Positions 1 to 64,000 of a stretch of 64,000 bases of DNA are shown piece after piece. Source of the stretch: Acidimicrobiia bacterium. GTDB lineage: Bacteria > Actinomycetota > Acidimicrobiia > Acidimicrobiales > AC-14. The stretch is taken from NCBI GenBank assembly GCA_023264995.1, contig JAHFUR010000010.1, positions 1 through 64,000 of the forward strand, in the 5' to 3' direction. The position numbers and the translations under genes are program-made. Below the pieces are notes generated by a model. That model did not search any database. It had not been told where the DNA came from and saw nothing but the letters and a program-made list of their open reading frames with translations. Each line of letters begins with the position of its first letter. The first letter of the stretch is position 1.

Positions 1-478
1 ACCGCCGCCGGCAGCCGCCCGCCCCACCCCGGCAGGCGGGGCGGGCGTCCCCGACCTCCCGACCCGAGACGAGCTCACGATGGCGTGGGGCGACGTGGTG
101 CTGGCCAGCCTGTCGCCCCGGGCCAAGTCCCGCTTCCGGGTCGGGCGGTTCGTCGCCAGCGAGGGCGGGCGGGCCACGTTCGCCCTCCCCAACGCCATTC
201 ACCGCGACCGGTGCGAGGAGGTCCAGGCTGATGTCGAAGCGGCCCTGGCCGCCCACTTCGGGCGCCCGGTCCCGCTGCGCCTCGTCACCGACGACGACCC
301 GCCGGCGCCCCCCGGGACGGTGCCGTCCCCCGGGCCGTCCGGGCCCTCCGGTCCGTCGGCCGACGACGAGGAGTCGATCGACCTCGACGACCTGCAGGAC
401 GCGCCGGCGTCAGAGCTACGCTCGCCGCTGGATCACGTCCTTTCGACCTTTGAAGGCGCCACAGTCGTGGAGGAATAG
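1..478 (+). CDS. dnaX: DNA polymerase III subunit gamma/tau, C-terminal end (partial)
   Basis: The frame is open from the left edge (first full codon at base 2), so only the end of the gene is here. A Pro/Ala/Gly-rich linker is followed by a compact domain beginning LPTRDELTMAWGDVVLASLS and then an acidic, proline-rich tail. Gamma/tau is the clamp-loader ATPase of the replisome; its ATP-binding part lies outside the window. The call rests on this tail domain and on gene order: ybaB starts 3 bp after the stop and recR follows, the common bacterial order dnaX-ybaB-recR. The tail alone is weakly conserved, so the neighbours carry much of the weight. Confidence 0.75.
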   Translation, partial: PPPAAARPTPAGGAGVPDLPTRDELTMAWGDVVLASLSPRAKSRFRVGRFVASEGGRATFALPNAIHRDRCEEVQADVEAALAAHFGRPVPLRLVTDDDPPAPPGTVPSPGPSGPSGPSADDEESIDLDDLQDAPASELRSPLDHVLSTFEGATVVEE

Positions 479-481
479 CTC

Positions 482-823
482 ATGCCCAAGAACGCACCTG
501 GTGGCCAGCCGAACATGAACGAGCTGCTGAAGCAGGCCCAGAAGATGCAGGAGCAGTTGATGGCGGCGCGCGCCGAGGCCGAGACCCAGGAGGTCGAGGG
601 CCAGGCCGGCGGAGGCGTCGTCAAGGTACGAGTCACCGGCGGCATGGAGTTCCAGGGCGTCACCATCGACCCCTCGGCCGTCGACCCCGACGATGTCGCC
701 ATGCTGGAGGACCTGGTCCTGGCCGCCATCCGCGATGCGGTCACCAAGGCCGGCCAGATCTCCGAGCAGGCCATGGGCGGCCTCGACCTCGGGGGCCTGG
801 GCGCCGGCCTGTTCGGCGGCTGA
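482..823 (+). CDS. ybaB: YbaB/EbfC family nucleoid-associated protein
   Basis: A 113-residue protein, the usual family length. It has the N-terminal helix with the [19 protein letters not shown] pattern, the central beta strands ([19 protein letters not shown]) and the [14 protein letters not shown] helix, ending in a Gly-rich tail. Members form dimers that bind DNA and are thought to act in nucleoid organisation or with RecR in repair. A GGAGG sequence sits just upstream, inside the end of dnaX, and the gene lies between dnaX and recR with almost no spacing, so the three are probably one operon. Confidence 0.93.
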
Positions 824-830
824 TGCCCGG

Positions 831-1430
831 GTGTACGCCCCGCCGGTCCAGAGCCTGATCGACGAGCTCGGCCGACTGCCCGGCGTAGGGCCCAAGTCGG
901 CCCAGCGCATCGCCTTCCACCTCCTCAAGCTGCCGGCGGAGGACGTCTTCCGCCTGGCCCGGTCCATCACCGAGGCCAAGGAGCGGGTGTCGTTCTGCCG
1001 GCGCTGCTTCAACGTCTGCGAGGGCGAGGAGTGCGGGATCTGCCTCGACTCCCGCCGCGACACGTCGCTCGTTTGCGTGGTCGAGGAGCCACGCGACGTG
1101 GTGGCCGTCGAGAAGACCGGCGAGTTCAAGGGCCGCTACCACGTGCTCCAGGGCGCCATCAGCCCCCTCGACGGCATCGGCCCCGACCAGATCCGGGTGC
1201 GGGAGCTGCTGGCCCGGCTGGGTGTCGAGGAGATCGCCGAGGTCATCCTCTGCACCAACCCCAACATCGAGGGCGAGGCCACGGCGATGTACCTGGCCCG
1301 GCTGCTCAAGCCCCTGGGCATCCGGACGACCCGCATCGCCAGCGGCCTGCCCGTCGGCGGCGACCTCGAGTACGCCGACGAGCTGACCCTCGGCCGGGCC
1401 CTGGAAGGGCGGCGCGAGCTCGACGGCTGA
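831..1430 (+). CDS. recR: Recombination mediator protein RecR
   Basis: A 199-residue protein, normal for RecR. It has an N-terminal helix-hairpin-helix ([19 protein letters not shown]), a four-cysteine zinc finger around residues 53-69 ([16 protein letters not shown]), and a Toprim domain with [18 protein letters not shown], ending with the [20 protein letters not shown] signature. RecR works with RecF/RecO to load RecA at gaps. The start is set at GTG 831, 7 bp after the ybaB stop; the open frame extends further upstream but only as a shadow of ybaB. Confidence 0.96.
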
Positions 1431-1497
1431 GCGCCGGGAACCAGCCGGGCCGCCACCGACGTCGAACCTTGCAGGAAGCCCGGAAGGAGCCGTGCAG

Positions 1498-2454
1498 GTG
1501 CGAACGTTCGTGAGAGGTCGGAAGGGTTGGGCGGTGGCCGGACTGGCCCTGGCCGCCTTGGTGGTGGCCGGCGCCGTCGTGGCCGGCGTCGGGGGCGATG
1601 GCCGAGCCCAGTCGGTGGCTTCGGGTGGCCGGGAGACGGCCGGGGTCGCGCCGGGCATGGCCACGGATGCCGCCGTCCCGGCGCCGTCGGCCCTGAGCGC
1701 CGGCAAGGCGGAGATCGCACCGGTACCTCCCGACGGCGGGCCGACCGCTGTCGTCCCGGGCGCACCCCGGGTCGTGCGGACCGCCGACATCCAGGTGAAG
1801 CTGGCCAAGGGCGGGTTCTCCGCCGCGTTCGACCGGGTGGCGTCGCTCGCCGCAGCCAACGGTGGGTTCGTCTCGTCGTCGACCACGGCGTCGTCGGACC
1901 AGGCCCGCTCGGGGAACCTCACCGTGCGGGTACCAGCCGACCGGTTCGACAGTGTCCGCCAGGGCCTCGGCGCCCTCGGCCAGGTCGAGAGCCAGTCGGT
2001 CCGAGGTGAAGACGTCAGCGGCCAGCTCGTCGACTTCGACGCCCGGCTCAAGAGCCTGCAGGCCCAGGAGGACGCCCTCCGCACCCTCGTCGGGCAGGCC
2101 AAGGCCGTCGGTGAGGTCCTCCAGGTCCAGTCCAGCCTGTTCAGCGTCCGCCAGCAGATCGAACAGCTCAAGGCCCAGAAGGCCAACCTGGAGCAGTCGG
2201 CCACGCTGGCCACCCTGCAGGTCTCGCTGTACGAGCCGGGCGCCCTCGCCGTCGTCAAGCCGGCCACCGACCGTTCGTTGGCCCACAGCGTCCGCCAAGC
2301 CGTCGACGGGACGCTCGCCGTGGCCGGCGGGATGATCGTGGTCGTCGGCTACCTCGTCCCGATCGGCGTCCTCGGGTTGGTGAGCTGGGGCGGCAGCCGG
2401 GCCCTGCGCCGCCGCCCCACCCCTCGGGTTCAGGCCGGCACGCAGATGACGTAG
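1498..2454 (+). CDS. DUF4349 domain membrane protein
   Basis: About 318 residues. An N-terminal basic stretch plus hydrophobic segment (VAGLALAALVVAGAVVAG) acts as a signal anchor, followed by an Ala/Pro/Gly linker. The DUF4349 core starts near residue 90 (RVVRTADIQVKLAKGGF) and contains a coiled coil (LQAQEDALRTLVGQAKAV to LEQSATLATLQVSLYEP); a C-terminal transmembrane helix ends in an RALRRRP basic tail. Two GTG codons compete: 1492 lies 2 nt from the AAGGAG at 1484-1489, while 1498 lies 8 nt away, so 1498 is chosen. The domain has no established function. The 3' end overlaps the collagen-like pseudogene on the other strand. Confidence 0.82.
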   Translation: MRTFVRGRKGWAVAGLALAALVVAGAVVAGVGGDGRAQSVASGGRETAGVAPGMATDAAVPAPSALSAGKAEIAPVPPDGGPTAVVPGAPRVVRTADIQVKLAKGGFSAAFDRVASLAAANGGFVSSSTTASSDQARSGNLTVRVPADRFDSVRQGLGALGQVESQSVRGEDVSGQLVDFDARLKSLQAQEDALRTLVGQAKAVGEVLQVQSSLFSVRQQIEQLKAQKANLEQSATLATLQVSLYEPGALAVVKPATDRSLAHSVRQAVDGTLAVAGGMIVVVGYLVPIGVLGLVSWGGSRALRRRPTPRVQAGTQMT

Positions 2455-2995
2455 GCCACCAGCGTCCACGGGGCGTTCGACGGTGAGACCTTGAACGCCT
2501 CGACGCTCCAGCCGACCGGCTTCTGGCTCTGCTCGACGGCCATGCTCAACCCGATCGACACCGGGGGCCGAGGTTGGCCGCTCGTCGGGACGATGTTGGA
2601 CCCCCCACCCGTGGCCAGCTCACCGGCCGGGCACATCACGTCCTGAGCCTTGTCACTGCTGTTGAAGGGGCTGAGGGCGAAGGCCGAGTGGAGGCCGGTC
2701 ACGCCCGCGCGGCGGGGCCGGTCGGCCCCTGGGGCCCGGTGAGGCCCTGGGCGCCGGTCTCACCCTTGGGGCCGGCGGGGCCGGCCACGCCGGCGTCGCC
2801 CTTGGCGCCCGGCAGCCCCTGCAGGCCCTGCAGGCCCTGGGTGGCACCCAGGACGTTCCAGTCCAAGGGGCTCTCGGTCAGCAGGCACGTGTTCGACGCG
2901 TCGACGACGCGGACACTGCCGCCGAGCTTCCCGACACAGGCGTCGACTTGGTCCCGTCGCCGCCGCGGAGGGCGAAGGCGCCGGCGGTAGGCGCT
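2430..2995 (-). pseudogene. Frameshifted collagen-like repeat protein
   Basis: Read on the minus strand, three pieces of one protein appear in different frames. An N-terminal piece ([13 protein letters not shown]) is out of frame with the next piece, [18 protein letters not shown] then DWNVLG, which runs into Gly-X-Y repeats ([19 protein letters not shown]). These hit a TGA near 2700; the C-terminal domain continues in the next frame as [13 protein letters not shown] and CPAGELATGGG and stops at 2430. The layout matches the family of the intact gene at 23288-23983. Two indels are needed, one near 2940 and one in a GCGCGGGCG tract near 2705. It is either a decayed gene or a region with sequencing errors. 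The beginning is not visible, so no signal sequence can be assigned. Confidence 0.7.
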
Positions 2996-3058
2996 TCCAA
3001 CGTCACGATGGCCGCGGTGGCCCTCGCCGCCGCTGCTGCCCGCTGAGCCGGCCTGCGC

Positions 3059-3754
3059 TCAGGCGGTGGCGATGCGGTTGCCCATGCGGGCGACCAGCGA
3101 CTGCTCGAGCGTGCCCGGGAAGGGCTGGCCGAACGAGAAGAACGTGGCGCTGACCGTCGTGCGGTCCTTGGAGATGTAGACGAGGTCGGCGAAGAGGTGG
3201 TCGGTGTGGTCGGGGTACACCAGGTCCGCGGTCAGACGGACCCCCACAGACCCGTCGCCAAAGCTCTCGACCGTCAGCGGCTCGAAGGCCAGCTTGTCGA
3301 TGCGGGCATCGGGGGCCTGGCGAGCCAGGTTGTCCCGCAGGGCCGTGAGGACGCAGGTGCCGAACTTCGGCCCCCGCACCGCGTCGAGGTCGGCCTTGGC
3401 GTCGGCGGCGGTGTTGACCACCGAGGCGATCGACGACACCTGGTTTTGGCCCATGGTCAGGTCCGGCCCGTACGCGAGGGCGCTCCGGGTGGCCTCGGGA
3501 TCGCCGCGGCCAATGCAGATGGACAGGTCACGCGACCGGGCCACCTCGACGGGATCCTCGGTGTGGGCCGCCCCCCGCCAACCCGCCGGCAGGTCGGCCT
3601 GCTCCAGCAGCACGGTGCGGGCCAGCGCCGTGTCGGCGGCCTTGCCGGTCTTGGGCGACGGCCCGACGGCATCGTCGCTGGTCCCCCCGCCGCCCCCACA
3701 CGCCCCCAGGGCCAGCGCCAGCGCCACTGTCGACAACCACCGGCGGAGGTTCAT
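3059..3754 (-). CDS. Putative secreted lipoprotein
   Basis: A 231-residue protein with a clear lipoprotein signal: MNLRRWLSTVALALALGACG, a hydrophobic segment ending in the lipobox LGAC, then a Gly-rich spacer. The mature part (residues 45-231) has a single domain with DLSICIGRGDPEATRSALAY and a beta-rich C-terminal half (VGVRLTADLVYPDHTDHLFADLVY), which resembles sensor-type or substrate-binding lipoproteins of actinobacteria, but I recognise no named family. It would be anchored on the outer face of the cytoplasmic membrane. It stands alone, divergent from the exonuclease gene that starts 109 bp to the right. Confidence 0.75.
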   Translation of the reverse strand: MNLRRWLSTVALALALGACGGGGGTSDDAVGPSPKTGKAADTALARTVLLEQADLPAGWRGAAHTEDPVEVARSRDLSICIGRGDPEATRSALAYGPDLTMGQNQVSSIASVVNTAADAKADLDAVRGPKFGTCVLTALRDNLARQAPDARIDKLAFEPLTVESFGDGSVGVRLTADLVYPDHTDHLFADLVYISKDRTTVSATFFSFGQPFPGTLEQSLVARMGNRIATA

Positions 3755-3862
3755 CCCCCGAGCCTATGGCCCCGGCCTGGCCGGCGTCCCTGGGTCAATC
3801 GACAGCGCCCCGACGCCCTGCAGTGACCCAGGCTCGGGCGGGAGCGCGTAGCGTCGGCCGGC

Positions 3863-4735
3863 GTGAAGGTCCACCTGCTCGACGGCACCTACGAGCTCTT
3901 CCGTCACCACTTCGGCGTGCCCAAGGGCGACCGCGACCCCGCCGACGAGGTGGCGGCCACGCGCGGGGTGATGTGGAGCGTCCTCCAGCTCCTCGAGGAG
4001 GGCGTGACCCACCTCGGCGTGGCCACCGACCACGTGATCGAGTCGTTCCGCAACGACATGTGGCCGGGCTACAAGACCGGCGCCGGCGTGCCCGAGGAGC
4101 TGCTGGCCCAGTTCGGCCTGCTCGAGGAGGCCCTCGGCACGCTCGGCGTCACGGTGTTCCCGATGGTCGAGCTGGAGGCCGACGATGCCCTGGCGTCGGC
4201 GGCGGCGACGGCGGCCGCCGACCCCAGGGTCGAACAGGTCGTGATCATGACCCCCGACAAGGACCTGGCCCAGATGGTCCTCGGCACCCGTGTCGTCCAG
4301 TTCGACCGCCGGGCCAAGGTCTTCACCGACGAGGCCGGCGTGAAGGCCAAGTACGGCGTGCTCCCCGAATCGATCCCCGACTGGCTGGCTCTGGTGGGCG
4401 ACTCGGCCGACGGGTTCCCCGGCCTGCCCGGATGGGGCAAGACGTCGGCCAGCGCAGTGTTGGCCCGGTACTTCCACATCGAGGAGATCCCCGAGCACCA
4501 TTTCCGGTGGGACGTCACCGTGCGGGGTGCGGCCAGGCTGGCCGCGGCCCTGAACGAGCAGCGCGACCTGGCCCTGCTCTTCCGCGACCTGGCCACCCTG
4601 CGCAGCGAGGCCAAGGTCATCGCCGACGTCGACGAGCTGCGCTGGCTCGGCCCGGCCGACGGCCTCGACGAGATGACCGCCCGGCTGCGGGCCTGGCGGT
4701 TCACCGAGCGGGTCGCCGCCCTCGACCCCCGGTAA
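3863..4735 (+). CDS. 5'-3' exonuclease (flap nuclease family, PolA N-terminal-like)
   Basis: A 290-residue free-standing 5' nuclease without a polymerase domain. The metal-binding acidic sites are visible: an Asp in VHLLDGTYELFRHHF, the ELEADDALA cluster, and TPDKDLAQM; the helix-3-turn-helix is LVGDSADGFPGLPGWGKTSA. Such enzymes remove 5' flaps and RNA primers in replication and repair. The start is GTG 3863; a TAGCGT box at 3849-3854, 8 nt upstream, and no Shine-Dalgarno sequence suggest a leaderless message. Single-domain homologues are common in actinobacteria alongside a separate full-length PolA. Confidence 0.88.
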   Translation: MKVHLLDGTYELFRHHFGVPKGDRDPADEVAATRGVMWSVLQLLEEGVTHLGVATDHVIESFRNDMWPGYKTGAGVPEELLAQFGLLEEALGTLGVTVFPMVELEADDALASAAATAAADPRVEQVVIMTPDKDLAQMVLGTRVVQFDRRAKVFTDEAGVKAKYGVLPESIPDWLALVGDSADGFPGLPGWGKTSASAVLARYFHIEEIPEHHFRWDVTVRGAARLAAALNEQRDLALLFRDLATLRSEAKVIADVDELRWLGPADGLDEMTARLRAWRFTERVAALDPR

Positions 4736-4746
4736 CCTCGACCGGA

Positions 4747-6306
4747 ATGGCCCCCCACCCGAACGGCGTCCGCCTGAAGGACCTCCGCGCCCGCAAGGAC
4801 GAGGCGCTCCACGCCGGCACCGACGACGCCGTCGCCCGCCAGCACGCCCGGGGCAAGATGACGGCTCGGGAACGGGTCGAGGCGCTGCTCGACCCCGGGA
4901 GCTTCGTCGAGCTCGACCTGTTGGCCCGCCACCGGTCGAGCGAGCCCAGCGTGGCCGGCAGCCGGCCGTACACCGACGGCGTGATCACCGGGTGGGGCAC
5001 GGTCGACGGCCGGCAGATCTTCGTGTTCAGCCAGGACTTCACCGTGTTCGGCGGCTCGCTGGGCGAGGTCTTCGCCGAGAAGATCCACAAGGTCATGGAC
5101 ATGGCCGACCAGGTGGGCGCCCCCTTCGTCGGCATCAACGACGGCGCCGGCGCCCGGATCCAGGAGGGCGTCGTGGCCCTCGACTCCTACGGCGGCATCT
5201 TCCGGCGCAACGCTCATTCGTCAGGCGTCATCCCCCAGATCAGCGTGATCATGGGGCCGTGCGCCGGCGGGGCCGTCTACAGCCCGGCCCTCACCGACTT
5301 CGTGTTCATGGTCCGGGACACGTCGTACATGTTCATCACCGGCCCGGAGGTCGTGAAGGCCGAGACCGGGGAGGACGTCTCCCTGCTGGACCTGGGCGGC
5401 GCCATCGCCCACGCCACGCGGTCAGGTGTGGCCCACTTCGTGTCCGACGACGACCGCACCTGTCTCGACGACGTGCGCCGGCTCCTCTCGTTCCTGCCGT
5501 CGAGCAATGCCGAGCCGGCGCCATGGGTGGCGCCGGCCGACGACCCGGCGCGCGAGAGCCCCGAGCTCAACGATGTGCTCCCGGAGCGCACCGACCTGCC
5601 CTACGACATGACCGACGTCATCGCCGCCGTGGTCGACGACGGCTACCTGTTCCAGTACGCGCCACTTTGGGCCCGCAACATGCTGTGCGGCCTGGCTCGC
5701 CTCGACGGCCACGTCGTCGGCATCATCGCCAACCAGCCCGAGGTGCTGGCCGGCGTGCTCGACATCGACTCGTCCGAGAAGGCGGCCAGGTTCGTGCGCA
5801 CCTGCGACGCTTTCAACATCCCCCTGGTGTCCTTCGTCGACGTCCCCGGCTTCCTTCCCGGCGCCGACGAGGAGCACGGGGGGATCGTGCGCCACGGCGC
5901 CAAGCTGCTCTACGCCCTCTGCGAAGCCACCGTCCCCCGGGCCCAGGTGATCACCCGGAAGGCCTACGGCGGGGCCTACGTGGTCATGAACTCGAAGGCC
6001 ATCGGCGCCGACCTGGCCTACGCCTGGCCGACCGCCGAGCTGTCCGTCATGGGGCCGCAAGGGGCGGTTGAGATCCTCCACCGGCGCGAGCTGGCGGAGT
6101 CCGACGACCCTGCGGGCACCAAGGCCGAGCTGCTGGCCGAGTACGTCGAGCGCTACGCCAACCCGTGGATCGCCGCCGAGCGGGGGTACGTCGACGACGT
6201 GATCGAGCCGGCGACCACCCGACCGGTGCTCATCCGGGGCCTGGCCATGCTCCGGTCGAAGCGGGCCGAGCCCCGGTCGCGCAAGCACGGCAATGTCCCC
6301 CTCTAG
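4747..6306 (+). CDS. Acyl-CoA carboxylase carboxyltransferase (beta) subunit
   Basis: A 519-residue protein of the usual length, with both halves of the carboxyltransferase fold. The N-terminal half has GAGARIQEGVVALDSYGGIF and MGPCAGGAVYSPALTDFVFM (oxyanion hole Gly-Gly); the C-terminal half has DVPGFLPGADEEHGGIVRHG and RKAYGGAYVVMNSKAIGAD. It moves the carboxyl group from biotin to an acyl-CoA such as propionyl- or acetyl-CoA. The residue after GGAY, Asp in propionyl-CoA-specific actinobacterial PccB and Ile in AccB, is Val here, so the substrate is left open. No biotin carboxylase/BCCP alpha subunit lies nearby; a small epsilon-like gene overlaps its 3' end. Start ATG 4747 has a TAACCT box 8 nt upstream. 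Confidence 0.9.
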   Translation: MAPHPNGVRLKDLRARKDEALHAGTDDAVARQHARGKMTARERVEALLDPGSFVELDLLARHRSSEPSVAGSRPYTDGVITGWGTVDGRQIFVFSQDFTVFGGSLGEVFAEKIHKVMDMADQVGAPFVGINDGAGARIQEGVVALDSYGGIFRRNAHSSGVIPQISVIMGPCAGGAVYSPALTDFVFMVRDTSYMFITGPEVVKAETGEDVSLLDLGGAIAHATRSGVAHFVSDDDRTCLDDVRRLLSFLPSSNAEPAPWVAPADDPARESPELNDVLPERTDLPYDMTDVIAAVVDDGYLFQYAPLWARNMLCGLARLDGHVVGIIANQPEVLAGVLDIDSSEKAARFVRTCDAFNIPLVSFVDVPGFLPGADEEHGGIVRHGAKLLYALCEATVPRAQVITRKAYGGAYVVMNSKAIGADLAYAWPTAELSVMGPQGAVEILHRRELAESDDPAGTKAELLAEYVERYANPWIAAERGYVDDVIEPATTRPVLIRGLAMLRSKRAEPRSRKHGNVPL

Positions 6307-6475
6307 CGAGCACCAGGCCGTCCCTCCGGAGGTGCTGGCCATCGCCGTGGCCATGGCCGCGGAGTGGCAGGCGGCAGAAGCGGCCGCCGGCCGCGACGCC
6401 GGCCGCGAGCCGCCCAAGCAGTGGCGGTGGGCGGGCCGGCGCTGGGACCGGCCGACAGGCCACCGGTGGAGCTGA
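6293..6475 (+). CDS. Small acyl-CoA carboxylase epsilon subunit-like protein
   Basis: A 60-residue protein whose start overlaps the carboxyltransferase stop by 14 bp. It has a short acidic N-terminus, a helix PPEVLAIAVAMAAEWQAAEA, and a Trp/Arg-rich end (WRWAGRRWDRPTGHRW). Actinobacterial acyl-CoA carboxylases carry a small epsilon subunit encoded directly after the beta subunit, with an N-terminal helix of the pattern PxxELAALxAVLA and a Trp near the C-terminus. Size, position and pattern fit. The sequence is short and divergent, so this is inferred mainly from context; it could be an unrelated short protein. Confidence 0.55.
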   Translation: MSPSSEHQAVPPEVLAIAVAMAAEWQAAEAAAGRDAGREPPKQWRWAGRRWDRPTGHRWS

Positions 6476-7458
6476 CCACCGTCACCGACACCGAGGCCGT
6501 CCTCCACGACGGGCCTCGGGTGGTGCGGGTCGAAGGGCTGAAGCCGGGCCGCGAGCACACTGTCGAGGGGGTGACGTTCCGCACGCTGGCCCCGCCGGCC
6601 GGAGCGCGGCTGGCCACCGTGGCGACAGTGAGCGACGTCCACATCGGCGAGACCGAGTGCGGCCGGTTCGACGGCGTCGATCTCGGCCCACCCCTGCGGT
6701 CGGAGCCCGGCGAGCCGCCCTACCCGGAGACCATGGCCCGCGCCGCCGCCGGCGAGATCGAGGCGGCGGCGCCCGATGTCGTCGTCGTGAAGGGCGACCT
6801 GACGGCCCGGGGCACGGCGGCCGAGCTGGCCGCGTTCTTCGACATCTTCGCCGGCCCGTTCGGCGACCGTCTGCACTGGACCAGCGGCAACCACGACGTG
6901 AGCCCCCACTCCGGCCTCGCGCCCAGGCCGGCCACCGAGCTAGTCACCGTCGCCGGCGCCCGGTTGGCCGTCCTGGGCACCGCCGTACCCGGCCAGACGG
7001 GCGGGCATGTCACCGACGAGCAACTGGCGTGGCTCGACGACCTCGGCGCCGACCGGGCCACGCCGGTCCTCGTCTTCGGCCACCACCCACTGTTCGACCA
7101 CGCCTCGTTCACCGCCGGCATCGACGCCGACAGCTCCGACCGCCTCGTCGAGGTCTTCGCCTGCCGGCCGGCGCTGGTGGGGTACTTCGCCGGCCACACC
7201 CACCGGAACCTGGTCAGGCGGCTGCCCGCCACCGGCGACGTCCCGTGGGCCGAGATCGGGTCCACCAAGGACTACCCGGGTGTGTGGGCCGAGTACCGGA
7301 TCTACGAGGGCGGGGTGATGCAGGTCGTGCACCGGATCTCGTCCCCCGACGCGCTGGCCTGGACGGACCGGACGCGCTCCATGTTCGGCGGCCTCTACCC
7401 GTCGTACTCCTTCGGCTCCCTGGCCGATCGGTGCTTCTGGGTCAACACCCCACACTGA
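6466..7458 (+). CDS. Metallophosphoesterase
   Basis: About 330 residues with the full calcineurin-like set of metal ligands in order: SDVHIGE (D-x-H), VKGDLTARG (GD), SGNHDVS (GNHD), FGHHPLF (GHHP) and AGHTHRN (GHTH). It hydrolyses a phosphoester; the substrate cannot be told. There is no signal peptide, so it is cytoplasmic. The start is placed at GTG 6466, which overlaps the stop of the small upstream gene by 10 bp; longer in-frame starts would run through that gene. The C-terminal 60 residues (TKDYPGVWAEYRIYEGG) continue the phosphoesterase fold. Confidence 0.87.
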   Translation: MELTTVTDTEAVLHDGPRVVRVEGLKPGREHTVEGVTFRTLAPPAGARLATVATVSDVHIGETECGRFDGVDLGPPLRSEPGEPPYPETMARAAAGEIEAAAPDVVVVKGDLTARGTAAELAAFFDIFAGPFGDRLHWTSGNHDVSPHSGLAPRPATELVTVAGARLAVLGTAVPGQTGGHVTDEQLAWLDDLGADRATPVLVFGHHPLFDHASFTAGIDADSSDRLVEVFACRPALVGYFAGHTHRNLVRRLPATGDVPWAEIGSTKDYPGVWAEYRIYEGGVMQVVHRISSPDALAWTDRTRSMFGGLYPSYSFGSLADRCFWVNTPH

Positions 7459-7518
7459 TCGGCCCGACGGGGCCGGCGTGCCGTACGCTCCCCCCACGGC
7501 GAAAAGGGGGCGGTTGGC

Positions 7519-9798
7519 GTGGACTTCGATCCTGATGTCGGGGTGCTCATCGTGCACGGGATCGGGACCCAGAAGGAGGGTTCCGAGCTACGGCAATGGG
7601 TGGACTCGGTCCTCGGCTACCTCGACGCGTTCCCAGCCGCGGCCGACGGCCCCGACGCCCGCATCCTCCAGGCCGGCCCCGAGGACAAGCTGGTCCGCCT
7701 GCACACGCCGCCGCTGGGAGGCACGACGGCACACCACCGCCAGCGGTGGCTGATTGGCGAGGCCTGGTGGGCCGACGCCTTCGACGTCCCCGACCGGGCT
7801 GAGGTCAGCAAGTGGCTGGTCGGCGTGTCGTCGTGGTTCCTTTACCTGTTCGTCGTCCGGCTGTGGCGACGGTTCCATGTCGATCCCGTGCACATCCTCA
7901 CCGGCCTGTTCGTCGCCGGGTCGGTGTTCATGATCTTCCGGCAGGCGGCTGACCATGGCATCGGCGCCGAGTTCTGGGTGGCCGCCGCCGTGGCCCTCGT
8001 CGTCGTCGTGGTTACGACGGTGCGCAAGGGACGACGTCTCGGCGGGCTCGTGGTCGGGGCGACGTTGCTGATCGGCTACCCGCTGGCCGCGTTGGTCACG
8101 GCTGGCGCGCTGCTCCTGTGGCTGGTCGGCCTGCTCCCGGGCAAGATCTCCGAAAAGGCGAGGGCCACCCAGCTCGGCCTGGCCCAGAGCGTCGGCGACG
8201 TCTACGCCCTGATCGCCAGCCGGCGGCGGGAACAGGCCATGTTCGACGCCATCACCGCCGAGGCCAAGCGCCTGGCCGACGCCAAGGGCATGGAAGGGAA
8301 ACCGCTCGTCCTCCTGGCCCACTCGCAGGGCGCGGCCCTCACCTATCGAGCGCTGAACACCGACAGCGGCCTCGCTGGCGTCCTGGCCGGGCGCAAGGTG
8401 ACCCTGATCACCTACGGCGCCGCCATCGTCCCGGTCCACCTCCTCGAGCAACGCCTGAGCGGCCGGCGGCCCGGGCTCCAGCGCCTGCAAGCCGCCGGCG
8501 GCTTCGTCGGCCTCCTCCTGTTCGCGTTCAGCCTGGTCCGCCTGGCCGCCGACGGCGTCGACACGGTGACGAGGTGGGCGACGAACATCTCCATCCCCCT
8601 CGTCTTCGCCGCCTTCGTCGGCACGTGGTTCCAGGAGCGCAAGGCGCGCGGCGAGGACACCGCGGTGACCGTCTCGTCGAGCCATGACGCGCGGGCCGGC
8701 GACGCCAAAGGATCGGTCACGATCGGCCTGCGCAGCCCGCAAGGTTGCCAACTCCGTTGGGTCGACCTCTGGGCACCGTGGGACCCGGTCCCGAACGGGC
8801 CACTGTCGGTCGCCAACCCGTGCAGCCCGAAGCCCTGCGGCCCCGAAAGCCTCGATCCCCCTTCAGGGACCGACGAGTTCATCTCCTGCCGAGCGGCCAA
8901 CGTGCACCAGCCCTGGCGCGACCATGTCGTCTACCGGGCGAACTACGAGGACGTGGTCAGCCGCTGGGTGGGTGAGATCGCCACCCGAGCGAAACCGGCG
9001 GTCGTGCCCGGCGACGTCGAGCGTCCCGGCAAGGCCGCTGGGTCGGCGAAGGCGGCTCGGACCTGGCGGCTCGAGCGCGGCCGAGACCTGTTCGTCGGCC
9101 AGGTCTTCGCGCTCATTCTCGGGTTCCTGGCGATCGCCAAGCACTGGGACGAGCTCGACGACCTCGGCCGGCAGGTCGCCCGCCGCGTACCGCTCCGCTC
9201 GGCGTTGTCGTCCCTCGGGGACCTGGTGCCGGCGGGCGCCCGCGACGTCGTCTTCGGGCAGCACCGGGATGCCTCCCACCTGCACGGGCTGCTGGTGGCA
9301 CTGGCCCTGCTGCTGGCGGCCATCCTGGTCGCGTCGAAGGTCATGTCGTCGTGGCAGGCGGCGGCAACGAGCGCGTTCCTGTCCGTCAAGGACGGCGCCG
9401 ACCCTCGGGCGCAAGGCTGGCTCCCGGCCGCGATCGCCGCCGCCGTCGCCATGGCCTGCTTCATCGTGTGGGGGTTCGCATTCCACATTGACCTCTCACC
9501 GACCCGTCCCGTCCAGGTGCAACCGGCGGTGCTCGTCGAGGCCTCGAAGGCGACCGGCCCCAGCCCCAAGACCACCGTCCGGTTCGAACCGGTCGGGACC
9601 GGTGACGCCACGCCGGTCGTCGCCAGCCCCGGCAAGAAGCCGACAACCGTGGTGCTGGACGACGCGGTGACCTACCGCATCACGGCAACCGCCACCGGCG
9701 GCAAGGACTGCACTGTCTCCGCCGTCCCGGCGGCGCGACCGGACACCGTCACCGTGAGCTGCACCGCCGCCGGCGCACTCCTGCCGCGCGGGCGCTGA
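7519..9798 (+). CDS. Large membrane protein with lipase-like serine hydrolase domain
   Basis: A 759-residue protein starting at GTG 7519, 8 nt after an AAAGGGGG Shine-Dalgarno sequence. The N-terminus has VGVLIVHGIGTQKEGSEL, the oxyanion strand of alpha/beta hydrolases, and near residue 265 lies VLLAHSQGAALTYRAL with the nucleophile Ser in H-S-Q-G. At least three transmembrane segments lie between them (FLYLFVVRLW; VAAAVALVVVVVTTV; AALVTAGALLLWLVGLL) and more follow (LLVALALLLAAILVAS; AIAAAVAMACFIVWGF), ending in an extracellular beta-rich tail of about 110 residues. Family members are described only as hypothetical hydrolases. The substrate is unknown; a lipid or ester is likely. Confidence 0.65.
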   Translation: MDFDPDVGVLIVHGIGTQKEGSELRQWVDSVLGYLDAFPAAADGPDARILQAGPEDKLVRLHTPPLGGTTAHHRQRWLIGEAWWADAFDVPDRAEVSKWLVGVSSWFLYLFVVRLWRRFHVDPVHILTGLFVAGSVFMIFRQAADHGIGAEFWVAAAVALVVVVVTTVRKGRRLGGLVVGATLLIGYPLAALVTAGALLLWLVGLLPGKISEKARATQLGLAQSVGDVYALIASRRREQAMFDAITAEAKRLADAKGMEGKPLVLLAHSQGAALTYRALNTDSGLAGVLAGRKVTLITYGAAIVPVHLLEQRLSGRRPGLQRLQAAGGFVGLLLFAFSLVRLAADGVDTVTRWATNISIPLVFAAFVGTWFQERKARGEDTAVTVSSSHDARAGDAKGSVTIGLRSPQGCQLRWVDLWAPWDPVPNGPLSVANPCSPKPCGPESLDPPSGTDEFISCRAANVHQPWRDHVVYRANYEDVVSRWVGEIATRAKPAVVPGDVERPGKAAGSAKAARTWRLERGRDLFVGQVFALILGFLAIAKHWDELDDLGRQVARRVPLRSALSSLGDLVPAGARDVVFGQHRDASHLHGLLVALALLLAAILVASKVMSSWQAAATSAFLSVKDGADPRAQGWLPAAIAAAVAMACFIVWGFAFHIDLSPTRPVQVQPAVLVEASKATGPSPKTTVRFEPVGTGDATPVVASPGKKPTTVVLDDAVTYRITATATGGKDCTVSAVPAARPDTVTVSCTAAGALLPRGR

Positions 9799-9810
9799 CG
9801 TCCGGGCCGC

Positions 9811-10314
9811 TCAGACCAGCTCGTCGGCCAGCAGGTCCATGAGCAGGGAGTCGCGCCAGATGCCGTCGGCGGCCTGCTCGTAGCGGCGCATGACACCGAC
9901 GTCGCGGAAGCCGACCTTCCGGTAGGAGGCGATGGCCCGGGCGTTCACGACGGCCGGGTCGATGGTGATCCGGTGGTGGCCGATGTCGTCGAAGAGGTGG
10001 CGGGCGAGGGTGCGCACGGCGTCGGTGCCCAGGCCCCGGTTGCACCAGTCGGGGTGCACGACGATGTCGATGCTGGCGTGGCGGTACTGGGGGTCGGTCT
10101 CCTCGAAGTACTGGATGAAGCCGATCAGGTGGCCGTCCAGCTCGATGACCAGGCCGACCCCGTCGCCCTCGGCGTCGAGCAGGGCGCCGAGGCGCACCCC
10201 GTTGTCGCCCGGCCACCAGGCCGCCACCTCGGGAACGGCGAAGAGGCGGGTCAGGGCGGGGACGTCGCCGGCGGTCACCGGCCTCAGGGTGACCTGGTCG
10301 CCGTGAAGGAGCAT
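9811..10314 (-). CDS. GNAT family N-acetyltransferase (AAC(6')/RimJ-like)
   Basis: A 167-residue protein with the GNAT acetyl-CoA fold. Motif A appears as DIVVHPDWCNRGLGTDAVRTL (pyrophosphate loop RGLGTD) and motif B as NARAIASYRKVGFRDVGVMR. The N-terminus (VTLRPVTAGDVPALTRLFA, then WWPGDN) matches the aminoglycoside 6'-acetyltransferase/RimJ branch, so the acceptor is an amine on a small molecule or a protein N-terminus. It is cytoplasmic. The start ATG 10314 lies only 7 nt from a CAAACT -10-like box (minus strand), pointing to a leaderless transcript divergent from the peptidase gene. Confidence 0.85.
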   Translation of the reverse strand: MLLHGDQVTLRPVTAGDVPALTRLFAVPEVAAWWPGDNGVRLGALLDAEGDGVGLVIELDGHLIGFIQYFEETDPQYRHASIDIVVHPDWCNRGLGTDAVRTLARHLFDDIGHHRITIDPAVVNARAIASYRKVGFRDVGVMRRYEQAADGIWRDSLLMDLLADELV

Positions 10315-10320
10315 GGGCGC

Positions 10321-10327
10321 TAGTTTG
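10321..10327. promoter_or_regulatory. Overlapping divergent -10 boxes of two leaderless genes
   Basis: The gap between the two divergent start codons is 18 bp. On the plus strand TAGTTT (10321-10326) lies 6 nt before ATG 10333. On the minus strand CAAACT (complement of 10322-10327) lies 7 nt before ATG 10314. Neither gene has room for a Shine-Dalgarno sequence. The two -10 elements share the same base pairs, so transcription in one direction should exclude the other. Confidence 0.55.
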
Positions 10328-10332
10328 ACCCG

Positions 10333-10998
10333 ATGCCCGGTCCTTTAGCCCTCGTCGGTGGAGCAGAGTGGCGGGAAGGGTGCACCTTCGACCGCGCACT
10401 GCTCGCTGAGAGCGGTGCCGACGAGGTGCTGGTCCTCCCGACCGCCGCGGCCTACGAGCACCCCGATCGGGCCGTGGACACGGCATCGGAGTGGTTCGCC
10501 GGCCTGGGCGCCAAGGTCCGCGGCCTGATGGTGCTCGCTCGGCCGGACGCCGAGGACCAGGCCAACGTGGCCGCCATCCGCGACGCCCGGTTCATCTACC
10601 TGGCCGGTGGCTCCCCGCTGCACCTGCGCTCGGTGCTCAAGGACTCCGCCGCCTGGGACGCCCTTTGCCAGGCCTGGCGGGGCGGCGCCGTCCTGGCCGG
10701 CTCGTCCGCCGGCGCCATGGCCCTGTGCGACCCCATGGTCGACCCCAGGGGCGGCGCGTTCACCCTCGGCCTCGGCCTCCTGGCCCAGGTGGCCGTCATC
10801 CCCCACCACGACACCTGGTCGGCGGAAAAGGCCAAGCGCACCATCACCCTGGCCGCCAAGGGGGTCCCGATCGTCGCCATCGACGAGCGGACCGCGCTCA
10901 TCCGGGCCGCCGACGGCACCTGGTCGGTCGACGGTGTGGGCAGCGTGGTGGTCTTCGTCGACGGCCACGAAGCCGGCCTCGACGCCCTGCCCGCCTAG
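10333..10998 (+). CDS. Cyanophycinase-like peptidase S51 / type 1 glutamine amidotransferase-like protein
   Basis: A 221-residue protein of the S51 (dipeptidase E/cyanophycinase) fold. The nucleophile elbow is AGSSAGAMAL, with Ser as nucleophile, and it is preceded by FIYLAGGSPLHLRSVL, the family's GG-P motif. Further motifs are VLPTAAAYEHPDRAVD and AVIPHHDTW. Members cut beta-Asp-Arg or Asp-X dipeptides. It lacks a signal peptide. Transcription appears leaderless from the TAGTTT box in the 18-bp divergent gap. A long inverted repeat 12 bp past the stop probably ends the transcript. Confidence 0.8.
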   Translation: MPGPLALVGGAEWREGCTFDRALLAESGADEVLVLPTAAAYEHPDRAVDTASEWFAGLGAKVRGLMVLARPDAEDQANVAAIRDARFIYLAGGSPLHLRSVLKDSAAWDALCQAWRGGAVLAGSSAGAMALCDPMVDPRGGAFTLGLGLLAQVAVIPHHDTWSAEKAKRTITLAAKGVPIVAIDERTALIRAADGTWSVDGVGSVVVFVDGHEAGLDALPA

Positions 10999-11010
10999 CC
11001 GGATCCCCAC

Positions 11011-11058
11011 AACTGGTGACGGATCTGGGGACCAGGGCCCCCGTTTGCGTCACCAGTT
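11011..11058. terminator. Bidirectional hairpin between convergent genes
   Basis: A perfect 11-bp inverted repeat (AACTGGTGACG at 11011-11021 against CGTCACCAGTT at 11048-11058) encloses a GC-rich 26-nt loop. It lies exactly between the stop codons of two convergent genes. There is no U-tract on either strand, so it would be a bidirectional structure of the non-canonical actinobacterial kind. Confidence 0.55.
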
Positions 11059-11073
11059 CGGTGGGGGGGCGCC

Positions 11074-11628
11074 CTACGACTCGGCGATGGTCACCGTCTC
11101 CATGAACACCTTCTGCTTGGGCGTGCCGGCGCCGGGGGTGCCGACCTTCTCCAGCTCCCGTACGACGTCGAGGCCGTCGATCACCTTGCCGAAGAGGGAG
11201 TAGCTGGGCGGGAGGGCCATCCCGCTGGCCCCGCAGATGATGAAGAACTGGCTGCCGTTGGTGTTGGGGCCGGCGTTGGCCATGGCCAGGGAGCCCATCT
11301 CGTAGCGGCCGGCGCGGGGCAGCTCGTCGGCGAACTTGTAGCCCGGGCCGCCCATGCCGTTGCCCTGGGGGTCGCCACCCTGGATCACGAAGCCGGGGAT
11401 GATGCGGTGAAAGGTGACCTCGTCGTAGTAGTGGTAGCGGGCCAGGAACACGAAGTTGTTCACCGTCTTGGGCGCAGCGATGGGGTTGAGGGCGATGGTC
11501 ATCGTGCCCTTGTTGGTCACCATCGTGGCCAGGTAGGCCTTGGCCGGGTCGATGCACATCGGCGGCGGGGCACCGAACTTCTGGGTCTTGGGACTGGAGC
11601 CGTCGGCGGCGGGGCACTCGGAAGGCAT
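11074..11628 (-). CDS. Peptidyl-prolyl cis-trans isomerase, cyclophilin type (soluble copy)
   Basis: A 184-residue cyclophilin. Active-site segments are present: FHRIIPGFVIQGGDP (Arg and Phe), MANAGPNTNGSQFFI (Gln-Phe-Phe), and YSLFGKVIDGLDVV. It catalyses proline isomerisation. It starts at ATG 11628, three bases after the stop of the membrane-anchored paralogue, so the two are co-transcribed tandem duplicates. Both share a CPxxDGS...PPMC leader, but this copy lacks the transmembrane anchor and any signal peptide. As drawn it would stay in the cytoplasm. Confidence 0.93.
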   Translation of the reverse strand: MPSECPAADGSSPKTQKFGAPPPMCIDPAKAYLATMVTNKGTMTIALNPIAAPKTVNNFVFLARYHYYDEVTFHRIIPGFVIQGGDPQGNGMGGPGYKFADELPRAGRYEMGSLAMANAGPNTNGSQFFIICGASGMALPPSYSLFGKVIDGLDVVRELEKVGTPGAGTPKQKVFMETVTIAES

Positions 11629-11631
11629 GGC

Positions 11632-12468
11632 TCAGGTCTCCTTGATGGTGATCGAGTTGATCTTCACGACCTCGCTGGGCTTGCCGTCCTGGGTGCCGGC
11701 GATCCCGACCTCGTCGATGGCCTTGACCACCTCGAGGCCCTGGGTCACCTGGCCGAACAGCGAGTAGCTGGGCGGGAGGCTGGCGCCGGCGTCGCCGGTG
11801 ACGACGAAGAACTGGCTGCCGTTGGTGTTGGCGCCCGAGTTGGCCATGGCCAGGGAGCCGACCTTGTACTGGCCGGCCTTGGGCAGCTCGTCCTCGAACT
11901 TGTAGCCGGGGCCGCCGAGACCGCTCTGCTGGGGGTCGCCGCCCTGGATCACGAAGCCGGGGACGATGCGGTGGAAGGCGATGCCGTCGAAGTACTTGTA
12001 CCGGGCCAGGACGACGAAGTTGTTCACCGTCTTGGGGGCACCCTTCACGTCGAGGGCCACGATCATCAGGCCCTTGGTGGTCTGGATTTCGGCCGTGTAG
12101 GTCTTGGTGGCGACCACGCACATCGGCGGCGCCTTCTCGAAGCTGGTGGTGCGCTGGGCCGAGCCGTCGGTGGGCGGGCAGGGCGTGTCGCCCTTGATGG
12201 CGGCGCCGGCGGCCAGGGCGGGCAGCTCGACCGGCTTCTTGGTGGCCGCCGCCGCGCCGGCGACGGTGGTGCTCGACCCCGTGCTCTCGACCTTCTTGTC
12301 GCTGCCGCCGCTATTGACCAGCACGGCGACGCCGGCGATCAGCACGAGGGCCAGGAAACCGCCGGCGATGGCCCGGGCCCGGGCCTGCTGGCGCTTCCTC
12401 GCTGCGGCCATGGCGGCCTGCCGGGCCTGCTGGCCCTGGCGCTTGCGGTCGCGCTTCTGAGTTGGCAA
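11632..12468 (-). CDS. Peptidyl-prolyl cis-trans isomerase, cyclophilin type (membrane-anchored)
   Basis: A 278-residue protein: a strongly basic N-terminus (MPTQKRDRKRQGQQARQAAM), one transmembrane helix at about residues 34-52 (AIAGGFLALVLIAGVAVLV), a Ser/Thr/Ala linker, then a cyclophilin domain from about residue 110. The domain has FHRIVPGFVIQGGDP and MANSGANTNGSQFFVV. The enzyme domain should face outside the membrane and help fold secreted proteins, a layout common in actinobacteria. It is the first gene of the tandem pair; lysC starts 111 bp away on the other strand. Confidence 0.93.
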   Translation of the reverse strand: MPTQKRDRKRQGQQARQAAMAAARKRQQARARAIAGGFLALVLIAGVAVLVNSGGSDKKVESTGSSTTVAGAAAATKKPVELPALAAGAAIKGDTPCPPTDGSAQRTTSFEKAPPMCVVATKTYTAEIQTTKGLMIVALDVKGAPKTVNNFVVLARYKYFDGIAFHRIVPGFVIQGGDPQQSGLGGPGYKFEDELPKAGQYKVGSLAMANSGANTNGSQFFVVTGDAGASLPPSYSLFGQVTQGLEVVKAIDEVGIAGTQDGKPSEVVKINSITIKET

Positions 12469-12579
12469 TGCGATCCTTCCCGCGGGCGGCGCCGCATCGT
12501 CACCGGCGGTGGGGGCCCTGCCCCACCTGGCGCTGTTGGTCCAAGACCGTAATCGGCGCTGCTACCGTGAGTCCCGCCA

Positions 12580-15231
<2,652 letters not shown>

Positions 15232-15255
15232 TGCCCCGCTGACCTTCGTCGGCAC

Positions 15256-17025
15256 ATGATCCTCGTCGACGTCGACAAGGCCACCGTCCGCCGGCCGGAC
15301 CGGCCGCTGTTCGAGGGCCTCTCGGTGACGGTCCACTCCGGCGACCGGCTCGGCGTCGTCGGGCGCAACGGCACCGGCAAGTCGACCCTCCTCCGGATCC
15401 TGGCCGCCGAGGGCACGCCCGAGGAGGGCGTGGTCCGGCGCGGGCGCGACGTGCGCGTCGGCTACCTCGACCAGGAGCCCGTCCTGCCCCCGGGCACGGT
15501 GCGCGACGCCGTCGGCCAGCACTGGGAGGCGGCGGCCATCCTCGAGCACCTGGGTATGGGAGCGGTGGCCGGCGATGACGTGGCCACCCTCTCCGGCGGG
15601 CAGACCAAACGGGTGGCCCTGGCCCGGGTGCTGGTCTCCGAGGTCGACCTGCTCGTCCTCGACGAGCCGACCAACCACCTCGATGTCGAAGCCATCGCCT
15701 GGCTGGAGGCCCGCCTGGCCACCTTCCGGGGCGGGCTGGTCCTGGTGACCCACGACCGGCACGTGCTCGACCGGGTGACGACCCGGATCCTCGAGCTCGA
15801 AGGGGGCGCCGGCCGGGTGCACGACGGCGGCTACGCCAGCTACCTGGCCGACCGCAGCGAACGGGCCGAGCGCGATGCCAGCACCGAGGCCGTCCGTCGC
15901 AACCTGGCCAAGGCCGAGCTGGCATGGCTGCGCCGGGGGGCGCCGGCCCGGACCCGCAAGCCCAAGGCCCGCATCGCCTCGGCCACGGCCATCGTCGAAG
16001 GGGGACCGGCCGCCGCCCGCGCTGCGGCGCCGGAGCTGGGCGCCGCCGGCGCCGGCATGAGCACCCCCCGCCTGGGTGACCTGGTGATCACCCTGACCGG
16101 CGCCGGCCACCGCTACGGCGACGCCGCCGACTGGCTGTTCCGGGGTGTGGACCTCGACCTGGAACCGGGCGGGAGGCTCGGCATCCTCGGCCCCAACGGC
16201 TCGGGCAAGTCCACGCTGCTCGAGATCATCGCCGGCCGGCTGGCGCCGGCCGAGGGCACCATGCGGACGGCGCCGACCGTACGCCTGGGGTACTACCGGC
16301 AGGCGGGCATGGAGCTCGACCCCGCCCAGCGGGTGCGCGAAGCGGTCGCCGCGCCGGCCACCCAGCCCAACTGGGAGCAGGCCCGCCTCATGGAGCGTTT
16401 CCTGTTCGACAACGACATCCAGCAGGCGCCGATCGGCATCCTGTCGGGCGGTGAGCGCCGGCGGCTACAGCTGCTGCTCGTCCTCACCCGCATGCCCAAC
16501 GTCCTCCTGCTCGACGAGCCCACCAACGACCTCGACCTCGACACCCTCCGCGCCCTCGAAGACCATCTGGAGACCTGGCCCGGGTCACTCGTCGTCGTGA
16601 GCCACGACCGTGCCCTCCTCGAGCGCACCGTCGAGGACGTGCTCGTCCTCGACGGCCGCGGGCGGGCAACGGTGGCCCTGAACGGGTATGCGGACTACGT
16701 CGCCACGAAGGGGGCGGCACCGAAGTCGGCCGCTCCGAGGTTGGCGGCCCCGGCCAAGGCCGCCACGCCGGCGCCCGCGGCCACTGCCCCTCCGGCGGCC
16801 AAGCCCCGGTCAGCCAGCACCCTGCGCCGGCTCATCGGCGTGGCCGAGCGGGACATGACCGCCGCCGGCGCCGAACGCGACCGGCTGGCGGCCGAGCTGG
16901 GCACCCTCGACCCCTCCGACCACGTGGCCCTGGCCGCGACCGCCCGCGCCCTGGCCACCGCCGAAGCCACCCTGGGCGCGGCCGAAGAGCGGTGGCTTGA
17001 GCTCTCTGGCGAACTGGGCGGCTGA
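15256..17025 (+). CDS. uup: ABC-F family ATPase, Uup type
   Basis: A 589-residue soluble protein with two ATP-binding cassettes. Cassette 1 has GRNGTGKSTLL, LSGGQTKRVALAR and LLVLDEPTNHLD; cassette 2 has GPNGSGKSTLL, LSGGERRRLQLLL and LLLDEPTNDLD. The linker contains ELAWLRRGAPARTRKPKAR, the Uup-type signature. An Ala/Pro-rich stretch leads to a C-terminal coiled coil of about 75 residues (LRRLIGVAERDMTAAGAERD). ABC-F proteins act on ribosomes and Uup has been linked to ribosome maturation and DNA structures. No transmembrane segments. Confidence 0.9.
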   Translation: MILVDVDKATVRRPDRPLFEGLSVTVHSGDRLGVVGRNGTGKSTLLRILAAEGTPEEGVVRRGRDVRVGYLDQEPVLPPGTVRDAVGQHWEAAAILEHLGMGAVAGDDVATLSGGQTKRVALARVLVSEVDLLVLDEPTNHLDVEAIAWLEARLATFRGGLVLVTHDRHVLDRVTTRILELEGGAGRVHDGGYASYLADRSERAERDASTEAVRRNLAKAELAWLRRGAPARTRKPKARIASATAIVEGGPAAARAAAPELGAAGAGMSTPRLGDLVITLTGAGHRYGDAADWLFRGVDLDLEPGGRLGILGPNGSGKSTLLEIIAGRLAPAEGTMRTAPTVRLGYYRQAGMELDPAQRVREAVAAPATQPNWEQARLMERFLFDNDIQQAPIGILSGGERRRLQLLLVLTRMPNVLLLDEPTNDLDLDTLRALEDHLETWPGSLVVVSHDRALLERTVEDVLVLDGRGRATVALNGYADYVATKGAAPKSAAPRLAAPAKAATPAPAATAPPAAKPRSASTLRRLIGVAERDMTAAGAERDRLAAELGTLDPSDHVALAATARALATAEATLGAAEERWLELSGELGG

Positions 17026-17050
17026 CACACCACCCCGGTACGAGGAGACC

Positions 17051-17101
17051 CCTGTCGGCCGTCCGCGCGCCCGGCACTCGGGCACGGGGGCGGCCGGCAG
17101 G
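17051..17101. terminator. Bidirectional hairpin after the ABC-F gene
   Basis: An 11-bp inverted repeat with one G-U pair (CCTGTCGGCCG 17051-17061, CGGCCGGCAGG 17091-17101) around a GC-rich loop. It lies between the convergent ABC-F and SHOCT genes. No U-tract. Confidence 0.45.
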
Positions 17102-17115
17102 AACGGCCCCGTCGC

Positions 17116-17397
17116 TCAGTCGACGGGGAGCCGACCCAGGAGGTCGACCTTCTGCTCCTCGAACTCCTCGTAGGTCATGGTGCCGGCGTCGAAACGCTGG
17201 TGGATCGACTCGATCAGCTTGAGCAGGTCGTCCGCCGACAACTCGCTCGTGCCATCGTCGTTGCTCAGGATGTCGGTGACGTCGTCACCATCGGTGCCTG
17301 AGGCACGTTCTTGGCGCCGCTCGCGCTTGGCGGCTGCTTTGGCCTTCTTATCTCGATCGCGTTGAAGCTTGCTGAAGCTGGTGCGCTGACCGCCCAT
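17116..17397 (-). CDS. SHOCT domain protein
   Basis: A 93-residue soluble protein. The N-terminal 30 residues are Lys/Arg/Ala-rich and helical (KLQRDRDKKAKAAAKRERRQ), followed by an acidic spacer. The C-terminal 40 residues form a SHOCT domain: LSADDLLKLIESIHQRFDAG then TMTYEEFEEQKVDLLGRL. This short C-terminal module is found in many bacterial proteins and may mediate oligomerisation; no function follows from it. It lies 81 bp downstream of the cold-shock gene, beyond that gene's terminator. Confidence 0.75.
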   Translation of the reverse strand: MGGQRTSFSKLQRDRDKKAKAAAKRERRQERASGTDGDDVTDILSNDDGTSELSADDLLKLIESIHQRFDAGTMTYEEFEEQKVDLLGRLPVD

Positions 17398-17430
17398 CTA
17401 TCTCCTTTGGGCCGGTGGGGGTACTCAGAA

Positions 17431-17455
17431 AGCCGCCGACCGGAGGCCGGCGGCT
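17431..17455 (-). terminator. Intrinsic terminator of the cold-shock gene
   Basis: On the minus strand an 8-bp perfect stem (AGCCGCCG/CGGCGGCT) with a 9-nt loop is followed by TTTCT. It sits 23 bp past the cold-shock stop, and is the clearest Rho-independent terminator in the first 20 kb. Confidence 0.75.
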
Positions 17456-17477
17456 CGTCATGCAGAACTGCCGGAGC

Positions 17478-17678
17478 TCAGATGGCCCGGACGTTCTGGG
17501 CTTCCTCACCCTTCCGGCCGGGCGCCACGTCGAACTCGACCTTCTGACCCTCTTCGAGGGAGCGGTAGCCCCGACCCTCGATGTTGGAGTAGTGGACGAA
17601 GACGTCGTCGCCCTGCTCACGCGAGATGAAGCCGTAGCCCTTCTCGGAGTTGAAGAACTTCACAGTTCCTGTTGCCAC
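17478..17678 (-). CDS. cspA: Cold-shock domain protein
   Basis: A 66-residue single CSD protein, exactly the family length. The RNA-binding motifs are both intact: RNP1 KGYGFI and RNP2 DVFVHYS; the start [18 protein letters not shown] is typical. It binds single-stranded RNA and DNA as an RNA chaperone. The start is GTG 17678, and a roughly 50-nt leader separates it from a TAGAAT -10 box, so the message is leadered. The specific paralogue letter is not certain. Confidence 0.95.
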
Positions 17679-17731
17679 GCTGTTCTCTTCTCTTCACTCG
17701 AGCAAGCCCCACTGACTCCCTCGTTCCGTGC

Positions 17732-17737
17732 ATTCTA
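17732..17737 (-). promoter_or_regulatory. -10 box (TAGAAT) of the cold-shock gene
   Basis: TAGAAT on the minus strand about 55 nt before the GTG start gives a leader near 50 nt. A long leader is usual for cold-shock genes. No convincing -35 element is seen. Confidence 0.4.
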
Positions 17738-17814
17738 CGTGAAATGTCGCTGGACGCCCCACCACGGCGCCGGGGTTGCATAGGATGCGACGCCGAGTAG
17801 AGGGGAGGGAAGCC

Positions 17815-18729
17815 ATGGCCACCCCCGACCCCCGTTCGAGTGGCGACCGGATGTGGGCCCAGGAGTCCCGGTTCAGCCGAAGTGCCGAGGTCACGAGCGT
17901 CGAGCGACTGACCCTGACCGGCACGGTGCGCATCCGGGCCCGGGTCACCGACGACCGACCGTTCAGCTACCTGCCCGGCCAGTTCGTCGCCATCCAGGGT
18001 GACGTCCCCGGCGTCGGCCTCCAGCACAGCCCGTACTGCATGTTCGTGCCCGCCACCGGGGACCGCACCTTCGAGATGCTGCTGCGGGTCTTCCCCGAAG
18101 GCCCGTTGTCGCACTACCTGGCCTCGGCCCCGCCCGGCACCCCGCTGGCCTTCCGGGGCCCCTCCGGGCGGTCGATGCTGCCCAAGGAGGGCGACACCGA
18201 ACTGGTGCTGGTGGCCACCGGGGTGGGCATCAGCCCCTTCCATGCCCTTCTGCTCGACATCCTCGAACGGGGCGAACGGCGGCCCGTCCGCTTGTTCTGG
18301 GGGCTGCGGCTGGTGGACGACATCTGCCTGACCGACGAGCTCGACCGACTGGCCCGCGCCCACCCCAACTTCAGCTATGCCGTCTCCCTGTCCCAACCCC
18401 CGGAGGGCTGGGCGGGGCTGCGGGGCCGGGTGACCGAGTCGGTCCCGCGCCTGCTGGAACGCCTGGGGGGCACCCGGTTCTACCTGGCCGGGAACGGGGC
18501 GATGGCCGAGGAGATGGAGGTCGCCCTCTCGGGCATGGGCGTCGACCGCAGCCTCATCCACGAGGAACGGTTCTTCAACGCCCGCTACGACGCCGACCCC
18601 GCCGTCATCGACACCATCCTGGCCCGCTTCGTGGCCCACGACCTGTTCTCGCCCCACGCCGAGCAGCAGGCGCCCATGCTCTTCCCCATCGAGCACGACG
18701 TCCACGGCCGCACGTACGGGCCGGGCTGA
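17815..18729 (+). CDS. FAD/NAD(P)H-dependent oxidoreductase (ferredoxin reductase-like)
   Basis: About 304 residues. The FAD-binding barrel carries PFSYLPGQFVAIQGDVPG and LQHSPYCMFVP; the NAD(P) domain has ELVLVATGVGISPFHALLLD and RFYLAGNGAMAEEMEVAL. This is the flavoprotein reductase layout that passes electrons from NAD(P)H to a partner. The usual final C-terminal aromatic is replaced by a longer tail (FSPHAEQQAPMLF), and no iron-sulfur cysteines are present, so the partner is unknown. ATG 17815 is chosen because GGGGAGGGA lies 5 nt upstream; an ATG at 17776 lacks one. Confidence 0.8.
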   Translation: MATPDPRSSGDRMWAQESRFSRSAEVTSVERLTLTGTVRIRARVTDDRPFSYLPGQFVAIQGDVPGVGLQHSPYCMFVPATGDRTFEMLLRVFPEGPLSHYLASAPPGTPLAFRGPSGRSMLPKEGDTELVLVATGVGISPFHALLLDILERGERRPVRLFWGLRLVDDICLTDELDRLARAHPNFSYAVSLSQPPEGWAGLRGRVTESVPRLLERLGGTRFYLAGNGAMAEEMEVALSGMGVDRSLIHEERFFNARYDADPAVIDTILARFVAHDLFSPHAEQQAPMLFPIEHDVHGRTYGPG

Positions 18730-18747
18730 GAGGCGCCGGCGGCGAGG

Positions 18748-20181
18748 TCAGAGCGTCTTGGTGGCCTTCCGGCCGGGGCCGCGGTTGCCGGCGCCGTCGT
18801 AGGTCTTGACGAAGTAGTCGTAGGCGACGCCGACGGCCCCGGAGCTGTCGGTGTAGGTCAGCGCCGTCGTGCTGGCGATCCGCGCCGGCGTCCCACCGAC
18901 CACGGACCGCCACACGTCGTAGCCGGCGACACCGCTGGCCGCGCCCGTGGAAGTGCCCACGTCGGCGCCCACGGCCGTCCACGTCAGCACGGCCGATCGC
19001 TTGGCCACGGAGACCTTGGCCGTCGCCGGGTCGGCCGGCGCCGTGACATCGGCGGGACCGGCCAGGGCCTGTATGTCGCTGCGCATCTTCCGCAGTGTCG
19101 AGTCCAGGAAGGTCCCGCCCGGGCACTCGGTGGCGTTGTCGGGGACCTCCCGGTGGCCCGGGACGTTCTCGAACGTCGCTTGCGTCCCGTTGACCGGGTT
19201 CGTGTAGAGGCCCTGTTTCGCGGTGTCGAGCCCGTGGGCCTTGGCCTTGGCCACGAGGAAGCTCTGCAACGCCGTCTTCGTCGCCCCCGGGGCGTCGACA
19301 TCGGAGTAGGTGCCCAGCATGGCGATGCCGACGGTGCCCGAGTTGTAGCCGTAGGCGTGGCCGGCGGTCACGCCCTGGCCGGCCACGTTCTCACCCGAGA
19401 TGGTGTCCGTCGTGCTGCCGGCGGCGTGCGAGACCCGCCCCTTGTAGACGGTGCCGGCCGCGTCGATGATGAAGTTGTACCCGATGTCTCCCCAGCCCTG
19501 GGTGACGGCGTGGTAGTAGTAGATCGAGCGGATGGTGGCCTTGGCCTGGTCCCCCGACTCGCCGTTGGCGGTGGCGGTGTGGTGCACGACCAGCTTCTGG
19601 ACGGTCTGGAACACCGGCGGCCACACCTCGTTGCCCCGGCGGTCGAACCGCAACGACTCCTCTGCCCCCCACCCCGACCTGGGTACGACGTTGTCGGTCA
19701 CCGCGTCCGCGCCCGCTTGGCTCTTCCCCACGACGGCGTGCACGATCGAGGTGGCGCCGTCGGCGAGGGCCAGGACGGTGAGCCGACCGAGCGGCCGGTC
19801 GCTGGTGACCCTTGCCAGGATGGCGCCGCCGGCGGGAAGAAGGGCGCCATAGGTCTCGCCGTTGTCCCGCTGCATGCCGACTTCGTCATGCTCGACCCGG
19901 GCCGGCGCCCCGAAGGTCAGCCCGTCGGAACTGAAGGCCACCGTCACGACGGCGTCGGGGTTCCCGGACCAGTACAGGGCGGCATGGCTGGCGGGGAACG
20001 GCAGCGCCCGCACCTCCAGGCCGGCGGTCAGAGGGCCGGCCACCTCGGCCGCCCGGGTGTGGTGCACGACCTGGGCCTGGACCGTTGTCGCCGGTACCAG
20101 GCTGAGCCCGAGGGCGACCAGCCCACCAATGGGCGCGGCGACGATCAGGCGGCGGAGCCGCAAAGCAGGACGAGTTGTCAT
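18748..20181 (-). CDS. Secreted N-acetylmuramoyl-L-alanine amidase (PGRP-like) with Fn3 domain
   Basis: A 477-residue protein with a Sec signal (IVAAPIGGLVALGLSLVPA, cleavage after VQA). Residues 165-370 form an amidase_2/PGRP domain: PRSGWGAEESLRF, VQKLVVHHTATANGES (zinc His pair), WGDIGYNFIIDAAGTVYKGR, and VPGHREVPDNATECPG (third His and Cys). It cleaves the amide between muramic acid and the stem peptide. The last 90 residues are a fibronectin type III module (VLTWTAVGAD, AGYDVWRSV). A matrixin-like secreted protease starts 784 bp upstream on the same strand and ends 8 bp before this gene, so they are probably co-expressed. Confidence 0.88.
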   Translation of the reverse strand: MTTRPALRLRRLIVAAPIGGLVALGLSLVPATTVQAQVVHHTRAAEVAGPLTAGLEVRALPFPASHAALYWSGNPDAVVTVAFSSDGLTFGAPARVEHDEVGMQRDNGETYGALLPAGGAILARVTSDRPLGRLTVLALADGATSIVHAVVGKSQAGADAVTDNVVPRSGWGAEESLRFDRRGNEVWPPVFQTVQKLVVHHTATANGESGDQAKATIRSIYYYHAVTQGWGDIGYNFIIDAAGTVYKGRVSHAAGSTTDTISGENVAGQGVTAGHAYGYNSGTVGIAMLGTYSDVDAPGATKTALQSFLVAKAKAHGLDTAKQGLYTNPVNGTQATFENVPGHREVPDNATECPGGTFLDSTLRKMRSDIQALAGPADVTAPADPATAKVSVAKRSAVLTWTAVGADVGTSTGAASGVAGYDVWRSVVGGTPARIASTTALTYTDSSGAVGVAYDYFVKTYDGAGNRGPGRKATKTL

Positions 20182-20188
20182 GAGTCTC

Positions 20189-20965
20189 CTAGTCGGCCCA
20201 GGTCACCCAGGTAAAGGCCCGGTCGCCCCCGGCGAGGTTCTGCACGAAGAGCACCGGTCGACCATTGGCCCCGAACCGGACGGCCTGGCCCCACTCATCG
20301 ACATTCCCCAGAGTGGTGGCGAGGCCGGCGAGCGGGGCGGCCGACTTCGCCGTGTTGGTGGTGTCGAGGTGCGAGTAGATGGATGCCAGCTCGGCGTAGT
20401 CATGGGCATTGGGGTGCTGGTTCGACGTCGGGTCGTTCGTGTAGTCCATGCACGTACCCAGGTTCGGGTTGGTGAAGTTCTCGTCCTGGTGGTCGAGCCC
20501 GAACGTGTGGCCCACCTCCTGGCAGGTCACCAGCGCCCGCCAGGCCGGCGTGTTGTACTTCGCCATGTTGAAGTAGGAGTCGTTCAGCTTCACCGTGCCC
20601 TGCACGATGTGGGTGCCGGTGGTCCATACCTGGGCGATGCCGAGCCACCCGTTCTGGCCGTAGGTCGAGTTGCACACCTCCACCCGGCCTGAGGTCGGGT
20701 TGCAGCGCTTCAGCAGGTCGAGCTTCCCGGCCACGACCGTGGTGTCGAGCACAGCCGACGTGCCCCAGTCCGCCGCCGCCGCCCTCAGGACCGGGTCCCA
20801 CACCGATGAGACGTTGTCGCCCAACGCCACCGTGAACGGGTTGGCCGTTCGGGCCCAGTGGTAGCCGGCCCACGAGTGGTTGGCCTGGGCCGCCGGCGCC
20901 AGGAATTGGACCGCGACGACCAGCGACGAGATGGCGACGACGCGCCGGAACATGACCGCCTTCAT
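20189..20965 (-). CDS. Secreted matrixin-like metalloprotease with altered zinc motif
   Basis: A 258-residue protein with a signal peptide (VAISSLVVAVQFLAPAAQA). The central part resembles matrixin/astacin-type metalloproteases: a helix CQEVGHTFGLDHQDE at residues 148-162 followed by the Met-turn-like TCMDYTNDP. The canonical motif is HExxHxxGxxH, but here the first His is Gln (Q149), with E150, H153 and H159 kept. Cys pairs (CNPTSGRVEVC) suggest disulfides. Either it binds zinc with only two His plus another ligand, or it is a non-catalytic relative. A GGGGAGG precedes ATG 20965. Confidence 0.7.
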   Translation of the reverse strand: MKAVMFRRVVAISSLVVAVQFLAPAAQANHSWAGYHWARTANPFTVALGDNVSSVWDPVLRAAAADWGTSAVLDTTVVAGKLDLLKRCNPTSGRVEVCNSTYGQNGWLGIAQVWTTGTHIVQGTVKLNDSYFNMAKYNTPAWRALVTCQEVGHTFGLDHQDENFTNPNLGTCMDYTNDPTSNQHPNAHDYAELASIYSHLDTTNTAKSAAPLAGLATTLGNVDEWGQAVRFGANGRPVLFVQNLAGGDRAFTWVTWAD

Positions 20966-21036
20966 GTCAGGACCTCCCCTGTCCTACGTGGTGGCGGGAC
21001 TCTAGCCGTGGCGCGGCGCGTGGTGCAGGGCCGGGC

Positions 21037-22227
21037 TCAGCCGGCGAGGCCGACGGCCTTGCCGGCCCGGCCGAAGGCGGTCACCGCCCTCTCGAGGTGC
21101 TCGGGGGTGTGGGCGGCGGTAACGATCGTCCGGATGCGGGCCTGGTCGAGGGCGACGGTGGGGAACACCACCGGTTGGGCGAACACGCCGTCGTCGAGCA
21201 GGAGGTCGGCCATCCGCATGGCCGTCTCCGGGTCGCCCGTCATCACCGGCGTGATCGGCGTCTCGGACCGGCCGATGTCGAAACCCAGTCGGGCCATCTC
21301 CGCCTTGAACCGGCGGGTGTTGGCCCACAGCCGCTCCTGGAGGTCGGGCTCGTCGACCAGCACCCGCAGCGCCTCGCGGCAAGCGGCAACCACCGCCGGC
21401 GGGTGGGAGGTGGAGAACAGGAACGGCCGGGCCCGCTGGGTGAGGAGCTCACGCAGTGCGGTCGGGCCGGCGACGTACCCTCCGAGGGACCCGATGGCCT
21501 TCGACAGCGTCCCCACCTGGACGTGCACCCGTCCGTGCAGGCCGAAGTGGTCGACCGTGCCCCGCCCGTCCCGGCCGAGCACGCCCGAGCCGTGGGCGTC
21601 GTCCACCATTACCGCGGCGCCGGCGGCCTCGGCCGCCTCGACGATGGCGGGCAACGGGGCGATGTCGCCGTCCATGCTGAACACGCCGTCGGTCACGACG
21701 AGGACCAGGCGGTACCGCCCGCCGGCGACCGCCTCGTCGAGCACGGCCCGCAGGCCGCCCACGTCGGCGTGGGGGTACACGGCCCGGGCCGCCTTCGACA
21801 GCCGGGTGCCGTCGATGATCGACGCGTGGTTCAGGCTGTCCGACACGATCAGGTCACCCTCGCCGGCCAGCACCGGGATGACGCCGGTGTTGGCGGTGAA
21901 GCCGGACTGGAACGTGAGCACCGCCGGTACCTGCTTGAACTCGGCCAGCTCGGCCTCAAGGGCCTCGTGCATCGTCAGCGTGCCGGCGATGGTGCGCACC
22001 GCACCCGTGCCTACCCCGAACTCCTCGACGGCCGCGACCGCCGCCGCCCGGAGGCGGGGATGGTGGGTCAGCCCGAGATAGTCGTTCGACGACAGGCTGA
22101 CCAGGCGCCGGCCGTCGATCTCCACCTCGGGCCCCTGGGCGCTGGAGTGGGCCCGCAGGGCCCGGTAGAGGTGCCGGCGCCGCAGCTCGGCCACCTCGTC
22201 GCCGAGGAACCCGAGGGGCCCGGCCAC
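21037..22227 (-). CDS. kbl: 2-amino-3-ketobutyrate CoA ligase (alpha-oxoamine synthase family)
   Basis: A 396-residue PLP enzyme. The PLP lysine lies in VGTLSKAIGSLGGYVAG; other family motifs are SLSSNDYLGLTHHPRL, GVGTGAVRTIAGT, and MVDDAHGSGVLG. It cleaves 2-amino-3-ketobutyrate with CoA to glycine and acetyl-CoA. The oxoamine synthase family also includes BioF; the choice of Kbl rests on the gene in front, a threonine 3-dehydrogenase, 5 bp away in the same operon. GTG start at 22227. Confidence 0.87.
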   Translation of the reverse strand: MAGPLGFLGDEVAELRRRHLYRALRAHSSAQGPEVEIDGRRLVSLSSNDYLGLTHHPRLRAAAVAAVEEFGVGTGAVRTIAGTLTMHEALEAELAEFKQVPAVLTFQSGFTANTGVIPVLAGEGDLIVSDSLNHASIIDGTRLSKAARAVYPHADVGGLRAVLDEAVAGGRYRLVLVVTDGVFSMDGDIAPLPAIVEAAEAAGAAVMVDDAHGSGVLGRDGRGTVDHFGLHGRVHVQVGTLSKAIGSLGGYVAGPTALRELLTQRARPFLFSTSHPPAVVAACREALRVLVDEPDLQERLWANTRRFKAEMARLGFDIGRSETPITPVMTGDPETAMRMADLLLDDGVFAQPVVFPTVALDQARIRTIVTAAHTPEHLERAVTAFGRAGKAVGLAG

Positions 22228-22232
22228 CGTGG

Positions 22233-23261
22233 TCAGGCCGTCCAGTCCAGAAGGACCTTCCCGCTCTCCCCAGACCGGGCGGCGGCGAACGCGGCCTCGT
22301 GCTCGGTGAAGGGGAAGCGGTGGGTGACCACCGGGGTGACGTCCAGTCCGGAGCGGAGCATCACCGACATCTTGTACCAGGTCTCGTACATCTCGCGGCC
22401 GTAGATCCCGCGCACGGTCAGCATCTTGAGCACGAGGTCGCCGATGTCGATGGGGACCGGCTCAGTGGGCAGGCCGAGCACGGCGACACGCCCACCGTGG
22501 GCCATCGCACCCAGCGCCGACCGCAGGGCAAGGGCGTGCCCCGACATCTCCATGGCCACGTCGAAGCCCTCCACCATGTCGAGCTCGGCGAAGGTGTCGG
22601 CCGGCGCCCGCTCGGCCGGGTCGAGGACCAGGGTGGCACCCATCCGCAGGGCCAAGTCGCGCCGGTAGGCGTTGGGCTCGCTCACCACCACGTGGCGGGC
22701 GCCGGCGTGGCGGGCCACGGCGACCGCCATCAGGCCGATGGGGCCGGCGCCGGTCACGAGGACGTCCTCCCCGAGCACCGGGAAGGCGAGGGCGGTGTGG
22801 ACCGCGTTGCCGAGGGGGTCGAAGATGGCGGCCACGTCCTCGTCGATCCCGGCCCAGTGGTGCCAGATGTTCGTCATCGGGAGGGCGACGAGCTCGGCGA
22901 AGGCCCCGTCCCGGCCGACGCCCAGGCCGATGGTGTGGGCACAGAGCTCCCGCCGGCCGGCGAGGCAGTGCCGGCACCGCCCGCACACCACGTGGCCCTC
23001 ACCGGACACCAGCTCGCCCGGTGCGAAGCCACTGACGTTGCTGCCGACCTCCACGACCGTCCCCACGAACTCGTGGCCGATCACCAGTGGAGGGGTGACC
23101 GCCCGCTGGGCCCAGGCGTCCCACCGCTCGATGTGGACGTCGGTCCCGCAAATGCCCGCCTTGTGCACCCGGACGAGCACGTCGTTGATGCCGACACGGG
23201 GCCGGGGGACGTCGAGCAGCTCCAGCCCCGGCCCCGCCTCCGTCTTCACCAGCGCACGCAT
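22233..23261 (-). CDS. tdh: L-threonine 3-dehydrogenase
   Basis: A 342-residue zinc-dependent medium-chain dehydrogenase oxidising threonine to 2-amino-3-ketobutyrate with NAD+. Catalytic zinc ligands are in VHKAGICGTDVHI and LVIGHEFVG; the structural zinc site is CGRCRHCLAGRRELC; the Rossmann motif is VTGAGPIGLMAVAV. The stretch VRGIYGREMYETWYKM is typical of threonine dehydrogenases rather than generic alcohol dehydrogenases. With kbl it forms a two-step threonine-to-glycine operon. Confidence 0.92.
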   Translation of the reverse strand: MRALVKTEAGPGLELLDVPRPRVGINDVLVRVHKAGICGTDVHIERWDAWAQRAVTPPLVIGHEFVGTVVEVGSNVSGFAPGELVSGEGHVVCGRCRHCLAGRRELCAHTIGLGVGRDGAFAELVALPMTNIWHHWAGIDEDVAAIFDPLGNAVHTALAFPVLGEDVLVTGAGPIGLMAVAVARHAGARHVVVSEPNAYRRDLALRMGATLVLDPAERAPADTFAELDMVEGFDVAMEMSGHALALRSALGAMAHGGRVAVLGLPTEPVPIDIGDLVLKMLTVRGIYGREMYETWYKMSVMLRSGLDVTPVVTHRFPFTEHEAAFAAARSGESGKVLLDWTA

Positions 23262-23287
23262 GTCAACTCACTTGTACACCCACTGGA

Positions 23288-23983
23288 TCAGCAGGCGACG
23301 ATCAGGCTGAAGTCCGTCCGCACCTGGCTCCCGCTCGACGTCGACGTGCCCACGAGCACGCTGTTCGCACCGGAGGGGACGGCCTGGGCCGCCACCGTCT
23401 GGCCGTCGGTCCAGACGAAGGAACGGGGAGTGGCCGAGTAGGCGCACCGGCTGACGTCGCGGTCAAAGGTCACCAGGTGGCGACCGCCGGTGGGCGTGAC
23501 CGACACGACGTGGCTCCCGAAGAACGGTGCGGTCAGCGTCCCGCTCCCCAGCACGAAGTCCGGCTCCACGACCGCCCACAGCTCGGTCGCCGAGGCGCCA
23601 GCGGGGCCGGTCGCGCCCGTGGCGCCGGTCGCGCCGGTGGCGCCGGTGGCGCCGGTGGGGCCGGCTGGCCCCTGGGGGCCTGGCGCGCCCTGGGCCCCAG
23701 TCGCGCCCTGGGGCCCCTGCGGCCCGGCCGGGCCAGCGTCGCCCTTGGTTCCCTGTGGCCCGGCCTGGCTCCAGCTCACGGCCTGCTCGCTCGACTTGCA
23801 GGCGCCGCCATCGACCAGGCGGATCCCGCCGTTGGCGGTGCTCACGCAGCTGTGAATGACGCCGCCGGCATCGGGGATGGCCGCGTAGGCCACGCCGGCG
23901 GCCATGAGCACCGTGGCCCCGGCGGCAACGGCGGCGACAATGCGGGCCCGCTTCGGTCGGCGGATGGTCGGTTCGTTGGGCAT
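23288..23983 (-). CDS. Collagen-like repeat surface protein
   Basis: A 231-residue protein. Basic N-terminus ([15 protein letters not shown]) with a hydrophobic signal/anchor ([13 protein letters not shown]), then the conserved leader [20 protein letters not shown] and [12 protein letters not shown], then about 22 Gly-X-Y triplets including six near-identical GATGATGATG units, and a C-terminal beta domain of about 85 residues ending IVAC. It should be exported and form a short triple helix. The same domain order is found in the frameshifted gene at 2430-2995. Confidence 0.85.
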
Positions 23984-24057
23984 GCGCAGCTCCTCGTCAG
24001 GTTTTCGACTTCGGGCTGAGCCTGCGCCCTGGCGGCTCCCGCGTCATGAGGGCCGGT

Positions 24058-24096
24058 TCCCGTCGTGATCGGGCAGATGTCCCGGTCGCGACGGGA
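24058..24096. promoter_or_regulatory. Long hairpin or operator upstream of the sensor kinase
   Basis: A perfect 8-bp outer repeat (TCCCGTCG 24058-24065, CGACGGGA 24089-24096) continues inward into another 8 positions that pair with two G-U wobbles, leaving a 7-nt loop. It lies in the divergent gap between the collagen-like gene and the kinase, 45 bp before the kinase start. It could be a regulator site or a leader structure. Confidence 0.35.
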
Positions 24097-24141
24097 GCGT
24101 GCACCCGTGAACATCCGGCCGCGACCGGTCAGGATGAGCGC

Positions 24142-26157
24142 GTGTCACCCACGCGGGCGCCGTCCCGGGCCCTGGCCTCGGTCATCGTCGGCACGAACGT
24201 CGCCCTCGCCGGCGCCGCCGTCGCGCTGCAGGTCATCAACCGAGACGTCGACCTCCGGCGCGCGTTCATCGACCCCGACTACGGGTTCTGGGTCATCCAG
24301 GTCGTCTCCGCGCTGGTCTGGTCGGTGCCGGGCTTCGTCATGGCCCGCCGCCGGCCCGACCTGCCCTTCGGTTGGCTCGCCCTCGCCGTGGGCCTGAGCC
24401 ACGGGCTGTCGGGCGCCGGTTTCCAGTGGGCGGTCGCCGGCACCCTCGGCGGCCACGACCTGCCCGCCACCGGCTGGGCGTTCTGGCTGGCCGACTGGAC
24501 ACCGCCCGTGGAGGTGGCCGCCCTGGGTGTGACCTACCTGCTCCTGCCCTACGGGCGCCGGCCAAGGGGCTGGCTGGGCACCGTGGGTACGGTGGCCGTG
24601 ACCCTGGAATGGGTGGCGATCCTCGTCGGCGCCCTCCTGCCGCTCAGCTCGGAGGGGATCGTCCCAGAGTCGCCGCTGGCTCACCTCCGCGGCCCGGTCA
24701 ACGTCGACCTCCCCGGATCCACCGTCTTCGTCCTCCTCCCGGTCAGCGCGCTCGTCATGGGTGTGGTGGTGGTGCTCCGCTGGTGGCGGGCCGAGGGCGA
24801 GGAACGTCAGATGCTCCGATGGCTCGCTGGGCTGGTCGCGCTCGGCCCGATCATCGTGGCCGGCCTTTTCCTGCTGCCCTGGGGCGCGGCACTGGCCCAG
24901 GTCACGACCTACCTGGAGGTGGCAAGCATTTCCGCCGTCGTATTGCGCTACCGCTTGTTCGGGGTCGAGGTCGCCTTCAACCGGGCCATCCTCTACACCG
25001 CGCTCACCGCCGTGCTCGGAGGCATCTACGCCGTCGTGGTCGCCGGCGCCAACGCCATCCTCTCCGGCAACGGTGCCTCCTTCGCCGGCGCCATGGCCGC
25101 GGCGTTCGCCTTCTCGCCCGTGCGTACCCGGGTCCAGCTGGCGGTCAACCGGTTCATGTACGGCAAACGCGACGACCCGTACGCCGTGGTCTCCGACGTG
25201 TCCCGGCAGTTGGCCGCGGCCACCTCGCCGGACCAGCTCCTCTCCGGCGTCGTCCAGAGTGTCGCCGAGGCCCTCCGCCTCCCCTACGTGGCCATTCGCC
25301 TCACGGCCGAGGAGCCGCCCATTGTCATCGAGGCCGGCACGCCGCCGGCGTCGGCGGCCACCGAGCACCTGGCCCTTCGCCACCAGGGCCAGCCGGTCGG
25401 CGAGCTGGTGGCGGCCGTCCGCGCCGGCGAGACCGAGTTCCGTCCCAACGAACGCCGGCTCCTCGAACAGCTGGCCGAGCAGGCTGGCGTGGCCGCCGGC
25501 GCGGCGTCGCTCACCCTCGCCCTGCGCCGCTCCCGCGAACGGCTGGTCGTGGCGCGCGAAGAGGAGCGCCGGCGGCTGCGGCGGGACCTGCACGACGGGC
25601 TCGGCCCGACCCTGACCGCCTCGGCGTTCACCATCGACACCGCCCGCAACATCCTCGATGCCGACCCGCACGCGGCCGACCGCCTCCTGGCCGGCGTCCG
25701 CACGGAGATCGCCGCCGCCATCGACGACATCCGGCGCCTGGTGTACGGGTTGCGCCCGCCGGCGCTCGACGAGCTGGGCCTCATCGGTGCCCTCCGCCAG
25801 CACATCGCCCGGCTCGACGGGTCACCCGCCGGCCTCACGGTGCTGGTCGACGCACCCGAGCCCCTGCCCGCGCTCCCGGCCGCCGTGGAGGTGGCCGCCT
25901 TCCGGATCGCCACCGAGGCCGTCACCAACGTCGCCCGCCACAGCAACGCCCGCACGTGCACCGTGCGGATTGCCTGCAGCGGGGACCTCCAGGTCGACGT
26001 GAGGGACGACGGCTCGCGCTCCGGCGAGTGGACCGCCGGCGTGGGCACGATCTCGATGAAGGAACGGGCGGCCGAGGTCGGTGGCGTGTGCGACGTGGGG
26101 CCGGCCGGCGACGGGGGCGGTCGGGTATCGGCCCGCCTGCCGCTGCACGTGGCATGA
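24142..26157 (+). CDS. Membrane sensor histidine kinase, NarL-partner (HisKA_3) type
   Basis: A 671-residue kinase. The first 320 residues hold about eight hydrophobic segments, then a GAF-like domain (DQLLSGVVQSVAEALRLPYV; residues 350-460), a dimerisation helix with the phospho-acceptor His near residue 484 (RRLRRDLHDGLGPTLTAS) and an HATPase domain (ATEAVTNVARHSNA; VGTISMKERAAEVGG). GTG 24142 is preferred because AGGA lies 7 nt upstream. The stop overlaps the response-regulator ATG (ATGA), so the pair is translationally coupled. The signal is not known. Confidence 0.88.
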   Translation: MSPTRAPSRALASVIVGTNVALAGAAVALQVINRDVDLRRAFIDPDYGFWVIQVVSALVWSVPGFVMARRRPDLPFGWLALAVGLSHGLSGAGFQWAVAGTLGGHDLPATGWAFWLADWTPPVEVAALGVTYLLLPYGRRPRGWLGTVGTVAVTLEWVAILVGALLPLSSEGIVPESPLAHLRGPVNVDLPGSTVFVLLPVSALVMGVVVVLRWWRAEGEERQMLRWLAGLVALGPIIVAGLFLLPWGAALAQVTTYLEVASISAVVLRYRLFGVEVAFNRAILYTALTAVLGGIYAVVVAGANAILSGNGASFAGAMAAAFAFSPVRTRVQLAVNRFMYGKRDDPYAVVSDVSRQLAAATSPDQLLSGVVQSVAEALRLPYVAIRLTAEEPPIVIEAGTPPASAATEHLALRHQGQPVGELVAAVRAGETEFRPNERRLLEQLAEQAGVAAGAASLTLALRRSRERLVVAREEERRRLRRDLHDGLGPTLTASAFTIDTARNILDADPHAADRLLAGVRTEIAAAIDDIRRLVYGLRPPALDELGLIGALRQHIARLDGSPAGLTVLVDAPEPLPALPAAVEVAAFRIATEAVTNVARHSNARTCTVRIACSGDLQVDVRDDGSRSGEWTAGVGTISMKERAAEVGGVCDVGPAGDGGGRVSARLPLHVA

Positions 26158-26819
26158 GCCCCGACGCCGACAACGCCCGGACCGTCGTCATCGCCGACGA
26201 CCACCCGCTGGTGCGGGCCGGGCTGCGGGCCCTGCTCGGCTCGCTCCCAGGGTTCGAGGTGCTGGCCGAGGCCGGGACCGGCCATGAGGCCGTCCAGGCC
26301 GCCAGCGACTATCTGCCCGACGTGGTCGTGATGGACCTGCAGATGCCGGGCATGGACGGGATCGAAGCCACCCGCCGGATCGTCGCCCGCCACCCGAGCG
26401 TAGGCATCCTCGTGCTGACCATGTTCGAGGACGACGACTCAGTGTTCTCAGCCATGCGGGCGGGCGCCCGGGGCTACCTCCTGAAAGGGGCGGGGCCCGA
26501 CGAAGTGGCCCGGGCCATCGAGGCCGTGGCCTCGGGAGAGGCCATCTTCGGGCCGGCGGTGGCGGCGCGGGTCATGCGCTACTTCGCCGGCGCCGGCCCC
26601 CAGCCCGAGGAGCTGGCCTTCCCGGAGCTCACGCCACGGGAGCACGAGATCCTCGACCTCGTCGCCGCCGGCGCCAACAACCCCACCATCGCCCGCCGGC
26701 TCTCACTCTCGGCCAAGACGGTGGCCAACCACGTGTCCAACATCCTCACCAAGCTCCAGGCCGCCGACCGGGCCGAAGCCATCATCCGGGCCCGGCGGGC
26801 GGGCCTGGGCGGCGAGTAA
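26154..26819 (+). CDS. LuxR/NarL family response regulator
   Basis: A 221-residue two-domain regulator. The receiver has the acidic pair in VVIADDHPLVRAG, the phospho-Asp in DVVVMDLQMPGMDGIEA, and Lys in GYLLKGAGPDEV. The C-terminal LuxR-type helix-turn-helix is LTPREHEILDLVAAGANNPT then LSAKTVANHVSNILTKL. It is the partner of the overlapping kinase gene. No target operator can be named. Confidence 0.94.
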   Translation: MSPDADNARTVVIADDHPLVRAGLRALLGSLPGFEVLAEAGTGHEAVQAASDYLPDVVVMDLQMPGMDGIEATRRIVARHPSVGILVLTMFEDDDSVFSAMRAGARGYLLKGAGPDEVARAIEAVASGEAIFGPAVAARVMRYFAGAGPQPEELAFPELTPREHEILDLVAAGANNPTIARRLSLSAKTVANHVSNILTKLQAADRAEAIIRARRAGLGGE

Positions 26820-26827
26820 CCCTCCGG

Positions 26828-27172
26828 CTACCGCGCCACGGCCAGTTGACCCTTCATGCGGACGAGGACCACGATCGCAGCCGCAGACAGGAGCACCGCA
26901 ACCCCGGCCAGCAGGCCGGCACCCAGGCCACCGACGAACACGCCAGGGAGGGCCAGCAGGCCGTCGACCGCCCGGGTGGCGATGGCGGCTGGGCGGGCCC
27001 ATCGGGCACCTCGCCAGAGCCCGATGGCGGCGCCGAGGGTGAGGATGCCGAGAACGAGCGCGACGACTCCGACGGAGGCGTCCTCGCCAGCCAGGAAGAA
27101 CGGCGCGGCGGCGAGGTCGAGGGCGGCGGCGAGGCCCACCAGGGCCACAGGGGTCCTCAGGGATTGGTCCAT
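26828..27172 (-). CDS. Small four-helix membrane protein
   Basis: About 114 residues with four hydrophobic segments: VALVGLAAALDLAAAPFFLA, VGVVALVLGILTLGAAIGLW, IATRAVDGLLALPGVF, and LLAGVAVLLSAAAIVVLV. The start ATG 27172 is chosen over the upstream 27211 because AGGA lies 8 nt before it. No named family; it is likely to be an integral cytoplasmic-membrane protein. Convergent with the response regulator, with 8 bp between stops. Confidence 0.65.
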   Translation of the reverse strand: MDQSLRTPVALVGLAAALDLAAAPFFLAGEDASVGVVALVLGILTLGAAIGLWRGARWARPAAIATRAVDGLLALPGVFVGGLGAGLLAGVAVLLSAAAIVVLVRMKGQLAVAR

Positions 27173-27334
27173 TCGTCGGTTCCTTTCTTGGAGGCGATCG
27201 GCCCTCAGCATGGCGCCCGGTCCCTGCCTCGGGAAGGGGTCACGCTCATGCGCCTACGGGAGGATTTCCCGAGCCGCCCGGGACACCGTCGCCGTGTCTA
27301 GTATTCGCCCTCTCACAACAGGAAGGCACTCTTC

Positions 27335-27781
27335 ATGCGGCGTGTACTCAGCCTCGTCATCGTCCTCAGCAGCTTCGCTTTCATCGGCTCCGTGTCGCCG
27401 GCATCGGCGGACGACACCCGGCTCTACGCCACCATGACCGGGTCCGCGGAACGCCCCGGGCCGGGCGACCCCGACGGCATCGGCCGGGCCGTGGTGACGG
27501 TGAACACCACCAGCAAGCAGGTCTGCGTCGTCATGCAGTTCACCAACGTGACGCTGCCGGCCACCGGGTTCCACATCCACCTGGCCCCCGTCGGCTCGCC
27601 CGGCCCCGTCGTCGTGGCGTTCAGCGCCCCGACGGCCTACCAGAGCTACCAGTGCGTGAGCGTCGAGAACAACGCCCTGCTCCAGAACCTGGTCGCCAAC
27701 CCGGGCCAGTACTACATCAACCTGCACACCACGCCGGACTACGCCGCCGGCGCCATCCGCGGTCAGCTCCAGGCCGGTTAG
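27335..27781 (+). CDS. Secreted CHRD domain protein
   Basis: A 148-residue protein with a Sec signal (VLSLVIVLSSFAFIGSV, cleavage after ASA) and one CHRD domain (residues 27-148): LYATMTGSAERPGPGDPDG, TGFHIHLAPVGSPGP, and the end YYINLHTTPDYAAGAIRGQL, all hallmarks of this chordin-type beta fold. Function in bacteria is unknown. The message is leadered: TAGTAT at 27299-27304 and AGGAAGG before ATG 27335. It overlaps the convergent glycosyltransferase by 4 bp. Confidence 0.85.
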   Translation: MRRVLSLVIVLSSFAFIGSVSPASADDTRLYATMTGSAERPGPGDPDGIGRAVVTVNTTSKQVCVVMQFTNVTLPATGFHIHLAPVGSPGPVVVAFSAPTAYQSYQCVSVENNALLQNLVANPGQYYINLHTTPDYAAGAIRGQLQAG

Positions 27782-28887
27782 GCCCCTTCCCCGTCGGCCA
27801 ACCGCACGATGTGGTCGACGGGGTCGTCGCAGAACAACGCACTCGCCGCCGCCACCTGACGGTCCCGGGCCGGTCCCGGGGCCGTCAGGGCGACGAGCGC
27901 GTCGAGCAGGCCGGCCTCGTCGGCCGGCGCCGTCGTCACGCCGGCTGACACCATCCCCTTCACGTTGTCGCGGCCATGGCCGGGGATGGGGCGGAACGTG
28001 ACGACCGGTACGCCGGCGGCGAACGCCTCGAGCGACGTGAGGCCACCGGCGTTCTCGACCACCACGTCGGCTGCGGCCATCAGCTCGGGCATGCGGTCGG
28101 TCCAGCCCAGCACGATGTCGAGGCCGGCGCCCTCCAGGCGCCGGCGGAGCTTCACGTCGGACCCGCACACGGTGGCTACGCGGAAGCGCCCGGAGCCGAC
28201 GATGGCCGCCACCGTGTCGACGATGTGCTCCCCGACGCCCCAGGAGCCGGCGGCCACGAGGACCAGGCGGTCGCTGTCGCCCACGCCCAGCCGGCGCCGG
28301 CCCTCTGCCCGCCGACCGGCGGCGCCGGCCCGGTCGGTGAACGCCGGCGATACCGCCGGGCCGGCCACCGTCGCCGGACGGGACGTGAGGTTCGTCGCCG
28401 CCTGGCCGGGCCAGGCGTGCAACGCCAGGTCGAGGTCGACGGCGGGGTGCACGGAGCGGGGGTGGACGCCGAAGTCGGTGAGGAAGTTGGCCACCGGCAC
28501 GGTGAGCGCCCCCTCCTGCCGCAAGCGGCCGAGGACGAGAGTGGCGAAGGAGTAGGTGGACACGATCACGTCGGGGTCGTGGGCGCGGGCCCAGGCCATC
28601 ACCCGGCGCCCGGCCAGCATGCGCTCAAAGGACACGAAGGGCTCCCACAGCGCCGGATGGCGGTAGAAGAGCTGGTAGGACTTCTCGTAGCTGTCGGGCG
28701 CGTAGCGGAGCTGGTAGCGGTAGAAGCGCTCCCACGCGACGGAGAGGGCGCGGGGGAACGCGTCGAGGAAGTCGACGATGACCGGCTCCCGACCCCTTTC
28801 CGTCAGGCGCCGGGCCAGCTCGACGGCTGCCCCCTGGTGGCCGGCGCCCATCCGGGCCGAGACGAGCAGGACGCGGCCCGTGGCCAC
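27778..28887 (-). CDS. Glycosyltransferase of the MGDG-synthase/MurG-like GT28 type
   Basis: About 369 residues. The N-terminal domain has RVLLVSARMGAGHQGAAVEL, the GAGH loop of processive diglyceride glycosyltransferases, with YSFATLVLGRLRQ and FLTDFGVHPRSVHP. The C-terminal domain has VLVAAGSWGVGEHIVDTV, LGWTDRMPELMAAADVV and NAGGLTSLEAFAAGVPVV, the UDP-sugar binding site. It probably glycosylates a membrane lipid. The start is set at GTG 28887; a longer open frame to the right has the shadow composition of the opposite gene. A phosphatidyltransferase-type gene lies divergently 30 bp away, hinting at joint lipid work. Confidence 0.83.
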   Translation of the reverse strand: MATGRVLLVSARMGAGHQGAAVELARRLTERGREPVIVDFLDAFPRALSVAWERFYRYQLRYAPDSYEKSYQLFYRHPALWEPFVSFERMLAGRRVMAWARAHDPDVIVSTYSFATLVLGRLRQEGALTVPVANFLTDFGVHPRSVHPAVDLDLALHAWPGQAATNLTSRPATVAGPAVSPAFTDRAGAAGRRAEGRRRLGVGDSDRLVLVAAGSWGVGEHIVDTVAAIVGSGRFRVATVCGSDVKLRRRLEGAGLDIVLGWTDRMPELMAAADVVVENAGGLTSLEAFAAGVPVVTFRPIPGHGRDNVKGMVSAGVTTAPADEAGLLDALVALTAPGPARDRQVAAASALFCDDPVDHIVRLADGEGA

Positions 28888-28904
28888 CCGCCGGCCGGCC
28901 GGGT

Positions 28905-28910
28905 TACGGT
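28905..28910 (+). promoter_or_regulatory. Leaderless -10 box (TACGGT)
   Basis: TACGGT is 7 nt before ATG 28918 in the 30-bp divergent gap. There is no Shine-Dalgarno sequence for the phosphatidyltransferase gene. Confidence 0.5.
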
Positions 28911-28917
28911 CCGGGCC

Positions 28918-29676
28918 ATGCTGCGACGCACCATCGGTGGCTTCGGCGTCAAGGACCTCTTCACGCTCGTCAACCTGCTGAGCGGTGTGGCCGCCGTCGG
29001 CTACGTCCTCCGTGCCGAGCCCCGCAACGCCGGCTACGCGGTGATCGTGGGCTTCCTGCTGGGCGACATCGTCGACGGCACCGTCGCCCGCCGGACCGGC
29101 ACCGCCAACCGCTTCGGCGGCGAGTTCGACTCCATCACTGATCACTTCGTGCATGTCTTCGTCCCTGGTCTGGTGTTCTTCGAGGTTTACGAGGGGGCCG
29201 GCCACGGCGCGCTCGGGCTGGTGGCGGTGGGCGCCCTGATCGCCGGGGCCACCGTGCGCCACGCCCGGTTCGCCGCCGCCCGGTTCGACTACCCGCTGTG
29301 CTGGTGCGGGCTGCCACGCACCGTGAGCGGCTTCACCGCCCTGTCGGTCGCGCTTTCCACGTTCCTCGGCCGCAGCGACGCCGGCTACATCGCCGGCTTC
29401 GTGGTGGTGGTCGTCATGTCGGTGATGAACGTCGTCCCCATCCCGTACATGACCCACCGGGGCCGGCGGGCCATGCAGTGGTACGTCAAGGCGACTGTGG
29501 TCCCGTTCTTCTTCAGCGCCCCGATCATGTTCGTGGTGGCCCGGCGCTACACCTTCGACGTGTTCCTCCTCGGCATGGTCTGGTTCACCGTGTTCGGGTG
29601 GTTCCCCGTCCACCCCGAGGAGCGCCGCGAGTTCTATGCCGAGTACCGGCGGTGGTCGGCGGAGCTGGCCAAATAG
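28918..29676 (+). CDS. CDP-alcohol phosphatidyltransferase family protein
   Basis: A 252-residue integral membrane enzyme. The CDP-alcohol motif D-xx-DG-xx-AR-x8-G-xxx-D-xxx-D is complete: GDIVDGTVARRTGTANRFGG followed by EFDSITD. Six hydrophobic segments can be counted. It transfers a phosphatidyl group from CDP-diacylglycerol to an alcohol; phosphatidylserine synthase is the closest guess, but the acceptor is not fixed by what is visible. Its last nine codons (ending SAELAK, TAG) are repeated three more times after the stop. Confidence 0.82.
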   Translation: MLRRTIGGFGVKDLFTLVNLLSGVAAVGYVLRAEPRNAGYAVIVGFLLGDIVDGTVARRTGTANRFGGEFDSITDHFVHVFVPGLVFFEVYEGAGHGALGLVAVGALIAGATVRHARFAAARFDYPLCWCGLPRTVSGFTALSVALSTFLGRSDAGYIAGFVVVVVMSVMNVVPIPYMTHRGRRAMQWYVKATVVPFFFSAPIMFVVARRYTFDVFLLGMVWFTVFGWFPVHPEERREFYAEYRRWSAELAK

Positions 29677-29759
29677 GCACGGTCGGCCGAGCTGGCCAAA
29701 TAGGCGCGGTCGGCGGAGCTGGCCAAATAGGCACGGTCGGCGGAGCTGGCCAACTAGCG
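29654..29759 (+). repeat. 27-bp tandem repeat of the gene's 3' end, four copies
   Basis: Units at 29654-29680, 29681-29707, 29708-29734 and 29735-29759 (last one shorter and diverged). Each contains GGTCGGCGGAGCTGGCCAAA or a near copy followed by TAG. The unit length is nine codons, so all copies keep the gene's frame and each reads R/W-S-A-E-L-A-K/N then an amber stop. The first copy is the true end of the phosphatidyltransferase; the last TAG shares CTAG with the stop of the convergent gene. Confidence 0.9.
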
Positions 29760-30881
29760 GCCACCGAAGAACGAGGCGGCGGCGTCGCACACGCGGTCGA
29801 CCGTCTCGTCAGCCATGCCCGAATGCAGCGGCAGAGAGACGATCTCCTCGGCGGCCACCTCGGTCACGGTCAGGTCGTCGCGCCGGCACACCCCGTAGAG
29901 GGTGGTCCGGTGCGCCGGCAGCCAGTGGATGCCGGTGTCGATCCCCCGGTCGGCGAGGTGCTCACGGAAGGCCTGCCGGCGGCCGCCGAGGACCCGCACG
30001 TAGAACAGGAAGGGGTTGAGGTCGGTGACGTCGGCGTCGGGGAGGCGCAGGCCGTCGATGCCCGCCAGCCGGGCGGAGTACCGCCGGCAGGACGCCTGGC
30101 GGCCGGCACGGATGCGGTCGAGCTTGGGCAGCTGGGCCAGGCCGACGGCGGCATGCACGTTCGACAGGTGGTAGCGGAAGCCGTCCTCGACCACGTCGAA
30201 CTCCCACGTGCGCTGGTGGCGGTAGGCCAGCTCGGCCGGGTTGCTGGCCCCCAGGACGCGAAGGGCCCGCAGGCGGGCCGCCTCGGCCTCGGTCTTGACC
30301 ACGACCACGCCGGCGTCGATGCACGAGAGGGCCTTGACCGGGTCGAAGCTGAACATGCAGATGTCCGAGAAGCTGCCGATGGCGTCGTCGCCCAGGAAGG
30401 CCCCGAAGGAGTGGGCCGCGTCGTGGACGACCCGGAGGCCGTGGGCCTCGGCGATGGCCGCGATCGCCGCGTGGTCGACCAGGTGGCAGCCGTAGTCCAT
30501 GGAGAGGATGGCCCGGGTGCGGGGCCCGACCAGGTCGGCGGCCCGGGCCGGGTCGATGCAGAGCGTGCCGTCGAGGATGTCGCAGAAGACGGGCTGGGCG
30601 CCGACGGCCCGGATGGCCTGCACGTCGGCCAGGTGGGTGAACGACGGGACGATGACCTCGTCGCCCGGGCCGGCGCCGGCGGTGATGAGGCCGAGGTGGA
30701 GGGCGGAATAGCCGGTGTTGACGGCGACGGCGATCCGGCTGCCACCCAGGACCTTCTCGACGGCGCGCTCGAAGTCGCCGACGGCGCTGCCCATGCCGAG
30801 CCATCCGTTGCGAACCGCGTCCTCCACGGCCTCCAGTTCCTCGGCTTCCATGAGGGCCTTGTAGATCGGGATACGGGAGAT
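29754..30881 (-). CDS. DegT/DnrJ/EryC1/StrS family aminotransferase
   Basis: A PLP-dependent sugar aminotransferase-type protein. The PLP lysine lies in MFSFDPVKALSCIDAG; other motifs are NTGYSALHLGLITAGAGPGD, IVPSFTHLADVQAI, HDAAHSFGAF and NPFLFYVRVLG. Such enzymes aminate keto sugars for surface glycans or natural products. The first ATG is 30851, but the conserved start of the fold (RIPIYKALMEAEELE) begins upstream. The only codon placed for initiation is ATC 30881, 7 nt after a perfect AAGGAG (30889-30894, minus strand); no ATG, GTG or TTG lies between the upstream in-frame TAG and ATG 30851. Confidence 0.85.
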   Translation of the reverse strand: MSRIPIYKALMEAEELEAVEDAVRNGWLGMGSAVGDFERAVEKVLGGSRIAVAVNTGYSALHLGLITAGAGPGDEVIVPSFTHLADVQAIRAVGAQPVFCDILDGTLCIDPARAADLVGPRTRAILSMDYGCHLVDHAAIAAIAEAHGLRVVHDAAHSFGAFLGDDAIGSFSDICMFSFDPVKALSCIDAGVVVVKTEAEAARLRALRVLGASNPAELAYRHQRTWEFDVVEDGFRYHLSNVHAAVGLAQLPKLDRIRAGRQASCRRYSARLAGIDGLRLPDADVTDLNPFLFYVRVLGGRRQAFREHLADRGIDTGIHWLPAHRTTLYGVCRRDDLTVTEVAAEEIVSLPLHSGMADETVDRVCDAAASFFGGR

Positions 30882-30968
30882 GAGCCGACTCCTTGATGCT
30901 GCGGGTGGGACCTTGAGGGCCCACTATCTGCGCGCCGACATGAGGGGTTCATGAAAGACCCGATCTCC

Positions 30969-30974
30969 TATGGT
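30969..30974 (+). promoter_or_regulatory. Leaderless -10 box (TATGGT)
   Basis: TATGGT is 6 nt before ATG 30981. This favours 30981 over the ATG at 30951 as the start of the deacetylase gene. Confidence 0.45.
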
Positions 30975-30980
30975 GGCGGC

Positions 30981-31709
30981 ATGGCCCGCCTGCGACGCAC
31001 GCTCCTGACCGCGGCGGTGGCCGGGGCGGTGCACGCCGCGCCCGGTCTGACGAACGTCGACATCGTCCGGCGGGCGCTTTTCCCCGGGCTCTCCGGGGTC
31101 GGCGCGCCGGGCCACGTGGCCGTCACCTTCGACGACGGGCCCCAGCCCGAGTCCACGCCGGCGTTCCTCGAGGCCCTCGACCGGCTGGGCTGGAAGGCCA
31201 CGTTCTTCATGCTCGGCTCGATGGTCGCCCGGTCTCCCGCGCTGGCCGCCGAGGTGGCCGCCGCCGGCCACGAGATCGCCGTCCACGGCTACACGCACCG
31301 CTCCGAGATGTTCCGCACCCTGCCGGCGGTGCACGCCGACATGGCCCGGGCCGTCGCCACTATCTCCGACGCCACCGGCCGCGAGCTGCACTGGTTCCGG
31401 CCCCCCTACGGCACCCTGTCTGCCGGCGGCGTGGTCGCGGCCCGGCGCCAGCGGCTGCGCACCGTGCTGTGGTCGACCTGGGGCCGCGACTGGCGGGCCG
31501 AGGCCACGCCGGCCACCGTCGTCGCCGACGTAAAGGAGCATCTGGGGCCGGGGGCCACCGTGCTCCTGCACGACTCGGACTGCACCTCGGCGCCAGGCGC
31601 CTGGCGCTCGGCGCTCGGGGCGTTGGAGCCGCTCGCCGAGCTGTTCGCCGAACGGGGCCTGCAGGCGGGCACCCTGGGCGCCCACGGCCTGGTGGGCGCA
31701 GTCAACTGA
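30981..31709 (+). CDS. Polysaccharide deacetylase (NodB homology)
   Basis: About 242 residues. The N-terminus (RRTLLTAAVAGAVHAAPG) looks like a signal or anchor. The NodB domain has all five motifs in recognisable form: VAVTFDDGPQPES (Asp pair), VHGYTHRSEMF (zinc His), WFRPPYGTLSAGGV, WGRDWRAE, and TVLLHDSDC. It removes N-acetyl or similar groups from a glycan, metal dependent. ATG 30951 with GAGGGG close by is the alternative start, adding ten residues. A permease gene follows almost directly. Confidence 0.88.
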   Translation: MARLRRTLLTAAVAGAVHAAPGLTNVDIVRRALFPGLSGVGAPGHVAVTFDDGPQPESTPAFLEALDRLGWKATFFMLGSMVARSPALAAEVAAAGHEIAVHGYTHRSEMFRTLPAVHADMARAVATISDATGRELHWFRPPYGTLSAGGVVAARRQRLRTVLWSTWGRDWRAEATPATVVADVKEHLGPGATVLLHDSDCTSAPGAWRSALGALEPLAELFAERGLQAGTLGAHGLVGAVN

Positions 31710-31741
31710 GCCCGGGGGACGCGGCCCGGGCCCAGGCCACC

Positions 31742-32620
31742 GTGCTCGCCCTGGGGGCGGCCGGCCTGTACGCGGCGACCTCGGTGCTCCAGCAGTCGGC
31801 GGCGGCCACCGTCGCCCACGAGCGCTCACTGCGACCCAGCCTGCTGGTCGCCCTGGTGCGCCAGCCCCGCTGGCTCCTGGGCAACCTGGCCGAGGTGGGC
31901 GCCGTCACCTTGCAGTTCCTCGCCCTGCGCCGGGGTGCCCTCCTCCTGGTCCAGGCCCTCCTGGTCAGCGGGTTGCTCCTGGCCCTGCCGGTGGGCGCGG
32001 CGCTGCACCACCGGCGGCTGAGCCGGACCGACTGGTTGGGCGCCCTCGGCATCGTGGCCGGCTTGGCCGTGTTCGTGACGATCGCCCGCCCCGCCGCCGG
32101 CCGGGGCGACGCGTCCGGCCTCGGCTGGGCCCTCGTGGCCCTCTTGGGGGGCGGCGCGGTCGTGGCCCTCGTCCTCCGGGCGCCGGCCGAGCCCGGGGCG
32201 CCTCGCGCCACCTACCTCGGGGCGGGGTGCGGGGTCCTGTTCGGGGTGACGGCCGCCCTGGCCAAGGCGTCCGGCCACCTTCTCGATCGAGGCCTGGCCC
32301 ACGCCTTGCAGGCGTGGGAGCCCTACGCTCTGCTCGGCCTGGGCGCCCTCGGCTTCCTGCTGGCCCAGAGCGCGTTCCAGGCCGGCCCGCTGGCTGCGTC
32401 CCTCCCCCTCATCACCGCGGCCGACCCGATCGTCGCCGCCCTGATCGGCGTGCTCGCCTTCCACGAGCGGCTGGCCACCGGGGCGGGAGCGGTGGCGCTG
32501 CAGGCGTTCGCCGGCCTGGCGGTCATCGCCGGCGTGTGGATCCTGGCCCGTTCGCCGCTGCTGGCGCCCGAGCCGCCGGTCCCGCCAGCCGGCGCGCCAC
32601 CCCTACCATCGACGGCATGA
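31742..32620 (+). CDS. DMT/EamA-like permease
   Basis: About 292 residues with nine or ten hydrophobic helices in the two-fold repeat of the drug/metabolite transporter group: LALGAAGLYAATSVLQQSAA, LLLVQALLVSGLLLALPV, WLGALGIVAGLAVFVTI, AAGLAA-type helices and DPIVAALIGVLAFHE near the end. The substrate is unknown. GTG 31742 is taken as start because the first helix begins there; a CTG at 31706 overlapping the deacetylase stop would add 12 residues. The stop overlaps the ATG of the next regulator (ATGA). Confidence 0.72.
   Translation: MLALGAAGLYAATSVLQQSAAATVAHERSLRPSLLVALVRQPRWLLGNLAEVGAVTLQFLALRRGALLLVQALLVSGLLLALPVGAALHHRRLSRTDWLGALGIVAGLAVFVTIARPAAGRGDASGLGWALVALLGGGAVVALVLRAPAEPGAPRATYLGAGCGVLFGVTAALAKASGHLLDRGLAHALQAWEPYALLGLGALGFLLAQSAFQAGPLAASLPLITAADPIVAALIGVLAFHERLATGAGAVALQAFAGLAVIAGVWILARSPLLAPEPPVPPAGAPPLPSTA
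32604..32609 (+). promoter_or_regulatory. Leaderless -10 box (TACCAT)
   Basis: TACCAT is 7 nt before ATG 32617 and lies inside the 3' end of the permease gene. It would let the two-component pair be transcribed on its own. Confidence 0.4.
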
Positions 32621-33297
32621 GGATGCTGGTGGTCGAGGACGAGGCCAGGATGGCCAGCCTCATCCAGCGGGCCCTCGTGCGGGAGGGGTACGCGGTCGAC
32701 GTGGTCGGCGACGGCGCCGAGGCCCTGTGGGCGGCGACCGAGACGGACTACGACGCCGTGGTCCTCGACGCCATGATCCCCGAGCTCGACGGCTTCGAGG
32801 TCTGCCGGCGCCTCCGCGCCGGCGGGCGGTGGACGCCGGTGCTGATGCTCACCGCCCGGGACGGGGTGGAGGACCGGGTGCGCGGCCTCGACGCCGGCGC
32901 CGACGACTACCTGACCAAGCCGTTCGCCCTGAAAGAGCTGCTGGCCCGCCTGCGGGCGCTGACCCGCCGAGGCCTGGGCCCCCGGCCGGTCGAGCTGCAG
33001 GTCGGCGACCTGGCCCTCGACGTGGCCCAGCACGAGGTCCGGCGAGCCGGCGAGGCGGTCTCGCTCTCGCCCAAGGAGTTCGCCCTGCTGGAGCTGTTCA
33101 TGCGCCGGCCCGGCGAGGTCCTGTCCCGGAGCCACATCGTCGACCACGTCTGGGACTTCGCCTACGACGGCGGGTCCAACGTGGTCGACGTCTACGTCCG
33201 CTACCTCCGGCGCAAGATCGACGTGCCCTTCGGTCGCAACGACATCGAGACCGTGCGGGGCGTGGGCTACCGCCTGCGGGCGCCCTCGGCGGACTGA
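32617..33297 (+). CDS. OmpR/PhoB family response regulator
   Basis: A 226-residue regulator. The receiver has MLVVEDEARMASLI, phospho-Asp in YDAVVLDAMIPELDGFEV, and Lys in DYLTKPFALKELLARL. The C-terminal winged helix is LSPKEFALLELFMRRPGEVL, then HVWDFAYDGGSNVVDVYVRY and TVRGVGYRL. It pairs with the kinase gene starting 2 bp after its stop. Confidence 0.94.
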   Translation: MRMLVVEDEARMASLIQRALVREGYAVDVVGDGAEALWAATETDYDAVVLDAMIPELDGFEVCRRLRAGGRWTPVLMLTARDGVEDRVRGLDAGADDYLTKPFALKELLARLRALTRRGLGPRPVELQVGDLALDVAQHEVRRAGEAVSLSPKEFALLELFMRRPGEVLSRSHIVDHVWDFAYDGGSNVVDVYVRYLRRKIDVPFGRNDIETVRGVGYRLRAPSAD

Positions 33298-33298
33298 G

Positions 33299-34720
33299 GT
33301 GCGCCCCGCGATCCGGCCTCCGGCCTCCATCCGCAACCGGCTGGTGGCCATCTTCGCGGTCAGCGCCGGCATCCTCCTCGTCCTCACCTGCGGGCTGCTG
33401 TACATCGCTTTCGACGCCCAGCTCGACGGCACGATCGACCAGACCTTGCACGACCGGGCGGCCGAGGTCACCGCCGACCTGCACGAGGGCAGCGTCCACA
33501 TCCGCCCCGGGGAGCCCTTCGGCGTGCTCCTCGACCCCGAGACCGGGCAGGTGATCGACTCGACCGCTATCGCCTCGCAGCGCACGCCCGTGCTCACCCG
33601 GCGGGAGCTGGCCCGGGCCCGCGAACAGGAGATCGTGGTCGACCGCCGGCGGGTCACCGGGCTGGGTGAGCGGGGACGCGTCCTGGCCCGGCCCGAGACC
33701 ACCGCCGCCGGCCAGCCCGTGGTCATCGTGGTCGGCGAGTCGCTCGACGCCGTGGCCCACGCCCGTCAGCGCCTCGGGCTGCTCCTCGGCGTCGCCTCGC
33801 CGGTCCTGATCGGCGCCATCGCCGGCTGCGGCTGGGTACTGGCCGGCGCCGCCCTCCGGCCCGTCCAGCGCATGACCGAGGAGGCCGAGGCCATCAGCCT
33901 CCGGGAGAGCGGCCAGCGGCTCAAGCAGCCCCCCGGCGACGACGAGATCGCCCACCTCGGCCACACGCTCAACGCCATGCTCGACCGGATCGAGGCCTCA
34001 CTGGCCCGCGAGCGGGCCTTCGTCGACGACGCCAGCCACGAGCTCCGGACCCCGCTCTCCATCCTGCGCGGCGAGCTGGAGCTGGCCTGCGACCGCCCGG
34101 GCACCCGGGCCGAGATGCGGCGCACGCTCGAGATCGCCCTGCAGGAGGCCGAGCAGCTCGGCCGGCTCACCGAGGACCTACTGACCCTGGCCCGGGCCGA
34201 CAGCGGCCGCCTCGTGGCCCGGGGCTCCGAGGTCGACCTCATGATCGCCGTCCGCCAGGCCGTGAGCCGCTACCGGGCCCCGACCGACCCCGGCGTGGAG
34301 GTGGTGGGGGGCAGCGTGCGGGTGGCGGCCGATCCCGTGCTCCTGGAGCCCCTGCTCCGCAACCTCATCACCAATGCCTGCCGGCACGCGGCGGCGCAGG
34401 TCCGGGTCGCCCTCAGCAGTGAGGGCGGGTGGGCCGTCCTGACCGTCGCCGACGACGGGAAGGGCTTCCCGCCGGCGTTCCTGCCCGTCGCCCTCGACCG
34501 CTTCACCCGGGCCGACGCCGACCGGGGCCGCGACCACGGCGGGTCCGGGCTCGGCCTGGCCATCGTGGCCGCCGTCGTCCACGCCCAGCACGGCCGGGTC
34601 GAGGTCGGAAACGGGGAGCCCCTCGGCGGGGGCCGGATCACGGTATGGCTCCCGATGGCCGGCGGCGGGGACCAGGCGCCCGGTTCTCATCGCCGCCTCA
34701 TCGAGGATCGTGTCCAATAG
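33299..34720 (+). CDS. Sensor histidine kinase, EnvZ/CusS-like (HAMP-HisKA-HATPase)
   Basis: A 473-residue kinase starting at GTG 33299. Two membrane helices (LVAIFAVSAGILLVLTCGLL and LLLGVASPVLIGAIAGCG) bracket an outside sensor domain of about 125 residues. HAMP follows, then HisKA with the phospho-His in VDDASHELRTPLSILRGEL, then N box LLRNLITNACRHAAAQ, G1 VADDGKGFP and G2 GGSGLGLAIV. It is the partner of the upstream regulator. The sensor part has no recognisable ligand motif. Confidence 0.92.
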   Translation: MRPAIRPPASIRNRLVAIFAVSAGILLVLTCGLLYIAFDAQLDGTIDQTLHDRAAEVTADLHEGSVHIRPGEPFGVLLDPETGQVIDSTAIASQRTPVLTRRELARAREQEIVVDRRRVTGLGERGRVLARPETTAAGQPVVIVVGESLDAVAHARQRLGLLLGVASPVLIGAIAGCGWVLAGAALRPVQRMTEEAEAISLRESGQRLKQPPGDDEIAHLGHTLNAMLDRIEASLARERAFVDDASHELRTPLSILRGELELACDRPGTRAEMRRTLEIALQEAEQLGRLTEDLLTLARADSGRLVARGSEVDLMIAVRQAVSRYRAPTDPGVEVVGGSVRVAADPVLLEPLLRNLITNACRHAAAQVRVALSSEGGWAVLTVADDGKGFPPAFLPVALDRFTRADADRGRDHGGSGLGLAIVAAVVHAQHGRVEVGNGEPLGGGRITVWLPMAGGGDQAPGSHRRLIEDRVQ

Positions 34721-35264
34721 GCGCGTGGTAGACCAGCGTCCCGTGGCCCCGACCACCGGCGGTACCCACATCTGCCAGGCGTGCCGCACGATCGACCTGG
34801 CCGACGGGGTGGAGGACGGCAACCTCTTCCCGGTCCTCTCCAAGCGGGTGGCCCACGAGCGCCACGCCGTCCAGGCCCTCGTCGACGCCCAGGACCGCAT
34901 CGCCGACAAGGTCACGTCGTTCGCCGGCTCGTTGAACTTCGTCTACATCCATGCCGTCTGGTTCGGCATCTGGATCATGATCAACGTCGGCGCCCTCGGC
35001 GCCGCCATCGCCTTCGACAAGTTCCCGTTCGGCCTCCTGACCATGATCGTCAGCCTGGAGGCCATCTTCCTGTCGACGTTCGTGATGGTGAGCCAGAACC
35101 GCCAGTCGGAGCGGGCCGACATCCGCAGCCAGCTCGACTTCGAGACCAACCTGCGCGCCGAGATCTGGGCCGTCCACATCGGCCAGGCCCTTGGCGTCGA
35201 CGCCGACCACGTCGAGCAGGTGGTCCGCCAGGCCATCGACGGGTCGAAGCAACAGCTCGGCTGA
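34710..35264 (+). CDS. DUF1003 family membrane protein
   Basis: A 184-residue protein. The N-terminal part has a CxxC (ICQACRTIDL). The DUF1003 core runs from about residue 60: DRIADKVTSFAGSLNFVYIH, then two transmembrane helices (AVWFGIWIMINVGAL; FGLLTMIVSLEAIFLSTFVM) and the SQNRQSERADIRSQLDFETN signature. Function unknown; members are widespread in actinobacteria. GTG 34710 overlaps the end of the kinase gene by 11 bp; GTG 34725 is an alternative. Confidence 0.87.
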   Translation: MSNRRVVDQRPVAPTTGGTHICQACRTIDLADGVEDGNLFPVLSKRVAHERHAVQALVDAQDRIADKVTSFAGSLNFVYIHAVWFGIWIMINVGALGAAIAFDKFPFGLLTMIVSLEAIFLSTFVMVSQNRQSERADIRSQLDFETNLRAEIWAVHIGQALGVDADHVEQVVRQAIDGSKQQLG

Positions 35265-35270
35265 GGCGGC

Positions 35271-36286
<1,016 letters not shown>

Positions 36287-36290
<4 letters not shown>

Positions 36291-38152
36291 GCGCCGGCCT
36301 CCATCGCCGCCAGCACGGCGGCCTCGATCTCGGAGTAGAGGAACCGCTGGCCCTGGACCTTGGTGATCACCTGGGCGTCGACCAGGAACGCGGCCCGGAC
36401 CAGGGCGGTGAGCTGGCCCAGGTTGTTCTCCGGCACCAGCACCTTCGGGTAGCGCTTCACCGCATCGCCCAGGCCGGCGGGGAACGGGTTGAGGTGGACG
36501 AGGTGGGCCCGGGCCACCTTGAGGCCCCGCCGGCGCAGGCGTTCGACGGCGGCCACGATCGACCCGTAGGTCGAGCCCCAGCCGAGGACGAGCACCTCGG
36601 CATCGCCACCAGGGTCGTCGACGTCGACCGGTGGGATGTCGGCGGCGATGCCGGCGATCTTGGCTGCCCGGGTGCGCACCATCAGCTCGTGGTTGGCCCC
36701 CTCGTAGGAGATGTCGCCGGTGCCATCGGCCTTCTCCAACCCCCCGATGCGGTGTTCGAGGCCGGGCGTACCGGGGACGGCCCACGGCCGGGCCAGCGTC
36801 TCGGGGTCGCGCAGGTAGGGGAGGAACGTGGCGTCGGGGCCGTTCGGGCCGGCGGCGTACTCGACACTGATGTCGGGGAGCTCGTCGACGGCGGGCAGCC
36901 GCCACGGTTCGGCGCTGTTGGCCAGGTAGCCGTCGGAGAGGACGATGACCGGGGTGCGGTACTTCAGGGCGATGCGGACCGCCTCGATGGCCGCGTAGAA
37001 GCAGTGGCCCGGGGTGCGGGCGGCGATGATCGGCAGCGGCGCCTCGCCGTGGCGGCCGTACATGGCCATGAGCAGGTCGGCCTGCTCGGTCTTGGTGGGC
37101 AACCCGGTGGACGGCCCGCCCCGCTGGACGTCGATCAGGACCAGGGGCAGCTCCAGGCTGATGGCGAGGCCGACCGTCTCGGACTTGAGGTCCATGCCGG
37201 GCCCGCTGGTGGTGGTGACGCCGAGGTGCCCGCCGTAGGCCGCGCCCAAAGCGGCGCCCACCGCGGCGATCTCGTCCTCGGCCTGCATGGTGCGCACGCC
37301 GAAGTTCTGCCGCTTCGACAGCTCGTGGAGGATGTCCGACGCCGGCGTGATGGGGTACGACGCCAGGAAGACCGGCAGCTTGGCCAGCTGGCCGGCGGCC
37401 ACCAGGCCCCACGCCAGCGCGGTGTTGCCGCTGATGCTCGTGTACGTGCCCGGCTTGAACGCCGTGGCCTTCACCGTGAACGGCCCGCCGATCAGCTCGG
37501 CCGTCTCGCCGAAGTTGTACCCGGCCTTGAAGGCCAGCGTGTTGGCCTCGGCGACAGTGGGCATCTTGGCGAAGCGGGAGGCGATCCAGTCGAGAGTCAG
37601 CTCCGCCGGCCGGCTGTACATCCACGAGACCAGGCCCAGGGCGAAGAAGTTCTTCGACCGCTCGGCGTCGCGCGACTTGGCCCCGCTCGGCTTGGCCGCC
37701 TCCAGCGTCAACGACGTCATCGGGACCTCGAAGACGGTGAACCCGGTCAGCGACCCGTCGGCCAGCGGGTTGGCGGCATAGCCGGCCTTGGTCAGGTTGC
37801 GGTCGACGAACGCATCGGTGTTGACGATCAGCGTGCTGCCGGCGGCCATGTCGTGCAGGTTGGCCCGCAGCGCCGCCGGGTTCATGGCCACCAGCACGTT
37901 GGGCGAGTCGCCGGGCGTCAGGATGTCGTGGTCGGAGATGTGGATCTGGAACGCCGACACGCCGGCCAGCGTGCCCGCCGGCGCCCGGATCTCCGCCGGG
38001 TAGTCGGGCACCGTCGACAGGTCATTGCCGAAGATGGCGCTGGACACCGAGAAGCGGTCACCCGTGAGCTGCATTCCGTCGCCGGAGTCACCGGCGAAGC
38101 GGATGACGACCTTCTCCAGCTCGTGCATCGGGTGGCCCGTTGTCTCGGTCAT
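36287..38152 (-). CDS. korA: 2-oxoglutarate/2-oxoacid:ferredoxin oxidoreductase, alpha subunit (gamma-alpha fusion)
   Basis: A 621-residue subunit with the gamma domain fused in front, as in KorA. Residues 10-190 are the gamma part (VVIRFAGDSGDGMQLTGDRF), then the alpha part with GNTALAWGLVAAGQLAKLPV, ASYPITPASDILHELSK, TMQAEDEIAAVGAALGAAYG and TTTSGPGMDLKSETVGLAI. No iron-sulfur cysteines are in this subunit, as expected. The leader has AAGGGAG before ATG 38152 and a TATCGT box about 27 nt further up. First gene of korAB. Confidence 0.92.
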
Positions 38153-38210
38153 AGGCGGCTCCCTTGGCGTCTCCTACGACGATACGCCGGGCCGCCCCCT
38201 TCGCGGGCCC

Positions 38211-38633
38211 CTACACCTGCGACCCGGCCAGGGCCTCGATGGGCGCGAGGCCGTACCACCGGAGCCGGTTGTACATCTCGAGCTGCGGCCGGGTCCGCAG
38301 GCTGTCGGGCGGCACCGGCACGAACACCACCGGCATGGCCGGGTCGAGGCCCAACGGGCGCGCGGTCGCGCCGCCGGCGTCGGCCACGTAGATGCTGACC
38401 CGGTCGGGGCCGGCAACCTCCACCATCTCCTCGAAGGTGGGGAGGTTGCCGTTGGCAGGTGCCTCGGTGGCCGCGGTCAGCACCCAGACGCCGGCCACCG
38501 AGGGGGTGGGGGTGGACTGCTCGGCCACGAGGGACGCGAACAGCTCCTCGGTCACGACCACGCTCTGCGCCCGGCCGTGGCTCATGCGCTCGGCGTCGTG
38601 CACCCAGCTCTCGATGATCTCGGTGAGGGTCAT
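38211..38633 (-). CDS. Conserved hypothetical protein
   Basis: A 140-residue soluble protein with no recognised domain. The first 60 residues are mixed helix/strand (LTEIIESWVHDAERMSHGRA, VVVTEELFASLVAEQ), and the rest is beta-rich (VSIYVADAGGATARPLGLDP, MPVVFVPVPPDSLRTRPQL). Codon use matches the neighbours and no antisense gene competes, so it is real. It lies downstream of a DUF1059 gene on the same strand, 14 bp apart, and is probably co-transcribed with it. Confidence 0.6.
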   Translation of the reverse strand: MTLTEIIESWVHDAERMSHGRAQSVVVTEELFASLVAEQSTPTPSVAGVWVLTAATEAPANGNLPTFEEMVEVAGPDRVSIYVADAGGATARPLGLDPAMPVVFVPVPPDSLRTRPQLEMYNRLRWYGLAPIEALAGSQV

Positions 38634-38647
38634 GGTCGGGTGGACGC

Positions 38648-38824
38648 TCAGGACTGGCGCAGCGTCGACCTGAGGTAGCTCACCAGCGTGTCGGTGGCCG
38701 CTTGCACCTTGTGCTTCCTGCGGGCGTGCTCGGCCACCTTGGCCAGCACCTCCTCCTCGGTGGCGCCGCGCGCCTTCCAGTCACACGCCGACCCGGCCGT
38801 CCTGCACCCGAACTCGTAGGCCAT
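38648..38824 (-). CDS. DUF1059 small protein
   Basis: A 58-residue protein starting MAYEFGCRTAGSACDWKARG and continuing ATEEEVLAKVAEHARRKH, which is the DUF1059 pattern: Cys in the CGxxCxW-like region and a helix with the AxHAxxxH ending. AAAGGAG precedes ATG 38824 by 9 nt. Function unknown. The next gene on this strand starts 14 bp downstream. The TetR operator at 38861-38880 is only 37 bp from this start, so the divergent regulator may control this gene. Confidence 0.8.
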   Translation of the reverse strand: MAYEFGCRTAGSACDWKARGATEEEVLAKVAEHARRKHKVQAATDTLVSYLRSTLRQS

Positions 38825-38860
38825 CCCTTTGCGCTCCTTTCACTGTCCTGAGGCCGCTAC

Positions 38861-38880
38861 CATACCAACTAGTCGGTATG
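38861..38880. promoter_or_regulatory. 20-bp palindromic operator, probably for the adjacent TetR regulator
   Basis: CATACCAACTAGTCGGTATG is a palindrome over 20 bp with a single mismatched pair (38867/38874). It lies between the divergent DUF1059 and TetR genes. Size and symmetry are typical of TetR-family operators, so autoregulation and control of the divergent genes are likely. Confidence 0.6.
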
Positions 38881-38928
38881 GCTGCAACCCCTCACCATCG
38901 CGTCGCTGCACTAGTCTCGGGGCCACTC

Positions 38929-39531
38929 GTGAGTGGTTCTCGACCGCCCTCCCACCGGAGCGCTCTCATCGACGCCATGCGGAAGGTGGCGCTCTCCAAG
39001 GGCTTCCCCGCCACCACTGTCGACGAGATCTGCGCGCTGGCCGGCGTGACGAAGGGGAGCTTCTACCACCACTTCGACGGCAAGGACGACCTCGGACTGG
39101 CCGCCCTGGAGTCCTACTTCGCCGACGTGGTGGTGGAGTTCGGCGCCGGCGGCTGGGCCGACGTCGACGACCCGGTGGCCCGGCTCGGGGCGTTCATGGC
39201 CCACGCCGCCGACGTGTGCACCGGGCCGGTCATGATCGGCGGCTGCCTGATCGGCAGCTTCGCCCTGGACATGGCCGAGTCGTCGCCCGACCTCCGGGAG
39301 CGGATGTCCACCATGTTCGCCGCCCTGCGCGACGTGGTAGCCGGGCTGGTGGCCGATGCCGCCCGGTCCCGCGGCCGGGTGATCGACGCTGCCCAGTTCG
39401 GCGACCAGTTCCTGGCCGTCCTCGAAGGGTCGATCGTGCTGGCCAAGGCCCACGCCGACCCGGCGGCGCCCCGTAGAGGGCTGGTGCTACTGGCCCAGCA
39501 CCTCGACCTGCTCCTGGGCCCGTCCGTGTAG
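38929..39531 (+). CDS. TetR family transcriptional regulator
   Basis: About 200 residues. The helix-turn-helix is LIDAMRKVALSKGFPATTVD then ICALAGVTKGSFYHHFDGKD. The ligand domain contains MIGGCLIGSFALDMAESSPD, a segment with a Cys found in the YxaF/AcuR-like branch. GTG 38929 is preferred: CGGGG lies 7 nt upstream and this places the palindromic operator about 50 bp ahead, whereas ATG 38878 would sit inside that operator. The NTF2-like gene follows after 44 bp with its own -10 box. Confidence 0.87.
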   Translation: MSGSRPPSHRSALIDAMRKVALSKGFPATTVDEICALAGVTKGSFYHHFDGKDDLGLAALESYFADVVVEFGAGGWADVDDPVARLGAFMAHAADVCTGPVMIGGCLIGSFALDMAESSPDLRERMSTMFAALRDVVAGLVADAARSRGRVIDAAQFGDQFLAVLEGSIVLAKAHADPAAPRRGLVLLAQHLDLLLGPSV

Positions 39532-39563
39532 CAAGCGGGCGGGCCGCTGCCTAGCCACCCGTC

Positions 39564-39569
39564 TAGCGT
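39564..39569 (+). promoter_or_regulatory. Leaderless -10 box (TAGCGT)
   Basis: TAGCGT is 6 nt before ATG 39576, and no Shine-Dalgarno sequence is seen. Confidence 0.45.
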
Positions 39570-39575
39570 GGGGTC

Positions 39576-40106
39576 ATGGCCGATACGGGTACCGAGGAAG
39601 CGATGGCGGCGATCTTCGCCGAGCACATGGGGGCGGAGCTGGCCGGCGACCTCGACCAGACCCTGGCCACGATGACGGCCAACCCGCACCTGGTCAACGT
39701 TCCCACCATGGTGGGGGGCGCCGGCACCGACGGGGTCCGCGACTTCTACGCCAACCGGCTGATCGGCCAGTTCTTCCCCCCGGACGTCGAGTTCGTCACG
39801 GTGTCGCGGACCTGCAACGCCAGCCGGCTCATCGACGAGCTGGTCATCTCCTTCACCCACACCACCAAGATCGACTGGATGCTCCCCGGCGTGGAACCCA
39901 CCGGCCTCCCCGTCTCCGTGGCCTTCGTGGTCGTGGTCGGTGTCGAGGACGGCAAGATCGCCTACGAGCACATCCACTGGGACCAGGCCACCGTGCTCGT
40001 CCAGATCGGCCTGCTCGACCCCGCCGGCCTGCCCGTCGCCGGACGCGAGGCGGCGGCGAAGCTCCTCGACCCCACCATCCCGGGCCCGTTCTTCCCGGCC
40101 GGATAG
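39576..40106 (+). CDS. NTF2-like (SnoaL-type) protein
   Basis: A 176-residue soluble protein of the cone-shaped NTF2-like fold: AAIFAEHMGAELAGDLDQTL, NPHLVNVPTMVGGAGTDGVR and YEHIHWDQATVLVQIGLLDP, the typical final strands. Family members include ester cyclases and small dehydratases as well as non-enzymatic binders; the pocket residues needed to choose are not obvious. It lies behind the TetR gene and may belong to its regulon. Confidence 0.72.
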   Translation: MADTGTEEAMAAIFAEHMGAELAGDLDQTLATMTANPHLVNVPTMVGGAGTDGVRDFYANRLIGQFFPPDVEFVTVSRTCNASRLIDELVISFTHTTKIDWMLPGVEPTGLPVSVAFVVVVGVEDGKIAYEHIHWDQATVLVQIGLLDPAGLPVAGREAAAKLLDPTIPGPFFPAG

Positions 40107-40131
40107 GCGGCCGCCCAGCCCTGGCGAGCTG

Positions 40132-40183
40132 CGTTCCGCGTCCCCCTGCACGCCAAAAACGTGCGGTCCCGGTACGCGGAACG
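40132..40183. terminator. Nested inverted repeat between convergent genes
   Basis: A perfect 10-bp outer stem (CGTTCCGCGT 40132-40141, ACGCGGAACG 40174-40183) encloses a second 5-bp hairpin (GCACG 40148-40152, CGTGC 40160-40164). It fills the gap between the NTF2-like and haemoglobin genes. No U-tract. Confidence 0.5.
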
Positions 40184-40185
40184 AT

Positions 40186-40584
40186 TCAGCGGGCGTTGAC
40201 CAGGAAGTCGGCCACGTCGACGAGGTAGGCCCGGATGCGGGCTGCTTCTTCGGGGGGAGTGCCGCGGGCGGCCACGAGCGGGTCCAGCGACCCGAGCATG
40301 TGGCGCAGCCAGGCGTCGCGCTCGGGCTCCCCGATCACGAAGGGCGCGTGGCGCATGCGCAGGCGCGGGTGCCCCCGCTCGTCGCTGTAGGTCGTCGGCC
40401 CACCCCAGTACTGGGCCAGGAACCCAGCCAGATGGCGCCGGGAGTCGGCGAGGTCCTCCGGGTACATGGGGCGCAGGCGGGCGTCGGCGGCCACGCCGGC
40501 GTAGAAGCCCTCGACGAGATCGTCGAAGAACGGCTGACCGCCGACGGCGGCATAGACGCTTCCCTCGATCCCCTCGACGCCCAC
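40186..40584 (-). CDS. Truncated haemoglobin (group II, GlbO-like)
   Basis: About 132 residues. The 2-on-2 globin fold is marked by GGQPFFDDLVEGFYAGVAAD, LRPMYPEDLADSRRHLAGFL, QYWGGPTTYSDERGHPRL and RMRHAPFVIGEPERDAWL, the last with the proximal His after RM-R. The YWGGP signature is typical of trHbO. It binds haem and oxygen and is tied to oxygen handling or NO detoxification. GTG 40584 is taken as start; the longer open frame is shadow sequence. Confidence 0.88.
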   Translation of the reverse strand: MGVEGIEGSVYAAVGGQPFFDDLVEGFYAGVAADARLRPMYPEDLADSRRHLAGFLAQYWGGPTTYSDERGHPRLRMRHAPFVIGEPERDAWLRHMLGSLDPLVAARGTPPEEAARIRAYLVDVADFLVNAR

Positions 40585-40594
40585 CCGGTCGACC

Positions 40595-41161
40595 CTACCG
40601 CCGGACGTCCCCCAGGTCTGCCGCCAGGACCGTCGCCGCCAGCGCCATCCGATGGTCCTTCCCCCACGGCGGCCCCAGCGCCGCCCGGGGCCCACGGAGC
40701 ACCTCGTCGGCCCGGGCGCCGAGAACGCGTTCCGCCTGGCGCTCGACGTCCTTGGCGTCGTAGAAGTGGACGTCCCAGCCCCGCGCCACGGCGCACTCGG
40801 CCAGGACCTGGCGGTACATGACGGAGTCGGCGCGGGCCTCGTAGGGTGGGCGGCGGAGGACGGCGATCGCCTCGGGAAAGTCCGCCGGCCACGCCCGCAG
40901 TGACATCGAGACGATCGGTACGCCCACCGCAGTTGCCAGCTCCTCCAGCGACGCCGACGTCGCCCTGGTTGCCGAGGCCCGCACCTGCTCCACGAGCACC
41001 GCAGCCGCTGCGTCGTCGAGGAGCCTCCCTTCGTGGTGGACCGGTGCCGAGGCCGTGCCGGGCCCGACGAGCTCGATCCGCCGGCGGTCGACAACCTGGT
41101 GGGTGGCGGACGCCGTGACCGCCACCGCCCAGCCGAAATGATGAGCAATCCCCACACGCAC
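40595..41161 (-). CDS. Conserved hypothetical protein
   Basis: About 188 residues with a start pattern VRVGIAHHFGWAVAVTASA followed by HQVVDRRRIELVGPG and APVHHEGRLLD, and a second half LLxxVRASATRATSASLEEL... YRQVLAECAVARGWDVHFYD. I know of conserved actinobacterial proteins of this shape without an assigned role. GTG 41161 and GTG 41155 are both possible and overlap the start of the divergent kinase-like gene by up to 24 bp, so one start is probably too far out. It lies 10 bp upstream of the haemoglobin gene on the same strand. Confidence 0.65.
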   Translation of the reverse strand: MRVGIAHHFGWAVAVTASATHQVVDRRRIELVGPGTASAPVHHEGRLLDDAAAAVLVEQVRASATRATSASLEELATAVGVPIVSMSLRAWPADFPEAIAVLRRPPYEARADSVMYRQVLAECAVARGWDVHFYDAKDVERQAERVLGARADEVLRGPRAALGPPWGKDHRMALAATVLAADLGDVRR

Positions 41162-42142
41162 CGCACCGAGTATCCCGCGACCCCGGGGCAACCTCCGGCC
41201 GAGATGGAGGTCGACGAGCAGCTCGTCCGGAGGCTCCTGCTCGACCAGCATCCCGATCTCGCCCACCTGCCGCTGCAGTGGGCCGACGCCGGCTGGGACA
41301 ACGTCCTGTGGCGCCTCGGCGACGAGCTCGCCGTCCGACTGCCGCGCCGGCAGACGGCGGTGGCGCTGACCCTGAAGGAGCAGCGGTGGTTGCCTCTGCT
41401 GGCCGATCAGCTCCCGCTCCCCGTGCCCCGGCCGGTGAGGATGGGCCGTCCGGGCGGCGGTTTCCCGTGGCCGTGGACCGTTGTCCGGTTCGTCGCCGGC
41501 GAGCCCGGTGACCGCCATCCGCTCACCGACGGGCCCGGCGCGGCGAAACAACTGGCGACGTTCCTCCAAGCCCTCCACGTGCCTGCCCCTCCGGGTGCGC
41601 CGGTGAACCCAGTACGCGGGAGTGCTCCCCTCGGGGCCCGCACGGCCGACTTCCACCGGCGGGTCACCGCGGTCGGGGCCGAGGTCGACCCGGGGCCACT
41701 GCGGGCCCTCTGGCAGGCCGGGCTCGACGCGGCGGGGCCGCAGGGCCCCCCGGTGTGGCTGCACGCCGACCTCCACCCGGCCAACACGCTCAGCGGCCGG
41801 GGGACGCTCGTCGGCGTTCTCGACTTCGGCGACATGTGCGCCGGCGACCGGTCGAACGACTTGGCCGCGGCCTGGCTCCTGCTGCCCGAGGGTGCCGCGG
41901 ACACCTTCTTCGACGCGTACGGCGACGTCGATGACGACACGATGCGCAGAGCCCGGGCGTGGGCCGTCCATTTGGCCGTGATGCTCCTCGACATCGGCCT
42001 CGCCGGCCAGCGCGGCGACCCCGGGGGCAAGCCCACTTGGGCGCCCCTCGCCCGCGCCGCGCTCGGGAGGCTCATGCCTCTGCCGCCATTCCTACCGTAC
42101 CGCGAGGGAGGGGGCTTGCCGCAAACGACCGAAACGTGCTGA
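41138..42142 (+). CDS. Aminoglycoside phosphotransferase (APH) family kinase
   Basis: About 334 residues. The kinase-like fold has AGWDNVLWRLGDELAVRLPR, the catalytic loop PVWLHADLHPANTLSGRG with H-x-D-x-x-x-x-N, and GVLDFGDMCAGDRSNDLAAA with the metal Asp. It phosphorylates a small molecule; the family includes antibiotic kinases, homoserine and choline kinases, so no substrate is named. ATG 41138/41141 is used; ATG 41204 just before the conserved region (EVDEQLVRRLLLDQHP) is an alternative that removes the overlap with the divergent gene. Confidence 0.82.
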   Translation: MMSNPHTHRTEYPATPGQPPAEMEVDEQLVRRLLLDQHPDLAHLPLQWADAGWDNVLWRLGDELAVRLPRRQTAVALTLKEQRWLPLLADQLPLPVPRPVRMGRPGGGFPWPWTVVRFVAGEPGDRHPLTDGPGAAKQLATFLQALHVPAPPGAPVNPVRGSAPLGARTADFHRRVTAVGAEVDPGPLRALWQAGLDAAGPQGPPVWLHADLHPANTLSGRGTLVGVLDFGDMCAGDRSNDLAAAWLLLPEGAADTFFDAYGDVDDDTMRRARAWAVHLAVMLLDIGLAGQRGDPGGKPTWAPLARAALGRLMPLPPFLPYREGGGLPQTTETC

Positions 42143-42198
42143 CCATGGCTCGTTCACTGCGCCGATCACGGCCACCGCTGGAAGCCAGGAGTCGGGGA

Positions 42199-43707
42199 AT
42201 GGGTACGTTGCACGGGCCGGTGGCCGAACACGCAGTGGTGATCGCCGGGGGTGGCCCGACCGGGCTGATGCTGGCCGGCGAGCTGGCCTTGGCGGGGGTC
42301 GACGTCGTCATCGTCGAACGGCGGGCCACGCAGGACGTCGACGGGTCTCGCGCCGGCGGGCTCCACTCCCGCACCATCGAGGTGCTCGATCAGCGGGGCA
42401 TCGCCGAGCGGTTCCTGTCGGCGGGCGAGGTGATGCCAGGCCTGGGGTTCGCCCTCATCCCTTTGGACATCAACGACTTCCCCACCCGCCACAACTACGT
42501 GCTGGCGCTGTGGCAGAGCCGCTTCGAGCCCATCCTGGCCGACTGGGTCGCAGAGCTGGGGGTCCCGGTCCTTCGCAGCCGGGAGGTGCTCGGCTTTGCC
42601 CAGGACGACGCCGGCGTCGACGTCGACGTGTCCGGGGGTATGTCGCTCCGGGCCGACTACCTGGTCGGCTGCGACGGGGGCCGGAGCCTGGTCCGCAAGG
42701 GCGCCGGCATCGACTTCGCCGGGATCGACCCCTCGACGAGCTGGATGATCGCCGAGGTCGAGATGGACGAGGAGCCGGAGCTCGGCTTCCGTCGCGACAG
42801 CGTCGGGCAACACGCCATCGGTCGCCGGGCAGCCGGGGAGCCGGTCCGGGTCGTGCTGACGGAACGGGAGCTGGAACACGCCGGCGAACCGACCATGGAC
42901 GACCTGCGCGAGGCTTTGATCGGCGTGTACGGGACGGACTACGGGCTCCGCCGCGCCAACTGGATCTCCCGCTTCACCGACATGGTGCGCCAGGCCGCGT
43001 CCTACCGCCACGGCCGGGTGCTCCTGGCCGGGGACGCGGCCCACGTGCATCCCCCGCAGGGCGGTCAGGGCCTGAACATCGGGGTGCAGGACGCTGTGAA
43101 CCTGGGGTGGAAGCTGGCCCAGGTGGTCAAGGGAACGTCACCCGAGAGCCTGCTCGACACCTACCACGCCGAACGCCATCCCGTGGGTGCCCGGGTGCTG
43201 CACAACACCATGGCCCAGGTGGCGCTGAGCCGCCCCGACGATCGTCACCAGGCCCTCCGCGACATCTGGGCCGAGCTGCTGCGCATGGACGAGCCCCGCC
43301 GGCACCTGGCGGCGATGATCTCCGGCCTCGACGTCCACTACGACCTGGGCCAGGGGCACCCGCTCCTCGGACGGCGCATGCCCGACCTGGACCTGGCCAC
43401 CGCGGCCGGTCCGACGAGTGTCTTCACCCTGCTGCACGACGCCCGGCCCGTGCTCCTCAACCTCGGCGAGCCGGGCGGCTTCGACATCGGCCCGTGGGCC
43501 GGCCGGGCCCAGATGGTCGACGCCACCCACGACGGAGCGTGGGAGCTTCCCCTCCTCGGGGAGATCGCCGCGCCCGCCGCCGTGCTGGTCCGGCCCGACG
43601 GCCACGTCGCCTGGGTGGGGGACCTCTCCGACCCCGAGCTGCCCCGAGCCCTTACGACCTGGTTCGGAGCGCCCGCCCCCGCTGACCAGCGCCCGAGCGC
43701 CCCCTGA
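42199..43707 (+). CDS. FAD-dependent aromatic monooxygenase (PheA/TetX-type)
   Basis: A 502-residue class A flavin monooxygenase. FAD motifs: AGGGPTGLMLAGELALAG, the DG motif LVGCDGGRSLVRKG, and GD motif LLAGDAAHVHPPQGGQGLNI. The C-terminal thioredoxin-like domain (VFTLLHDARPVLLNLGEPG, VLVRPDGHVAWVGD) is typical of enzymes that hydroxylate polyketides or phenols, including rifampicin monooxygenase. ATG 42199 is chosen because AGGAG lies 7 nt upstream. It starts 57 bp after the kinase gene. Confidence 0.88.
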   Translation: MGTLHGPVAEHAVVIAGGGPTGLMLAGELALAGVDVVIVERRATQDVDGSRAGGLHSRTIEVLDQRGIAERFLSAGEVMPGLGFALIPLDINDFPTRHNYVLALWQSRFEPILADWVAELGVPVLRSREVLGFAQDDAGVDVDVSGGMSLRADYLVGCDGGRSLVRKGAGIDFAGIDPSTSWMIAEVEMDEEPELGFRRDSVGQHAIGRRAAGEPVRVVLTERELEHAGEPTMDDLREALIGVYGTDYGLRRANWISRFTDMVRQAASYRHGRVLLAGDAAHVHPPQGGQGLNIGVQDAVNLGWKLAQVVKGTSPESLLDTYHAERHPVGARVLHNTMAQVALSRPDDRHQALRDIWAELLRMDEPRRHLAAMISGLDVHYDLGQGHPLLGRRMPDLDLATAAGPTSVFTLLHDARPVLLNLGEPGGFDIGPWAGRAQMVDATHDGAWELPLLGEIAAPAAVLVRPDGHVAWVGDLSDPELPRALTTWFGAPAPADQRPSAP

Positions 43708-43730
43708 CCGAGGCACGCGAGGCTGTCGCC

Positions 43731-45490
<1,760 letters not shown>

Positions 45491-45680
45491 TCATGACGTG
45501 GATCATTCCCCTGCCGGACCAACGAGTCATGCGTGCCCTTCCTGCGTAGCGGATCGCTCCACTCCGACTGGTCGGGCGGGTATTTGCTCTCGACGGTTCA
45601 ACGCAGAACAGGCCACGTCCGAGGGTACCCGTGAGGTCGCTCTCCGCGAACTGACGCATGCCATGCTCATGGGAGCGAAG

Positions 45681-45686
45681 TAGCAT
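45681..45686 (+). promoter_or_regulatory. Leaderless -10 box (TAGCAT) of the toxin-antitoxin pair
   Basis: TAGCAT is 6 nt before ATG 45693, with repeats of GTAT between (GCATGTATGTATG) that could serve as an antitoxin binding site. Confidence 0.45.
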
Positions 45687-45692
45687 GTATGT

Positions 45693-46007
45693 ATGACGCC
45701 TAGGGAACGACTGTCGGCGACGATCGAGTCAGACCTCCTGGAAGCCGGTCGCACGGCAGTGGCCGCTGGTCGGGCCGAGAGCCTGAGCGCATGGGTCAAC
45801 AGAGCCCTGCGGCGTCAAGCGGACCACGATCGACGGATGACTGCGCTGGACGAGTTCCTCGATGCCTACGAGGCCGAGAACGGCGTGATCAGCGACGAGG
45901 AGATCCGGGCGGCCACGCGTCGGGCTCGGGGGGCCGCCGTCGTGGTCCGCACGCCGGCGCGCGGACAGGACCGGGCAGCCGTGGGCGAAACTCCGGCGCA
46001 CCCGTGA
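45693..46007 (+). CDS. vapB: VapB-type ribbon-helix-helix antitoxin
   Basis: A 104-residue protein. The first 55 residues look like a ribbon-helix-helix DNA-binding region (RERLSATIESDLLEAGRTAV, SLSAWVNRALRRQADHD); the acidic tail (ALDEFLDAYEAENGVISDEE) would bind the toxin. The stop overlaps the GTG of the PIN-domain gene (GTGA). It should neutralise the toxin and repress the operon. Confidence 0.78.
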   Translation: MTPRERLSATIESDLLEAGRTAVAAGRAESLSAWVNRALRRQADHDRRMTALDEFLDAYEAENGVISDEEIRAATRRARGAAVVVRTPARGQDRAAVGETPAHP

Positions 46008-46384
46008 GCATCGTTCTCGACGCCGGCGCATTCATCGCGATCGAACGGGGCGACAGGGATCTGGTCGCAATCATCAAGCGGGAACGGCTCGCCGACCGGG
46101 CGCCCCTAAGCAGCGGGGGCGTCGTCGGACAGGTGTGGCGGGGTGGGCACGGTCGCCAGGCGAACCTTGCCCGCCTCTTGCCCGGCGTCGACGTTCGGCC
46201 CATTGACGAGGCCGTCGGTCGCAACATCGGGGTGCTGTTGGCGGCGGCGGGCCTCGACGACGTCGTTGATGCCGCTGTGGTCCTCCTCGCCGCCGACGGT
46301 GACGAGGTGTACACCGCCGATCCGGCCGACCTCGGCCCGCTCGCCACCGCCGCAGGACGGCACGTGGAACTCATCCGAGTGTGA
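46004..46384 (+). CDS. vapC: VapC-type PIN domain ribonuclease toxin
   Basis: A 126-residue PIN protein. Acidic active-site residues are in IVLDAGAFIAIERGDRD (Asp, Glu), LDDVVDAAVVLLAADGD and VYTADPADLGPLA (Asp). It would cut RNA, often tRNA, when released. Start GTG 46004 overlaps vapB. The pair opens the accessory region. Confidence 0.82.
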   Translation: MSIVLDAGAFIAIERGDRDLVAIIKRERLADRAPLSSGGVVGQVWRGGHGRQANLARLLPGVDVRPIDEAVGRNIGVLLAAAGLDDVVDAAVVLLAADGDEVYTADPADLGPLATAAGRHVELIRV

Positions 46385-46639
46385 TCGCGCCCACCTGGGT
46401 TTCATCCCATCGCCAAGCCCGAACTTCGCTTGGCCGGACCGGGCCTCAAAGACAGAGGGCCTTCGAGATCGAACTCGCCATCGTTGCCGAGCGTTATGGG
46501 CCGGGTTCGATCTAGAGAAGACCATTCCTACATCGGCACTTATGCCGGTGATCCTGTCAAGTAGTTGCGGGATATGCCGGTGATCGTAGGGTGCCGCCGG
46601 CCGGTGTGAACGTCCGGCCGACGGCAGTGTTGGCGGTGG

Positions 46640-46954
46640 TCAGGCGGTCCTGTTCGTAGTCCCGTTCCTCATGCGGGCGTAGGCGGCGAAGCGCCGGCGG
46701 GCGGTGGTGGTCGACGTGGCGAGACGCTGGGCGATGTCGTCCCAGGAGTAGCGCTGGGCCCGGGCGTCGGCGACGGCGTCGTGGAGACGGTCCTCGGCCT
46801 CGACTGCCAGGCTGACGAGGCACGACACCCTCGCCCCGGCATCGTCCGGACAGCCGTTGCGCCGCCGGACGAGCTCGGCCACCGCCGCGTCGACGATCGC
46901 GGTGGTGTCGCAGTCGGTGGCGGGGATGGCGGTGCGGTCGGCGTCGTGGTTCAT
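46640..46954 (-). CDS. Small helix-turn-helix protein, third gene of the recombinase operon
   Basis: A 104-residue protein. The C-terminal half has RYSWDDIAQRLATSTTTARR, a helix-turn-helix-like segment; the first half is an acidic helix (IVDAAVAELVRRRNGC). Its ATG overlaps the stop of the recombinase gene by 4 bp, and that gene in turn overlaps the next, so the three form one unit. In Tn554-like elements the third gene (tnpC) is also a small accessory protein; homology to it is not evident, and the analogy rests on position. Confidence 0.6.
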   Translation of the reverse strand: MNHDADRTAIPATDCDTTAIVDAAVAELVRRRNGCPDDAGARVSCLVSLAVEAEDRLHDAVADARAQRYSWDDIAQRLATSTTTARRRFAAYARMRNGTTNRTA

Positions 46955-48245
46955 GACGCCTCCTCCTCGCTCAGCGAGTCGGCCAGCCGCTGGTAGAGCT
47001 CGGCCCGGCCGGCCTGGTCGTGGGCGGCGGCGTCATCGGCCTGGCGCTGCAAGGTGGGCTTGAACTCGATGGTGGTGGCGAAGAACCCGCACCCTTCGCA
47101 GATGGTCTCGAAGGAGCAGTCCAGCTCGGCCGGCCGCCGGCACCAGCCGTTGCCCAGCATGCGGTGGTGCTCGGCCCGGACCCGGCGCATGGTCGGGCCC
47201 TCGACCTCGGCGCCGAGGTTGGCCGGCGCCGCGTAGAGGGCCTCGACCTTCTCGCTGACGGCGTGGTACTCATCCGTCACCGTCTGGTTGGCGATGCGGG
47301 CGTAGCGGATGGTCATGCGCAACGTGCGGTGGCCGAGGAGGGCGGCGATGGCCTCCAGGCGCATGCCCCGGTTGACGGCCTGGGTGGCCAGGGTGTGGCG
47401 CAGCTGGTGGGGATGGATGTGGCCGAGGCCAGCCCGGCGGGCCACCCGGTTGAGCATGCGGGTGACCGTGTGGCGGTCGATGGGCCGGCCCCCTCGGGTC
47501 AGCAGCAGCCCGGTGCCGTTGTCGTCGTGGCCGGCCACCCACGCCTCCAGCAGAGGCAGCAGCTGGGGGTGCAGGGGGACGTAGCGGTCGTTGTGGAGCT
47601 TGCCCAGCGGCACCCGCAACCACCAGCCCTCGCCGATGCGCACCACCGAATCGGCCTCCAGGGCGCACAGCTCGCCGACGCGCATCCCGGTGCGGCTGAG
47701 CACCTCCAGCACCAGGCGCCGCAGCGGGTCGGGCTCGGCGGCCACCTCCCGAGCCAGGCGCACGGCATCGGCGTCGTCCAGGAACTTGGGCAGGGGCTCG
47801 TCGGGACGGGGCAGGTCGGTGGCGAAGATGGGTTGCGGGCCGGGGCGTCGGGCCAGTCCCACTCGACGATGCGGTCGAAGAACGTCCGCAGCATCCCGAG
47901 GCGCTGGCGGCGGGTGTTGGGGCTGGGCGCCGTTCCCCGGGGCGTCATCCGGGCTCCCAGCCACGCCTTGAACCCCTCGACCTGGGGCCGGCCGACGGCG
48001 GCGAAGCAACGGGTGTCGGGGTGGCTGGCCAGCAGGTGGCGGCAGAACAGGCGCAGGTTGGAGTCGGCCACCACCACGCTGCCCGGGCGCAGCGACAGGG
48101 CGATCTGGTCCAGGTAGGCACCGGCGGTGTCGGCGAGGGTCGGTGCGACGTGGGCGATCTCGGCCCACTCCCGCTGCGAGGAGGACGGCAACAGCGAGGA
48201 GGACGGCGACCGCGTCGACGTGGCAGTGGCGGTGACCGCGGTCAT
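46951..48245 (-). pseudogene. Tyrosine recombinase (TnpB-like), single-base frameshift
   Basis: The protein is split between two frames. Residues from GTG/ATG 48245 run through the SAM-like core-binding domain (EIAHVAPTLADTAGAYLDQI ... MLRTFFDRIVEWDWPDAPAR) to NP near 47832; then the frame changes and the catalytic domain continues IFATDLPRPDEPLPKFLDDA. Catalytic residues are intact: SRTGMRVGEL, HPHQLRHTLATQAV, LLGHRTLRMTIRYARI. A C-terminal Cys-rich tail (CEGCGFFATTIEF) follows. The break is at GGG 47830-47832; one added C would restore a continuous 430-residue protein, so it may be an assembly error in a homopolymer. Confidence 0.8.
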
Positions 48246-48640
48246 CGGGCCACCGCGTCGGCGACGTCACGGCTGGCGTCGATGAGCTGGGCGGCCCGGT
48301 GGTACTCGGCAGCGAGCCAGTCGTTCGCCAGGTGCAGGTAGAGCCGGGTCGACTCGATGGAGCGGTGGCCGGCCTGGGCTTGCACCGCCTCCAGGGCCAT
48401 GCCTGCTTCCCGCAAGCGGGTCAGGCAGGTGTGGCGCAGGCCGTGGCAGCCGACGTTGGCCAGACCGGCCCGGCCCCGGGCGCCACGGATGATCTCGTCG
48501 AGCCCGTCCTCGCTGAGGGGCTGTCCCCGCCGTGGGCCCTTCATGGAACTCTGGCAGCGTCGCTCAAGTAGTTCGGTCATGGGCACTAACGACGAATTCC
48601 TATAGACCAGACCTCCGGATGAGCGTGTCGATACCTGCAT
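48242..48640 (-). pseudogene. Tyrosine recombinase (TnpA-like), C-terminal half only
   Basis: Only the end of a recombinase remains: MKGPRRGQPLSEDGLDEIIR, CHGLRHTCLTRLREAGMALE (H-x-x-R) and AGHRSIESTRLYLHL (His, Tyr). The core-binding domain and first catalytic Arg are missing. The recognisable part ends near 48545; the first 30 or so codons upstream (from ATG 48640) come from unrelated AT-richer DNA. It overlaps the next recombinase by 4 bp. The join marks where the AT-richer segment entered. Confidence 0.75.
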
Positions 48641-51398
48641 CTATCACTAAGGATAATAGCCGTTCTCCTCCACTACGGAGCCGGCCCAGCAGGCGACGAT
48701 CATCTCGACGGCTTGCCACGCGCTCAAGCTCTTGGCGGCTAATGTCGTCCCCGTCGGGGGACTGCATCGATCCCAGCACCGATGCCAAGTCAGGATCATC
48801 AACCAAAATGGATCGAACGGCGTGCAAAATCTGGAAGCTCTCCGTATCGAGATCCGCGGCTAGATCTGTATAACGTCCGTCGTCGATACGACCTCGGTCC
48901 CTCCTGCTTTTCAAATCTGTGAGTCGTCTGTCGATTGCGTGTAGTCGTGCCTGCGCATTTCGGAGTTCCAGAACCGTAGATTCTTCGTTCACGTCCACCA
49001 CTCCCCGATCTGACTCCGCGCCCGTAAGGACAGCGAGCGCCGACACTGGCACCAACCCAACGGGCAGCGCAACGGCGTGTACACCGGCAAGCGGTACACG
49101 GGCTCTGTCCAGTTCCCTGAGCCAGCCGGTGATGATTTCCACGCGCAATTCCAAACCATAGCGACGAAAAATTGCAAGGGCATCTCGCATCCGCTGACTA
49201 CAGGCGCGATAGCTTCCTTCATCACCCTTGCTCCGCCGCAGAATCACCGACTCGACCGTGGCTTCGTATTCGTACCTGCGAGCCAAGACGAAGTCTGCCC
49301 AGACAAATTCCTTTGCAAGCTGAAACGCCGACGCCGCACGCTCGAGCCTCTCCAAAGCGCTCTGAAGAGTCTCTACATCCAAGGCCGATCGGCGCTCGAT
49401 AGCATCGAGCACTAGCTCGCAGTCCATACAGCCTTCCGCGTATAGCTCAGCACCACTAGCAGCTTCGACCACGCGTGGTGGCATTGTCGCCAGGTCTTCT
49501 GACGAAATCGACCCGAAAATTACGGCCGCCGACTGATATTCCCTCGATGCTGCGAAATGCGACCTGAGAACTGCAAGACGCTCACCGCGAGCAAGATTCT
49601 GTTTGGCCCGTAGCTGACTAATGCGGGCCCGATTAAGTGCGCTGTCAGCGACTATTGACCGGGTACTGCGCTCCTGCGGTGTCAACCCAGAGCCCACATT
49701 CGATAATTCGACGGGGGAGCGGCCCACAGTAATCGACCTTGCTGTAGCTTGAGAGAGTCGCTCGCTCAGTGCGGCCTCGACCTCAAGAAGATGACCCGCC
49801 GCTTCCGACAGCAACTCCAAGGATTGTTCAGGATCCGGCTGCATGATGGCATAATCTGCCCGTGCGATCAATGCAGTCGCCGTCAGTTGGTGTGCGATCA
49901 TTACTCCAGCGCCAGAGTCCTCGCCTGATAACATGCCGGACAGCGCTGGCGCTAGAGCGATGACCATCACCTGCATTTTAGTAAGGACCCCGAGGCGTAG
50001 CTCCGCCGCTTTATCGAATGCCTGAGCAGCGGCCCGCAAGTCGCCTGCTCGCCTAGACAACTCTGCCAGCGCCTCAAGCTCAAGAAGTTCGCAGGTGTCC
50101 GCCATCATAGAAACACTTTTGGCTATGGCTTCCATGCGTCCAAGTAGAGGCTCTAGCTCGGCACGATCCTCGTCGCTACTAATATCATCGAGGAGAAGTC
50201 GTCCTTCTCGTAGATCGGACTCCAGTTGAGCTAATACGACTTCCTGAGCCTTTTCGGCCGCCTGCCGCGCCGTACAGGCAGCTCGGTGGGATTCTTCGAA
50301 ATCACCAGTAAGATTGGCCCAAATGGCTGGAAGTACCAACAACCCAGTGATTACCATTAAACGTTCCGCCGCATCGTCCAATAGAATTGCTCTAGCCAAG
50401 GATCCGTCGCAGCGGCGACGAGCTATGACCAATTCTGCTTCAAGCGTTGCATTGGAGGACCCCTCCACTACTCCGGAACGCATCAGTGCTGCTGCGGTCC
50501 GAAGAGAAAGGGCGTAAGTCCCCAGCATCAAAAGGCGACTGTTAGCGTCGACCGCCTGTTCCGTCCTGGCGACCGAAAAATCCAGCAACAAGAGGCGGTC
50601 GGTGGGACTTACTTCAGGCAGGAATGCGAATGCAGGGGCTATGGCGGCGGGGAGCAGCGCAACCCATGCATCGTCGTTCGACAATGAGTCCCATTCGCTG
50701 GCAGAGTGAAGGCGCTTAAACAAATCACCTAGGCCGTGATCCCAGTCTGGGATCTTAGACGTCGCAAGTAGTTCAGCGAACAAAGCGAAGCTGAGGAGGA
50801 CGTCCGAGGTGAATTCTTGTCCCCGACTTCCGAAATATGATGAGGCTGCCTTAAGTTGCATTTCAAGCGCCGCTGCGTCGCTTGGGCTTTCCATTATGTC
50901 CAGGTCAATATTAAGTGACAATAGGGCCGACGGAAGGGAAGTCAACAATCCTGAGTGCTGAAATCGCTCAAGGAAGGTCTCGATGTCCTCTGGTTCAAGG
51001 TCGAGTAGCGCACTGATTTCGTAGCTGTTTCGGTCCCATCCAACGGCCACGCTACCGCGCCTCGTCTCGGCGGCTTTTCGTATGAGTTCCAGCGCTGTAG
51101 ACTTTTCTGACCCCGTTACGAAAGCGTCATCGAGATAGATCATTGCTAGCTTTCCGGCCTCATCGTCAAAAGCCAGATGTTGAAGCAGACTCTCGGCTGC
51201 GGCCGAGAATCTCACCGAACTGTCTGCCTCAACGCTTGATGAGCTGCTCGATGAGTTGTCCAACTGACTTAGGAGCGCCCGGACGACTGCATGATCGATC
51301 ACGTTAGAGAGGAGATAATCCGTCGTCCATATGTGATTAGAGCCTAAGACCTTGGTGGCATAGTCTTCCGTGCGCCGAAGAGCCGTCGTTCCGTCCAC
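48600..51398 (-). CDS. Large orphan protein with helical repeats, AT-richer DNA
   Basis: A 932-residue protein on visibly AT-richer DNA with many codons rare in the neighbours (ATT, TCT, AGT, CTA). No named domain is recognised. It is nearly all helical: a seven-Ser run at residues 49-55, a TPR-like segment around 430-470 (LLELEALAELSRRAGDLRAA then AQAFDKAAELRL), further long helices, and a C-terminal coiled coil near 815-850 with a SHOCT-like piece (DLKSRRDRGRIDDGRYTDLA). There is no signal peptide or membrane helix, and no nuclease, ATPase or protease motif was found. GTG 51398 has a TAGACT box 6 nt upstream. It stands alone, with a gap of 800 bp to the methylation cassette. Confidence 0.7.
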   Translation of the reverse strand: MDGTTALRRTEDYATKVLGSNHIWTTDYLLSNVIDHAVVRALLSQLDNSSSSSSSVEADSSVRFSAAAESLLQHLAFDDEAGKLAMIYLDDAFVTGSEKSTALELIRKAAETRRGSVAVGWDRNSYEISALLDLEPEDIETFLERFQHSGLLTSLPSALLSLNIDLDIMESPSDAAALEMQLKAASSYFGSRGQEFTSDVLLSFALFAELLATSKIPDWDHGLGDLFKRLHSASEWDSLSNDDAWVALLPAAIAPAFAFLPEVSPTDRLLLLDFSVARTEQAVDANSRLLMLGTYALSLRTAAALMRSGVVEGSSNATLEAELVIARRRCDGSLARAILLDDAAERLMVITGLLVLPAIWANLTGDFEESHRAACTARQAAEKAQEVVLAQLESDLREGRLLLDDISSDEDRAELEPLLGRMEAIAKSVSMMADTCELLELEALAELSRRAGDLRAAAQAFDKAAELRLGVLTKMQVMVIALAPALSGMLSGEDSGAGVMIAHQLTATALIARADYAIMQPDPEQSLELLSEAAGHLLEVEAALSERLSQATARSITVGRSPVELSNVGSGLTPQERSTRSIVADSALNRARISQLRAKQNLARGERLAVLRSHFAASREYQSAAVIFGSISSEDLATMPPRVVEAASGAELYAEGCMDCELVLDAIERRSALDVETLQSALERLERAASAFQLAKEFVWADFVLARRYEYEATVESVILRRSKGDEGSYRACSQRMRDALAIFRRYGLELRVEIITGWLRELDRARVPLAGVHAVALPVGLVPVSALAVLTGAESDRGVVDVNEESTVLELRNAQARLHAIDRRLTDLKSRRDRGRIDDGRYTDLAADLDTESFQILHAVRSILVDDPDLASVLGSMQSPDGDDISRQELERVASRRDDRRLLGRLRSGGERLLSLVIDAGIDTLIRRSGL

Positions 51399-51404
51399 GG
51401 ACTC

Positions 51405-51410
51405 AGTCTA
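51405..51410 (-). promoter_or_regulatory. Leaderless -10 box (TAGACT) of the orphan gene
   Basis: TAGACT on the minus strand is 6 nt before the GTG start at 51398. The same arrangement as host genes, although the coding DNA looks foreign. Confidence 0.5.
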
Positions 51411-52199
51411 GTGCTATTTCGCGAACCCTTCCAGTGGCTGGTGACCGGCCCCGAAAAGCATCTCCGTCGGGCTCCTGGTGGAAGACCAAGCGCGAACGGG
51501 AGCCGATGATTAGCGGTCCCATGTCAGGTTGGCTGTCGGCGCATGTGAGGGCGGGCGTCATGCGGGAGCATAGGTACACGCTTGCGTAGGTGGATGCGCG
51601 CACGGCACCGATTGAGCGGCTCTACGGGCTGCCGTGGTCGCCTCAACCTGGCGATGTGATCGGAAAGGACCTTCCGTCCTCTGCGAAACCGGGCGTGGGG
51701 AGGGCAGCAACCGGGCAATTCCGGATGCCGTCGTTTCGGTCGAGAGTGAACCGCCGCTGTTTATTGAGCTCGCGACGTGTGCCGTACGCAGGCAGCCCTC
51801 CTTCTCGGGGGCCGAGGTGCTCCGCATCGCTCCCAGCCCGACCGTTTCCGGATGCCAGTCGGGCCGGGTCGGCCCCCATGGTGCCACTGCGCGCGTTACC
51901 GAGCGCGAGGTAAGTGCCCTTATACAGGGCAGTCCGACTGCCGACGCCCTGGGGCGGTGCGGCTGGTCGGCCGGACGTCGTTATGTCGCGCGGCTTCGTT
52001 TGCCCGCCGAGGCTGCGTTCTCGGTACTCGGCTAGAGCCCGACGGCGCTCAGCGACTTGGGCTAGGAGTGGTTCGGTACACTTCCGGTGTGGCCACTTGT
52101 CCTGGAGCGGTCAGCGCCACCTACCGTGTCTCAGACCTACGCATGAGTGACGTCCCAACCACGCAGGGTACGGCGTGACAGCGTCTCGGGTGACGGGTC
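51411..52199. other. Gene-free stretch between orphan gene and Vsr-type gene
   Basis: About 790 bp on which I can support no gene. Several short open frames of 60-133 codons overlap on both strands, none with a recognisable protein pattern or consistent codon use. It may hold decayed sequence or the promoter region of the four-gene cassette. Confidence 0.5.
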
Positions 52200-52661
52200 A
52201 TGGAGACTAGGACCTCGGGGTCGGAGGCCTTGCGAGTCATCACGTCGGCCAAGGTGTCGGCGCGAATGTCGCGCGTGCCACGCCGCGGTACCTTGCCCGA
52301 GCTTGCAATTCGGCGACGGCTGCATAGCCGGGGCTTGCGATACCGGGTCGATGCGCGGCCAGAACCCTCAATCCGGCGCAGGGGGGACATCGTGTTTTGG
52401 CGTGAACGGGTCGCAGTCTTCATAGACGGCTGCTACTGGCACGGGTGTCCCGAGCACTGCCGCCTGTCGGGGGCAAATCTGGCTTGGTGGGAAAGCAAGA
52501 TCGCCGAGAATCGGGCGCGAGATCGCGATACTGACGCCCAGCTGCAGGCCGCCGGCTGGGTGGTAGTCCGCTCGTGGTCGCACGAAGGCCCCGACGCCGT
52601 TGCGGCGAAGGTCGAAACCCTGGTGCGGCGTCGCCGCGGATCGCTCTCGGCGGACGACTAG
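52200..52661 (+). CDS. vsr: Vsr-type (very short patch repair) endonuclease
   Basis: A 153-residue protein of the Vsr fold: RMSRVPRRGTLPELAIRRRL and GLRYRVDARPEPSIRRRGDI with the catalytic Asp, then VAVFIDGCYWHGCPEHCRLS with the zinc/His site, ANLAWWESKIAENRARDRDT and AAGWVVVRSWSHEG. Classical Vsr nicks T:G mismatches left by deamination of 5-methylcytosine. It stands immediately before a cytosine-5 methyltransferase (40 bp gap), the usual pairing. In this cassette no other nuclease is present, so it may instead be the cutting subunit. Confidence 0.88.
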   Translation: METRTSGSEALRVITSAKVSARMSRVPRRGTLPELAIRRRLHSRGLRYRVDARPEPSIRRRGDIVFWRERVAVFIDGCYWHGCPEHCRLSGANLAWWESKIAENRARDRDTDAQLQAAGWVVVRSWSHEGPDAVAAKVETLVRRRRGSLSADD

Positions 52662-52701
52662 CCTGGCCCCCCAGGGACGACCGGACGGCGCGGGAAGGAA
52701 G

Positions 52702-54012
52702 ATGGCTAAGCGACAGGCGCACGGAGCGGTGGCCGCGCCGCGACGCCCAGTGGCCGTCGACCTGTTTGCCGGTGCAGGGGGAATGTCGCTCGGTTTCGAG
52801 CAGGCCGGCTTCGACGTACTGGCATCCGTCGACAACGATCCAGTGCACCTCGCCGTACATGAGCGCAACTTTCCGAACTCATTCGCGTTGTGTCACGACG
52901 TTGGGGCCGTAACCGCCGAAACACTCCACGCCGCGGTCGGCAAGGGCTGGTCATTGACAAAGCGAGAGGGTGAGTGGGACGGCGTCGTCGACTGTCTGTT
53001 CGGAGGACCGAGCTGTCAAGGATTCTCAGACATGGGCCGCCAGAACCCCGACGACGACCGCAACAACCTCGTCTTTGCATTCGCTCGCGTAGCCCGCGAA
53101 CTCAAGCCGCGTTCCTTCGTCATCGAGAACGTTCCCGGGTTGCTGTTTCCGAAGGTCCGTGATCACCTTAATCGCCTGCTCGCGGAATTAATAGACGCAG
53201 GATATCGCCTCGTCGACGAGCTGCCTTTCCTGCTCGACGCATCCGAGTATGGCGTGCCGCAAAAGCGAAAGCGGGTGTTCATCGTCGGCGTCTTGGACGG
53301 AGTCGATCTTCCGCGTCGTCCCGAGGCCACCTGCTCGCCGACCATCGCCGAAGCACTCGATGACCTTCCTGCGATCGAGGATCTCGACGAACTGCTCACG
53401 TCGGATCGCCTTTACATGTCGGCCGCGATGCTCGAGCGGATGGCGGCCTTGGCATCCGCCTACGCTACTTCCCTCCGAACCCGACACGGGCTCGAATATG
53501 AGCGGCGGTGGCCCGATTCGATCCTGACCGGAAGCCAGCGGACCGTGCATCAGCCGTCTGTCGTTGAACGCTTCCTAAGCTTGACTCCAGGTTCTTCCGA
53601 CACCGTAAGCCGGACCCACCGCCTCGATGGCGATAGATACTCGCCCACTCTGCGAGCAGGGACTGGACGCGACCACGGAAGCTTCACCGCCCCGCGGCCG
53701 ATCCATCACCGCCTCCCACGGGTAATCACCGTCCGCGAGGCGGCGCGGCTTCACACGTTCCCCGACTGGTTCTCGTTCAACACGGCCAAGTGGCACGCGC
53801 TTCGTGAAATCGGCAACGCGGTTCCGCCGCGGCTGGCGGCAGCTGTCGCAGGCACCGTCATCCAGGCCCTCGGAGCCGGACGCAGCCTGCCCACCCGAGT
53901 GATCGAGCCCGGTCCGGACGAACTCCTCGAGCACTCGCTCGGAACTGCTGCCGACCACTTCGGCATTGATCGGGCGTCTCTGATTCCGGACGTCCGCCGA
54001 GGCCGAAGCTAG
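52702..54012 (+). CDS. dcm: DNA (cytosine-5) methyltransferase
   Basis: A 436-residue C5 methyltransferase. Motif I is VAVDLFAGAGGMSLGFEQAG, motif IV GGPSCQGFSDMGRQNPDDDR with the catalytic Cys, motif VI SFVIENVPGLL, motif VIII YGVPQKRKRVFIVGV, and motifs IX-X VITVREAARLHTFPDWFSF and REIGNAVPPRLAAAVAGTVI. It methylates cytosine in a specific duplex sequence that cannot be predicted from here. ATG 52702 follows GGGAAGG. The gene lies between the Vsr gene and the GHKL ATPase in one transcription direction. Confidence 0.94.
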   Translation: MAKRQAHGAVAAPRRPVAVDLFAGAGGMSLGFEQAGFDVLASVDNDPVHLAVHERNFPNSFALCHDVGAVTAETLHAAVGKGWSLTKREGEWDGVVDCLFGGPSCQGFSDMGRQNPDDDRNNLVFAFARVARELKPRSFVIENVPGLLFPKVRDHLNRLLAELIDAGYRLVDELPFLLDASEYGVPQKRKRVFIVGVLDGVDLPRRPEATCSPTIAEALDDLPAIEDLDELLTSDRLYMSAAMLERMAALASAYATSLRTRHGLEYERRWPDSILTGSQRTVHQPSVVERFLSLTPGSSDTVSRTHRLDGDRYSPTLRAGTGRDHGSFTAPRPIHHRLPRVITVREAARLHTFPDWFSFNTAKWHALREIGNAVPPRLAAAVAGTVIQALGAGRSLPTRVIEPGPDELLEHSLGTAADHFGIDRASLIPDVRRGRS

Positions 54013-54048
54013 CGTGCACACGCTCACCGCTGATATCGGGAGGAACGG

Positions 54049-55446
54049 ATGCCGCCAAAGCAACAGCTGAGCGACGATCTGACCGTCGACGCGGAGCCTG
54101 AACGAGCGCTCTTTGTCGAGATGCTCACACGCGACATCGACTTGATTCCAGCGATCATGGACCTGCTGGACAACAGCATCGACGGCGCACGGGCACAGAT
54201 CAACGACCACACTCCCGCTACCGACTTCACGGTTGCGCTCAAGGTGTCGGCCGATCACTTCGAGATTCGAGACAACTGCGGAGGGATCGAGCTCGACGTA
54301 GCGCGTCAGTACGCCTTTCGGTTCGGACGACCCCGCAACTACAAGGGCACCACACGCTCCGTCGGCCAGTTCGGCGTCGGTATGAAGCGAGCGCTGTTCA
54401 AGCTTGGCAGGGTCTTCTCCATCAATTCTCGAGCTGCAACCACCTCTTTCGAAATGACCGTAGACGTCAAGGAATGGATGGCGGACACCAACCCTGTGTG
54501 GACGTTTACGATGTCGAAAGCGAGTCGCGACTACAACTCGGCCAAGCATGGTCGCGGAACCACGATCACGGTGACGCAGCTGCACGAGGCCGTGCGAGAA
54601 GACCTCGCCGACGGCGGATTCCTGTCGCTCCTGAGGGAACAGATCAGATTCCGTCATCAGGGCGCTCTCGCGGAGGGCATCACAGTCATGCTCAACGGCG
54701 AACACCTCGATCACTTCAGCAGGGAGCTGTTGAGCGGACCTGGCTTCAAGCCGATCAACCGGACCTTCGTCGTGTCCTCGGAGCACGGGGACGTCGCGGT
54801 CAGAATCATCGCCGGGATTACGAGGCTCGAACGTAAGGACGTGGGGAAGGACGACGGAGATGCCGAAAGCTTCCGTTCCGGCACCGACGCTGGTTGGTGG
54901 ATCTTCTGCAACGATCGACTGCTGCTGATGCGCGAGCGGACGCGCCTGACGGGCTGGGGCGACTCCTTACCGAACTACCACCCCCAGTACCGACAGTTCC
55001 GAGGCTACGCGTACCTCAACGCCACGTCGACAGCCGCCCTGCCGTGGAACACGACAAAGACCGGCGTCGACGAGGAGTCGCGGGTCTGGCGCCAAGTCCA
55101 AGCGCAAATCAAGGTCGCTGGCGCCCAGGTCGTGGCCGTGCTCAATCGCCTGAAGATCGAGGAGCAGACATCGGTTAACGACGACGATAGGCCGACCGTG
55201 AACGCAGCGGCAGCCGCCGCATTGGTGCCGACGGACGAACTGGAGCTGAGCGAATCGTTCGCGGCCCCGCCGCCGCGGAAGCCGCAGAGCAAGTCCGCTC
55301 CACGGAAGCCTCGGGTGCAGAAGATGCAGTTTGAGGTGCCCATGAACCGCTTCAAGGTCGTGTCGGCACAGCTTGGCACCTCCGTCGTCGCCGAGGTTGG
55401 ACGACGGACCTTCGACTACTACTACGAGCGCGAGATCGAGGACTGA
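54049..55446 (+). CDS. GHKL ATPase (MutL/MORC-like) of the methylation cassette
   Basis: A 465-residue protein with a Bergerat ATP site: N box IPAIMDLLDNSIDGARAQI (Glu replaced by Asp, Asn kept), G1 FEIRDNCGGIELDVA, and G2 SVGQFGVGMKRALFKLG. An S5-like second domain follows (GWWIFCNDRLLLMRERTRLT, YLNATSTAALPWNTTKTGVD), then a Pro/Lys linker and a C-terminal 50 residues. Bacterial MutL/MORC-related ATPases are known in restriction-modification operons next to C5 methylases. A GGGAGGA sequence precedes ATG 54049. It could gate DNA in an ATP-driven way for the nuclease. Confidence 0.85.
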   Translation: MPPKQQLSDDLTVDAEPERALFVEMLTRDIDLIPAIMDLLDNSIDGARAQINDHTPATDFTVALKVSADHFEIRDNCGGIELDVARQYAFRFGRPRNYKGTTRSVGQFGVGMKRALFKLGRVFSINSRAATTSFEMTVDVKEWMADTNPVWTFTMSKASRDYNSAKHGRGTTITVTQLHEAVREDLADGGFLSLLREQIRFRHQGALAEGITVMLNGEHLDHFSRELLSGPGFKPINRTFVVSSEHGDVAVRIIAGITRLERKDVGKDDGDAESFRSGTDAGWWIFCNDRLLLMRERTRLTGWGDSLPNYHPQYRQFRGYAYLNATSTAALPWNTTKTGVDEESRVWRQVQAQIKVAGAQVVAVLNRLKIEEQTSVNDDDRPTVNAAAAAALVPTDELELSESFAAPPPRKPQSKSAPRKPRVQKMQFEVPMNRFKVVSAQLGTSVVAEVGRRTFDYYYEREIED

Positions 55447-55449
55447 GCG

Positions 55450-56340
55450 ATGGGCGTTCTCGATTATGCCGACCGCCAGTCGAAGCACATCTTGCGTCGA
55501 ATCTTCGTCGAAGTGCTTCGCCGACTGCAGACTATTGATGCGCTGTCCAACTACTCTTATATAGGATTCGGTGCCTACCAGTTCATCGACTTCGACCTTG
55601 TGCATCGTTCGCTGGGGATCGAGCGAATGACGAGCATCGAAAGCGACGACGCGTTGATCGAACGATGCCGCTTCAACTCGCCCTATCGCGGTATCGACAT
55701 CTTGGAGGGCACGGCAGCGACCGTTCTGCCGACGCTCGACTGGTCGGGCAGGTGCATCGTTTGGCTCGACTACACTCAGCGGCTCCGCACCGAGGAGATG
55801 GCCGACGTCCAGAACGTCGCGTTACGCCTACAACCAGGTAGCGTGCTCGCTATCACGCTCAACTGCCATCCCGGAGCCGATAACAAGCGACGCGGCGATC
55901 TGGAGTCCGCCGTCGGTGCCGAGAACGTTCCGATCGGGATCAGCGAGGCCAAGCTCGGAGACTGGGGCCTCGCGAAGACCCAACGAGAGCTGACGACGGC
56001 CTTGTTGCACCGGACGTTCGCTGATCGTGGTGACGGAACGGGCTGGCAACAGCTCCTGAACATCTACTACCGCGACGGGGCGCGCATGCAGATGACCGCG
56101 GGCGTCGTCGACGACCCACAGCTTCACCCGGCGATCCAGGCATGCCGATTCGAGGACATGACAGAGGTGTCCTTCGACGCCGAGCCCGTCGTGATCGAAG
56201 TTCCCGGCCTCACCGTTCGGGAGCGTCAGGCGCTCGGGAAGAAGCTCCCTACTCGCTCGTTCAAAGAGTTCGCCGGCCTGCCGGCTTCGGCTGTCGAGGC
56301 GCACGCGCGGTTCTACCGATGGCTGGATGCCGTCGGATAG
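55450..56340 (+). CDS. SAM-methyltransferase-like protein of the defence cassette
   Basis: A 296-residue protein starting 3 bp after the GHKL stop. The first 130 residues look like a Rossmann methyltransferase: YSYIGFGAYQFIDFDLVHRS, LGIERMTSIESDD and CIVWLDYTQRLRTEEMADVQ (acidic strand). Conserved pieces such as IGFG, DF-H and SIE are those of a family annotated loosely as O-methyltransferase in defence regions. The second half is helical. Whether it still methylates, and what, cannot be said. It closes the four-gene cassette; 88 bp later the ISL3 remnant begins. Confidence 0.65.
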   Translation: MGVLDYADRQSKHILRRIFVEVLRRLQTIDALSNYSYIGFGAYQFIDFDLVHRSLGIERMTSIESDDALIERCRFNSPYRGIDILEGTAATVLPTLDWSGRCIVWLDYTQRLRTEEMADVQNVALRLQPGSVLAITLNCHPGADNKRRGDLESAVGAENVPIGISEAKLGDWGLAKTQRELTTALLHRTFADRGDGTGWQQLLNIYYRDGARMQMTAGVVDDPQLHPAIQACRFEDMTEVSFDAEPVVIEVPGLTVRERQALGKKLPTRSFKEFAGLPASAVEAHARFYRWLDAVG

Positions 56341-56427
56341 ACCGGCTGGGGTGGGCAGATAAGAAGCCGCTCGAGCACCCCTGGATTGAGGTCGAGCCTA
56401 AGGACGTGTGTTTGTTTTTCCTAATCT

Positions 56428-57070
56428 GGGTCTTCGCGAATGGGGGTTGGAAGTTGGTGGGTTGACGCGCTGAGGGTCCGTGATGGAAGCGGGCCTGGCT
56501 TCCAGACTTCGGCTTGGCCGAGCCGAAGAGGAGCCAGACCCCGTGGCCGACCGTATCTCGTTGCGCTTGCGCCGCAACGACATAAGCGTGTTCGGGACCA
56601 TCGACGAGCCGAGCCAGCGGCCTATCGTGCACGTGGCCGGCAAGTTCGCCGCCGCCCTGTGCCCGAGCTGTGAACGACCGTCGGTCACGACCAATGGCAC
56701 GGGCTGGCGCGACGTCATCGACGTCGTACGCACCCTGGTCGTCAGCTTGGCGGTGTGCGTGCGGCGGTTCATCCGCGAGGACGAGGACTGCCCCCAGCGC
56801 AGCTTCGACGAGCGCTTCGAGGGCATCGGCCGGGGCGGGCTCGCTCCCGCGCCCAGGCGTTCTTCGCCGACCTCTCACGGGGCCGGGCGACGCGGGCGGT
56901 GGCCCGGGACATGGACGTGCCCGAGCACTATCTGCGCCTCGCCGTGGGCGCCCAGCGCCGGCGGGCCCATGAGTTTGTCCGGGGCCGGCTGGGGCGCAGG
57001 CCATCGACGAGTGCAGCGTAAAGAAGAACTTCGTCTAGGCCACGGTGTTCAGCGACCCCGGCCGGGCGTG
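56428..57070 (+). pseudogene. ISL3 family transposase, decayed remnant
   Basis: The pieces read in order but in three frames. The N-terminal zinc-finger part is VHVAGKFAAALCPSCERPSV then VVSLAVCVRRFIREDEDCPQ, RSFDERFEGIG. After a shift near 56835 come FFADLSRGRATRAVARDMDV and RRAHEFVRGRLG; after another near 56995 comes AIDECSVKKNFV, then an in-frame TAG (57036-57038), then ATVFSDPGR. The rest of the DDE domain is gone. GGGTCTTCGCGAATGG at 56428-56443 may be the left inverted-repeat end. The right end is not seen. Confidence 0.7.
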
Positions 57071-57249
57071 GTCATCGGGACGCGAGGCGGGCCGCCTGAT
57101 AGCCGGCGAATTCGTGCGGCCATCGCGCCCGGTAACGGGTTGCGAGCCCTCTCCTCTGGTGTGCTGCGGCGACTAGGTCGGTACGATTTCGGCCACCGAC
57201 CCTCGCCTCGGCGACACGGGTCGAGGTCGAGAGAAAGGGGGGCGTGCCG

Positions 57250-58356
57250 GTGGCACACGTCGAGAAGCGAGGTCCGGGGCGATGGCGCGCCCGGTACCGG
57301 AACCCGAACAACCGGGAGCGGTCGAGGACGTTCGCCCGGCGGGTCGATGCCGAGCGGTGGCTGACCTCGGTCGAGCACGCCAAGCTGTCGGGCGCCTATA
57401 TCGACCCGGCGATGGCCCGGGTCACGTTCGGGCGGTGGGCGGAGGAGTGGCTGGCCACGCCCGGCAAGCGGCCGAGCGCGTGGGCCCGGGACGACTCCAT
57501 CCTGCGGAACCACCTGCTCCCGACGCTCGGCGACCGCGGGTTGGGCACGATCAAGCCAAACGATGTCCAAGCGCTCGTGAGCGGCTGGACCACCGACGCA
57601 GCGCCGCGCACCGTGCGTCGGCAGTACGACACGCTGCGGGCCATCCTCAACGCCGCAGTCGCGGCCGACCTCATCGCCCGCTCGCCGTGTCGGGGCATCC
57701 GGCTGCCCGGGGTGTCCCAGGCCACCAGCCACGTCGTGAATGCCGAGGAGCTGGCTGCGATCGCCAGCGCCATGGGCGACTACGCGCCCATGGCGTACCT
57801 CGGCGCCGTCCTGGGCCTCCGGTGGGGCGAGTGCGCCGGCCTCCGGGTCGGCCGGATCGACTTCCTCCGGTCGACCCTGCACGTGGCCGAACAGCTGACG
57901 CGAGGGCCACGAGGCGCGATGGTCCTGGGACCGCCAAAGTCGGAGGCCGGACGGCGCACCATGGCGGTCCCACCGGCCCTCACAGCCCTCCTGAGCGAGC
58001 ATCTGGCCTCCCGAGGCATCACCGGGGCCGACCCGGACGCGTTCGCCTTTCCCGCCCCGCAGGGCGGCCATCTCGACTACGCCCACTGGCGCCGGCGGGT
58101 CTGGGAGCCGGCGGCCGCCGCCGGAGGCCTGGCTGGGCTGGCGTTCCGGGACCTCCGCAGGGCCAACGCCACCGGCATGGTCCTCGACGGGATCGACCTG
58201 AAAACCGCGCAAACCAGGCTCGGCCATAGCGACCCGAGGCTGACTTTGGCGGTCTACGCGCAGGCCACGACGGCCGCCGACGCGGCCGCAGCGACCGCCC
58301 TCGGGACGCGGTTCATGGAATTCCCGCGGCCTAGCCGCGGCCTGGGGGCCTCCTGA
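57250..58356 (+). CDS. Tyrosine-type site-specific integrase
   Basis: About 368 residues in phage/ICE style. N-terminal AP2-like arm-binding segment (VEKRGPGRWRARYRNPNNRE), core-binding domain (VTFGRWAEEWLATPGKRPSA), and catalytic domain with AVLGLRWGECAGLRVGRIDF (Arg I) and RLGHSDPRLTLAVYAQAT (His III and Tyr). The box II His-x-x-Arg reads FRDLRRANATG, with Arg instead of His. GTG 57244 is also possible, but GTG 57250 is better spaced from AAAGGGGGG. It lies 48 bp from tRNA-Pro, the expected place for an integrase using that tRNA. Confidence 0.88.
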   Translation: MAHVEKRGPGRWRARYRNPNNRERSRTFARRVDAERWLTSVEHAKLSGAYIDPAMARVTFGRWAEEWLATPGKRPSAWARDDSILRNHLLPTLGDRGLGTIKPNDVQALVSGWTTDAAPRTVRRQYDTLRAILNAAVAADLIARSPCRGIRLPGVSQATSHVVNAEELAAIASAMGDYAPMAYLGAVLGLRWGECAGLRVGRIDFLRSTLHVAEQLTRGPRGAMVLGPPKSEAGRRTMAVPPALTALLSEHLASRGITGADPDAFAFPAPQGGHLDYAHWRRRVWEPAAAAGGLAGLAFRDLRRANATGMVLDGIDLKTAQTRLGHSDPRLTLAVYAQATTAADAAAATALGTRFMEFPRPSRGLGAS

Positions 58357-58369
58357 GCCACCCGCCGGC

Positions 58370-58398
58370 CAGGGCGAAAACGCCCTGACCTGCTCTTT
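58370..58398 (+). terminator. Intrinsic terminator of the integrase gene
   Basis: A perfect 7-bp stem (CAGGGCG/CGCCCTG, 58370-58376 and 58381-58387) with an AAAA loop, followed by a T-rich stretch (CTCTTTTCCTT). It lies between integrase and tRNA. Confidence 0.75.
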
Positions 58399-58404
58399 TC
58401 CTTG

Positions 58405-58478
58405 TCGGGAAGGCGGGACTTGAACCCGCGGCCTCAGCGTCCCGAACGCTGCGCGCTACCAAGCTGCGCCACTTCCCG
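58405..58478 (-). tRNA. tRNA-Pro (anticodon CGG)
   Basis: 74 nt without CCA. Acceptor stem CGGGAAG/CTTCCCG with discriminator A (58405), D arm with AGCTTGGTAGC, anticodon stem-loop GCGTTCGGGACGC with CGG, T arm GCGGGTTCAAGTCCCGC. All four stems pair. The CCA end is not encoded. Its 3' end faces the integrase gene, so the tRNA is the probable attachment site of the island. Confidence 0.95.
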
Positions 58479-58494
58479 GAAAACCCAGCCTACT

Positions 58495-58911
58495 TCAGTG
58501 CAGCGGCACCGTGACCGGGCGGTAGGCGTCGTCCTCGAACGTGCCGCCGGCGAGGAGGGCGGTGATTGCCCGGCCGAGGCGCATGGGGTCGAGGGGCTTG
58601 ACCACCCAGCCCTCGGCCTCGGAGCGCCGGGCGAGGAAGACGTCGGCCCGGCGGTCGAGCAGCATGAGGATGGGGACGTGCGGGAGGCGGCCGGCTCCCT
58701 GCTCCAAGTGGAGCTCCGAGCAGGTGGCCATGGCCCCCATGCGGCCGATCTGCTGGTCGAGCACGACCAGGTCGGGCCTGCGGACCTTGACCGCCGGCCC
58801 CACGTCGGCCCCGTGGTTCATCTCCCGCACGGTGATACCCGTGTCGGGCAGGGCGGCCATGACGGCTTCCCGGACATTTGACGAGTCGCTGACCACGAGC
58901 ACCTCGGGCAT
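58495..58911 (-). CDS. Response-regulator receiver domain protein
   Basis: A 138-residue single receiver domain. The acidic start is VLVVSDSSNVREAVMAALPD, the phospho-Asp lies in RPDLVVLDQQIGRMGAMATC, and the Lys in WVVKPLDPMRLG. There is no output domain, so it works through protein contact. A divergent STAS-domain gene starts 42 bp away, a pairing seen in stress or switch pathways. The gene is co-oriented with tRNA-Pro downstream. Confidence 0.8.
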   Translation of the reverse strand: MPEVLVVSDSSNVREAVMAALPDTGITVREMNHGADVGPAVKVRRPDLVVLDQQIGRMGAMATCSELHLEQGAGRLPHVPILMLLDRRADVFLARRSEAEGWVVKPLDPMRLGRAITALLAGGTFEDDAYRPVTVPLH

Positions 58912-58941
58912 CTCGTGAGGGTAGTGCCCGCGACCCGTGGG

Positions 58942-58947
58942 TAGCAT
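58942..58947 (+). promoter_or_regulatory. Leaderless -10 box (TAGCAT)
   Basis: TAGCAT is 6 nt before GTG 58954, which has no Shine-Dalgarno sequence. Confidence 0.5.
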
Positions 58948-58953
58948 CGAGCC

Positions 58954-59319
58954 GTGCTTCACATCGAGCTGGACAAGCGTGAGGACTACACCATCTGCCG
59001 GCCCGTGGGGGAGCTGGACGCCTATACCGTCGGCCAGTTCCGCGAAGCGCTCGGCGAGCTGGCGTCTGAGCCCAAGCTCCTCATCGACATGTCCGATGTC
59101 CCGTTCGTCGATTCCGCCGGCCTGGGCGCGCTCATCGGGGGCATCCGCCGGGCCCGGGAGGCGGGGGGCGACGTTGCCGTGTGCTGCAACCGCCCCACCC
59201 TGGTCCGCCTCCTCCACACCACCGGCTTCGACCGGATCGTGACCGTCACCGACACCGTGGCCGAGGCGGCGGCCTCGCTGACGAGTGAGGACGGTCAGTC
59301 GGCGGAGGCGAACACGTAG
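58954..59319 (+). CDS. STAS domain anti-sigma factor antagonist
   Basis: A 121-residue single STAS protein. It shows YTICRPVGELDAYTVGQFRE, then KLLIDMSDVPFVDSAGLGAL with the phosphorylatable Ser in D-S-A-G, and VRLLHTTGFDRIVTVTDT. Such proteins bind an anti-sigma kinase and free a sigma factor when dephosphorylated. No cognate kinase or sigma factor is nearby. Its end overlaps the ArsA-type gene on the other strand by 25 bp. Confidence 0.88.
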   Translation: MLHIELDKREDYTICRPVGELDAYTVGQFREALGELASEPKLLIDMSDVPFVDSAGLGALIGGIRRAREAGGDVAVCCNRPTLVRLLHTTGFDRIVTVTDTVAEAAASLTSEDGQSAEANT

Positions 59320-60341
59320 GTCGCCACCCTCGCCAGCCCGGCGAGGTCGTGGACATCGGTGTCCAGCTCCGGCACGCAGACCGCCGGGGCGCCCACCCGC
59401 CGGGACAGCCCGGCCACGTGGGCCTCCTCCCCGTCGGCCAGGCGCTCCAGGTCGGCCAGGTTCCGGTGGAGCGGGCCCTCGCCCGGGCCCACGCCGGCCG
59501 GGGCGAAGCGGGGGTGCATCCGGTTGACGATCAGCGCTTCCACGCCGATGCCCGCCTCGCCGAGCTTCTCGGCGAAGAACTCGGTCTCCCGGGCCGCGTC
59601 CCGGCGGGGCGAGGTGACCAGGACGAAGGCGGTGCACGGGTCGGCCAGGAGGTCCAGCACGCCCTGGGCCCGCCGGCGGAAGCCGTCCTCCATGCCCTCG
59701 AAGGCCTGGAAGAACGTCACCGCGTCCGACACCACCTCGGAGCCGACAACCTTGCCGATGGTGCGCACGAACGCCGTGGTGGCGATGTTCACGGCCCGCA
59801 ACCCGGTGCGGGCCGGGAGCATGAGGAGCCGGAACAGGCGGTTGTCCAAGAGCCGGGAGAGCCGGCGGGGGGCGTCGATGAAGTCCAGCGCGTTGCGGGT
59901 GGGCGGGGTGTCGACGACCACCAGGTCGAAACGCTCGTCGTTGTGCAGCTCGAAGAGCTTCTCCATGGCCATGTACTCCTGGGTGCCCGACAGGGCGCCG
60001 GCGATGTTGCGGTAGAAGCGGTTGGCCAGGATGGTCTCGGCCTGGCCCGGGTCGGGGGCGTACCGGGCCACCAGGCCGTCGAAGGTGCTGCGGGGGTCGA
60101 GCATGAGCGCCCACAGCTCCCCCGGCCAGTCGCCCTCGATCCGGCGGGGGGTGTCGGTGAGGGAGCCGAGGCCGAGGGCGTCGGCCAGGCGCTTGGCCGG
60201 GTCGATGGTGACGACCACGGTCCGCCGGCCCCGGCGGGCGCCGTCGACGGCCAGGGCGGCGGCCACCGTCGTCTTGCCCACCCCGCCCGGCCCGCAGCAG
60301 ACCAGGATGGCCCGGTCGCCGACGAGGTCGCCGACGGCCAT
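59295..60341 (-). CDS. ArsA/Get3-family ATPase, second of pair
   Basis: A 348-residue SIMIBI ATPase. Deviant P-loop ILVCCGPGGVGKTTVAAALA (G-K-G replaced by G-P-G), switch I VVTIDPAKRLADALGLGSL, and switch II FDLVVVDTPPTRNALDF. Actinobacteria carry a conserved pair of these genes next to each other, in mycobacteria described as a Get3-like heterodimer. It is probably not for arsenite, as no arsenic genes are near. ATG 60341 directly follows the partner's stop. Confidence 0.86.
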   Translation of the reverse strand: MAVGDLVGDRAILVCCGPGGVGKTTVAAALAVDGARRGRRTVVVTIDPAKRLADALGLGSLTDTPRRIEGDWPGELWALMLDPRSTFDGLVARYAPDPGQAETILANRFYRNIAGALSGTQEYMAMEKLFELHNDERFDLVVVDTPPTRNALDFIDAPRRLSRLLDNRLFRLLMLPARTGLRAVNIATTAFVRTIGKVVGSEVVSDAVTFFQAFEGMEDGFRRRAQGVLDLLADPCTAFVLVTSPRRDAARETEFFAEKLGEAGIGVEALIVNRMHPRFAPAGVGPGEGPLHRNLADLERLADGEEAHVAGLSRRVGAPAVCVPELDTDVHDLAGLARVATYVFASAD

Positions 60342-61274
60342 CTACGCCACCTCGGTCCGGGCCGGGAGCGCTTCGATGGCCGCGGCTAGGGCCGAGGCGA
60401 GCTCGTCGATGTGGCGCGGGACGAGGTCGACGCTGAACAAAGTCGGCAGGTGGAGCTGGGGCAGCGGGAGGTCGGCGGCCAGGCGGGCCACCTGGGCCTG
60501 CTGCAGCTCCTGGCGCCGGGCCCGGAACTGGCCGGCGGCAGCCAGCGCCGCGGCCAGGTCGGGCGCCACGTCGGTCCCCGGGGCGGTCTCGAGGCCGTCG
60601 AGCACCGGGTAGAGGCCGTTGACCACCACCGGGCCGAGGTCGACGCCCACCCTGTCCTCCAGGGCGAAGGCCGTCTCGACCACTTCGTTGACGGGGGTCT
60701 CCTCGGCCAGGGTGACGAGCATCACCCGGCAGCGGGCCGGGTCGGTGAGCATGTCCAGCACCTCTTCGGACTGGCTGCGCAGCGGGCCACCGCGGATGAT
60801 CTCCCGCAGGCCCCGGGGGCTCATCAGGAAGCTGACGGCGTGGCCGGCGGCGGGGGCGTCGAGGAGGATGAGGTCGGCGGCGCCGGCCCGTTCGAGCTGT
60901 TTGACCTTGCCCAGGATGAGGATGTCCTTGATGCCCGGGGCGGCGGTCGACACCACCTCGACCAGACCGGCCTTCACCAGCCGTTTGGAGATACGGCCCA
61001 GACCGTGCTCGTCGAGGTACTCGAGGAGGGCGACGTCGGGCGTGAGCGACCGGGCCCGGATCCCGGGTGCCAGCTCCCGCTCGTCGTACTCCAGGTCCTC
61101 GGCGCCGAAGGCGGCGGCCAGCCCGGTCTTGCCCTCGACCTCCACGATAAGGACGCTGAGGCCCAGCCCGGCGGCCATGCGGGCCATGGCGGCCGTCACC
61201 GTGGTCTTGCCCACCCCGCCCTTGCCGGCGACGACGATCAGGCGCGACTGGGCGCAGAACGTCCGGGGATCCAC
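60342..61274 (-). CDS. ArsA/Get3-family ATPase, first of pair
   Basis: A 310-residue ATPase with the deviant Walker A LIVVAGKGGVGKTTVTAAMA (signature Lys) and switch II ADLILLDAPAAGHAVSFL. Compared with its partner it has the intact K-G-G-x-G-K-T loop, so the two are unequal halves of a likely heterodimer. GTG 61274 has a TAGGCT box 7 nt upstream and seems leaderless. The two genes abut without spacing. Confidence 0.86.
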   Translation of the reverse strand: MDPRTFCAQSRLIVVAGKGGVGKTTVTAAMARMAAGLGLSVLIVEVEGKTGLAAAFGAEDLEYDERELAPGIRARSLTPDVALLEYLDEHGLGRISKRLVKAGLVEVVSTAAPGIKDILILGKVKQLERAGAADLILLDAPAAGHAVSFLMSPRGLREIIRGGPLRSQSEEVLDMLTDPARCRVMLVTLAEETPVNEVVETAFALEDRVGVDLGPVVVNGLYPVLDGLETAPGTDVAPDLAAALAAAGQFRARRQELQQAQVARLAADLPLPQLHLPTLFSVDLVPRHIDELASALAAAIEALPARTEVA

Positions 61275-61281
61275 GGCGGTG

Positions 61282-61287
61282 AGCCTA
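61282..61287 (-). promoter_or_regulatory. Leaderless -10 box (TAGGCT) of the ArsA-type pair
   Basis: TAGGCT on the minus strand is 7 nt before GTG 61274. It lies between the ATPase pair and the stop of the upstream LysM gene. Confidence 0.5.
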
Positions 61288-61292
61288 GGGAC

Positions 61293-61799
61293 TCAGATGT
61301 CGCGGCCCATCGGGACCCGGAGCTGCTGGCCGGGGTGGACCAGGTTCGGGTCGCTGAGCTGGTTGCGGTTGGCGTCGAAGATGCGGACGAACAGGCTGGC
61401 GTCGCCATAGGCCTCGTGGGCGATGGCCGACAGAGTGTCGCCCGGCTCCACCGTGCGCAGCGCGAACCCGTAGTACCCCTCGACCAGGCTCTCGCCGAAG
61501 ACGACGGGCACCACCACCATGCTCGCCGGCGTCTCGGTGCCGCCGGCGTCGAAGACCTCCACGAACCCGTCGGCGGTGACCGGCACGCCGGGCAGGGCCA
61601 GCGCGGCCTGGAAGTTGCCGAGCACGCCCATGCCGCCGGCGGTGACGAACGACCGCACCAGCTCGTGGGAGTTGCCGTCGCGCACGCGGAGGCCGATGGT
61701 GGCCTCGAACCCGGTGCCGACGCCGGCCACCTTGACGTGCTGGTCGACGATGTCGAACGGCTGGGGCTGCAGCACCTTCATCCACGGGTACATCGTCAT
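61293..61799 (-). CDS. Gmad2 and LysM domain protein
   Basis: A 168-residue protein. The first 105 residues are an immunoglobulin-like Gmad2 domain (QPFDIVDQHVKVAGVGTGFE, RVRDGNSHELVRSFVTAGG). The last 55 are a LysM peptidoglycan-binding motif (VEPGDTLSAIAHEAYGDASL, RNQLSDPNLVHPGQQLRVP). No signal peptide is seen, which is odd for a LysM protein. GGAGG lies 7 nt before ATG 61799. Confidence 0.82.
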   Translation of the reverse strand: MTMYPWMKVLQPQPFDIVDQHVKVAGVGTGFEATIGLRVRDGNSHELVRSFVTAGGMGVLGNFQAALALPGVPVTADGFVEVFDAGGTETPASMVVVPVVFGESLVEGYYGFALRTVEPGDTLSAIAHEAYGDASLFVRIFDANRNQLSDPNLVHPGQQLRVPMGRDI

Positions 61800-61882
61800 C
61801 GCCGGACCTCCGGATCGTCCCTGGCCGAGGCTACGCCTGCTGCCCGCTCAGGGGCTCCGGCCGGCGCCGATTACCGTGGACC

Positions 61883-63091
61883 ATCCGCAAGCTGCTCCTT
61901 TCCGTGCTGGCCCTGGCCACGATCGCCCTTTCCGCCCCCCCGCCGGCGTCGGCGGCCGCCCAGGACGCACCGAGCGCGGTGATCGACGTGGTCGAGGTCA
62001 AGGGCCGCATCGACCCCATCGTCAGTGACTTCCTGCGCCGGGCCATCGCCAGCGCCGCGGCGGCCAAGAGCGAGGTGCTGGTCATCCAGCTCGACTCGCC
62101 GGGCGTGCTGCTGAGCCGGTACGACTTCGCTGCCCTGGCCGCCCGCATTGCGGCCTCGACCGTCCCGGTGGCGGTGTGGGTGGGGCCGACCGGCGCCAAG
62201 GCGTCGGGGGCGACGGCGGCGCTGCTGGCCTCGGCCGGCGTCGCCGGCATGGCCCCGGGTACCCGGGTGGCCGGCCTCAAGCCGGCCGACGCCCTGGCCG
62301 CCGGGCTGGTCACGACCACCGACCCCACCCTGGGCGAGTTCGTCGTCGGCCTCGACGGGCGCGATGTGGGGGGCAGGGTCCTGCACACGGCCAAGGTGGT
62401 GCCCGAGGGCGAGACGCTGCGCCGCCAGCAGGCCGGCGAGGTGCGCTTCGCCAAGCTGGGCCTCACCGAGCGGCTCCTCCACCTGACCGTCACCCCGCCG
62501 GTGGCCTACCTGCTCCTCATGATCGGCCTGCTGCTGATCGTGTTCGAGTTCTTCACCGCCGGCGTCGGCCTGGCCGGGATCACCGGGGCCGTGTCGCTCA
62601 TCCTGTCGGCCTACGGCCTGGCCGTGCTCCCGACCAGCCCGGTCGGCCTGTTCCTGATCGTGCTGGGCGTCCTCGGCTACTCGATCGACGTCCAGGCCGG
62701 GGCGCCGCGGGCCTGGACGGGCATCGGCGTGGTCAGCGGGCTGATCGGCTCCTGGTTCCTGTTCCCGGGCGACCTGCGGGTGCCCCTGCTGGTCATCGCC
62801 CTGGTCTCGGGCGGCACCGCCCTGTTCATGCTCTCGGGCATGACGGCCATGCTCCGGGCCCGGTTCTCCACGCCGACGATCGGGCGCGAGTCGATGATCG
62901 GCCAGATGGGCGAGGCCACCACCGGCATCGACCCCGAGGGCATGGTCGACCTGCGGGGCGGCAAGTGGCGGGCCCGCACCAACCGGGCCACCCCGATCCC
63001 CGCCGGCGAACGGGTCCGGGTCGTCGCCATCGACGGCCTCCTCCTGGAGGTCGAGCCCGAGACAGGCGGCGCCAAGGACGCCGGCCACTGA
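61883..63091 (+). CDS. NfeD-type membrane protein (ClpP-class N-terminal domain)
   Basis: About 402 residues. A ClpP/crotonase-like serine-protease-type domain comes first (VIQLDSPGVLLSRYDFAALA, VAVWVGPTGAKASGATAALL), lacking an obvious catalytic Lys; then four transmembrane helices (VAYLLLMIGLLLIVFEFFTA, LFLIVLGVLGYSIDV) and a C-terminal OB fold (GEATTGIDPEGMVDLRGGKW, RVVAIDGLLLEVEPE). Members work with stomatins. The first usual start is GTG 61904, but the full signal peptide (RKLLLSVLALATIALSA) needs ATC 61883, which lies 5 nt after a TACCGT box. Confidence 0.85.
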   Translation: MRKLLLSVLALATIALSAPPPASAAAQDAPSAVIDVVEVKGRIDPIVSDFLRRAIASAAAAKSEVLVIQLDSPGVLLSRYDFAALAARIAASTVPVAVWVGPTGAKASGATAALLASAGVAGMAPGTRVAGLKPADALAAGLVTTTDPTLGEFVVGLDGRDVGGRVLHTAKVVPEGETLRRQQAGEVRFAKLGLTERLLHLTVTPPVAYLLLMIGLLLIVFEFFTAGVGLAGITGAVSLILSAYGLAVLPTSPVGLFLIVLGVLGYSIDVQAGAPRAWTGIGVVSGLIGSWFLFPGDLRVPLLVIALVSGGTALFMLSGMTAMLRARFSTPTIGRESMIGQMGEATTGIDPEGMVDLRGGKWRARTNRATPIPAGERVRVVAIDGLLLEVEPETGGAKDAGH

Positions 63092-63111
63092 GTTCCCTGG
63101 GACCACCCTGG

Positions 63112-63165
63112 CCCGATCTGGCTGCAGTTACCCGCCAATAGACCGGTAGGTGCAGCCAGATCGGG
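63112..63165. terminator. 15-bp inverted repeat between convergent genes
   Basis: A perfect 15-bp stem (CCCGATCTGGCTGCA 63112-63126, TGCAGCCAGATCGGG 63151-63165) around a 24-nt loop. It fills the gap between the NfeD-type gene and the convergent DsrE gene. No U-tract. Confidence 0.55.
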
Positions 63166-63179
63166 TGGGGGCGGCGCCT

Positions 63180-63536
63180 TCAGCCGATGAAGGGCACGAG
63201 CTGGGCGCCGGCGGCCACTTCGACGAGCATGTCGGTGATCTCCCTGGGCTTGGCGCCCACGTCTGCCATGTCCGAACTGGACACGCCCCGGAAGGCCGCT
63301 CAGCCGGGTGCCACCCAGATGGGCACCTTGGCGTCGAGCACGATCTGGAGGTTGTCGCGGGGCTTGCCCTCGATGCGCTCGCGTACCCGGCGGTGGAGCA
63401 GGCCGGTGGCCGGGCCGGCGAGCACGATCTCGGCCTCGAGCCCGGCCTGGACGGCCCGCCGGGCCAGGCTGAAGGCCCCCCATGCGTCGTCATCGCGGTC
63501 GGGGCCGATCGTCGAATAGAAGATGAGCTTGGCCAT
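63180..63536 (-). CDS. DsrE-family protein with in-frame TGA, candidate selenoprotein
   Basis: Reading through one TGA (63300-63302) gives 118 codons that match a whole DsrE-type protein. Before it: KLIFYSTIGPDRDDDAWGAF, LEAEIVLAGPATGLLHRRV, NLQIVLDAKVPIWVAPG. After it: AAFRGVSSSDMADVGAKPRE then ITDMLVEVAAGAQLVPFIG. In related proteins this position is a Cys in a V-x-x-x-C-A-x-x-R-G context, so residue 79 would be selenocysteine. Of the 39 codons after the TGA, 36 end in G or C. A hairpin of SECIS type follows. Alternatives are a sequencing error of TGC/TGT or a true stop. ATG 63536 begins the frame. Confidence 0.72.
63267..63285 (-). promoter_or_regulatory. SECIS-like hairpin after the in-frame TGA
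   Basis: On the minus strand a 7-bp stem (CGTGTCC/GGACATG, one G-U pair) closes a 5-nt loop AGTTC with G at its second position. The loop begins 21 nt after the TGA, within the range known for bacterial SECIS elements, which lie inside the coding region just behind the UGA. Confidence 0.55.
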
Positions 63537-63678
63537 GGACGGGCCTTCCTTTTCCGCTTCGGACCCACTTCATCGTAGATCGCCGGTGTGTGCGACCAGC
63601 CACTATGTGCAAACGGACCCCTTGTCGAGCCCATCAGGGAGGCATACGGTTATCGGCCGGGGGGAAAGGGGAACGCCG

Positions 63679-63939
63679 TTGAGCAGCCAACGTGTCGAAG
63701 AGCTCTGGCAGCAGCGTGCCGCCTGCAAGGGCCCCCAGTCCGCGGTCTTTTTCCCGCCGTCGCAGGTCGAGCGCAAGGACGAGCGCGAAGCGCGGGAGAA
63801 CCGGGCCAAGGAGATCTGCGCCATGTGCCCGGTCCGCCGGCCCTGCCTCGACTACGCGGTCGCCATCCGGGAGCCGCACGGCATCTGGGGCGGCCTCAAC
63901 GAGCTGGAGCGCAAGCAGCTCATCGCCCGGGCCGGCTAG
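63679..63939 (+). CDS. whiB: WhiB family iron-sulfur transcription regulator
   Basis: An 86-residue protein. The four cluster Cys are in RAACKGPQS and KEICAMCPVRRPCLDYAVAI (C-x2-C-x5-C); the turn GIWGGLNELERK and basic end follow. It binds a 4Fe-4S cluster and acts with the primary sigma factor. The start is placed at TTG 63679, 8 nt after AAAGGGG; the open frame upstream has no WhiB features. Which WhiB class (1-7) it is cannot be settled here. Confidence 0.92.
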   Translation: MSSQRVEELWQQRAACKGPQSAVFFPPSQVERKDEREARENRAKEICAMCPVRRPCLDYAVAIREPHGIWGGLNELERKQLIARAG

Positions 63940-63941
63940 AC

Positions 63942-63963
63942 CGGCGGCAGCCGGGGGCCGCCG
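63942..63963. terminator. GC-rich hairpin after whiB
   Basis: A 7-bp stem CGGCGGC (63942-63948)/GCCGCCG (63957-63963) lies 3 bp past the whiB stop. There is no T-run, so its role as terminator is only likely. Confidence 0.35.
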
Positions 63964-64000
63964 ATCCGGAGGTCCCCCCGCCGGCGGGTCACGCCGGTGG

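Follow-up and report, generated by a model that had tools for sequence, protein, structure and literature searches.

A long ORFan of foreign composition in a tRNA-Pro-linked mosaic island of an Acidimicrobiia bacterium

The window analysed here, a stretch of 64,000 nucleotides, carries at 48600–51398 of the reverse strand a gene for a 932-residue protein (hereafter, the orphan), which had been described from the letters as a foreign-looking gene placed directly between a broken recombinase and a defence-like cassette. The question raised by this locus is whether the orphan is a working part of its neighbourhood or cargo in its own right. The answer proposed below, to which we give about an even chance, is that the orphan is acquired ORFan island cargo, separate from the cassette, with a mostly helical product that is likely a scaffold or sensor binding a partner protein.

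Frame and composition of the orphan gene

The GTG codon is the first possible start of the orphan, since a TAG closes the frame 12 bases upstream of it. When the orphan DNA was resampled 1000 times (first order), the longest open frame did not exceed 324 codons, so the intact frame of 932 codons, as originally reported, is far beyond chance; the remaining five frames over this region contained 26–48 stops each. The arrangement TAGACT-GAGTCC-GTG around the start fits, by eye, the leaderless type of start suggested earlier, but the DNA at this start was not among the listed matches of a sigma-70-type promoter scan.

The G+C content of the orphan was 0.561 (0.655/0.463/0.564 at the three codon positions) against approximately 72% in the neighbourhood, and its third-position value of 0.564 compared with 0.803–0.989 in 30 window frames, a set picked for values >0.8. 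With 20 host genes of the window as the reference, the CAI of the orphan was 0.195 versus 0.647–0.851, which places the orphan clearly apart; on the same reference, the cassette genes scored 0.359–0.453, and the integrase of the island scored 0.611. Codons rare in the 20 host genes (<0.3%) accounted for 30.8% of the codons in the orphan, compared with 3.5% in the host set. The AT-richer DNA and rare codons pointed out in the initial annotation were thus confirmed, and the low CAI and G+C content indicate that the orphan is foreign in composition, more so than the cassette.

The step in G+C content is abrupt (approximately 48560–48600), as could also be produced by an assembly or contamination artefact that had put foreign DNA into the contig, and the lack of relatives of the orphan would agree with such an origin. 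However, genus-like DNA lies on both sides within one contig, and the contamination of the genome was scored at 0.69%; an artefact is considered highly improbable.

Relatives and predicted build of the product

No significant family was found for the orphan in Pfam, PADLOC, NCBIfam, or PHROGs. The comparison with PADLOC yielded zero families; YfdX (E 0.62) and phrog_17045 (E 0.52) were insignificant, and the PDB sequence matches (E 0.043 over the Ser-rich stretch and E 0.63) were set aside. The statement that the protein has no recognised domain therefore held in all of these collections. At E 0.1, tblastn with the orphan returned nothing from collections of plasmids (72,556 records) and phages (50,697 records), and genome and viral contigs scanned for its peptides, a method sensitive to close relatives only, showed no relative.

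Genome searches were performed with draws of 1, 396, 10, 397, 389, 30, and 355 genomes, and in these 1578 overlapping look-ups, the true match of the orphan was in its own genome only, with at most two candidates per genome scored in the large draws, so weak relatives could escape. As a control, the neighbouring ATPase was used as the query in 396 genomes, its own included, and recovered a 41% relative (E 9.5e-96) together with four weak ones. Marginal orphan matches appeared in five other genomes, in one of them twice (E 4.8e-5 to 9.4e-4). All five were inspected and judged to be due to chance or generic: those at L002, L003, and L161 lie in frames antisense to longer plausible genes, that at L014 falls in a frame resembling a P450 by eye, and that at L015, which spans orphan residues 438–471, belongs to a frame TPR-like by eye. 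Within the family, the orphan was absent in 9/9 other genomes searched.

Leu and Ala together make up 28.6% of the orphan residues, and the Ser run mentioned earlier is indeed present as seven Ser codons (residues 49–55; 51234–51254, reverse strand). The structure prediction, made without relatives, gave an all-helical model of the whole chain with a mean pLDDT of 41.8, while residues 325–770 modelled alone reached a pLDDT of 62.0 and a pTM of 0.30. A Foldseek search with the model gave nothing below E 1.1. VIA returned three-helix bundles and TPR pieces with Z of 8.4–11.9, lower than the level of ~13 given for helical models, among which such scores are common; its rows to TPR proteins involved fragment residues ~374–446, that is, orphan residues ~698–770. 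The Foldseek and VIA rows were not taken as identification of the fold; the structure prediction provided only helices. Judging from this low-confidence model, a mostly helical build of the product is probable.

The TPR-like stretch of the initial annotation exists as a signal at residues 438–471 (49986–50087, reverse strand), where a consensus scan gave a score of 12 (best score of the shuffled sequences, 9.6 ± 4.9), but it is below the threshold: TPR_2, the one such match, covered residues 441–467 with E = 2.8 and 8.8 bits, the cut-off being 27, and no TPR unit exceeded the family cut-off. The consensus scan also scored 21 at residues 83–116, a value attained in 2.6% of the shuffles. The C-terminal coiled coil also stood in part, as a charged helix is predicted at residues 806–834 (48897–48983, reverse strand) in the low-confidence model, but the crude heptad score of the orphan peaks at ~407–442, away from the C terminus. 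Two hydrophobic segments (residues 347–365 and 773–791) scored between clear membrane proteins and most other window proteins. The second (49026–49082, reverse strand) is the most hydrophobic of the protein (KD 2.11), contains proline, and may be a membrane or buried segment; given the two segments, a membrane-associated product is possible.

Taken together, the orphan product would most likely be a scaffold or sensor built of helical repeats, with the weakly TPR-like middle of the chain as the putative contact site for a partner protein. The helical-repeat build put forward in the initial annotation is plausible, but the model behind it is of low confidence, and the TPR signals are sub-threshold.

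The island and the neighbouring cassette

A tRNA-Pro (CGG) gene (58404–58478, reverse strand) marks the start of the flank that is syntenic in relatives, and it is adjoined by an intact-looking tyrosine integrase (57244–58356, forward strand). The main matches of the family relatives at this site start at window 58345–58404 or within the flank and extend to the right, none of them across the orphan; the right flank is syntenic in relatives, and the orphan is missing in the nine family genomes. The tRNA-Pro (CGG) was present at the boundary in 3/3 relatives examined, and relative G397 has a short integrase-like remnant at the same tRNA. No convincing pair of att repeats was detected around the island, and the tRNA end matched weakly at other sites of the genome, so the right edge alone of the island is placed. 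A search of 44000–59000 with Rfam gave no family besides the tRNA. By eye, a likely toxin–antitoxin pair lies at 45693–46384 and a likely transposase remnant at 56480–57364; Pfam gave no confirmation of either.

The broken recombinase on the left of the orphan is, as had been described, a C-terminal remnant of a tyrosine recombinase comprising its last ~100 residues (48260–48559, reverse strand), and its first ~262 residues were not found anywhere in the window. A second tyrosine recombinase (46972–48137, reverse strand) is also broken, since it was matched in two different frames (47751–48137 and 46972–47844). The possibility that the orphan had inserted into this recombinase was also tested: the N-terminal part is located neither across the orphan nor elsewhere in the window, so a simple interruption is unsupported. 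In the same-genus relative G398, two loci (L036 4788–7114 and L037 4021–6839) carry tyrosine recombinases in pairs that are relatives of the two broken ones in the window.

Owing to the alien composition, the absence in nine family genomes, and the location in a tRNA-Pro-linked variable region, the horizontal acquisition proposed in the initial annotation is well supported, and the orphan is, as far as these three lines reach, a real ORFan carried in a recently acquired, strain-specific mosaic island by the tRNA-Pro (CGG). With two adjacent recombinases both broken and no relative keeping the gene, the orphan could also be a decaying passenger of an earlier element, of no use to the host; the 932-codon frame is still intact, however, and this explanation appears unlikely.

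On the right, the neighbouring genes correspond to what had been called a defence-like cassette: on the forward strand, a Vsr-type endonuclease (52200–52661), a C5 cytosine DNA methyltransferase (52600–54012), a GHKL (MORC/MutL-like) ATPase, weakly MzaB-like (54049–55446), and a Methyltransf_35 protein (55450–56340). This cassette is transcribed divergently from the orphan at a distance of approximately 800 bases, so the placement directly between the two neighbours applies on the left side but not on the right. A literature search for PF20553 found no paper that mentions the term.

Desertimonas flava (L041 8130–12292) carries the cassette at 80.5% DNA identity over 4130 columns, corresponding to window 52242–56345, and the orphan is missing there. 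The sharp edges of this similarity, at the Vsr start and at the Methyltransf_35 end, suggest that the cassette moved alone. Downstream of it, at L041 13968–15245, a caspase-like plus kinase-like frame was seen by eye.

The ATPase-alignment scan supplied 120 loci, namely 80 genome loci (the best of 181) and the complete set of 40 viral loci, taken with flanks of up to 10 kb, which are incomplete for several loci because these are short contigs. With this proviso on the flanks, a tblastn search revealed an orphan relative at E <1 in 0/120 loci (best, 3.9), and the best phmmer result at those loci was E 0.27. A Methyltransf_35 relative accompanied the ATPase at 79 of the best 80 genome loci (out of 181) and at 40/40 viral loci, so that these two genes form an almost fixed pair in this set. 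In the same two sets (best 80 of 181 genome loci; 40 viral loci), the methylase was found at 58/80 and 40/40 loci, Vsr at 37/80 and 2/40, and all four cassette genes at 36/80 and 2/40, respectively. The same ATPase/methyltransferase pair is present with a cytosine methylase and Vsr on the Microvirga terrae plasmid pR24_2 (L011 10007–12421), where the surrounding genes carry annotations as DISARM drmD, drmA, and drmC and an MmeI-type enzyme.

The varying gene content around such ATPases, and the location of the orphan on the other strand, approximately 800 bases upstream of Vsr, would allow it to be a working part of the cassette that is read divergently, e.g., a restriction effector or a specificity or control subunit. 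Against this, the D. flava cassette exists without the orphan, none of the 120 ATPase loci (some with incomplete flanks) has a relative of it, and the orphan and the cassette are unlike in composition and codon use. Membership in the cassette is disfavoured on the first two grounds, and we consider it quite unlikely. Since the composition differs and cassettes exist without the orphan, the two probably arrived separately, and we favour a helical scaffold or sensor that was acquired independently over a cassette component.

Participation of the orphan in phage defence is possible, as a guess from its neighbourhood. The defence or host-range role of the initial annotation gained nothing beyond this position, and the nearest relative of the cassette, in D. 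flava, lacks the orphan. A stand-alone defence or conflict gene, with sensor and effector in one chain and present in the same island by chance, would agree with the integrase-linked island, the adjoining cassette of restriction–modification type, and the alien composition. At the same time, the orphan has no PADLOC or Pfam domain, and simple motif scans found no R-x4-H, R-x5-H, Walker A, or HxH, with three R-x6-H; this alternative seems rather unlikely. Very doubtful is the broader proposal that the orphan is the founding member of a new family in the defence islands of high-G+C bacteria, made up of large helical sensors or scaffolds of one chain, in which the repeats would sense the invader and the charged C-terminal part would act. 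If functional in defence, the orphan would extend the known range of island cargo by a protein that has no described domain. More generally, it is a clean case of a long intact ORFan beside a defence cassette, in which the position is misleading because the cassette travels without the orphan.

Comparison with known systems

Restriction–modification neighbourhoods in which MORC and paraMORC ATPases adjoin cytosine methylases and Vsr-type nucleases, a minority of them without helicases, are described in an earlier study (Iyer, Abhiman, Aravind 2008, PMC2292703), and related neighbourhoods appear in a 2021 paper (PMC8011034). The GHKL ATPase, cytosine methylase, and Vsr of the window cassette are alike to those outlined there (PMC2292703), the ATPase being likened to MORC/paraMORC as a whole group and to no single family. 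Unlike the components of these neighbourhoods, the orphan was found in none of the loci examined. The cassette ATPase also weakly matched the Mza ATPase MzaB (PADLOC PDLC02204 and NCBIfam NF041932; 5.3e-7 and 2.8e-7), but its 29.3 bits compare with a cut-off of 850 in NCBIfam, and no other Mza model was among the matches listed for the scanned proteins.

ORFan cargo of tRNA-integrated islands is characterized by alien composition, an integrase beside the tRNA, and absence in close relatives. The orphan shares all three traits, although it gives the impression of being rather long for an ORFan; it is an ORFan in an already known kind of island.

What the first reader, a model, noticed from the sequence alone, without database searches (positions are those of the whole stretch)
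63180..63536. Candidate DsrE-family selenoprotein: in-frame TGA at a conserved Cys plus a SECIS-like hairpin
Seen: the frame on the minus strand from ATG 63536 stops at TGA 63300-63302 after 78 codons, yet the same frame continues for 39 codons to a TGA at 63180. Of those 39 codons, 36 end in G or C, like the real genes here, and the peptide (AAFRGVSSSDMADVG...) completes a DsrE-type domain. Position 79 aligns with the family Cys that precedes A-x-x-R-G. A 7-bp hairpin with loop AGUUC (G second) starts its loop 21 nt after the TGA. Known: bacterial SECIS elements sit just behind the UGA with a G in a small apical loop, and DsrE-like proteins are among reported bacterial selenoprotein families. 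Inference: residue 79 is selenocysteine.
Basis: partly seen in the sequence, partly recalled or inferred. Interest (0 to 1): 0.9.

Follow-up and report, generated by a model that had tools for sequence, protein, structure and literature searches.

The report
DsrE-like selenoprotein with relocated selenocysteine
An actinobacterial genome carries a small sulfur-relay-type protein in which a "stop" codon is almost certainly read as selenocysteine; it belongs to an apparently undescribed subgroup in which the selenocysteine sits three residues away from where other DsrE selenoproteins have it.

Summary
The minus-strand frame 63536-63180 has one in-frame TGA (63300-63302) and ends at a second TGA. 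The own genome encodes the whole selenocysteine machinery: tRNA-Sec (66.4 bits), SelA and SelB just beyond the window end (selB's last codons lie in the window), and SelD, itself a selenoprotein. All seven intact members of its subgroup (two classes of Actinomycetota), plus one frameshifted copy, carry TGA at exactly this position, none Cys. A hairpin fits the bacterial SECIS rules; its loop keeps a T at a wobble site in 7/7 members where T is 6% elsewhere. AlphaFold gives a confident DsrE/YchN fold. Around it lies a larger, mostly Sec-containing DsrE family in Actinomycetota with its own covarying SECIS. There the Sec is the first residue of UPGC, seven before a conserved Arg; in the window protein it is the fourth (APGU), the place of YchN's second Cys, and the protein has no cysteine at all. 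The known DsrE-like selenoprotein family is recorded only as UxxC. So: a real selenoprotein, a new variant (subfamily) of a known kind. Its chemistry (a one-Sec chalcogen carrier or reductase) is inferred only.

The parts
63180..63536 (-). Sec-DsrE gene, 118 codons plus TGA stop, with in-frame TGA read as selenocysteine (U79)
   Evidence: DsrE Pfam match 3-113 across the TGA, E 1.3e-4, 22.5 bits just under the 22.7 cut-off; relatives
63300..63302 (-). in-frame TGA, Sec codon 79, motif APGU-AAFRG
   Evidence: TGA at the same alignment column in 7 of 7 intact subgroup members and at the same motif in a frameshifted eighth
63267..63285 (-). SECIS-like hairpin CGUGUCC-AGUUC-GGACAUG, 7 bp; apical loop 63274-63278 with GU
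   Evidence: -8.6 kcal/mol, loop 21 nt after UGA; 97.6% of cells paired in six subgroup members; wobble T in loop 7/7
63180..63182 (-). terminating TGA
   Evidence: other members end about here with TAG or TGA
63112..63164 (-). long inverted repeat (CCCGATCTGGCTGCA...TGCAGCCAGATCGGG) between the convergent Sec-DsrE and NfeD genes, a possible terminator
   Evidence: fold -49.4 kcal/mol for the 75-nt stretch
63523..63939 (+). WhiB-type regulator ORF (WhiB domain at residues 62-133; true start probably downstream of 63523), between selB and the Sec-DsrE gene
   Evidence: PF02467, E 7e-23; same place in both other sampled genomes of the genus
63936..64000 (-). 3' end of selB; the gene continues beyond the window to about 65.65 kb of the contig, followed by selA

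Best explanation
The gene encodes a 118-residue DsrE-fold selenoprotein. UGA 79 is decoded as selenocysteine by the genome's own SelA/SelB/SelD/tRNA-Sec system, guided by the hairpin 15-33 nt behind the UGA (supported by several independent lines, not shown biochemically). The Sec sits at the start of the active-site helix, at the place of the second Cys of the CxxC of YchN, and it is the only chalcogen-nucleophile residue in the protein. Inferred: it works as a one-Sec enzyme, taking a sulfane sulfur (or selenium) atom, or an oxidised thiol equivalent, onto the selenolate and handing it to a thiol partner, in the way DsrE Cys78 carries a persulfide. The confidence given is for 'selenoprotein of DsrE fold'; for the chalcogen-carrier role, over a plain redox or selenium-delivery role, it is only about 0.45.
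For: Machinery: tRNA-Sec with UCA anticodon, SelB 269 bits, SelA 396 bits, SelD 359 bits with its own in-frame TGA in HGAGUACK. selA, selB, whiB and the Sec-DsrE gene are neighbours in all three sampled genomes of the genus. Subgroup: 7 intact copies with TGA at this column, downstream protein conserved. Co-occurrence: 15 of 16 genomes with a TGA-bearing relative have SelB over cut-off, against 163 of 298 in the order sample, hypergeometric P 7e-4. SECIS: fits published constraints (PMC13188914: loop 3-9 nt, G in the first two places, 16-37 nt spacing, MFE at most -7.5); T at the wobble of codon +8 in 7/7 against 6.3% T3 upstream. Wider family: hairpin with double compensatory changes, 99.1% of cells paired, 0/500 shuffles reach the covariation score; Arg codon CGT in 33/35 against 11.6% T3; Cys members lack that hairpin. 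Fold: pLDDT 94.5; 3mc3 Z 15.6, YchN 13.8, DsrE 12.3. DsrE-Cys78 persulfide chemistry: PMC3397948.
Against: No reads, peptide or 75Se data. The hairpin of the window gene alone has P 0.026, and covariation within the close subgroup is weak (101/500 shuffles reach it). No Cys version of this exact subgroup was found, so the usual Cys/Sec pairing was seen only in the wider family. The catalytic Cys78 position of DsrE/TusD is Ala76 here, so transfer chemistry by analogy is uncertain; gene neighbours outside the genus are not conserved.
Confidence: 0.95

Rival explanations
1. The TGA is a true stop: the gene is a pseudogene or encodes a 78-residue protein, and the frame behind it is a relic.
For: By table 11 it is a stop; the hairpin alone could be chance at the 2.6% level.
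Against: All seven diverged subgroup members have the same TGA, and they conserve the C-terminal third of the DsrE domain, with change mostly at third positions; GC3 36/39 behind the TGA.
Confidence: 0.02
2. Sequencing or assembly error (TGC or TGT misread as TGA).
For: The genome is a draft in 81 contigs; no reads were available.
Against: The same TGA occurs in the other assemblies of the subgroup, from several families and two classes, and the hairpin with its odd wobble T is kept.
Confidence: 0.005
3. Selenoprotein as above, but the function is a thiol/peroxide redox enzyme or a selenium-delivery factor for SelD rather than a sulfur relay.
For: Next to selA-selB in the genus; YedF, a SirA-DsrE protein, is linked to SelD and selenium metabolism (PMC5322559); most selenoproteins are thought to be redox proteins (PMC13188914).
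Against: Adjacency to selAB is seen in one genus only among those sampled; no resolving Cys is present in the protein.
Confidence: 0.5
4. UGA is read as Cys (mischarged tRNA), or the organism reassigns UGA generally.
For: Cys at this motif position occurs in YchN.
Against: A complete Sec pathway is present, and TGA serves as an ordinary stop here, including at the end of this gene.
Confidence: 0.02

Closest known systems
DsrE-like selenoprotein family (PF02635, UxxC; Desulfovibrio vulgaris and Sargasso Sea members; PMC1088965, PMC1794560, PMC13188914)
   Same: DsrE domain, single Sec in the active-site motif, SECIS just behind the UGA, Sec-decoding genome
   Different: Known family recorded as UxxC only. 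Here the motif is APGU with no Cys anywhere in the protein; Sec is in the fourth, not the first, place of the motif.
Actinomycetota UPGC/UPFS Sec-DsrE group found here (L016-L030, L046-L078, incl. Pseudonocardia kunmingensis DSM 45301)
   Same: Homologous DsrE proteins, nearly all with Sec, own SECIS
   Different: Sec seven residues before the conserved Arg instead of four; a differently placed hairpin with CGUG loop; separate branch of the tree
E. coli YchN (1jx7)
   Same: Fold (VIA Z 13.8, rmsd 2.3 over 113 residues); the Cys of C-x-x-x-R-G aligns with Sec79
   Different: Two Cys (CKTC) and no Sec
DsrE of DsrEFH and TusD of TusBCD
   Same: Fold; active-site segment just before R-G; sulfur carried on one residue in DsrE (PMC3397948)
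   Different: Catalytic Cys78 lies at the position of Ala76 here; both work in heterohexamers

Membership tests
Bacterial selenoproteins | In-frame UGA with conserved coding sequence behind it | tested here: met
Bacterial selenoproteins | Sec-decoding genome: SelA, SelB, SelD, tRNA-Sec | tested here: met
Bacterial selenoproteins | bSECIS hairpin 16-37 nt behind UGA, small apical loop with G in the first two places | tested here: met
   against the constraints in PMC13188914; family support
Bacterial selenoproteins | Cys homologues at the Sec position | tested here: inconclusive
   No Cys version of the subgroup found; YchN has Cys there; the sister group has Cys members at its own Sec position (L024, L029, L032, L080)
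Bacterial selenoproteins | Selenium in the protein | not testable with these tools
   needs 75Se or mass spectrometry
DsrE/DsrF-like family (PF02635) | Pfam profile over its gathering score | tested here: inconclusive
   22.5 bits against 22.7 for the window protein; all 22 aligned relatives match at E<=0.01, best 9.6e-12
DsrE/DsrF-like family (PF02635) | DsrE fold | tested here: met
Known DsrE-like selenoprotein family | UxxC motif | tested here: not met
   motif is APGU-AAF, no Cys in the protein; UxxC from PMC13188914 and PMC1088965
DsrE/TusD sulfurtransferases | catalytic Cys78 seven residues before the Arg of R-G | tested here: not met
   Ala76 stands there; Sec79 is at -4
DsrE/TusD sulfurtransferases | persulfide transfer to a TusA/TusE/DsrC-type partner | not testable with these tools
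   biochemistry needed

The most novel reading that the evidence does not exclude
Within one DsrE family the Sec codon, together with its SECIS, has moved (or arisen separately) from the first to the last place of the same four-residue active-site motif (UPGC to xPGU), giving a single-Sec chalcogen carrier without a resolving Cys, for which no Cys version is known, and which in one genus is placed with selA-selB and a WhiB regulator.
Probability: 0.5. Interest if true: 0.65.

Novelty: new variant of a known kind. Interest (0 to 1): 0.55.

Why it matters
A standard gene finder would cut this protein at residue 78, and no NCBIfam model covers the family, so a whole group of actinobacterial selenoproteins is likely misannotated. 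Two homologous groups with Sec at opposite ends of one CxxC-like motif, each with its own SECIS, make a clean natural test of how Sec positions and SECIS elements move in evolution, and of whether a lone Sec without a resolving Cys can do DsrE-type chalcogen transfer.

Tried and rejected
The search for related loci with the single protein in genome contigs found nothing; the alignment query found 37 loci. My first reading put all TGAs in one column; the alignment shows two positions three residues apart, and I corrected it (notebook). A first pass over minus-strand loci used the wrong strand and was redone. phmmer against the PDB found nothing with the single sequence; the profile found YchN/DsrE/TusD weakly. 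No Rfam family matches the hairpin. tblastn on plasmids: no match. Promoter scan: none (sigma-70 model only). Neighbourhood conservation outside the genus: none seen (coarse ORF calling). The per-sequence hairpin energy test is weak for most family members (median P 0.12), because the peptide itself dictates part of the stem; covariation and wobble-site conservation carry the case instead.

Full report
Observation. The minus strand from 63536 reads ATG, 78 codons in all, TGA (63300-63302), 39 codons, TGA (63180-63182). GC3 is 73/78 before and 36/39 behind the inner TGA. The hairpin CGUGUCC-AGUUC-GGACAUG lies at nt 15-33 behind the TGA, its loop starting after 21 nt, -8.6 kcal/mol. With the peptide fixed and codons redrawn from six genes of the window, 2.6% of 20,000 sequences have an equally good permitted hairpin, so the hairpin alone is a modest signal.

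Machinery. The genome (3.8 Mb, 81 contigs, 98% complete) has a tRNA-Sec at 66.4 bits on the same contig, called tRNA-SeC with anticodon tca by ARAGORN; SelB, 269 bits, at contig 64587-65648 and SelA, 396 bits, at 65687-66802, both on the minus strand just past the window; and SelD, 359 bits, on another contig, with an in-frame TGA in HGAG-U-ACK, which fits the SelD Sec motif UxxK (PMC13188914). The selB ORF ends at window position 63936.

Relatives. In 298 genomes of the order, 18 had a relative at E <= 1e-6, most with exactly one inner TGA. The close group (window type, motif xPGU-A-x-[FY]-R-G) counts seven intact members: window, L011, L012, L013, L014 (= L044), L045, L087. The five compared are 58-79% identical to the window protein; they come from several families, and L087 comes from another class of the phylum. 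L045 keeps the frame across the motif but leaves it near residue 107, probably an assembly frameshift. All have TGA at codon 79; none has Cys. L015 is an eighth copy with frameshifts but with the same GTGGCGCCGGGCTGA and GTGTCC...GGAC. Of 37 loci found in GTDB genome contigs with the family profile, 34 have the inner TGA, two (L070, L080) have Cys, and one (L079) is broken. Named sources are Acidimicrobiales/Acidimicrobiia, Pseudonocardiaceae including Pseudonocardia kunmingensis DSM 45301, Solirubrobacteraceae and Rubrobacter, all Actinomycetota, and one MAG labelled Rhizobiaceae. One genome of the order sample (G041) is the same contig set as a named Acidimicrobiales MAG (L014 = L044), so the window's order is most likely Acidimicrobiales (inference).

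Where the Sec sits. The invariant Arg behind the motif anchors the alignment. In the window type the Sec is four residues before it (A-P-G-U-A-A-F-R-G); in the distant group seven before it (U-P-G-C-V-D-T-R-G or U-P-F-S-S-D-A-R-G), and a third group has U-K-x-C or U-G-x-C at the same -7 place. YchN has Cys at both places (CKTC-TDGRG); DsrE and TusD have only the -7 Cys, which is Cys78, the persulfide carrier of DsrE (PMC3397948). The window protein contains no Cys at all. The window type forms one branch of the tree (support 73/89, 75% of bootstrap trees), so its single origin is likely but not strongly supported.

SECIS. Published bSECIS rules (PMC13188914): loop 3-9 nt, G in its first two places, 16-37 nt from UGA, MFE <= -7.5. 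The window hairpin meets them. In the -7 group the hairpin GACRCC-CGUGG-GGUGUC has its loop 18-19 nt behind its UGA; 99.1% of cells pair, three pairs show double changes (13 cells), 0/500 shuffles reach the covariation score, and slid registers fall to 29-60% paired; RNAalifold finds the same helix unaided. The Cys members L024, L029, L032, L080 lack this hairpin. In both groups a T is held at a wobble site that forms the GU of the loop: Ser/Gly codon +8 in 7/7 window-type genes (T3 6.3% upstream) and Arg codon +7 as CGT in 33/35 of the other (T3 11.6% upstream). Covariation inside the window type alone is weak, with few sequences. These counts are of related sequences, not independent events.

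Co-occurrence. Of 16 genomes of the order sample with a TGA-bearing relative (own included), 15 have SelB above the curated cut-off, against 163 of 298 overall; hypergeometric P 7e-4. All eight handles tested, one genome counted twice, have tRNA-Sec above the gathering score.

Fold. AlphaFold2 with the 22-row alignment: pLDDT 94.5, pTM 0.88. The best solved matches are DsrE-family proteins: 3mc3 Z 15.6, YchN Z 13.8, DsrE Z 12.3, a TusBCD chain Z 12.1, then a drop to 5.2. Sec79 lies in the first turn of the helix 77-82 that follows strand 73-75.

Genes around. In all three sampled genomes of the genus the order is selA, selB, whiB (opposite strand), Sec-dsrE. Elsewhere the neighbours differ, so the link to selAB is genus-specific as far as seen.

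Mechanism. Shown by computation: the reading frame, its conservation, the machinery, the hairpin, the fold. Inferred: UGA is read as Sec; the Sec selenolate takes up a sulfane sulfur, selenium or an oxidised thiol and is resolved by a partner or by the thiol pool, since no internal Cys exists. A redox or selenium-delivery role is about as likely.

Relation to known families. DsrE-like selenoproteins have been known since 2005-2006 from a few sequences, with UxxC (PMC1088965, PMC1794560), and the 2026 inventory still lists one DsrE entry, UxxC (PMC13188914). That inventory counts different Sec positions in one domain as separate subfamilies. By that rule the window type is a new subfamily; I found no record of it in the papers searched, which leave out most subscription journals. 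NCBIfam has no model for the group. Hence: new variant of a known kind.

Noticed in passing
L016-L030, L046-L078 (e.g. L072 5001-5357): A broader DsrE group in Actinomycetota, nearly all with Sec at UPGC/UPFS and a conserved, covarying SECIS, including the isolate Pseudonocardia kunmingensis DSM 45301; no NCBIfam model.
   Followed up: partly
L031, L033, L093-L095, L097: A third set of TGA-bearing DsrE relatives with UKxC or UGxC motif, on a separate part of the tree.
   Followed up: partly
L041 (G000:C36:4151-5071): SelD of the same genome is itself a selenoprotein (HGAG-U-ACK) with a strong hairpin behind the TGA.
   Followed up: yes
window 63112-63164: Long inverted repeat between the convergent Sec-DsrE and NfeD genes, probably a terminator without a T run.
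   Followed up: no
window 63523-63939: A WhiB-type regulator gene sits between selB and the Sec-DsrE gene, on the opposite strand, in all three sampled genomes of the genus.
   Followed up: partly
L067 (JAHDEP010000022.1): A Sec-DsrE of the actinobacterial type in a MAG labelled Rhizobiaceae; horizontal transfer or a binning error.
   Followed up: no
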